Below are positions 1 to 28,582 of a stretch of DNA of 28,582 bases, piece after piece. The notes beneath the pieces are model-generated. The model saw nothing but the letters and a program-made list of their open reading frames with translations. It was not told the origin of the DNA and did not search any database. The DNA comes from a virus. How positions within the stretch are numbered: position 1 is the first letter of the stretch; each line of letters starts with the position of its first letter. The position numbers were made by a program, and so were the translations under genes. The stretch covers positions 1-28,582 of the IMG/VR virus record IMGVR_UViG_3300033148_002431; one strand, given 5' to 3'.

Positions 1-1849
1 CATCAGTTTTAGGCGAACCATCAGGATTTTTAATAGCAAACTGGTCAGCTACCCCGCCACGCTTCACATTACCTGGGTTTTTATTTCTTTGTGGCCTGTT
101 TAAACTTACTGTGTCATTTTTTTTTTGGAGAGATTCGATAATTTGTTTCAATCCTTCTTCTCCATATATCTTTAGGGCTTCTTCGTATGATGTATCGAAT
201 CCAAGATCATTAAAACTTCTTTGTACATCAATACCAGATACTGCTTCTACTTCCCCTGTCAACTCCTCTGAAGTTTTAAATTCTTCTGCGACAAATCGAC
301 CATAATCTATTCCTTGAGATTCAGCTAAATTCCTTAATGGTTCTATCATATCCTCAAAGTTATTACGCCTTACATCGTATAATTCAAGTGCTGTTTTTCT
401 CATTTGTTCTCTAGTCTCCTTCGGAAGTTTATCACCTTTTTGTAACCTATCTATCACAAATTGAGGGGCAATTTTATTTAAGAAAGCACTAGCAGATTGG
501 AGTAAGGTTACATCCTCACTTCTGACAGTTGCTCCAGGGTCGACCATACGTTGAAAAGCATTGATGGCGGCGATGTCACCAAATCCCGTATCTTGCGTTA
601 GTCCATTCACAACACCTAATATCCCAGTTTCTATATCTAACATATCACGATATGCTGGGTTAGCAACGACTTGAGCCGATAATCCTTTAGCTTGAGTAAA
701 CTGATCCTCACTTAATTCTCCATTATTCCTAGCGTTTAGGGCTTCTTGTTCTTTTATCAGCTCTAATTGTCCAGCCGATACTTCAGTTTGAAGTTTTTGG
801 AAATCTAATACATCAATTTGTTCGCCTAATCTAGCTCTATCTGATAAGCCTTGGAAGACTGCCTCAAAAGATCCTGGCACCATCCCCGCTGAACTTTCAA
901 GCAATGCTATTTCTTGTGGTGGAATTTGAGATAATTGTACACCAGATTCTATTAATTGTTTGATATTATCTTGAGCAAGTGTTCTAATCTCTTCATCTAC
1001 TTCTAACTGTTTAAGCCCTTTAAACGATTTACCACCAATTGTAAATGACTGATCAGATGGAAGTTGTCTGAGTTGAGTTAATAGTTTTATTTCTTGATCG
1101 GGATCTAGGGTTGGGAGGCCAAGTACGCCACCTTCTGCGCTAATTCCCCTTTTCTCTAACAGAGCCAATTCTGCCCCCAAGCGTTTTTCAGCTAATTCCG
1201 TCTGCCTTTCTATAAACTTCAACCTTATATCATCAATCCGAGTAGCTTGATCAAACTTCTCTGCATCAATTAATTCTTGCTTTTGCTTCTCTATTAACTT
1301 AATACTTCTATCTAAGTCTTTTTGTATTCTATCAATCTCACCAATTGTGGAACTGTCTTTTGTAATAGCTGTTACGCCTACACCTCCAAATTGTTGGCCA
1401 GAAGCAGATACTTGTCCTTTCGCACTTTCGGCCGCCTCGCCTAACAATCCGACTTGTCTTTTCGCCTCATCCCCGATTTCTTGCTTCCTCTCTCCTGTTC
1501 TTTGTATTTCTAGCCTTTCTCTCTCGGCTCTATCTCGCTCTGCTTGTTCAAATGCCCCTCTAGCTTCTCGATTCAAAACTGAAAATTCAGAGTCTAGTCC
1601 AGAATCAGCCACTCCAGCCTCATTGAATAAACCCTTAAAATCATCTCGGTTCCCCGTAACATCCGCCCCCCCATCCCTAATGTCAGCTAAGGCAGAATCA
1701 ATTGACTGAAACTGTTGAGATGAAAAAAATTGCCCCTCTTCACCACTGCCAATAGCCCCTATTCTTTGTGTAGGTTGAGAGGTTAAAATTTCCCCCGTGA
1801 TTTTATCTCTTACTTGTTGTCCCGCTAATACGGAAAATTGATCTGCCAT
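1..1849 (-). CDS. Large virion protein, probable DNA-ejection / peptidoglycan-hydrolase protein (partial, runs off left edge)
   Basis: An uninterrupted reading frame of 616 codons starts with ATG at 1849 (MADQFSVLAGQQV) and remains open at base 1, so the C-terminus is missing. Residues about 110-240 are rich in E, K, R and Q and look like long helices or coiled coil. The rest is mostly helical, with no membrane segment. Near the edge (residues about 587-600) is RNKNPGNVKRGG, followed by an FAIKNPDG-like stretch. From family knowledge, an NPGN(I/V) motif opens a lysozyme-like domain found in phage internal or ejection proteins and tail hydrolases. It is the last gene visible in the leftward operon, after the tail proteins, as expected for an internal virion protein. 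The leader is AT-rich (attattaaaaat) without a Shine-Dalgarno. The hydrolase call rests on the motif alone because the catalytic part lies outside the window. Confidence 0.7.
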   Translation of the reverse strand, partial: MADQFSVLAGQQVRDKITGEILTSQPTQRIGAIGSGEEGQFFSSQQFQSIDSALADIRDGGADVTGNRDDFKGLFNEAGVADSGLDSEFSVLNREARGAFEQAERDRAERERLEIQRTGERKQEIGDEAKRQVGLLGEAAESAKGQVSASGQQFGGVGVTAITKDSSTIGEIDRIQKDLDRSIKLIEKQKQELIDAEKFDQATRIDDIRLKFIERQTELAEKRLGAELALLEKRGISAEGGVLGLPTLDPDQEIKLLTQLRQLPSDQSFTIGGKSFKGLKQLEVDEEIRTLAQDNIKQLIESGVQLSQIPPQEIALLESSAGMVPGSFEAVFQGLSDRARLGEQIDVLDFQKLQTEVSAGQLELIKEQEALNARNNGELSEDQFTQAKGLSAQVVANPAYRDMLDIETGILGVVNGLTQDTGFGDIAAINAFQRMVDPGATVRSEDVTLLQSASAFLNKIAPQFVIDRLQKGDKLPKETREQMRKTALELYDVRRNNFEDMIEPLRNLAESQGIDYGRFVAEEFKTSEELTGEVEAVSGIDVQRSFNDLGFDTSYEEALKIYGEEGLKQIIESLQKKNDTVSLNRPQRNKNPGNVKRGGVADQFAIKNPDGSPKTD

Positions 1850-1879
1850 ATTTTTAATAATTAATAAATAAGTTGTCTC

Positions 1880-1901
1880 ACCCCTCCTAACCAGAAGGGG
1901 T
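1880..1901 (-). other. Intergenic hairpin between two tail-region genes
   Basis: The arms acccct (1880-1885) and aggggt (1896-1901) are perfectly complementary around a 10-base loop. The hairpin fills the 59-bp gap between the stop of the LysM protein and the start of the next gene. On the minus strand no U-run follows, so it is not a canonical terminator. It may stabilise or separate transcripts, but no function is shown. Confidence 0.4.
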
Positions 1902-1908
1902 TTAAAAA

Positions 1909-3552
1909 TTATCTAATCAGTTCAACTAATATACCGCCAACAGTAAGTATGCTCTGTGCATCAGCTGCTCCCCAATCGGCTGTAACTGTCATAGTTAAAT
2001 CGGTAGTACTATCTTCAGCTGATGCGAATGGATTGGCGTATGCAGCTGCTGCGTCAAACGCAGGGGAACCATCAGAAATAGTAGCTAATGATAAAAACAT
2101 ATTTCCAAAACTTATCTGTTCCGCCGCAGAAGATGAAGCTGTCATAAAAGATTCTACTGTTCCTTTGTAATTATCGATGGCTCCATCACATCCATTTCCA
2201 GTATCCATATCAGAAATAGTAGAATCATCATATTTTACTTTAATAGAAATTCCAGAACCGCCAGCAGATGAGCCTTCATAGTCAAAATCAGTAATTATTA
2301 AAGTTATCCGCAATGTATTATTAGTACCCATTAATCCGCCTGGAACATTAAAGGAATAAAGAGTAGTTTCATCTGTTGTATTCTCAACAGTAACTGGTAC
2401 AAAATTTCTATAAAGATACTTAGATCCAGCGGCGGTCTCGCATGTCCCACCATCAAAACATAATTCCCCAACATCCATACTTCCTGTTGTAGTCGCATTT
2501 CCTGTAATATAAGTATCACCGATTATATTTAAAGTAGAAGTCGCATTTTCAAGCGATGAAGTTCCAATTATTACTTTTCCAGTAGTAGTCGTTCTAGCAA
2601 ATGTATGATCTCCTGTCCACACATAATCAGTAGTAGTAGCCACTGCTATCCCACCATCATTAGATGTCAGACTATTATTAAGTTTAACTGATAATTGGTT
2701 GCTTCCATCCAAGTCAAATTCATTAGTAGAAGTTGCTAATTTCAATTCCCCTCCACTTAATGTCATTGGATTAACAGTTGCAAATGTTGTCCCGCTATCA
2801 TTAAACTGATAATCATCTGCTCCAATATTCCAACCCATCAAGTCAGTTGAGGTATTGCTCCATATTCCTTGTGTTCTGTCTCCATAGAATATTCTAGTAA
2901 TTGAATCGGGAGAGGTGGTGGCGAAGAGCCATGCGCCAGTAATGGTTTCGGTTGAGTCTTTAGTGGGGTATTGTTGCCTTAAATACAAATCTCCATTCGT
3001 GATAATCACTGACTCTCCTTGGGCATGTGCCTCAATATTAGCAGCCACACTTCTGTCCTCACCCGTAAATACCATTCCGAAAGTGCAACCTGTAAATTGT
3101 TTAGTAGCTACTGTTAATCCAGTACACTTCACTATTTCACTATTTGATCGACCTTGGGCTACTTTTAATACTATTAAATCACCTAAAATAGCAGAAGATA
3201 AAACACTTCCATCTTTCAAGGTGATTGAATTTACCTTTAAGGTTGTACCTGAATGCCCTTCAGTAAAAGATTGAGCAAGTGTAGTAGAATATTCATCAGG
3301 TCTAACAGGTGAATCTCCACCAAGTAGAATCTCATTGCCTCCTACCACTTCCACATACTCACCCACTATGTTCAAATCCTCTCCTTCGTATATTACATCA
3401 GGATTTACTATATTATTGTCTTCAGTAATCTTTTCGACTGTTGTATTATACTTGTCAGCAATCTTACTTAACCAATCTTCTGGTTGCACTATATAGGCAC
3501 AAACTGGAGTGGCTACAAGTATTGTTAGTAGTATTGTTATAAGTTTTCGCAT
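1909..3552 (-). CDS. Exported LysM-domain tail-fibre-like protein
   Basis: 547 residues. Residues 1-19 form a clear Sec signal peptide (MRKLITILLTILVATPVCA, with AxA-like cleavage). Immediately after it, residues 20-63 form a LysM peptidoglycan-binding module (IVQPEDWLSKIADKYNTTVE, then an NNIVNPDVIYEGEDLNIV-type end). Residues about 115-165 contain an EIVKCTG...FTGC motif that recurs in the neighbouring 613-residue protein. The remainder is S/T/G-rich beta structure with ATTTTG- and TSTD-type repeats, resembling tail fibres or adhesins. It lies between the nozzle-like gene and the ejection-protein gene, a position typical of tail tip or fibre genes. A signal peptide on such a protein is unusual: it may be displayed on the host envelope rather than only assembled on the virion. 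Start is ATG at 3552 behind an AT-rich leader (aattaattaattaaaa). Confidence 0.75.
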   Translation of the reverse strand: MRKLITILLTILVATPVCAYIVQPEDWLSKIADKYNTTVEKITEDNNIVNPDVIYEGEDLNIVGEYVEVVGGNEILLGGDSPVRPDEYSTTLAQSFTEGHSGTTLKVNSITLKDGSVLSSAILGDLIVLKVAQGRSNSEIVKCTGLTVATKQFTGCTFGMVFTGEDRSVAANIEAHAQGESVIITNGDLYLRQQYPTKDSTETITGAWLFATTSPDSITRIFYGDRTQGIWSNTSTDLMGWNIGADDYQFNDSGTTFATVNPMTLSGGELKLATSTNEFDLDGSNQLSVKLNNSLTSNDGGIAVATTTDYVWTGDHTFARTTTTGKVIIGTSSLENATSTLNIIGDTYITGNATTTGSMDVGELCFDGGTCETAAGSKYLYRNFVPVTVENTTDETTLYSFNVPGGLMGTNNTLRITLIITDFDYEGSSAGGSGISIKVKYDDSTISDMDTGNGCDGAIDNYKGTVESFMTASSSAAEQISFGNMFLSLATISDGSPAFDAAAAYANPFASAEDSTTDLTMTVTADWGAADAQSILTVGGILVELIR

Positions 3553-3575
3553 AGGCTTATTTTTTAATTAATTAA

Positions 3576-5417
3576 TTATTTTTTAGGGTAGTTCACCATC
3601 TTCGCATCACTTACTTGCCACCCATATTCTGATATTACTACTTGTTGTCCTTCTCCATCACTCGAGAATATTATTTGAACACCTTGAGTTTTGGCCGCTT
3701 GAGGCAATGGGTAATAAACTAGAAATGGATCAAGTTCATCAATGTTTTCTACTGTTCCGCCTAGCGGGTCTGTTCCTAAGCTATGAACACCAAGAGGGTT
3801 TGATACTGCCTCTGTTACATAAGCGCTGTCAGATTGTGCTAATGTCTTTTCATATAATGCGATAGCTCCATTTTCTCCAAAGAGTATTTCTGTCTTTAAC
3901 TCACTGCCAGCTGATATTCGTCCTTTCACCCATAATCCCTCAATATTCTTCCTAGTAAATGGACTTCCGAAATGTTCTAATTTAGTAGTATATATAAATT
4001 TATAGGCTGCGCCATTCTTAGTAAAACCATCAAATGCTTTAAATAGTTTACTGTCGCCAGAACTACCAAAGTACAATTGCTGGTCATAAACTGTCATGGC
4101 ATTAACAAACCAATCCATTATCCCTCTATTCAATATAGCACTTCCTTTTTCATTCTGGCTGAATTGAAAACTAACTACTTTATCATTGTTGCTTTGATCG
4201 CTATCAGATTTACCAGCTATCAATAATATGTTTTCCTTTTTCCAGTAAGTGATGGCAGCGTCATCCCATACAAAATCTTTAATAGTTGGTCTAATTTGCA
4301 AGGCTAAATCTTCTGTTTGGAATAGGTTCTGTGCTTCTAGTCTTGATAACCTTCTTATTTGCCCTTCGGGAGATACATGAACATAATCATTACCCACTAA
4401 TGCTAATGCCTTTATAGATGGAGCAATACCAGTATCTGATATAAGTTTCCTGGTAGAAGTTTTAGAAGTTGAGGTTGGGAAGGATAAAGCATATCCCCAC
4501 ACTACTTTTGATTTATATACAATAATCCAATTATCTATTGATCCCATGGCTATATTCTTACCGCCTTCAGGGAAATCAGCAAAGCCAGGGTCATCAGGAT
4601 TAGTGGATGATGTAAAATTAGTGAAGTCTCCCACTTCTGAATATTTAACCAAAGTCTCTGCGCCTGATGTACCTGTCCCCCATAGTCGGCCTTGAGCTGT
4701 TAATATAAAAGTAAACTTATCTAGTCCTGAATGAGTTGAAGTATCAACTGTTTGCGCTATCCCAGCTGTATCTGCCATAGCAGTTACACCGGAACATCCA
4801 GTAAAGGTAGTAGCAGTTTTGCCAGAGTAAGTAATTGTTACAGTAGCTCCTGCGTCATCTTTGACCGTTAAAGAACCAGATGATGAGAAACCATCAGTAG
4901 CATTAGTTTTTGAATCACCTGTTATTTTTTTAACTGTTAAAGTCCCAGCCGCTGCCAAAACCGCTCCGTCCAATATACATATCCCTGGAAGCCATTTAGA
5001 AAAGTTATCAGCCCCATTACTCATTAATAGTTGGTCTGTTCCCTCGTCATTATACGGAGCAAAGCTCATTACCTTACCTGTCGTAAAATTAGTAATTAAA
5101 GGTATTATCTCACCATCTTGTGAATTTCTAGTATCTCCTGGGTTTAAATATTCTAAAATGCTATTAGTATCATTGTCTCTTATTTGAAGCAATGTCTCAA
5201 AACCTGAACTTCTCTCATAAGGAAATTGCTGGGTTATCTTATCAGACGCATTGGCTTGATTGGCAAATTGCGAATAACCTTTCATCGGAGATACTTGAGA
5301 AGATGAAGATAGGTCTGCATTTAAAGTCGCAGCCGCCTCAAAATCTCCTATCTCGTCTGAAGTACGGAGAGTATTTAATCCGAGGAATTTAGTTATATTT
5401 TTAATGGTTTTTGGCAT
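3576..5417 (-). CDS. Putative tail nozzle / tail tubular structural protein
   Basis: 613 residues with no signal peptide. It opens MPKTIKNITKFLGLNTL and continues with an N-terminal 'QVSPMKGYSQFA' stretch, the way phage tail knob or nozzle proteins start (a short G-L-N peptide, then a reference to baseline values). Repeated YFGSSGD-, WIIVYKSKVVWGYAL- and VHVSPEGQIRRLSR-like blades suggest a beta-propeller, as in podoviral tail tubular protein B or P22 gp10-type nozzles. Residues about 150-215 look like an inserted beta domain containing ITYSGKTATTFTGC (195-208), a motif frequent in phage structural proteins. The neighbours are the 423-residue tail-completion-like gene upstream and the LysM fibre downstream. 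Assignment is by fold impression and position; no catalytic residues are expected. Confidence 0.6.
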   Translation of the reverse strand: MPKTIKNITKFLGLNTLRTSDEIGDFEAAATLNADLSSSSQVSPMKGYSQFANQANASDKITQQFPYERSSGFETLLQIRDNDTNSILEYLNPGDTRNSQDGEIIPLITNFTTGKVMSFAPYNDEGTDQLLMSNGADNFSKWLPGICILDGAVLAAAGTLTVKKITGDSKTNATDGFSSSGSLTVKDDAGATVTITYSGKTATTFTGCSGVTAMADTAGIAQTVDTSTHSGLDKFTFILTAQGRLWGTGTSGAETLVKYSEVGDFTNFTSSTNPDDPGFADFPEGGKNIAMGSIDNWIIVYKSKVVWGYALSFPTSTSKTSTRKLISDTGIAPSIKALALVGNDYVHVSPEGQIRRLSRLEAQNLFQTEDLALQIRPTIKDFVWDDAAITYWKKENILLIAGKSDSDQSNNDKVVSFQFSQNEKGSAILNRGIMDWFVNAMTVYDQQLYFGSSGDSKLFKAFDGFTKNGAAYKFIYTTKLEHFGSPFTRKNIEGLWVKGRISAGSELKTEILFGENGAIALYEKTLAQSDSAYVTEAVSNPLGVHSLGTDPLGGTVENIDELDPFLVYYPLPQAAKTQGVQIIFSSDGEGQQVVISEYGWQVSDAKMVNYPKK

Positions 5418-5436
5418 TCAATTAATTTAATTATTA

Positions 5437-6708
5437 TCAGCTCCATTGATGAAAATTTCTTCCCACCCGCTCTGTGCTGCTGCCTCTTGGCTCCAATGTC
5501 GCTACATTCCTAACTATCTGAATGCCTACATCATTCTTCATAGCCTTAAAGGCTTCAGTGCCTGCTAGTTCTTCTATTTGCCAACTAACAGACTCATCAC
5601 TATCTTTCATCTGTCTGAATAATAATTCAGTTACTAGGTGCAGAAAACCATCTCTATGCCTGGTTGGTAGTAGTAATGTTTGAGTATTATCAATTGTATC
5701 TATGGAAAATTCTTTTTGTAAACCATCATCCTCATCATTTACCATATTATCTGAAAAATATACTATTTCCATTTCCGTTGGTTGGAATACATTTAAATCA
5801 TCCACTCTTACATTTGAAATATCAGTCATACCAGACGAATAATTAATTCTTATCTCAATGTATTGGCCAGTAACAGCGATTGTAGGTGTACCTGTTTGAG
5901 TAGCGTCTCTCCATGCCCATGATATTTTATTCCATTGATTTTTAAAGGAGCCTACATTAATAGGTCTTGCAACTGTCATCGCCCAATAGTTAGAGGTATC
6001 ATCACCTACTCTTAATTCAATATTAGTGATTGTTTCTAGCTGAGCTTCTGTTGCTTGCTGAAAATCCAGCCACATTCTGAATGTTCCAATATTCTCATAA
6101 TCAGTTAAGTCTTCAGCAGTCAAAGTTTCATTACTTATCTTGGCATAATTATTAGTTGACTGACTAACATCTATATTAAATTTCAAAGAAGCTGACCCTT
6201 CTTTTTTTCTTTGAGTATCAACTGTTAATGTAGTTGCATCAGAGTTAGTAGTATCGCTTGACCATGTACCCTCACTAGTTAATGAATTAAATGCAGATAG
6301 TTGTTTCTTGGCAGTCGCATTCCTATATATCATTCTCAATACCTTATCGTTATCTCTTTTTTCAACTGTAAAAGAATTGACGATTCTACTTTCCCTGATA
6401 TATCTATCCATCAAGCTATTGTCAATTTCAGAAAATCTTTCATAAGATTTATTCGGATCTCTTATTTCTCTTATATCCTTAACATCATCTAGCCCTAAAT
6501 CATTCTCTAAACTATAATCAGATTCATCAAAATCTAAATACTCCCAGCCTTTTATACGCTGGGTAAAATCCCAATGAGACTTGGATTGCATGAATTGGAT
6601 TATTTGATTCATCCCTTTTACTCTTTGAGTTTGAGTTAAAGGAGAATCGATGGTATTCACAAGCCTGTCTTGCAGGTAGCTATCACATTGTGCTAAACTT
6701 ATAGACAT
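5437..6708 (-). CDS. Tail-completion/adaptor-like protein with an inserted carbohydrate-binding-like domain
   Basis: 423 residues, soluble, no signal peptide. Residues 1-135 are helical (MSISLAQCDSYLQDRLVN) and together with residues 310-423 look like one structural protein of the head-tail junction or tail tube. Between them, residues about 137-310 resemble a jelly-roll carbohydrate-binding module: a KEGSASLKFNID edge strand, an IGTFRMWLDF core strand, a WNKISWAW strand and a final ISNVRVDDLNVF strand. Jelly-roll modules of this type are known to be inserted in phage structural proteins as surface decorations. The gene is the first of the tail block that ends at the left edge and is separated from the lysis genes by a homing endonuclease on the opposite strand. 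The exact virion role is an inference from position. Confidence 0.5.
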   Translation of the reverse strand: MSISLAQCDSYLQDRLVNTIDSPLTQTQRVKGMNQIIQFMQSKSHWDFTQRIKGWEYLDFDESDYSLENDLGLDDVKDIREIRDPNKSYERFSEIDNSLMDRYIRESRIVNSFTVEKRDNDKVLRMIYRNATAKKQLSAFNSLTSEGTWSSDTTNSDATTLTVDTQRKKEGSASLKFNIDVSQSTNNYAKISNETLTAEDLTDYENIGTFRMWLDFQQATEAQLETITNIELRVGDDTSNYWAMTVARPINVGSFKNQWNKISWAWRDATQTGTPTIAVTGQYIEIRINYSSGMTDISNVRVDDLNVFQPTEMEIVYFSDNMVNDEDDGLQKEFSIDTIDNTQTLLLPTRHRDGFLHLVTELLFRQMKDSDESVSWQIEELAGTEAFKAMKNDVGIQIVRNVATLEPRGSSTERVGRNFHQWS

Positions 6709-6734
6709 AAGCCTTAATAATTAATTAATAGTAT

Positions 6735-7310
6735 ATGATTGAAAAATGTATAATTTGTGATAAAGTTAAAAAACAAAATAAAACTGAAAATAATGTTGAA
6801 TATGCTAAACGGAAATATTGTTCTCGCGAATGTTACTATAAAAGTAAGCGAACTGGTAAAACCATAAAATGTGAAATATGCAATAAATCTTTCTATATAT
6901 GGTTAAAGCAAATCGGTAAGCGGAAATACTGTTCTCCTAAATGCCAAGGTATTGGAAGTCGATTCAAACTTAATCGTAATTGTATCTTATGTAATAAAGT
7001 CTTTAAAGTTCGTTCTGATTATAAGGCTAAAAGATTTTGCTCTTTAAAATGCTGGTTATCATACAGACATATTTATAAACTGAATCATGGAAGTAATAAT
7101 GCTCGCTGGAAAGGTGATGATGTCGGTTATGCTGGAATACATAAATGGATATATAAAGCATTAGGCCGACCCCTACGATGTGAACATTGTGGTGATACTT
7201 ATAAAAAACGAGTACTAAATTGGGCGAATAAATCTCATAAATACAAAAGGGATACAAGAGATTGGATGGCGCTTTGCTGTTCTTGCCACAGAAAATATGA
7301 TTTAAGCTGA
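6735..7310 (+). CDS. HNH homing endonuclease with three N-terminal zinc ribbons
   Basis: 191 residues on the strand opposite to the operon. Residues about 5-105 carry three tandem zinc-ribbon-like units of the form C-x2-C ... (K/R)-x-(Y/F)-C-S-x2-C: CIIC...YCSREC, CEIC...YCSPKC and CILC...FCSLKC. The C-terminal nuclease part has IHKWIYKALGRP, a CEHCG knuckle, LNWANKSHKYKRDTRDW and a final CCSCHRKYD, the hallmark of free-standing phage HNH endonucleases. It would cut DNA at a target in phages lacking the gene and so promote its own spread. It starts 26 bp from the divergent 423-residue gene and ends 19 bp before the convergent stop of a small basic gene, so it interrupts no gene. The stop codon is TGA. 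No strong Shine-Dalgarno is visible. Confidence 0.9.
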   Translation: MIEKCIICDKVKKQNKTENNVEYAKRKYCSRECYYKSKRTGKTIKCEICNKSFYIWLKQIGKRKYCSPKCQGIGSRFKLNRNCILCNKVFKVRSDYKAKRFCSLKCWLSYRHIYKLNHGSNNARWKGDDVGYAGIHKWIYKALGRPLRCEHCGDTYKKRVLNWANKSHKYKRDTRDWMALCCSCHRKYDLS

Positions 7311-7329
7311 TAATGTTATAGACATATAT

Positions 7330-7530
7330 TTATATTAAATTTTTACTTCTTAATCTAGTTGTGAAGCTTTTCCTAGCTCTGGATTTTTGTCTAATCAAAC
7401 TAACACCAGCAGTCCCAGTTGTTTTAAACTTATATTTAGCCCTGCTTTGGACTGCTTTATTTAGTATTTTTCGTTGGGCTTTTCTGGTTCTTCTTTTAGT
7501 CCCAATAAAGCCGAGTATTTTACTAGGCAT
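7330..7530 (-). CDS. Very basic small protein (copy 2 of a tandem pair)
   Basis: 66 residues beginning MPSKILGFIGTKRRTRKAQR. It contains about 21 Lys/Arg and no Asp or Glu, so it should bind nucleic acid or another polyanion such as teichoic acid or lipid head groups. It starts one base after the stop of another basic protein that also begins MP(R/S)KIL. The two genes share the start context ataatATGCCTAG(A/T)AAAATA, suggesting duplication. No family is recognised. The location between lysis genes and tail genes suggests a virion or late function, perhaps DNA condensation in the head, but this is speculation. Confidence 0.65.
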   Translation of the reverse strand: MPSKILGFIGTKRRTRKAQRKILNKAVQSRAKYKFKTTGTAGVSLIRQKSRARKSFTTRLRSKNLI

Positions 7531-7531
7531 A

Positions 7532-7756
7532 TTATTTTCGTTTAATTGCTTTTTTTAATCTTCTTCTCTCTTTAATAAATTGGGATTGCATACCTTCTCT
7601 ACCTCCTCTAGGGTATTTCTTTTTTACATGTTGCCTGGCTACACTGCTAATCATTCTATTCTTCTTGATTCTAGTCCTAATCCTGCTAACACCTTCAATA
7701 GTCTTAGCAAATGGACTAGCATATCTAGCTATTCTTTTTAATATTTTTCTAGGCAT
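7532..7756 (-). CDS. Very basic small protein (copy 1 of a tandem pair)
   Basis: 74 residues beginning MPRKILKRIARYASPFAK. It contains about 27 Lys/Arg and only three Glu. The C-terminus (RRRLKKAIKRK) is the most basic part. There is no membrane segment and no cysteine. A GGAG sequence lies about 11 bases before the ATG, a better Shine-Dalgarno than most neighbours have. It starts one base after the holin-like gene stop and is followed one base later by its probable paralogue. The family is not recognised. A role in binding DNA or membranes fits the charge, but nothing in the sequence separates these options. Confidence 0.65.
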   Translation of the reverse strand: MPRKILKRIARYASPFAKTIEGVSRIRTRIKKNRMISSVARQHVKKKYPRGGREGMQSQFIKERRRLKKAIKRK

Positions 7757-7757
7757 A

Positions 7758-7964
7758 TTATGTTATTCTCCTTCCCTTTAACTCTCGAGTAGAACCTGCT
7801 TTAGCTGCTATACCAAACAAGGCGGCCAATAGCCCGTAAACTGCTATATTTTGATCAGCAGTAGTTATTATCCAATCAAAAGCTATTGATACTGAATAGC
7901 CAGCAATACAAACAGCAAGCAAATAAGTTTTCTTCCCTTGCAAATATTCTATAAATTTTTGCAT
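7758..7964 (-). CDS. Holin-like small membrane protein
   Basis: 68 residues. A short basic N-terminus (MQKFIEYLQGKKTYLLAV) leads into a first membrane segment (about 13-32), a short turn, a second segment (about 39-56), and then a charged tail (RELKGRRIT). Size, the GKKTY lead-in, two membrane helices and a basic C-terminus match phage holins of the small two-helix type, which form the lesion that frees endolysin. It lies directly downstream of a Cys-rich membrane protein and close to the papain-like peptidase, so these three probably form a lysis cassette. Holin families are diverse, so the call rests on topology and position. Confidence 0.65.
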   Translation of the reverse strand: MQKFIEYLQGKKTYLLAVCIAGYSVSIAFDWIITTADQNIAVYGLLAALFGIAAKAGSTRELKGRRIT

Positions 7965-7987
7965 ATATTTTTGTTATTACTTAATAA

Positions 7988-8338
7988 TTAATTACATAGT
8001 ACATGGGACTTGTTTGATAGGCACACCACATCTAAAGCATCCTCGGCTATATTCCTCTCAATTGTAACCTTATACATTTTCTCCATCAGGGCTTCATTTT
8101 CTTTGCCAGCATTAGCATATTCTGTTTCAAAGGTTATACATTCTTCCATAATCGGAGGAGCAGGACACTCTGGCCAATCTGGGCAATAAGGACACTCAAT
8201 CTGCTTAGGACATACCTTAGGTTTGGGACATTCAGTAATTATTACTTGTGGTTCAGTTGTAAGATTTAAAATGCTTGTGACTATGACTCCGATAAAGAAA
8301 AGTATTACTAGAACAAATAAAGTAGGTACAAGTTTCAT
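7988..8338 (-). CDS. Membrane-anchored Cys-Pro-rich protein, possible spanin-like lysis accessory
   Basis: 116 residues. Residues 4-25 are a strongly hydrophobic N-terminal anchor or signal (PTLFVLVILFFIGVIVTSIL). Residues 36-66 carry repeated Cys-Pro pairs (ECPKPKVCPKQIECPYC, then PECPAPP), with further Cys near the end (CLSNKSHVLCN). The middle of the C-terminal half (about 72-100) is helical and charged. One N-terminal membrane helix followed by a helical periplasmic part resembles an inner-membrane spanin or Rz-like protein, and the gene sits between peptidase and holin-like genes. The Cys-Pro repeat is not typical of spanins, so the function is open. The cysteines would need an oxidising compartment to form disulfides. 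Confidence 0.5.
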   Translation of the reverse strand: MKLVPTLFVLVILFFIGVIVTSILNLTTEPQVIITECPKPKVCPKQIECPYCPDWPECPAPPIMEECITFETEYANAGKENEALMEKMYKVTIERNIAEDALDVVCLSNKSHVLCN

Positions 8339-8347
8339 ATAAAAAGA

Positions 8348-8467
8348 TTAATTTTTAAACTTCTTTGCAGGAATCCATCTAAACATTTGTTCAGATGTTA
8401 GCCACGCACCTTCTCTTGCAGTCTTACCATCTAAATAGCCAATTTTCTTTGTTTTAAAATACTTCAT
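8348..8467 (-). CDS. 39-residue free-standing copy of the C-terminal module of the neighbouring peptidase
   Basis: A short frame runs from ATG at 8467 to TAA at 8348. It begins MKYFKTKKIGYLDGKTA and ends with MFRWIPAKKFKN. It aligns with the last about 45 residues of the upstream 301-residue peptidase: GY(I/L)DGK, then G(S/A)W(I/L), then MFRWI, then terminal FKN. Both genes also end in the same DNA string ttaatttttaaac. It therefore looks like a duplicated, separately translated targeting or binding module of the lysis enzyme. The gap to the peptidase stop is 9 bp, which suits translational coupling. An alternative is a decayed remnant of a longer duplicated gene, but its start, stop and leader are intact. 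Confidence 0.6.
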   Translation of the reverse strand: MKYFKTKKIGYLDGKTAREGAWLTSEQMFRWIPAKKFKN

Positions 8468-8476
8468 AAAATTAAA

Positions 8477-9382
8477 TTAATTTTTAAACCAACCTCCTAT
8501 TTGTTTAAATGGCCACCCATTCCAGTCTATCTTTTTAATCCACCTAAACATGTCCGTCCCATTTATCCAACTCCCCCTTGGTACTGGTTTGCCATCTATA
8601 TACCCATCTGCCTGTGTTTCATACACGGGTGGTTTTTTGCCTAAAAAGAATTTTTTAGAAAAACCAAAATAATAATTCCAAGTTAATTTTTTTAATGTGC
8701 CATCATAAGTATCAAGTATTTTCCAATATTCATTTAATTTATACCCATAACACACGCACCAATGATTATCTCTTTCGTTGGAGTTCTTATAATATAGTCC
8801 CTTACTGTTTCTTTTCCAAGCTAACACCGAAATGCCAAGTGGTGAATATTTTAAAGCATCAATCATATTTTTCTTTTTTTGCTCCCAATTCAACCAACTA
8901 GGGAATGTCCACTCGTGTTGAAACATATACTTATTTTTCCATTCTTCGCCTACATTAAGATATTTTTTAGTCATTGGATTTGGGCTATAATATTCATCCC
9001 AAGTATTTATATCTTTAGAAAATGGTAGCAATTCTTCTGGTATCATCCCATGTTTTCTTATTGCTTCTGAAGCTGTATGTGCTGACCCACCTGATCCACG
9101 ACTAATTTTAGTAATTACTCCCATGTATCTTTCAGCTTTGTCCTCTTCTGCTTCATATTTTCTTTTATGAATTATTTTTAACGCATTTTCTGTTCCAAAG
9201 TTTGTGCAATTATAAGTTTCTAAACCATGCTGTCTTTGATATTCTTTTTCTGGTAAAAAATCGTCCCATTGCCCACTTTCTTGCAAAAGTTCCTGAAGCA
9301 TTTTACTACTTCCAAATACATATTGGTCATCTGTTATTTCATCAGGTTGAAAACCATGATTTTGTATTGTATCTTTTTTCAT
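8477..9382 (-). CDS. Papain-like cysteine peptidase, candidate endolysin
   Basis: 301 residues from ATG at 9382, chosen because an AT-rich leader (ataattataacatat) precedes it; the only upstream in-frame alternative is a TTG at 9415. The catalytic candidates are Cys59 in ETYNCTNFGTENAL, His207 in DNHWCVCYGY and Asp224 in ILDTYDG, which match the Cys, His and Asn/Asp motifs of C1/C39-type peptidases in order and spacing. Residues about 257-301 form a separate C-terminal module (GYIDGKPVPRGSW, MFRWI) that recurs as its own small gene just downstream. No signal peptide is seen, so release would need the holin-like protein nearby. A role in cleaving peptidoglycan cross-links at lysis fits the context. 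A processing protease for virion proteins is the main alternative. Confidence 0.65.
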   Translation of the reverse strand: MKKDTIQNHGFQPDEITDDQYVFGSSKMLQELLQESGQWDDFLPEKEYQRQHGLETYNCTNFGTENALKIIHKRKYEAEEDKAERYMGVITKISRGSGGSAHTASEAIRKHGMIPEELLPFSKDINTWDEYYSPNPMTKKYLNVGEEWKNKYMFQHEWTFPSWLNWEQKKKNMIDALKYSPLGISVLAWKRNSKGLYYKNSNERDNHWCVCYGYKLNEYWKILDTYDGTLKKLTWNYYFGFSKKFFLGKKPPVYETQADGYIDGKPVPRGSWINGTDMFRWIKKIDWNGWPFKQIGGWFKN

Positions 9383-9401
9383 ATATGTTATAATTATTGT
9401 A

Positions 9402-9417
9402 GGTTGATAACGCAACC
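9402..9417 (+). other. Hairpin A of a putative kissing pair
   Basis: Arms ggttg (9402-9406) and caacc (9413-9417) enclose the six-base loop ataacg (9407-9412). The loop is the exact reverse complement of the loop of the hairpin at 9439-9478. Including closing bases, tgataacgca (9405-9414) is complementary to tgcgttatca (9454-9463). Both hairpins lie in the gap between the peptidase gene and the opposite-strand endonuclease gene. Confidence 0.5.
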
Positions 9418-9438
9418 AAGAAATGTTATTATTTAATT

Positions 9439-9483
9439 GCCTCGTGGATTAGATGCGTTATCATCTATGAAACGAGGCTTTTT
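9439..9483 (+). terminator. Hairpin B with T-run ahead of the plus-strand endonuclease gene (terminator- or attenuator-like)
   Basis: Outer arms gcctcgt (9439-9445) and acgaggc (9472-9478) and inner arms tagatg (9450-9455) and catcta (9462-9467) enclose the loop cgttat. On the plus strand the stem is followed at once by ttttt (9479-9483), as in an intrinsic terminator. Because it lies upstream of the endonuclease start at 9494, it could act as an attenuator or shield the gene from read-through. Pairing of the loop with hairpin A would disturb the inner stem. The minus-strand transcript carries the same stem without a U-run. Confidence 0.5.
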
Positions 9484-9493
9484 GATTAATTAT

Positions 9494-10036
9494 ATGAGTA
9501 AACACAATTCTAAGGGGCAATTTGCTAAGGGGCATATTCCATGGCATAAAGGCAAGAAATTTCCTGAAAAGTCAGGGGGGAATAGTCATTTATTTAGACA
9601 CGGTCTTCGTCATACTAAATTTTATTCTGTTTGGAATGAAATGAAACAACGGTGTTCAAATTCAAACGATCCTAATTATCCTCATTATGGTGGTCGAGGA
9701 ATCACTGTTTGCAAGAAATGGTTAGAATTCACGGGTTTTAGGGATGATATGTATAAAGACTACCTTAAGCACAGAAAAAGTAATACTTATACTTCTATCG
9801 ATAGAATTCATGGGGATAAGGGATACTGTAAATCTAATTGTAAATGGGCAGATTCTATTGAACAGAACAATCATACTAGGCGAAATAGAATTATTATTTA
9901 TAAAGATCGTTCACTAACTCTAGCACAATGGGAAAGGAAAGTTAAAATTCCAGCATACTTAATCAAACAGAGAATAGATCGTGATAACTGGTCAATAGAA
10001 AAGGCGTTAACTACCCAAATAAATAAAAGTATTTAA
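9494..10036 (+). CDS. Homing-endonuclease-like protein (GGRGI / NCKWA family) with C-terminal helix-turn-helix
   Basis: 180 residues from ATG at 9494 (MSKHNSKGQFAKGHIPWHKG). The longer frame that starts at 9437 would translate through a hairpin and is less likely. The N-terminal KGHIPWHKGK is shared with many phage HNH proteins. YSVWNEMKQRCSN, YGGRGI (65-70), SIDRIHGDKGY (101-111) and NCKWA (115-119) mark a family of predicted phage endonucleases. Residues about 135-171 (SLTLAQWERKVKI and DNWSIEKAL) look like a DNA-binding helix-turn-helix. The gene runs against the operon, and its end overlaps the end of a 45-residue minus-strand gene by 4 bp. No interrupted host gene is visible, so it is free-standing. 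Confidence 0.75.
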   Translation: MSKHNSKGQFAKGHIPWHKGKKFPEKSGGNSHLFRHGLRHTKFYSVWNEMKQRCSNSNDPNYPHYGGRGITVCKKWLEFTGFRDDMYKDYLKHRKSNTYTSIDRIHGDKGYCKSNCKWADSIEQNNHTRRNRIIIYKDRSLTLAQWERKVKIPAYLIKQRIDRDNWSIEKALTTQINKSI

Positions 10037-10170
10037 TCTTCCGTCTTATCCTCCGTCCTATCAATCGTAGGCAATACCTCGTCTAATGCCCTATCAATAT
10101 CGGCTTCATCATCATCATCAAAATATACAAACTCTGGTTGCTTATTTTTGTTCTTATGTTTTTTGGACAT
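10033..10170 (-). CDS. 45-residue acidic protein, unknown
   Basis: The frame runs from ATG at 10170 to TAA at 10033. It begins with a Lys-rich stretch (MSKKHKNKNKQPEFVYF), followed by an Asp/Glu run (DDDDEADIDRALDEV) and an acidic end. It starts one base after the XhlA-like gene stop, behind the AT-rich leader typical of this operon (gtaataattaaataat). No membrane segment or known family is recognised. The tight spacing and the leader favour a real gene. Its stop overlaps the convergent endonuclease gene by 4 bp. Confidence 0.6.
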   Translation of the reverse strand: MSKKHKNKNKQPEFVYFDDDDEADIDRALDEVLPTIDRTEDKTED

Positions 10171-10171
10171 A

Positions 10172-10435
10172 TTATTTAATTATTACTTGATAAATAAAAG
10201 CTAATAATACAGTAGTTAATATAGTCCCTACCATCCCATAAACAATTTTTTGAACAAGTCTAAACTCTGCTTTTGATGCAAATTTTTCATCTAAATGTTC
10301 TTTAAATGATTTAAAATCTGTCTTAAAATCATTCTTAAATTCCTTAAAGTCATTCTTAATTTCACTCACATCTTTTTGAATATTAGTCATATTATTCTCT
10401 AAATCATTTATTTTTAAGTCGTTATTATCAGTCAT
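10172..10435 (-). CDS. XhlA-like coiled-coil membrane protein
   Basis: 87 residues. Residues 1-62 are a charged amphipathic helix with a clear repeat (EIKNDFKEFKNDFKTDFKSF). Residues about 65-85 are one membrane helix (IVYGMVGTILTTVLLAFIYQ) followed by a short VIIK end. This layout (a coiled coil, then a single C-terminal membrane helix, under 100 residues) is that of haemolysin XhlA-type proteins, found beside holins and endolysins, where they are thought to help membrane disruption. It starts directly after the stop of the exported 112-residue protein and precedes the lysis genes in the direction of transcription. Confidence 0.65.
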   Translation of the reverse strand: MTDNNDLKINDLENNMTNIQKDVSEIKNDFKEFKNDFKTDFKSFKEHLDEKFASKAEFRLVQKIVYGMVGTILTTVLLAFIYQVIIK

Positions 10436-10774
10436 CTATTCCACCTTAATTGGTACTTCTGGAAAACTACAAGTGGCTTCGTCTAGTAATGAAGTCTTAG
10501 AGGAAATACCTCCTAGTCCATCATTATAGTCATCTCTAGCACTATTAAATCTGCTTAATATCTTTGTAATATCAGATTGGGAATCATTCATAGTGTCAAT
10601 CTCATTTCCCATATTAATAACATCCGTTGAAGTAGCAGCTGGAACTAAATATTCCTTTTCAATAATCTTTATAGTCTCATCATCTGCTGGAGTAGTATCA
10701 GTATAAGTAGCAGCGATTACTACTCCTGTACAAACCAGGGTTGTGATTAAAATAGTTAATAATGTTTTTTTCAT
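10436..10774 (-). CDS. Small exported protein, unknown
   Basis: 112 residues from ATG at 10774 (MKKTLLTILITTLVCTGVVI), a textbook signal peptide with cleavage probably after AA near residue 22. A start 33 bases further upstream would add a hydrophilic lead and spoil the signal, so the inner ATG is preferred; it has the AT-rich leader aataattaaaaaaac. The mature part is acidic (DTTPADDETIKIIEKEY), then helical (INMGNEIDTMNDSQSDI), and ends SFPEVPIKVE. No family is recognised. It lies between the lipoprotein and the XhlA-like gene. Confidence 0.6.
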   Translation of the reverse strand: MKKTLLTILITTLVCTGVVIAATYTDTTPADDETIKIIEKEYLVPAATSTDVINMGNEIDTMNDSQSDITKILSRFNSARDDYNDGLGGISSKTSLLDEATCSFPEVPIKVE

Positions 10775-10791
10775 ATTAGTTTTTTTAATTA

Positions 10792-12597
10792 TTAAGTCGC
10801 AGTCCAAAGTTTTATAAATGAACCTTGTTCTACATTAATTGGAGTTGATGTAGAATTTATTTTTTCTGCTGATAAGGTGGCTCCGTCAATTATATACAAT
10901 GCACCATCACATCTATTTAATAAATGTATCTCTCCTATAACATAGGTATCTGATGTTACATAGCAAGAATCTTTTGAATCTATATACCAGTCGCCCGTTA
11001 CTGGAGCAGTACAGGTATTACCTGCACTATGAACTACTACCAATTTAGGGTCTTTGGTCGTTCCAGCTTCTTCGGAAAAATAACAATTAAATTGAGACTG
11101 TTTGCTAGAAATATGAACTGGAGCTGAATTAGCAACATCATGGTTTGCATTTCTAGTCCCCATGTTAGCTATACCATCATCAGCTAATTCAGATTCTAAA
11201 TAAGTAATTCCAGCAGCATTTAAAACAAAGTCATTATAATCAGTAGTATCATAGTTAGCATAAGTAATGGCTGTGCTATAAGCTGTTATTCCAAAAGCGT
11301 CATAATCGTCAGTTGACATGGAGGTGTTACTGACAGGCGCAACAGAATAAACATTTACATCCGGTGTTGCGTCAAGATCATCTTTTTTATAATCTCCATA
11401 AAGTGATAAGGTGGCAGAATCAATTGTATCATCTCCAATACTTGATATATCAAATCCGAATAAACTTCTACCTATTGTTCTCCAATTTGGAGAATTAGAA
11501 TCAGACAACATCCACATAAATGAGAATGGATTTTCCTCTCCACCTGTTCCGCTCCCAGTTACATTATTCCTTAAAGTAGCCCAAGCTACACCTGAACCAG
11601 ACCCATACTGATAAACCACCCATCCATCTTGCGATGATGATTGATCTGCGTCTGGATAAAAAGTTGAAGTAGTATCGGTATATACTGGATATGTTGCACT
11701 ATCAAGGAACGATTTTGGTATTATTTTTATTAATTTATATTTGTTTAAATACAGATTTTGATACTCTATATTAATTAATTGGTATTGTCTCTGGTCTCTT
11801 ACCCCGCTATCCCAGATATAAAAATCCTGAAAACTGATTCCTCTTCTGCCAGTAGCTGTGGTGGGTTTATGAGACAGTTTTCCTGTCGTAGTTAAAATCC
11901 CACTTTCACTCCATTCAATTCCGTCTTCTTTAACTATGCTGTTATCAGAATATGTTATTTCAAATTCATATCTTAAATCGCTAGTTAATCTAGTTGGCTT
12001 ACTATTAAATCGTATTATTTTCCTAAGCCGTGGAGACTCCCCATGGTGTACCCAATAAATTAAATCAGCGGATGGTCTTGAAAATGCATTCCTATATATT
12101 ACATAATTAGTTTCTCCAAATCCCAAATCTCCAATTTCTAATTGCCCCCCAATTCTTCTTGCATTTAATGCTTTTATTGTTTGGATGAAATCATTATCTG
12201 TAATTTCTGTCTTATCAAATATATCCCATCTATTATTATTAATGAATTTGGCTTCGCCATTGGCATACTTCGGAACTTGTACTATAAATGGTGCGTCCTC
12301 AACTGTAAAAAATTCAGAGGTCTCTACAAAATCAGTATTAATTGATTGCCATGTTCCGTCATCTTCTAAATAATTAACCCATCCAACTGCCAATACTGTT
12401 GCCTCATCTCCATTGGGCTGAATATATTTATTAGAGTTCCATGTTCTTTCAGTTTGAATTTCAGAACCTAGGCTAGCTCCTAATAATCCATCATACTTAC
12501 CACTATATAAAGTCCTTACTTCATCGTCTGTGCATCCGGATAGTCCTATGCAGAATATTATCAAACCTATACAAATTGTAATTTTTTTTTTAATCAT
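10792..12597 (-). CDS. Phage-encoded lipoprotein with DNRLRE-like beta domain
   Basis: 601 residues. Residues 1-22 form a lipoprotein signal peptide: KKK, a hydrophobic core, then the lipobox LSGC with Cys22, followed by TDDE. Residues about 40-290 form a beta-rich region of unknown type (TERTWNSNKYIQPNGDEATV, GRRGISFQDFYIWDSG). Residues about 302-520 resemble a DNRLRE-type module as found in surface proteins: a TFYPDADQSSSQDGW start, RSLFGFDISSIGDDTIDSA, ATLSLYGDY and a PKLVVVHS end. Residues about 525-601 carry CYVTSDTYVIGEIHLLNRC-type beta helix. Such a protein should be lipid-anchored on the host surface. It starts 5 bp after the tail-fibre gene stop, implying translational coupling. Its function is unknown; surface receptor masking or adhesion are possibilities. 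Confidence 0.7.
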   Translation of the reverse strand: MIKKKITICIGLIIFCIGLSGCTDDEVRTLYSGKYDGLLGASLGSEIQTERTWNSNKYIQPNGDEATVLAVGWVNYLEDDGTWQSINTDFVETSEFFTVEDAPFIVQVPKYANGEAKFINNNRWDIFDKTEITDNDFIQTIKALNARRIGGQLEIGDLGFGETNYVIYRNAFSRPSADLIYWVHHGESPRLRKIIRFNSKPTRLTSDLRYEFEITYSDNSIVKEDGIEWSESGILTTTGKLSHKPTTATGRRGISFQDFYIWDSGVRDQRQYQLINIEYQNLYLNKYKLIKIIPKSFLDSATYPVYTDTTSTFYPDADQSSSQDGWVVYQYGSGSGVAWATLRNNVTGSGTGGEENPFSFMWMLSDSNSPNWRTIGRSLFGFDISSIGDDTIDSATLSLYGDYKKDDLDATPDVNVYSVAPVSNTSMSTDDYDAFGITAYSTAITYANYDTTDYNDFVLNAAGITYLESELADDGIANMGTRNANHDVANSAPVHISSKQSQFNCYFSEEAGTTKDPKLVVVHSAGNTCTAPVTGDWYIDSKDSCYVTSDTYVIGEIHLLNRCDGALYIIDGATLSAEKINSTSTPINVEQGSFIKLWTAT

Positions 12598-12602
12598 ATA
12601 GT

Positions 12603-15590
12603 CTAAAAAAATTCTAAAGTAGTAGTGGTTTGACCAGGGATTATCCTCAATCCACCATCTACATCCCCTATTACAAAAGTTTCAGTAGAGGTAGCTCTGC
12701 CATTCCATACTACACTGGCGGCCGTAGTTGTTGGAGTAATTGTATTGGCCTCAAATCCTGGGGTGGTGGTCGCTTCCCAAGATGCCCCATAATCTGTTCC
12801 ACTTGGCCAAGTAGCAATACAATCATCTCCTGTTAAGCAGAATTGTAGGGCTTCTATATTATTTGATCCGATAATGTCGTCTGGAAAGGTTGTAGTCGCA
12901 TTAGCAGTATTCAAATCTATTGTCATGTCGCCATCACCAGCAACTGTAAAAGAAGCTACGCTATCCCAATCATAACTTAACCTCAACTGTTCTGAAGTAT
13001 CTTCAACTTGAAGTATAACATCAGGCGTGGATGTTCCAATACCGATATTGCCATTAGCTGTTATAAAGAAATGGTCATTGCCTCCTGCTCTAAATATCAT
13101 CGAGTCAGCAGTATGCAAATATCTAATTTGACCTATTCTGCTGTCTCCTCCAGTTGTTACAGCATCTCCGAAAAAAAGATTAGACTGGGTATTGCCAAGG
13201 ATTGTCATACCCTTATTCGACAGTGAATCTCCAATCACAAGGTCGTCTGCGTCAGTTGATACATTTAAACTTTTAACACTAAAACCTGCCCTGCCATCCC
13301 CTTGTACTATAAAATCTTGATTGCCAGCAGAATCTACGGTTACTATGGATGGTATTACACCATCTCCTTCTACTGCTAAAGTAGCGTAAGGTGAGGTAGT
13401 AGCTACACCTACCCTGCCTTGCCCTGTTACAGTTAATCCTTCTGCCATTGTCCCTTCTGTAAGTTGTGTTTTATTTGATGAGGCGGCTATGGTTAATAAA
13501 CTAAAACTTCCAGTCGGGTCATTGGTTACTTGTATCCGAGAAGTATAAAAATTAGTTCCTCCATCCCATTTACCCTGTTCAAAGATAGGGACAGCTGACT
13601 TGTCATAGAACATATTTCTACCACCCCAGATAGCATTTGATTGGCCAACTATATCCAAGACCGCTAGCGGAGTAGTAGTACCTATGCCTATATTACCATT
13701 ATCAGCAATAGTCAAAGCATCCCCAGCCACTTCTCCATGAAGACTTACATACCCGAAATTACTAGCTTCATTGTATCCAAGAACTACCCCATCATTAGTC
13801 GCCAATCCAACTCCAACTGATATAAAGACCGCGTCATCAGGATCTGCGTTAACATTTAAAAAGTCAGCTATCCTAACTTCTCCGTCAGTATCCACTTCCA
13901 CTTGTAATTGCGTAGTAGGTGTTTGCGTCCCAATGCCGACATTTCCATCTTTGACATATAAAGTAGCGTCAGCAGAAAAGTGAGCAGTAGTCGTTGCGCT
14001 TGTTACTGTTAAATCTCCGTTAGAGCCTAAGATGGCATCATCAATCCATTCAGTAAGTTCTGTATGTTCAACTGTATTTAAGTGAAAATACTGGTCTGCA
14101 GTTCCACCTTGCAACCCAGATAATTCATTATGAACTGATGCTCCGCTAGATGTGAACTGGGTATCATAGGCTGATTGCACATCATTAAAATTAGTCTCAT
14201 CTTTTTGGATAAGTATTTTAGCTGCTAAAAATCCTAAATCTGCCACATGATCTGGCAAAGAAGATGGAGGTTGAGCCGCTTCTGCTTGCAACAAAGTATA
14301 ATCTCCCTGTCCCATAACTACCATAATTATACCGTCTGTATCACCATCAATGTAAACCCAGTGAACACCCCATCTATTAGGTGTAAGCTCAACTGAACCT
14401 TCTGTTATATCATTATAATAAATATTAGTAACTGTACTAGAGGCAAACTCTTCCCAAGCTGACCCTGTATAAATATAAGATTCATAAGTATCAGCGCCTG
14501 AAGTGTCTTGTGGATCAGTAGTTATTCTAGTTAATCCAGCCCAAAGTACACCAGCAGTAGATTCTAAATTACGAGTTCCAGATTCGCTAATAACTGCTCC
14601 TGAAGCCCTAACAACTTCTCCAAACACTTGAGTAACATATCCTAAAGTATTTTTAGGCACTTCAGCAATATTCATTCCAGCTGGAACCATGTGTAATGTA
14701 TTTCCTTCTCTAAAAACTTTTCCTAACAATATTCCATTTCTATTATTAACTGTTGATTTATCTATGGTAGCGTGAATTGAAGGATCACCTCCATTGTAAT
14801 CTACATGGATATAACTTGTTGATCCATCCACTAATTCTAAAGTAGTTGTGGCCGTCCAGTCCATCCACATAGCAGAGCTAGTAGCTGTTGTACCTATTTT
14901 GATTATGCCCCTGCCCGCTGCTACTGTCATTTCACCATCTCCGTTACTTGAAAATTCTCCACCATCTATCTTGCCAGCTGATTGGGTGGTGTCGAACCAG
15001 TCCTGTAAAGAAGAGTAGGTTGTATCATTTATGGTTGCGAGGTTATCTAATTCGCCGGCTATATAGAATGAACCAGTAGTTGAGGCACTGCCTTGGAAAT
15101 CGCCATCACCTATAAAAGTAAAATCTCCATCAATCGTACTAGAAGCATTAACAAATATCCCCGCTGAAGTATTAGTTGGGGTTAAAACATTTATTGGTGA
15201 TTCTTGCCAGTTAGAAGAAAAAGAAGCCGATCCACTACAAGCTGATCCAGTCGAAGTTAATAAACCATCAGCATCATATTGCGCACATCCTGATCCTTCG
15301 TCTATCATGGCGAACGAACCTTTTAATTCCAAGGTAGCATTAGTAGTAGTAGAAGTTGTGCCATCACCTACTATAAGTGTTTGCAAAGTTGAGGTTAATG
15401 ATCTTATCAATTTTTTATTTCTTTCATTCACCCATTCTCTTGTAGTACTTCTGGCTCCTAATATCTCATCCCCTTCCAACATTTCTTCATCTAATATAAG
15501 TCTAACAGGAATCTCAAGAGCCTTGACTGTACCTATCACAGTCATTAATGCTATGGATATTATCCCTAATGTTAGCCAAAAACTCCTCAT
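12603..15590 (-). CDS. Tail-fibre / adhesin-like protein with signal peptide
   Basis: 995 residues, the longest complete protein here. Residues 1-25 are a signal peptide or anchor (MRSFWLTLGIISIALMTVIG, ending VKA). Residues about 40-480 are S/T/G-rich beta structure. Near 487-504 comes HNELSGLQGG with YFHL, a motif widespread in phage tail fibres. Four repeats of the type G-N-(V/I)-G-I-G-T-x-(T/S)-P follow near 548, 635, 727 and 849 (GNVGIGTQTP, GNIGIGTTTP, GRVGVATTSP, GNIGIGTSTP), each followed by a beta-strand LxV-type sequence, as in trimeric fibres with a C-terminal chaperone; no such S74-type chaperone domain is visible at the end. The combination of a fibre architecture and an export signal is odd. 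It is coupled to the lipoprotein gene (5-bp gap) and the coiled-coil protein gene (2-bp gap). Confidence 0.75.
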   Translation of the reverse strand: MRSFWLTLGIISIALMTVIGTVKALEIPVRLILDEEMLEGDEILGARSTTREWVNERNKKLIRSLTSTLQTLIVGDGTTSTTTNATLELKGSFAMIDEGSGCAQYDADGLLTSTGSACSGSASFSSNWQESPINVLTPTNTSAGIFVNASSTIDGDFTFIGDGDFQGSASTTGSFYIAGELDNLATINDTTYSSLQDWFDTTQSAGKIDGGEFSSNGDGEMTVAAGRGIIKIGTTATSSAMWMDWTATTTLELVDGSTSYIHVDYNGGDPSIHATIDKSTVNNRNGILLGKVFREGNTLHMVPAGMNIAEVPKNTLGYVTQVFGEVVRASGAVISESGTRNLESTAGVLWAGLTRITTDPQDTSGADTYESYIYTGSAWEEFASSTVTNIYYNDITEGSVELTPNRWGVHWVYIDGDTDGIIMVVMGQGDYTLLQAEAAQPPSSLPDHVADLGFLAAKILIQKDETNFNDVQSAYDTQFTSSGASVHNELSGLQGGTADQYFHLNTVEHTELTEWIDDAILGSNGDLTVTSATTTAHFSADATLYVKDGNVGIGTQTPTTQLQVEVDTDGEVRIADFLNVNADPDDAVFISVGVGLATNDGVVLGYNEASNFGYVSLHGEVAGDALTIADNGNIGIGTTTPLAVLDIVGQSNAIWGGRNMFYDKSAVPIFEQGKWDGGTNFYTSRIQVTNDPTGSFSLLTIAASSNKTQLTEGTMAEGLTVTGQGRVGVATTSPYATLAVEGDGVIPSIVTVDSAGNQDFIVQGDGRAGFSVKSLNVSTDADDLVIGDSLSNKGMTILGNTQSNLFFGDAVTTGGDSRIGQIRYLHTADSMIFRAGGNDHFFITANGNIGIGTSTPDVILQVEDTSEQLRLSYDWDSVASFTVAGDGDMTIDLNTANATTTFPDDIIGSNNIEALQFCLTGDDCIATWPSGTDYGASWEATTTPGFEANTITPTTTAASVVWNGRATSTETFVIGDVDGGLRIIPGQTTTTLEFF

Positions 15591-15592
15591 AT

Positions 15593-16579
15593 TTATTGAT
15601 TCATTAATTTCATTGCCTCTGCAATATTTTTAACATTTACTTTGTCTATACTCTTTTGTAACACTTTCGCATTTTGGTTCACAACCACTAGCAGAGCCTT
15701 AATCCTTTTCTTATCTTCTTTATTTAAGGCTTCTATCATCTTCTCTGTCATCTGCATGTTGCTAGCAAGTTGTCCCAGTTCATGTTGCAGATTAGCCGTT
15801 AGATTTAAAATATTATGCTGGTCAAGCGAGGCTAATTTTTTATTCATCTCGCTAATACTATTGGTCAGTATCCCGAACTGGTCTATCGAGCTTAGCAGAT
15901 TATCAAGTTTACTATTAACTGCTATATTCTCTTGATTACTATTTTTGATATTTCTATCTAAATCCTTTATAGCTCCCATTACTTTTTTATTGGTGTTGCT
16001 ATGCATACCAGTTAGGCCAGTCAACTTATCAGTTATCATTGATTTTAATTCTCTTGTATTTATTTTAGGTTCCGGAATTTCTAAGTCAGTCATCACCTTA
16101 TCATTCTCAAAATTAAAATCAGACCGACTAGCCAATATTTTAGCTGCGGTCATATTATCACTTATAACTTTCTTCCAAACTTCCTCAGATACTTTTTTAG
16201 AGATATTATCAATATCTTTAGAACTAACTCCAGCTCCCCCTCCACCGCCTGCCATAATAGGATTACTATTAGGTATTCTCCTAACTTTCAATACTTCACT
16301 CTCACCTGATATGCTTTCAGACTTTGGTGTACCAGCCGTTCTGTCAGCAGCTGATTCATAAATATCATAAACTATTTCAAATTCACCCTCGTTAGCTGGT
16401 GTATGATCTCCCTCATAAACATAACCAATAGTAGTATTGGCATCTAGATCTATTGTATCTACTACATCACCATCAACATCAAGAACTCTGGCTTGTGGAA
16501 ATAACCCAGTTGTCTGATATGGATCTGTCCATCTAATTGATTGTAATACTCCTGCCTCCCCCCATCTAAAATTAGACAT
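15593..16579 (-). CDS. Structural protein with N-terminal beta domain and long coiled coil
   Basis: 328 residues. Residues 1-100 form a beta domain (MSNFRWGEAGVLQSIRWTD, TIGYVYEGDHTP, FEIVYDIYES). A glycine linker follows (AGGGGGAG, about 110-117), then residues 120-325 are almost all helix with heptad-like spacing (LDNLLSSIDQFGILTNSISE, MNKKLASLDQHN, KEDKKRIKALLVVVNQN). There is no signal peptide and no cysteine. A beta head on a long coiled coil suggests a fibre, whisker or tail-shaft attachment protein. It is followed 2 bp later by the 995-residue fibre gene, so the two may act together. The family is not recognised. Confidence 0.55.
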   Translation of the reverse strand: MSNFRWGEAGVLQSIRWTDPYQTTGLFPQARVLDVDGDVVDTIDLDANTTIGYVYEGDHTPANEGEFEIVYDIYESAADRTAGTPKSESISGESEVLKVRRIPNSNPIMAGGGGGAGVSSKDIDNISKKVSEEVWKKVISDNMTAAKILASRSDFNFENDKVMTDLEIPEPKINTRELKSMITDKLTGLTGMHSNTNKKVMGAIKDLDRNIKNSNQENIAVNSKLDNLLSSIDQFGILTNSISEMNKKLASLDQHNILNLTANLQHELGQLASNMQMTEKMIEALNKEDKKRIKALLVVVNQNAKVLQKSIDKVNVKNIAEAMKLMNQ

Positions 16580-16601
16580 AAATTAAATAATTAATTTCCA
16601 T

Positions 16602-16630
16602 ATCCCAGCCCCTATAAAGGGACTAGGGAT
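16602..16630 (-). other. Imperfect intergenic hairpin
   Basis: Outer arms atccc (16602-16606) and gggat (16626-16630) and inner arms ccct (16610-16613) and aggg (16618-16621) close on a four-base loop. It lies in the 65-bp gap after an exported-protein gene and before the coiled-coil gene. No U-run follows on the minus strand. It may be a partial terminator or an RNA stabiliser. Confidence 0.35.
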
Positions 16631-16644
16631 GAAAACCATTGAGG

Positions 16645-17340
16645 TTATCTAGTGTGGCAGTTCGCATATACAGCACCGACCATAGAAGAATAGCAAGTAG
16701 AAGATGCACTGTCTCCAACCCCACCAATAGTAGGATTGTCAAATGCACCTAAAAGATATTCGTCAGTCTTCCATAACCAACTATCTTGGGTATTAGTACC
16801 AGTATTGTCTGTATCATTCCATAAAGCTGTAGTAGTCGTAGGCAAAGTAGAAGAAGCAATTATAGCACCTCCACTCGCTGACCATGCGGTAGCAGAAGTA
16901 GATGTTCCTACATTAAATTGCATTCCGCAAGAATTCCCTGACGAATTAGTATTTACTTCCAATTCAAGTCCTTGGCAAATTCTATCTTCACCAGTATTTT
17001 GAATTGCGAATAATCCACCAGGAGTAGTAGTCGCACCAGCTGTTACAGTCAAAGATGCACTTGATTCACTCCCGTAAGTTATTATTCCTAAGGTAGCAAT
17101 TTCATCAACGACTAAGTCATTGGTAATATGCACATCAGTAAAAGTAGTTGGAGAAGCAATATAAGCACCTAATTGCCCAATAGCGTCAGACACTACTGGG
17201 GCAGGAGCTTCAATATAGTCTCCTTCCACAACAACTTTCGGAGCTTCTTGCCCGAGGTAAGCCTTAATATTGCCGATATTAGTACCGACAATAGCTATAG
17301 CCATGATAACCACCAATGCAATTATATTTCGTTTGTTCAT
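16645..17340 (-). CDS. Exported S/T-rich protein, unknown
   Basis: 231 residues. An N-terminal signal or anchor (MNKRNIIALVVIMAIAIVGT) is followed by GNIKAYLGQEAP. The mature part is S/T/G-rich (TVTAGATTTPGGLF, IIASSTLPTTTTALWND) and has several Cys (ICQG, NSCGMQ, STCYSS, ANCHTR) that could form disulfides outside the cytoplasm. The stop at 16645 is followed by a hairpin. The composition resembles the fibre-like proteins downstream. It lies two bases after the KE-rich gene that follows the capsid gene, so it should be made together with virion proteins. No family is recognised. Confidence 0.6.
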   Translation of the reverse strand: MNKRNIIALVVIMAIAIVGTNIGNIKAYLGQEAPKVVVEGDYIEAPAPVVSDAIGQLGAYIASPTTFTDVHITNDLVVDEIATLGIITYGSESSASLTVTAGATTTPGGLFAIQNTGEDRICQGLELEVNTNSSGNSCGMQFNVGTSTSATAWSASGGAIIASSTLPTTTTALWNDTDNTGTNTQDSWLWKTDEYLLGAFDNPTIGGVGDSASSTCYSSMVGAVYANCHTR

Positions 17341-17342
17341 AT

Positions 17343-17831
17343 TTACTTTTCTTTAGTTTTTACAGATGGTTTCTTGATGGTTTCCTTGGCCTTTTCGACT
17401 TTTACCTCTTCAGTGGCCTTTTCTTCCACCTTTTTAACATTGGGCTTTTTCTCAGATTCCACTAATTCTTCATATCTTTTATTTTCTTTCTTTTCTTCCT
17501 TTTCAGCTTTCTTCTCTTTAGCCTTTGCATTAATCTTTTTCTTTTCTTCAGACCTCTTTGCCTCTTCTTCAGCTTCCTCTGCTTTTTTCTTAGCAATTTC
17601 AGCATCCAGTTTCTTCTTAGCTTCCTCTTCTTTTCGCTTCGCCATAACTTGAGCCTTGTATTCCTCTTCGGTAGCAGGTGCTACTTCTAGGCAATGCATC
17701 ATGTTATATAGCTTTCTAGCATCCTTTTCTTCTACAACCACATACTTCTGATGAGCAATAGTTACCGTATTACCACTAATAGATAAATTAACCTCTTTGA
17801 CTTCTGGATTATAAACTTTTGCATAGTCCAT
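17343..17831 (-). CDS. Lys/Glu-rich helical protein downstream of the capsid gene
   Basis: 162 residues. Residues 1-58 form a small globular beta/alpha domain (VNLSISGNTVTIAHQKYVVV, DARKLYNMMHCLEV). Residues 60-162 are low-complexity Lys/Glu/Ala helix (AEEAEEEAKRSEEKKKINAK) and then a KPSVKT-type basic tail. There is no membrane segment, so it is not TolA itself despite a similar stalk. It lies 22 bp after the major capsid gene and 2 bp before an exported-protein gene. It could be a head completion, internal head or DNA-binding protein. Function unknown. Confidence 0.55.
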   Translation of the reverse strand: MDYAKVYNPEVKEVNLSISGNTVTIAHQKYVVVEEKDARKLYNMMHCLEVAPATEEEYKAQVMAKRKEEEAKKKLDAEIAKKKAEEAEEEAKRSEEKKKINAKAKEKKAEKEEKKENKRYEELVESEKKPNVKKVEEKATEEVKVEKAKETIKKPSVKTKEK

Positions 17832-17853
17832 AAAAATTCAAATTAGTTAATAA

Positions 17854-18837
17854 TTAGCTAGTATAGCTTTGACCATCGCCCTTAGTTGCCCATGTACCTC
17901 TCCAATCGGAGTGTCCAGCAGCCATTCTAAAGTCGATCGAGAAGACCCTATTCTGGGTTTTACTGTCAATTGAGGTATTAAATTCTGGCTCTTGACGAAG
18001 ATACACTTTCAATTTAGAGAAAGCATTATCCACTAGATACCAAGCAGTAGCTGAACCGCCATTGGTTGAGTTCAACCATCTGGAAGTTACAACATCAATG
18101 CGCCCTTCATAGAAGTTCACATCGTTGTTAGCTGTAGTTGGTCTAAGCGGAGTATTCGCAAATATTACTGCGTCTTTTTCCAAATCATCAGGTACGACCA
18201 ATGTTGCTTTCCCCATAAACTCCATTGGCAAACCTCTATCAGTCAACTGTTTGACCAAAGCCAAACGACCTGTTTCAAGGTTTAATTCTGTCAAAGTGAT
18301 ACCTGTACCAGAGGCATTACTTTGGGCTGTACCCCCATCTTTTCTAGGATGAGAGACTGAGAACAACGCTTTCGTATCATTCATACGATACAGCGTATAG
18401 TTGTTATTCGTAACAGCAGTCGTAAAACCACCATTAAGAATATTCATTGAGTACTTAGCTTTGGTCATTCTAGCTGTAATAGCAGCTAAACGAAAACTGT
18501 CCAACTCTTTTTGATAATCAGTATCTCTAAGCCTATTTTTAGTAACCTCAATAGTCTTCGTTAAATCTTTGATTGTATAGACTGTTTCATAAGTTACTAA
18601 ATTAGAGTCCTGATCATAAGCATCGCCTTCATTCGTTTCATTATACAAACCAAGACCAGCTGTCCCAATATCTCTAATGATAGAATCATTTGTGCTAATC
18701 ACATTCATAACTCTACCGACTGGTTCCATACTATCGTATAGTTCCAATGATTGATCAAACACATCAGCAAACTTAGCAATCGCTCCTCTTTGGGCTAAAT
18801 CACCAAATACTGCTCGTGTTTCAACTAATTGTTGCAT
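17854..18837 (-). CDS. Major capsid protein, Mu gpT-like
   Basis: 327 residues. The N-terminus (MQQLVETRAVFGDLAQRGAI) is helical, followed by an E-loop-like region (YNETNEGDAYDQDSNLVTYE). ALFSVSHPRKDGGTAQSN near 158-175 is characteristic of the Mu-like head subunit gpT family, where an L-F-S-x-x-H-P segment is conserved. The DLEKDAVIFANTPLRPTT and VVTSRWLNS stretches and the final DWRGTWATKG complete an HK97-type fold. It has no signal peptide. The order scaffold-like, decoration-like, capsid is the usual one for a head module. The leader is AT-rich (taattatcaattaatac) and shows no Shine-Dalgarno, notable for what should be the most highly made protein. Confidence 0.85.
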   Translation of the reverse strand: MQQLVETRAVFGDLAQRGAIAKFADVFDQSLELYDSMEPVGRVMNVISTNDSIIRDIGTAGLGLYNETNEGDAYDQDSNLVTYETVYTIKDLTKTIEVTKNRLRDTDYQKELDSFRLAAITARMTKAKYSMNILNGGFTTAVTNNNYTLYRMNDTKALFSVSHPRKDGGTAQSNASGTGITLTELNLETGRLALVKQLTDRGLPMEFMGKATLVVPDDLEKDAVIFANTPLRPTTANNDVNFYEGRIDVVTSRWLNSTNGGSATAWYLVDNAFSKLKVYLRQEPEFNTSIDSKTQNRVFSIDFRMAAGHSDWRGTWATKGDGQSYTS

Positions 18838-18868
18838 ACATTTATAGTATTAATTGATAATTAGCTTA

Positions 18869-19414
18869 TTAAGAGTAAGCGGCTCCTGCACTTAATTCTG
18901 ATTCCAGAATAGAGACTAAAAGTCTAGTACTATCTGCGGGGTCAGTTCCCCATCCGTACAATTGCGCTTGACCATTTCTAACAGATGAAGTTTCGTCAAT
19001 AGTAGATTCACTATCTACATTAAATGCAGCTCCAACTTTTTCAGATGAGTTAGTAGTACCAATAGTACCAGTAACATCACCAGAATAGATTGATTCTTGC
19101 GAAACATCTACTTGAACAGAAATTTTATCAACTGTTTCATTGTCAGAAGCAACGGTTACAACACCACTAGCAATTGTAGCTGAACCTTGGGTAGCCTTGG
19201 TTGTCAATTGAGGAGTAAGTGAATTACCATACTTATCAACAACGGAATGAACTACACCAAAAATGGCTACACCTGCAGATAGTTTTTCAGCATTACCAGC
19301 ATTAAAAACTTTGACCATATCACCTATTGCGATATCATCATCATTGTCAATTATAACAGTCTTCAAAACTGGAGCTGAATTTCCACGCAATGTTTTAGCA
19401 TAACTAAAAGACAT
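18869..19414 (-). CDS. Probable head decoration / capsid-accessory protein
   Basis: 181 residues, beta-rich, no membrane segment. It begins MSFSYAKTLRGNSAPVLKTV and continues with IAIGDMVKVFNAGNAEKLSA and GVAIFGVVHSVVDKYGNSLT, a pattern of short barrels seen in phage capsid decoration proteins that precede the capsid gene. The second half is S/T/D-rich (SDNETVDKISVQVDVSQE). It sits between the scaffold-like gene and the capsid gene, the place of gpD-type proteins. No direct family match is claimed; position and small beta-barrel composition support the call. Confidence 0.6.
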   Translation of the reverse strand: MSFSYAKTLRGNSAPVLKTVIIDNDDDIAIGDMVKVFNAGNAEKLSAGVAIFGVVHSVVDKYGNSLTPQLTTKATQGSATIASGVVTVASDNETVDKISVQVDVSQESIYSGDVTGTIGTTNSSEKVGAAFNVDSESTIDETSSVRNGQAQLYGWGTDPADSTRLLVSILESELSAGAAYS

Positions 19415-19432
19415 AATCGTGCGTATTAACTA

Positions 19433-20200
19433 TTAAATGTCATAGCCCTTTTCACGCAACACTTTTATCCTATCGGGATTAATTCCACTAGCATTTGCTA
19501 TGGATTTATCCTCGTCAGTAGTTGTGTTAGGTTGGGCTAAAGGTTTACGAATAGTTCTCGTAGAACCTATATCAGCCGGAACCCCAACTTCTTGAGTATC
19601 GTCTACTTCGGGTTGTTGTTGTTTTGACTTAAAGTCAATAAATTCCAACCCGTCTTTGACCATCTCATGGATAGACTTGCGAGCAATATACTTATTCTTA
19701 TTCATTGATTCTTTGAGCAAAGAGCTTTCAGAAGCCTTTATATGCTTCTGAAACGACTCAAACTGTTCATCATCGAGGCTTTTAATCCTCTCATCATAAT
19801 CAGCTAAAGCGTCAGCTCTTTTAGATTTGTAATCGGTTTTAATGTTATCAGCGTCATCGCCAACATCATCGCCATCATTATAAATATCATTCACAGAAGT
19901 ATCATCTCCTATGTCTGATAATGATTTCATCCGATTACTATCCTTCAATCTCTTTAAATCTTCTTGAGCAATCTTTTTATCCATCTCTGCTTGCTTTGCT
20001 TGCTCTTCAAGTTCTATCTCTCGTTGAGTTTTCTCTGGCTGTTCTTCTTTGCCTGTGTCTGTTTCAGGGTTAGGATTCGACTTGTCTTCCTCCTTAACAG
20101 GTTGTACAGGCTCAGGTTTTTTATCGTCAGCAGGAACTTGCTCTGACTTCTCAACCTTGGGTTGAGTATTAGATTCCTCTTTTTTGTCCTCGTTTGTCAT
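19433..20200 (-). CDS. Probable scaffold protein
   Basis: 255 residues from ATG at 20200 (MTNEDKKEESNTQPKVEK). An in-frame TTG at 20245 would extend it into the structured element and is less likely. Residues 1-75 are Pro/Glu/Lys-rich and disordered. Residues 75-110 form charged helix (LEEQAKQAEMDKKIAQEDLK), followed by an acidic patch (DGDDVGDDADN). Residues 140-210 are helical (ADALADYDERIKSLDDEQFE). The basic C-terminal end (NPDRIKVLREKGYDI) is typical of scaffold proteins, which bind the capsid shell through a basic helix. The position between the portal block and the decoration and capsid genes supports this. Confidence 0.6.
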   Translation of the reverse strand: MTNEDKKEESNTQPKVEKSEQVPADDKKPEPVQPVKEEDKSNPNPETDTGKEEQPEKTQREIELEEQAKQAEMDKKIAQEDLKRLKDSNRMKSLSDIGDDTSVNDIYNDGDDVGDDADNIKTDYKSKRADALADYDERIKSLDDEQFESFQKHIKASESSLLKESMNKNKYIARKSIHEMVKDGLEFIDFKSKQQQPEVDDTQEVGVPADIGSTRTIRKPLAQPNTTTDEDKSIANASGINPDRIKVLREKGYDI

Positions 20201-20249
20201 ATAGTTCTTATTAGAGTCTTTATAAGTGAGACCAAACTTCACCAAGACC

Positions 20250-20366
20250 TATAAACACAAACAGGAGCGTCATTTAAGACGCTCCTATCTGGAACATTTA
20301 GCCCACGGGGAGTGAGACTTAATGAACCAGATAGGAACACCCTATCTGACTCCCCGTGTGTTTATA
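20250..20366 (-). ncRNA. Structured intergenic element, predicted three-way junction RNA
   Basis: A 117-bp block between two genes folds almost completely. P1: tataaacaca (20250-20259) with tgtgtttata (20357-20366), 10 bp. P2: cacggggagt (20304-20313) with actccccgtg (20349-20358), 10 bp, sharing two bases with P1. P2 is capped by cagatagg (20328-20335) with cctatctg (20341-20348), loop aacac. P3: aggagcgtc (20263-20271) with gacgctcct (20278-20286), loop atttaa. A second cctatctgg (20284-20292) can pair with ccagatagg (20327-20335), which would open P3's base and compete with the P2 cap. No reading frame is needed to explain the block. It could be a stable RNA, an attenuator or a processing site. 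The strand is assumed from the operon. Confidence 0.55.
20263..20286 (-). terminator. Possible intrinsic terminator or attenuator hairpin within the structured element
   Basis: A perfect 9-bp GC-rich stem (aggagcgtc / gacgctcct) with a six-base loop. Read leftward it is followed by a U-rich tract (tgtttgtgtttata). It lies upstream of the scaffold gene and so could lower or tune transcription into the head genes. The tract is not a pure U-run, and alternative pairing with the neighbouring ccagatagg arm could switch it. Confidence 0.4.
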
Positions 20367-20383
20367 TTAATTTGTAAAATGTA

Positions 20384-20830
20384 CTACCTAGTAAAACTGG
20401 TATGCTTATTAGAAAATCTATACTTTTGATAGAAATTATCCTTGTATTCTATCCACTCCTTATCCTCACCTTGCACTACTTCTAACAACCAATTCCTTGT
20501 CTTTATACCTTCTTGAATATGTTCTTCATTGCCATAAGTCTTATATAGATGTTCTGCATGCTCTTCATTTAAATCTTTCTTCTCTTTGTTGAATTGAGCT
20601 GATCCTTTACCAAATGCTTTAACTTGCCCTGGCTTGATAGATACCTCATATTTTTCAGACTTATCTTTTTCGTTAAAACCTCGAGCTTTAAGATTATCTA
20701 TTCTTCCAAATTCATCAGTTGGCAAATCTATCCATTCTTTAGTATTCGTAATTGGATGTTCTGTCATCTGAGTTTCTAGCGTTGATCCTCCTCCATGTTC
20801 AACATCTGAACAATTCTTTAAATAAATCAT
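20384..20830 (-). CDS. Unknown soluble phage protein
   Basis: 148 residues. The start MIYLKNCSDVEHGGGSTLET overlaps the previous stop as ATGA, supporting it; an internal Met22 (MTEHPITNTKEW) is an alternative. It is hydrophilic and rich in E and K (KYEVSIKPGQVKAFGKGSAQ, EEHAEHLYKTYGNEEHIQ), without membrane segment or known motif. It follows the portal block and precedes the structured element, so it may be a head-assembly accessory protein. Function not recognised. Confidence 0.55.
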   Translation of the reverse strand: MIYLKNCSDVEHGGGSTLETQMTEHPITNTKEWIDLPTDEFGRIDNLKARGFNEKDKSEKYEVSIKPGQVKAFGKGSAQFNKEKKDLNEEHAEHLYKTYGNEEHIQEGIKTRNWLLEVVQGEDKEWIEYKDNFYQKYRFSNKHTSFTR

Positions 20831-21132
20831 TTATTTTGTTTTTTAATTTGTTTAATCTTGTCAGACGCAGTCTCCATTATCATCAATTGTCTTTGCGTCC
20901 TTACAATCATTCCTTTGCGAAGAAGCCGACCATTTATATCATCCTCTTTGATTTTATAATAATAATTCTTATCAAAATTAATAGTAGCTTTGAATAAATC
21001 CTTAGCTCTATCAACCTTGTTTATCTCATTATATATCAACAATTCTTCTAGCCCATCAATCTCTTCTTGCTTAGTTGGTATCAGATAATCTATTAACTTC
21101 TCAATTATATAAAACTTTATTTTCTTTATCAT
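20827..21132 (-). CDS. Unknown small protein downstream of the portal gene
   Basis: 101 residues. It starts and ends in ATGA overlaps with both neighbours, so translation is tightly coupled to the portal gene and the 148-residue gene. It begins MIKKIKFYIIEKLIDYLIP and contains a charged middle (DINGRLLRKGMIVRTQRQLM) and a lysine-rich end (IKQIKKQNK). It is mostly helical. The hydrophobic first helix might touch the membrane but is too amphipathic to call. Function not recognised. Confidence 0.6.
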   Translation of the reverse strand: MIKKIKFYIIEKLIDYLIPTKQEEIDGLEELLIYNEINKVDRAKDLFKATINFDKNYYYKIKEDDINGRLLRKGMIVRTQRQLMIMETASDKIKQIKKQNK

Positions 21133-23078
21133 ATTAATTCTTTAAGGCTCTTGTCTCCCTCTAACGCTCTAACTGCATCTTGTGGAGTCTCTTGCCCTCC
21201 TGCTCCTTGTTGTCCTCCAAGTATCTGTTCTATACCCATCTCCCCACCCCCTTCAACTGAAGCCTCTTGCTGTGGAGCTTTTATCCTCTTGATGTCTTTA
21301 TCTCTAAACTTCATTACCAAGTCTTGGAACATAGCTTCTTTGTTGGCTAGATCAGGATAAAGAGCAAACACCATCTTCTGGAATTGTACTTCTTTGTTAA
21401 TTGCTTCAGATTCTAAAGTGGCAAGACTAGACTTAGGGGTGATAACTATATTAGCTTTTGTATCTCTAAGAAACGCATTAGTAATTTGTATCTTAGATAT
21501 ATTGCCTGGTGTCTCTTTGGCTTCTTGCTCTACTTCATTTTGATTCACCTTATTAACAAACGAAATTTCTTGTGTACCAATCGTACCATCAGACAATAAT
21601 TCATCTCTTAACTCTATCACTTTAAACCTACCTCTCTTATCTTTTTTATTCGATGGCAATGTATAGAACTGATACATATTATACAGTCGTAAGTTATACT
21701 TATCTCTTTGGCCAAATTCCATTAATTTGACGAATAGTGAAACTAACTGCAATGCTCCCTCTCTTTCGATTGATACTTCAGTAGCAGTCTTAGCTTTACC
21801 AGCTGACGCTCCTAGCTGTTCAGGGTCAATAGATGATTGATTTATCCTGGCTTGTAATATCTGAAGCATATTGTATGAACCAGTGCCAGGTTCACCAAGA
21901 TCAAGTCTAGTAGCCTTTCCTCCTTCTTCGTCCATTTCTATTACATTGTCAGGCTCTAGGTATGTTTCAGTTAAAGATGTATGAGTACCTTGAATTACTA
22001 TTGGAGCTTTCAATGCCATATACAACCTATCAAGGATATTGTTAAACAACTTATCTTCTGTGTCTATATCACTTATCATCTTATCTGCAATAGATTTACC
22101 AAGAATAAACTTAGAGTCTAGTATCTCGAACTTGGCTAACCAAAATGGTAACCGCTTGTGATTCCAAGGCAAAGGGGATACTACATCATCTTTCATTGGA
22201 TTAATCCAAATGCCATTAGCTATCATTATATATTCATCAGTTTTTTGATTAAAATATCTAATAATCTCTATCTCATCCTCTTTGATATCTTCTGACCTCT
22301 GATAGAATATTGTCTTCTCTTCATTGATAGTTAGGGTTAAATTACCAGGGATAACAAGATCAGCATCAGTGTAACTTCCAAACTCACTTTTAAAATTATC
22401 CTCTTTTAAGATTGTTCTCCATGCTATATCATCCATGTCCTGTACATCATTCACAAACCAATCACCAAAGTAGATATCTTCTACTGGCACAATCTCACCA
22501 TAAACATCATTCCATTTATCTATCTCTTCTTCTTTAGACTTTATTTCTCCTGTCTCTGGATCTTCATCAATTACTATTCTTTGTATTCTTCTATCTCGCT
22601 TCCAACCTTCAAAGCCTATAACTGTACCCTTAGCCATTGCCTCATACATCTCAAGAATAAACTGTCTGTCTTCTCTGCCTTTAATAAGAGAATCTTTTAA
22701 AATAGCATTAGATACTTGCTCTTTTTTTCTATTAACCAAATTAACTCCGCCTTCTATCTGGGTAGTCGGCATCATGTAATTAGCGGCTAATTTAGATAAT
22801 ATACCAATTAGTTTATTCCTAGGAGTAGGACTAGCAAGGTTAGACTGCCACCATTTCTTCCATGCTGGCTTCTCTCTAAATTGAGATACTCTCATAACTG
22901 AATCTTCAAAGTATTCTAATGGGGTACGATTACGGATAAATTCAAACTTCTGACTTCTTAATGTTCTTAAATCATAAAACCTAGCAATGGTCTTGCTTGC
23001 TATGTCTCGTCTTTCATCAGATTGCATTCGTTCCTGCACCTCATTAGCTGACTCATTGTATTCTTCTATTTTTGGCAT
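21129..23078 (-). CDS. Portal protein
   Basis: 649 residues. It has the architecture of a phage portal: a helical N-terminus (EVQERMQSDERRDIASKTIA), a YFGDWFVNDVQDMDDIAWRT stem-entry region, the DKMISDIDTEDKLFNNILDR helices, APIVIQGTHT, EQLGASAGKAKTATEVSIER near residues 415-435 (a conserved G(A)SAGKAxTATEV-type segment before the long stem helix), and a helical C-terminus ending in a Gly/Gln-rich, flexible tail (GGGEMGIEQILGGQQGAGGQ). It forms the ring through which DNA enters the head and to which terminase docks. It lies a few kilobases after the large terminase, separated by three accessory genes. Its stop is TGA in an ATGA overlap with the next gene. Confidence 0.85.
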   Translation of the reverse strand: MPKIEEYNESANEVQERMQSDERRDIASKTIARFYDLRTLRSQKFEFIRNRTPLEYFEDSVMRVSQFREKPAWKKWWQSNLASPTPRNKLIGILSKLAANYMMPTTQIEGGVNLVNRKKEQVSNAILKDSLIKGREDRQFILEMYEAMAKGTVIGFEGWKRDRRIQRIVIDEDPETGEIKSKEEEIDKWNDVYGEIVPVEDIYFGDWFVNDVQDMDDIAWRTILKEDNFKSEFGSYTDADLVIPGNLTLTINEEKTIFYQRSEDIKEDEIEIIRYFNQKTDEYIMIANGIWINPMKDDVVSPLPWNHKRLPFWLAKFEILDSKFILGKSIADKMISDIDTEDKLFNNILDRLYMALKAPIVIQGTHTSLTETYLEPDNVIEMDEEGGKATRLDLGEPGTGSYNMLQILQARINQSSIDPEQLGASAGKAKTATEVSIEREGALQLVSLFVKLMEFGQRDKYNLRLYNMYQFYTLPSNKKDKRGRFKVIELRDELLSDGTIGTQEISFVNKVNQNEVEQEAKETPGNISKIQITNAFLRDTKANIVITPKSSLATLESEAINKEVQFQKMVFALYPDLANKEAMFQDLVMKFRDKDIKRIKAPQQEASVEGGGEMGIEQILGGQQGAGGQETPQDAVRALEGDKSLKELI

Positions 23079-23082
23079 AATG

Positions 23083-23670
23083 TTATTTTAAATTTGAAAA
23101 CACTCCATAATGATCACCTACTATATCTGAATCCACATAGACCCTGAACCCTGCTTTTCTTATAGCCTCACAGAACTGCCAATCACCGTCTTGCTCTCCA
23201 TTTTGTGGTCTGAAGTACGGGTACTCTAGTTTCTCGAATACTTCTCTTTTAATAACACTCATACCCATACAGAATATATCCACTTCATTCAATCCATCTT
23301 GCAATATACCAGGAGTTTTACCGCTTGCGTCCTTAATGCATATCATCCTTTGCATATCATCCTTTGCATAATACAACCCACTAATAGCGTCCTTATCCTG
23401 TATTATGAGCTTCTTAATAGCATCAGGCGGAGGTACTACATCCCAGTCAACAAAGACTAGATGGGTGGCGTCAGTCTCCTTAATGGCTGTACTTGCCAAC
23501 TTATTTCTCTGATTAGCCGTTGAATCGCTAGTACCAGTAGTTGAGGCTTCAGGTGCTAAGTAATATTTAAATGATCTATTCAACGCTTCACCTACTAACC
23601 ACTTATGATGTCCTGTGTATATCCAAGGCATTCCACATATTTCTAAGTATATTGGTTTTATTACTTGCAT
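23083..23670 (-). CDS. GT-A-fold glycosyltransferase-like protein
   Basis: 195 residues beginning MQVIKPIYLEICGMPWIYTG. Residues 55-80 hold ANQRNKLASTAI and the motif VFVDWDVVPPPDA with D75-x-D77, the metal and nucleotide-sugar binding signature of GT-A (family 2-like) enzymes. Later come NEVDIFCMGMSVIKREVFEK, the acceptor-side NGEQDGDWQFCEAIRKAGF and VDSDIVGDHYG with a conserved His. It is short for a full glycosyltransferase (usually 220-300 residues) but keeps the key motifs. It lies between the large terminase and the portal gene. It may glycosylate a virion protein or the host surface. It overlaps the preceding small gene by 68 bp. Confidence 0.75.
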   Translation of the reverse strand: MQVIKPIYLEICGMPWIYTGHHKWLVGEALNRSFKYYLAPEASTTGTSDSTANQRNKLASTAIKETDATHLVFVDWDVVPPPDAIKKLIIQDKDAISGLYYAKDDMQRMICIKDASGKTPGILQDGLNEVDIFCMGMSVIKREVFEKLEYPYFRPQNGEQDGDWQFCEAIRKAGFRVYVDSDIVGDHYGVFSNLK

Positions 23671-23857
23671 ATTTTGATTTTAACCTACTAATTGAACCGT
23701 TAGTATAAATCCAGTTACCATATTTATGATCACACCAACTAACCCATAATCCTCTTGCTGATAAATCAACAAAGAAAACTTTGCCTAGTTTAATCTTAAC
23801 CCCCCAATATCCAAAACTATTCTTTTCAAATGTCAAAAACTTTAAATCTATAAACAT
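23603..23857 (-). CDS. Small unknown protein overlapping the glycosyltransferase gene
   Basis: 84 residues beginning MFIDLKFLTFEKNSFGYWGV. It starts 4 bases after the stop of the exported protein. Its first about 62 residues look like a compact beta protein (KIKLGKVFFVDLSARGLWVS), and the tail overlaps the glycosyltransferase start by 68 bp in another frame. The overlap is longer than usual here, which lowers confidence, but without it about 190 bp would be empty in a very compact operon. Family not recognised. Confidence 0.5.
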   Translation of the reverse strand: MFIDLKFLTFEKNSFGYWGVKIKLGKVFFVDLSARGLWVSWCDHKYGNWIYTNGSISRLKSKYASNKTNILRNMWNALDIHRTS

Positions 23858-23861
23858 ATAG

Positions 23862-24398
23862 TTATCTTGATATTTCTTGCACGCTTACCCATTTAGCCCA
23901 AAGACTACCAGCACCATCAAGAGTTTTACAGGATACTTTTGCGTACTTTGACCCTTCTACAAAATCAAACACAATAGTAGTGGTTGCTTCATTAAGAGTA
24001 TCAATTGCGTATAAATATTCTTTTGGCCAATTATCAATTGTAGTTGTAGGGATACTATAATTCTGCGCTCCCTCTTCATACCAATATGTTCTATCTTCAT
24101 CCCAAGCATACTCTACCTTGCAAACTAAGGTTGAATCGATAGATGTGCCTCTATAGCCTACAAAAGCTGTTGCACTTTTAAGTCCTTCAATCCTTTGAGG
24201 AGTTGATGAGGCTGTACCTCCACCAGTGTATCCACCAGCCATAGTCTGATAAGAATCAGCACTACCAAGCAAGTCAATTCCTGCTTGAGGTCTAAAGGCT
24301 GAACCAATACCTTTATTATTATTTAGTTCATAAGTTAATAACCCAGCTAAAGCTACGACTATAATAACTATTGGGATAACAATCACTTTATGTTTCAT
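23862..24398 (-). CDS. Exported or anchored protein between terminase and portal genes
   Basis: 178 residues. N-terminal hydrophobic signal or anchor (MKHKVIVIPIVIIVVALAGL) without an obvious cleavage site. A G/S/T-rich stretch (GGYTGGGTASSTPQR) follows, then a beta domain with two Cys (VCKVEYAWDEDRTYWYEE, AKVSCKTLDGAG) and an end LWAKWVSVQEISR. The position, inside the packaging block between the large terminase and portal genes, is unexpected for an envelope protein. Function not recognised. Start at 24398 is preceded by an AT-rich leader (attaattaataagaac). Confidence 0.6.
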   Translation of the reverse strand: MKHKVIVIPIVIIVVALAGLLTYELNNNKGIGSAFRPQAGIDLLGSADSYQTMAGGYTGGGTASSTPQRIEGLKSATAFVGYRGTSIDSTLVCKVEYAWDEDRTYWYEEGAQNYSIPTTTIDNWPKEYLYAIDTLNEATTTIVFDFVEGSKYAKVSCKTLDGAGSLWAKWVSVQEISR

Positions 24399-24419
24399 AG
24401 TGTTCTTATTAATTAATAT

Positions 24420-26096
24420 CTATGCTCCAGACATCCCAGTCTCAAAGACTGGTCTGACTGACTGCGAAACCTTACGGTCTCTTTTATCTTTTAGTTCCTC
24501 AATATAGGTCTCTGCCTTTTGAGGACTTTTAATGTAGTTGGCAAAGTATTTGAACTGATCACAACAATGTGAGTTTATATCGTGTACTGGCTCCTGTTTA
24601 AACTCTTGTGTCTTTTCATCGTATTTGTAGTGGTAAGCCGTTATTCTGTCTAATGCTATCCCCATAGAGCCACTAGAGTCCATCCAGAGACTCTTAAATA
24701 TCCTCTTAGCCTCTGATATAGCCTCTAGCTTGCCTATTCGTCTTACAAAGACATTATCAAATCCATTCTCTCTTAATATACTCTTCAACGATTTATTAAG
24801 CTTAGAAGACCTAGCATCTGCTTCATTCGGATCAGGTATCACTATCATATCTTTCCAGCCTGGCACATAGTTGGATTTACCTGGTTCCATATCATCATGT
24901 ATCATATTCCAAGGTCTCTCAATCGCTTTCACCCATTCTATGTAATGATAGATGTCTTCATTTTGATTCTCATAATAATCAAACCATCTTATCTCTTCTG
25001 AATAACCTAACACCTGATAGAAACCATTAGCCCATGTATCACCTATGCCTGGGTCAAACGCCCAATAGACTGGATGACCCTTGAGGTGATCTATTTTTGT
25101 TATTCTTCTCTCTATTCTCATCTGTGCCACTTCCTCATGGAATACTGATGAGAGGGCTGTACCCGAGTATGAGATGTCTAACTCTTGAGCTATAACATCT
25201 GGGTTATCTCTTTCTTTTTGTTTTTCGTACCAAGGACTTGTCCACTTATCCTTACTATCCTTTTTCAACCCTGTTGCTTTCACTGGATGTTCTGACCAGT
25301 GCATGGTTATGTTATATATTCTTTCTTTCTTTAGAACAAAGAACCTGTTGTTTTTAAATAATGGAGTTGATAAAGCTATCCTACATGGTGTGGCCTGCAT
25401 AGCTGAAGTCCAGGCTGATGAGTCTGTGTATTCCCATTTAGAATATTCATCGAACAGAATTGCATTACGCCTGCCACCTGTCCCGAAGTTTGCGTTGTTG
25501 GACTCACCTGACACTGTGCCGTTAGTCTCTGGGTTCTGTATCTTCATAAACCCAGAATGTACATCCATGTTAAACCCTTTAGGTAGTAACCACTTGGGTT
25601 GTGAGTCTAGTAAATATCTCATCTTTGGCAGTAACATATCCAAGTTACCGAGTGTATCCACATAACTCTCTTTCCTTGAACCTACAAGGAATGTCATATC
25701 GTGGAATTGCCAAAGATAAGTAAAGACTAACATCATTGACCAAGAAGCTCCCATGTCTCGAGACTTCTCTATTCTCAAGTCTTCACCCTTTTCAATGTGT
25801 TCTATTGTTTTGTCAATTAATCTCTTCTGGAAGTCTGCTCCCTCATGATCTGGGAACATCTCATGCCAATGACAGAATGGGATTGACCTAGGCTTTGGTC
25901 TAGGCTCATATAGCCATGCCCAGTTCTGTAACCAGTAATGTACATCTGCCTTGCACATCTGTTTATCTAAATCTTGTTTTTTTAAAACGGCAACTTTCGT
26001 CCCCGTTAAAATGTTATTCATCCTTAGTACCCTCCTGTCTATTTCTACATTCTGTATTTCTTCTAATTTTTTTAATTTGTCTTCGTACTCTGGCAT
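24420..26096 (-). CDS. terL: Terminase large subunit
   Basis: 558 residues. The ATPase part has a Walker A variant at 112-119 (SRDMGASW), Walker B at 211-217 (NAILFDE) and the coupling motif near 240-244 (IALST). The nuclease part (RNase H fold) has AFDPGIGDTW with Asp348, an IHDD pair near 400-402 and the closing VHDINSHCCDQFKYFA with Asp506 and Asp513, all consistent with metal-binding catalytic acids. This enzyme pumps DNA into the prohead at the portal and cuts the concatemer. The preceding gene overlaps it by 25 bp. Together with the upstream small terminase it anchors the orientation of the whole module. All key residues appear intact. Confidence 0.92.
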   Translation of the reverse strand: MPEYEDKLKKLEEIQNVEIDRRVLRMNNILTGTKVAVLKKQDLDKQMCKADVHYWLQNWAWLYEPRPKPRSIPFCHWHEMFPDHEGADFQKRLIDKTIEHIEKGEDLRIEKSRDMGASWSMMLVFTYLWQFHDMTFLVGSRKESYVDTLGNLDMLLPKMRYLLDSQPKWLLPKGFNMDVHSGFMKIQNPETNGTVSGESNNANFGTGGRRNAILFDEYSKWEYTDSSAWTSAMQATPCRIALSTPLFKNNRFFVLKKERIYNITMHWSEHPVKATGLKKDSKDKWTSPWYEKQKERDNPDVIAQELDISYSGTALSSVFHEEVAQMRIERRITKIDHLKGHPVYWAFDPGIGDTWANGFYQVLGYSEEIRWFDYYENQNEDIYHYIEWVKAIERPWNMIHDDMEPGKSNYVPGWKDMIVIPDPNEADARSSKLNKSLKSILRENGFDNVFVRRIGKLEAISEAKRIFKSLWMDSSGSMGIALDRITAYHYKYDEKTQEFKQEPVHDINSHCCDQFKYFANYIKSPQKAETYIEELKDKRDRKVSQSVRPVFETGMSGA

Positions 26097-26359
26097 AGTT
26101 TATATTTAACTGCTTCCCAAAGAGCATCGCAAGGATTTTCGCAAACCTTATAGTTATCTTTTAATTCTACTCTCCATCCATAATCCCATTTTATTAACTG
26201 TTTAAAATCATCCTTCAAGAACTCTAACATCTGGCCGATGGAGGGTAGTTCAGCTTTTGATAATCCGCCCCAGCTCGCCCTATAAAATAATAACATCCAC
26301 TCTTTTTTCTTTTTATTTTCCAATTCATCCCATTGCTCTTTTGTTATAAGTTGTTTCAT
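26072..26359 (-). CDS. Small protein upstream of the large terminase, unknown
   Basis: 95 residues (MKQLITKEQWDELENKKKKE), rich in Trp (WGGLSK, WDYGWRV, LWEAV) and charged. A strong GGGGAG Shine-Dalgarno lies three bases from the start. Its end overlaps the large terminase start by 25 bp, so the two are probably coupled. No membrane segment or known motif. Confidence 0.6.
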   Translation of the reverse strand: MKQLITKEQWDELENKKKKEWMLLFYRASWGGLSKAELPSIGQMLEFLKDDFKQLIKWDYGWRVELKDNYKVCENPCDALWEAVKYKLCQSTKTN

Positions 26360-26369
26360 ATTCTCCCCG

Positions 26370-26615
26370 TTAATTATTAACTGCTAAATACTCTTTTATT
26401 ATCTCATCTTTTAATTTCTCCCAAAGACTCTTGTCTTGAAACCAATTCTGTATCCTTGGATATTTAGAATTTAAAAACTCTACTACATTATCTCCACCAA
26501 ATTCTTCAAAGTCTTCTACTAGATAATTATCAACATTCTGGATGGTAATATGATCGCCAAACCATTTGTAGAAATTATTATCTTGGGCTAGGAATTTTTT
26601 AAATTGGTCTAGCAT
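26370..26615 (-). CDS. Small acidic protein, unknown
   Basis: 81 residues starting MLDQFKKFLAQDNNFYKWFG, helical, with aromatic and acidic residues (VEDFEEFGGDNVVEFLNSKY). It overlaps the end of a 53-residue gene by 7 bp. No motif recognised. Its place between the small and large terminase genes suggests a packaging accessory role. Confidence 0.55.
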   Translation of the reverse strand: MLDQFKKFLAQDNNFYKWFGDHITIQNVDNYLVEDFEEFGGDNVVEFLNSKYPRIQNWFQDKSLWEKLKDEIIKEYLAVNN

Positions 26616-26770
26616 ACTATTTCTTTAATTGTTTTAATAACTGCCTCTGCCATTTGTCTTATAGTCTTCTCTCTATAACTGCTACTAAAATCTTCAAGGT
26701 CAAAAGTTTTAAAATATTCTTCATCTTCTTTCTTGCTCGACAGGGTCATTGTAACTTTATAGTCTGTCAT
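26609..26770 (-). CDS. 53-residue protein, unknown
   Basis: The frame runs from ATG at 26770 to TAG at 26609. It begins MTDYKVTMTLSSKKEDEEYF and ends AEAVIKTIKEIVC, a beta strand pair followed by a helix. It starts two bases after the small terminase stop and its stop overlaps the next start, so it fills the only gap in a packed set of genes. Function not recognised. Confidence 0.6.
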   Translation of the reverse strand: MTDYKVTMTLSSKKEDEEYFKTFDLEDFSSSYREKTIRQMAEAVIKTIKEIVC

Positions 26771-26772
26771 AT

Positions 26773-27216
26773 TTATTCTTTTAATTCTCCAGACTTGGCG
26801 AAATCTAATTTTTGTCTTTCTTCTAGAATATTGATGTCGACTTTATTCTCTAGCTTCTCACCCTTCGATGTTACATCTATCTTTTTAACTATTCTTTGCT
26901 TTAATGTGTTGGCTTCTTTAACTGCCCCGAGCTTAGTTTTATAGTCCTCATGTTGTGTCATCAAAAACCCAAGTTGCTTGTCTATAAACTCATCATTTAA
27001 GGCCGAAGTTTCCAATAATTCATTGATTTTATCGCATATCTTAACACTACGCAACATCCTTGACGATGTTGACATTGCTGTCTTATACCAATTAACTTTA
27101 GACTCATCTGGGTTGTATGCCTCTATGTATGATTGCACACCATTCGCAAAAAATTCTTTATCACTTGCATAAAGTTGGCAGAACTTTTCTTGCTTTGGAT
27201 TTAATTTTAGTGCCAT
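26773..27216 (-). CDS. terS: Probable terminase small subunit
   Basis: 147 residues from ATG at 27216, just downstream of the previous stop. A longer frame starting at 27258 adds 14 unlikely residues. It begins MALKLNPKQEKFCQLYASDK, the typical opening of Terminase_2-type small subunits (LTPKQ-x-x-F-C-x-x-Y), followed by a helix-turn-helix region (SYIEAYNPDESKVNWYKTAM, TSSRMLRSVKICDKINELLE) and an oligomerisation helix with a charged C-terminus (LEERQKLDFAKSGELKE). It recognises the packaging start on the phage DNA and directs the large subunit, encoded less than 1 kb downstream. Confidence 0.8.
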   Translation of the reverse strand: MALKLNPKQEKFCQLYASDKEFFANGVQSYIEAYNPDESKVNWYKTAMSTSSRMLRSVKICDKINELLETSALNDEFIDKQLGFLMTQHEDYKTKLGAVKEANTLKQRIVKKIDVTSKGEKLENKVDINILEERQKLDFAKSGELKE

Positions 27217-27223
27217 ACATAAT

Positions 27224-27457
27224 TTATTCTTTAAACAGACTATTCGCAAATCTCTCAAGTGTATCTTCAGCCTTAGCTAAATATTCTTGCTTATATTCTA
27301 AGTCTGTTATTAATTTATATTCTGTCTTCTCAAATTCTAATCTTTTTCTACCAATCTCTAAATCTAATAATTTTAATTTATATTTTTTTGCTCTTATCTC
27401 ATCCTCCAATTCTGCCAATCTTTCAAACTCATTCTTATATTTTTTTAGTGATAACAT
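27224..27457 (-). CDS. Small coiled-coil protein
   Basis: 77 residues from ATG at 27457 (MLSLKKYKNEFERLAELEDE), chosen because GGGGAG lies 8 bases upstream; the ATG at 27481 has no such site. The whole protein is charged helix with leucine spacing (KLKLLDLEIGRKRLEFEKTE). It overlaps the previous gene by 23 bp and is followed 7 bases later by the small terminase. No family recognised. Confidence 0.6.
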   Translation of the reverse strand: MLSLKKYKNEFERLAELEDEIRAKKYKLKLLDLEIGRKRLEFEKTEYKLITDLEYKQEYLAKAEDTLERFANSLFKE

Positions 27458-27644
27458 TTTGCTTACTCCCCGTGTCCTCAAAATATAACTGTGCTTCGCA
27501 CATAATTCTATCAGGACGCTCTTTAATTAATAATGGGATGTTGACTACTTTAACTTTAACTCCGTGTATCATCTCCCACTTTATCAACAACTCGTTATAT
27601 TTCTTCTGGTCTTCTTTTTCTTTTTCAAATTTTTTATCAATCAT
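27435..27644 (-). CDS. Small unknown protein
   Basis: 69 residues (MIDKKFEKEKEDQKKYNELL), a charged helix followed by a strand-rich part (VKVKVVNIPLLIKERPDRIM) and an end FEDTGSKQNVITKKI. The ATGA overlap with the previous gene and an AGGAGT site 9 bases upstream support the start. Function not recognised. Confidence 0.6.
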   Translation of the reverse strand: MIDKKFEKEKEDQKKYNELLIKWEMIHGVKVKVVNIPLLIKERPDRIMCEAQLYFEDTGSKQNVITKKI

Positions 27645-27946
27645 ATAAATTTACTCCTCTCTGCATCTAAAACTTTAAAAGGCAAATCCCTGTCCAGCAA
27701 TCCTTTTTCTTTTAATAAATTTATTTTACGCTCTCTTGATTTTGGATCATTTGGTTGCATCGCCCATTCTAAATTAATTCTATTCATATCACTCTTAGCC
27801 TTAACTGCCTGCCACATCTTCTTTAACTCTACTGTCTGCTTATCTTTTTCATTAGCCGTAAACTCGTGTGCCTTAGCATGAGCTGATCCTATCTTGTGTG
27901 CCTCCCTCTCTGCTTTACTAAAATATAAATCTGGGTTGTTGGCCAT
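27641..27946 (-). CDS. First gene of the late operon, unknown
   Basis: 101 residues from ATG at 27946 (MANNPDLYFSKAEREAHKIG). Starts further right (28012 or 28045) would lie at or upstream of the -10 element at 28016-28021 and so outside its transcript; the chosen start has the operon's AT-rich leader (aaattaaaaattat). The protein is helical and charged (EFTANEKDKQTVELKKMWQ), with no membrane segment. Being first before the terminase genes, it may be a packaging or regulatory protein, but no helix-turn-helix can be called. Confidence 0.6.
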   Translation of the reverse strand: MANNPDLYFSKAEREAHKIGSAHAKAHEFTANEKDKQTVELKKMWQAVKAKSDMNRINLEWAMQPNDPKSRERKINLLKEKGLLDRDLPFKVLDAERSKFI

Positions 27947-27969
27947 ATAATTTTTAATTTCTATCCTCT

Positions 27970-27987
27970 CCGGCACTTGCATGCCGG
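27970..27987 (-). promoter_or_regulatory. Leader hairpin upstream of the first operon gene
   Basis: Arms ccggca (27970-27975) and tgccgg (27982-27987) form a perfect GC-rich stem with a six-base loop. In the leftward transcript it lies just before the purine-rich gagagg, about 24 bases from the start codon at 27946. It may affect ribosome access or mRNA stability. Confidence 0.4.
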
Positions 27988-28015
27988 CTACAGGCAAGAG
28001 AAATCTATGCATCGG

Positions 28016-28045
28016 ATTATATACTCTTGTCCACGATTTGTGCAA
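28016..28045 (-). promoter_or_regulatory. Leftward sigma70-like promoter
   Basis: On the minus strand TATAAT (28016-28021) lies 18 bases from TTGCAC (28040-28045). The -10 is a perfect consensus; the -35 matches in its TTG. The expected transcript start is near 28009, about 63 bases before the first operon gene. This fits the choice of start at 27946. Confidence 0.55.
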
Positions 28046-28049
28046 TCAA

Positions 28050-28221
28050 GCACTGGAGAAGATAAAATTATTATCTCTCCACGACCGACCCGTGATGGTC
28101 ATCACAGTTATTGCCAGTCGCAGAGCGACTATCCTGTAACAATGACAGGTCAGTTGATAGCTGTACCATACTATCGCACACATCTAGTTTAGCTATCCTC
28201 ATGAGCCGACAGTTGGATAGC
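28050..28221. repeat. Hairpin cluster with five GATAG-type repeats
   Basis: Perfect or near-perfect stems occur at 28055-28080 (one bulge), 28092-28105 (gtgat/atcac), 28116-28130 (agtcgc/gcgact), 28133-28149 (cctgt/acagg), 28156-28175 (gatag/ctatc) and 28192-28221 (gctatcc/ggatagc). Five copies of NGATAGY lie at 28128-28134, 28155-28161, 28170-28176, 28192-28198 and 28215-28221 in alternating orientation. They sit between the two leftward promoters and may be operators for a repressor, or part of a structured leader RNA. Confidence 0.45.
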
Positions 28222-28243
28222 GTAAGGATGTAGCATTTTATTA

Positions 28244-28307
28244 ATCTGCTAGGTTCGCATTGTGAAGAGGCGTGGCAGATGTTACTTAAACAAAAAAAAC
28301 GAACCTA
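28244..28307. other. Two crossing stems in the operon leader
   Basis: Stem 1 pairs atctgc (28244-28249) with gcagat (28275-28280). Stem 2 pairs taggttcg (28250-28257) with cgaaccta (28300-28307). They cross, so they are either alternatives or form a pseudoknot; the lack of a linker between the first arms favours alternatives. An eight-base A-run lies between the arms. Confidence 0.35.
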
Positions 28308-28371
28308 AAAATAGCTTCGATCTGTCTCTTCAATTACAAAATAATTAAACATAGTAACGAGCTTAATTGTT

Positions 28372-28380
28372 TTATCCACA
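28372..28380 (+). promoter_or_regulatory. DnaA-box-like nonamer
   Basis: TTATCCACA matches the strict DnaA box consensus. It lies just downstream of the -10 of the leftward promoter at 28391-28419, and only a degenerate second copy (TTATCCCCC near 28426) was seen. A single box can be regulatory or chance; no origin is claimed. Confidence 0.3.
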
Positions 28381-28390
28381 GTTCAACTCC

Positions 28391-28419
28391 ACTATATCAC
28401 ATTCTTCAATATCGATCAA
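28391..28419 (-). promoter_or_regulatory. Leftward extended -10 promoter
   Basis: On the minus strand TTGATC (28414-28419) and TATAGT (28391-28396) are separated by 17 bases, and the -10 is preceded by TGA, giving an extended -10 (TGnTATAGT). The start would be near 28384, producing a leader of more than 400 bases that includes all the hairpins up to the first gene. Confidence 0.5.
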
Positions 28420-28582
28420 CTCCCCTTATCCCCCCACAAAAAAATCACAACCCAACTTGCTACAAATAATAATTCTAGGAATAGAACTGTTAGACCGGTC
28501 ATAATAAAGTCCTCTGCTTATTTCTCCCTAACGCACAGTCTAGAATGTGTTTGCCTAGTTCGGGTTTTACACAGTTTCTTAG

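Follow-up and report, generated by a model that had tools for sequence, protein, structure and literature searches.

The φ29 pRNA is a structured phage RNA encoded near packaging genes, and the preQ1-I riboswitch combines a stem of about 5 bp, a short second helix and an A-rich third loop beside a translation start. The RNA considered here is likewise a structured phage RNA close to packaging genes. Unlike pRNA, however, its form in relatives is an mRNA leader directly before a scaffold-like gene, and neither a separate transcript nor interlocking loops are in evidence. The tandem motif that ends this leader in a sister clade resembles preQ1-I in stem size, short second helix, A-rich third loop and proximity to the start codon, but its loops of six nucleotides leave no room for a ligand pocket, it has no Rfam match and it does not lie upstream of queuosine genes. 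With intrinsic terminators and attenuators the locus shares a hairpin (P3) with a U-rich tail and mutually exclusive upstream pairing; in contrast to them, the U-tract of P3 is interrupted and the family equivalents mostly lack one.

The gene 32 leader of T4 and RB69 offers a further comparison: gp32 of T4 represses its own synthesis via a pseudoknot leader, an autogenous translational operator (PMC535899). There, as here, an H-type pseudoknot and, after it, an A/U-rich unstructured stretch precede the AUG of a phage gene, and the sequence has diverged between relatives while the structure is kept (PMC535899). Here, by contrast, the downstream genes are the scaffold-capsid operon, and the sister clade carries two pseudoknots built from abutting hairpins, whereas the window has at most one, weakly supported. 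A leader pseudoknot of this type is supported by covariation in the sister clade, while the corresponding pairing in the window is weak (p 0.01-0.03, for a group of eight). The STAXI motif also arranges pseudoknot units in tandem (Weinberg 2010, PMC2864571). Its units are found near single-strand binding, topoisomerase and antirestriction genes (PMC2864571), unlike the tandem motif, which precedes a scaffold-like gene and has no Rfam match at the gathering score or at E <= 1. We consider the element, with moderate confidence, to be the 5′ leader of the scaffold-capsid operon on the minus strand, probably acting at the RNA level.

The folded element and its surroundings

The window is the full 28,582-nt record IMGVR_UViG_3300033148_002431, and coordinates refer to this whole stretch. 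The element is located between the small genes that follow the portal gene and a scaffold-like gene. Because all surrounding genes are on the minus strand, this is the strand on which the RNA is to be judged. The genes needed for orientation are:

17854-18837, minus strand: major capsid protein (PF25209 Phage_capsid_4, Mu gpT-like), used as query for relatives
19433-20200, minus strand: scaffold-like gene, without family match, named from position and composition; homologue in relative L013
20384-20830, minus strand: 148-aa gene upstream of the gap; homologue in L013
21129-23078, minus strand: putative portal protein, assigned from position; homologues in relatives

For the scaffold-like gene, ATG 20200 was taken as the start, not the mechanically listed TTG 20245. 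The terminase of the window matches phage terminases at ~30%. A glycosyltransferase-like gene (23083-23670, minus strand; phrog_12406, E 1e-7) lies between terminase and portal. Three Thr/Ser-rich proteins of the structural region (23862-24398, 16645-17340 and 12603-15590, minus strand) carry a hydrophobic, membrane-anchor-like N-terminal segment, and the 995-aa protein among them contains repeated GIGTxTP motifs. Such proteins are unusual among virion genes and may hint at the host.

Within the gap, the following parts are distinguished:

20250-20366, minus strand: the flagged element, a 117-nt strongly folding RNA, as a rod (-59.1 kcal/mol) or a three-way junction (-49.0 kcal/mol)
20357-20366, minus strand: P1 5′ arm TATAAACACA, exact complement of 20250-20259
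20250-20259, minus strand: P1 3′ arm TGTGTTTATA, also within the U-rich stretch after P3
20304-20358, minus strand: P2, CACGGGGAGT...ACTCCCCGTG, enclosing the hairpin CAGATAGG-GTGTT-CCTATCTG (20348-20328); not alignable with L013
20280-20291, minus strand: switch segment CAGATAGGAGCG, with partners upstream (20339-20328, rod) or downstream (20269-20258, P3)
20263-20286, minus strand: P3, terminator-like hairpin AGGAGCGTC-TTAAAT-GACGCTCCT, then GTTTGTGTTTATA; conserved in L013
20215-20249, minus strand: start-proximal hairpin with conserved TTTGGTC loop and ATAAAGACTC, from the alignment with L013

A sequence-only reading had described the element as a three-way junction whose repeats allow an alternative fold that opens the terminator-like hairpin. 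The repeats it named are all present: the outer 10-bp arms (20250-20259/20357-20366, 100% complementary) and the pairs CACGGGGAGT/ACTCCCCGTG, CAGATAGG/CCTATCTG and AGGAGCGTC/GACGCTCCT. Both strands fold far more stably than dinucleotide-shuffled controls (z about -8), with -50.0 kcal/mol on the plus strand (z -8.7) and -59.1 kcal/mol on the minus strand (z -8.3), and 0/200 shuffles as good in either case. The three-way junction is the best fold on the plus strand only. On the gene-bearing minus strand the rod wins (-59.1 vs -49.0 kcal/mol), and this deficit in stability on the transcribed strand led to the junction being dropped as the functional fold. The rod pairs the cctatctgg and ccagatagg copies and thereby opens P3; the alternative fold exists and is the more stable one on this strand. 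At its center is the 12-nt segment 20291-20280, whose partners in the rod (20339-20328) and in P3 (20269-20258) are mutually exclusive, a triple pairing reached by 0/40 shuffles (p about 0.02). As a conserved bistable switch this arrangement was abandoned: strong in the window, it is not a feature of the family (median p 0.34).

The start-proximal region can fold in two ways: as a nested hairpin, in which GGTCTT (20249-20244) pairs with AAGACT (20220-20215), or as a pseudoknot between GGTCT (20233-20229) and AGACT (20219-20215). The latter loop-tail pairing reaches p 0.01-0.03 for a group of eight, and the nested hairpin competes with it; the window has one hairpin here, to which a weak pseudoknot pairing may be added. 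The element occurs once in the record, and an identical copy sits in each of two other contigs that hold this virus. A DNA search of 50,697 phage records returned no match, and Rfam 15 gave 0 matches above the gathering threshold, with weak chance matches only.

Relatives and the tandem leader of the sister clade

Relatives were collected by terminase and capsid alignments. Their gene order is portal, small gene(s), gap, scaffold-like gene, g181 homologue and capsid, and in nearly all relatives with this order the position of the gap before the scaffold-like gene is conserved; the gap is usually structured. No relative turned up when 84,980 species genomes were scanned with terminase and capsid, the portal protein had no match among the phage records, and a portal-pair scan for closer relatives returned already known contigs only. 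Among the collections searched, L013 is the only relative alignable in the gap (the gap of L138 is identical to that of L013). It shares 54% identity with the window in terminase, about 50% in portal and 59% in capsid. Over its 3′ half, which stretches from P3 as far as the start codon, the gap aligns with a score of 51 against a shuffle maximum of 33 (0/1000). When the P3 stems are compared (GGAGCGTC/GACGCTCC vs GGTGTCGC/GCGGCACC), three of the 8 pairs are changed on both sides in a compensatory way and one is a G-U; in L013 the hairpin is followed by TTTTGTGT. In the start-proximal hairpin, both have the loop TTTGGTC and the stretch ATAAAG(G)ACTC. The 5′ half, with P1 and P2, is not alignable even with this closest relative (240/1000 shuffles as good), so the exact P1/P2 fold may not be under selection. 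This counts against the leader reading and leaves a conserved three-way junction unsupported. Also counted against the leader reading are the restriction to one alignable relative and L170, a single-hairpin-clade relative with the same gene order and 11 nt before the scaffold-like gene (L170:5608-5619), in which the leader has been lost or was never present.

Another 35 loci (including L102, L148 and L152-L208; example L184:5662-5704) share a motif at the end of the gap, invariably ahead of the scaffold-like gene: two hairpins abut, with GGACUCAACC-like loops, and after them come an A-rich stretch and two AAGGGA-like strands. Across the 35 loci, loop B pairs with strand 1 (permutation p = 0.0001; 0.016 for distinct combinations only) and loop A with strand 2 (p = 0.016; 0.037), values in which the relatedness of loci is only partly corrected for; strand 2 was chosen by a rule that may be wrong in a few loci. 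The swapped loop-strand pairings, used as controls on the same loci, gave p = 0.86 and 0.77. Examples of covariation are loop B GCAU with GUGU, vs ACUC with GGGA in others; loop A GCCU with AGGU in L178; and, in L155, loop A UCCC with GGGA and loop B UCCU with AGGA. In a composite alignment of 46 columns, with linkers replaced by AAA, 88.9% of cells pair vs 69.6% after shuffling, both partners vary in 13/18 pairs, and covariation scores 0.531 vs 0.154 shuffled, a signal destroyed by sliding the partners. Since the outermost (first) position of each pseudoknot is mostly unpaired, the helices effectively have about 3 bp. Mapped on the capsid tree, changes in loop B and strand 1 co-occur in 5/5 independent pairs on well-supported branches (sign-test floor p 0.0625 with 5 pairs) and in 7 pairs when all branches are counted.

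In this tree a single branch (100% SH-aLRT) unites the 36 capsid proteins of tandem-motif loci; the window and L013 are placed next to it but outside, beside single-hairpin relatives. A covariance model of the tandem double-pseudoknot scaffold leader (R1) matches all 36 tandem-clade leaders at E <= 2e-4 and, in 837 kb, nothing but leaders below E 0.1. Scanned with an exact pattern, the viral contigs yielded 43 stretches, of which both stems pair in 10. All 10 lie in the gap, placed either some 1.3 kb ahead of a related capsid gene or immediately behind a related portal gene, and the remaining stretches are unpaired chance matches. Scanning for GCA loops found four stem-forming loci in gap context, one of them new (L248), with a strand 1 that starts with GTG as predicted; a paired match in L243 lies outside the gap context and lacks the downstream strands. 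Compared with Rfam, the tandem motif and the relatives' leaders gave only a tRNA above gathering and no match at E <= 1. The motif, two hairpins with each loop tied to a downstream G-strand, is thus not in Rfam. Among the papers searched, none described a scaffold or capsid leader pseudoknot; a 2017 survey of 224 RNA motifs was covered through Rfam only. In placement the window agrees with these leaders (same strand, portal block on one side, scaffold-like gene on the other), but it does not match R1 at E <= 1, which counts against the leader reading, and lacks the two abutting hairpins (~5 bp, 6-nt loops, GGWCUCAACC-like).

Upstream of the tandem motif, 31/35 loci carry a -10 hexamer, 13 of these with a 6/6 TTGACA at 16-18 nt. 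The RNA between promoter and motif, tested where it is long enough (28 loci), folds with a median z of -3.9, and 25/28 lie below -2 despite differing sequences. One leader contains a tRNA gene in this stretch (L028:4754-4824, on the contig of L165); inserts are thus accepted in the 5′ part of tandem-clade leaders. No sigma70-like promoter was found in the window's own gap, which counts against the leader reading. Only in the sister clade is a leader shown that lies close to a promoter and ends, at the scaffold start, in a covarying double-pseudoknot module. The window itself has the structure, the place in the gene order, and the conservation of P3 and the start-proximal region with compensation in L013.

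None of the 22 window genes of >= 100 aa on the minus strand has a Shine-Dalgarno (SD)-like site (0/22); A/T-rich stretches such as TTAATTAATA lie ahead of their starts. SD-like sites occur before 10% of 395 genes in tandem-clade loci, vs 16% in random 17-mers, and before 0/28 tandem-clade capsid genes. L013/L138, with the same gene order, have SD sites before 6/9 genes. Because the genes of the window phage and the tandem clade lack such sites, simple SD masking by the tandem motif is unlikely and was dropped; nor are the G-strands general SD sites.

Proposed head-gene control and its alternatives

The leader fold, taken with the two-hairpin pseudoknot fold of the relatives, suggests RNA-level control of capsid production. 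Of the roles proposed from sequence, a structured RNA controlling head genes remains the best reading. It is backed by the gap position conserved in nearly all relatives with the gene order, by the sister clade (structured 5′ parts in 25/28, a promoter often upstream, a covarying motif without Rfam match) and by P3, kept with compensatory changes in the closest relative. No evidence was found for a packaging RNA.

We infer each functional step of the leader model. Transcripts from the packaging genes would read through into the gap, where the nascent RNA would fold into the long rod first; it is proposed that the rod forms first because its partners emerge earlier and it is the more stable fold. 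The rod would hold the weak terminator-like hairpin P3 open and may serve as the double-stranded 5′ border of the head-gene mRNA, as an RNase III-like cut site or as 5′ protection. The start-proximal hairpin would then tune initiation at the scaffold AUG. The net effect would be a head-protein output set separately from packaging-protein output, at the RNA level.

P3 and the exclusive pairing of the 12-nt segment could instead belong to an intrinsic terminator or attenuator between packaging and head genes, in which P3 ends some transcripts and the rod is the antiterminator. The scan of 1.3 kb returned P3 as its sole terminator-like site (1 found, 0.4 expected), and in L013 the hairpin is conserved with compensatory changes and followed by TTTTGTGT. 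However, its T-tract in the window, GTTTGTGTTTATA, is weak and interrupted, which also counts against the leader reading, and the sister-clade equivalents are short hairpins downstream of the promoter, mostly without T-tracts. A terminator before highly needed head genes would moreover require a regulator or promoter, and none was found; we regard this reading as possible but rather doubtful. Similarly tentative is a translational operator, in which a self-repressing head protein would bind the start-proximal hairpin or pseudoknot by analogy with T4 gp32. Covarying pseudoknots stand directly before the scaffold start in 35 loci and nowhere else by pattern or model, and loop letters are conserved beyond pairing, with TTTGGTC common to the window and L013. 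The window, though, is without the tandem form, and its single pseudoknot is weak (p 0.01-0.03, group of eight).

A processing site of RNase III type, dividing packaging from head messages, would account for a long, near-perfect double-stranded rod on the transcribed strand and for a gap without a promoter in the window. This is unlikely, given that the sister-clade rods lie just after promoters, where a cut is unneeded, and that the rod sequence is not conserved. It is quite unlikely that the scaffold-capsid leaders of this phage group represent a new class of translation-controlling RNA, whose double or single pseudoknot at the head-operon start would recruit or gate SD-independent ribosomes, with the rod and single hairpin of the window as a diverged form. 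A DNA-level palindrome or mobile repeat (MITE-like), which the inverted terminal arms and nested palindromes might suggest, is very improbable: the element is present in a single copy in the record, with no DNA match in the 50,697 phage records and no relative at other positions, no target duplication flanks its arms, and P3 shows compensatory changes relative to L013.

Structured leaders of phage head operons have rarely been described, and the comparative data point to one. This probable leader is conserved in place across a large group of uncultivated phages, one clade of which carries a covarying RNA with two hairpins and two pseudoknots. If it does control the scaffold-to-capsid ratio, it would be a concrete, testable case of capsid assembly controlled at the RNA level in phages without Shine-Dalgarno sites.
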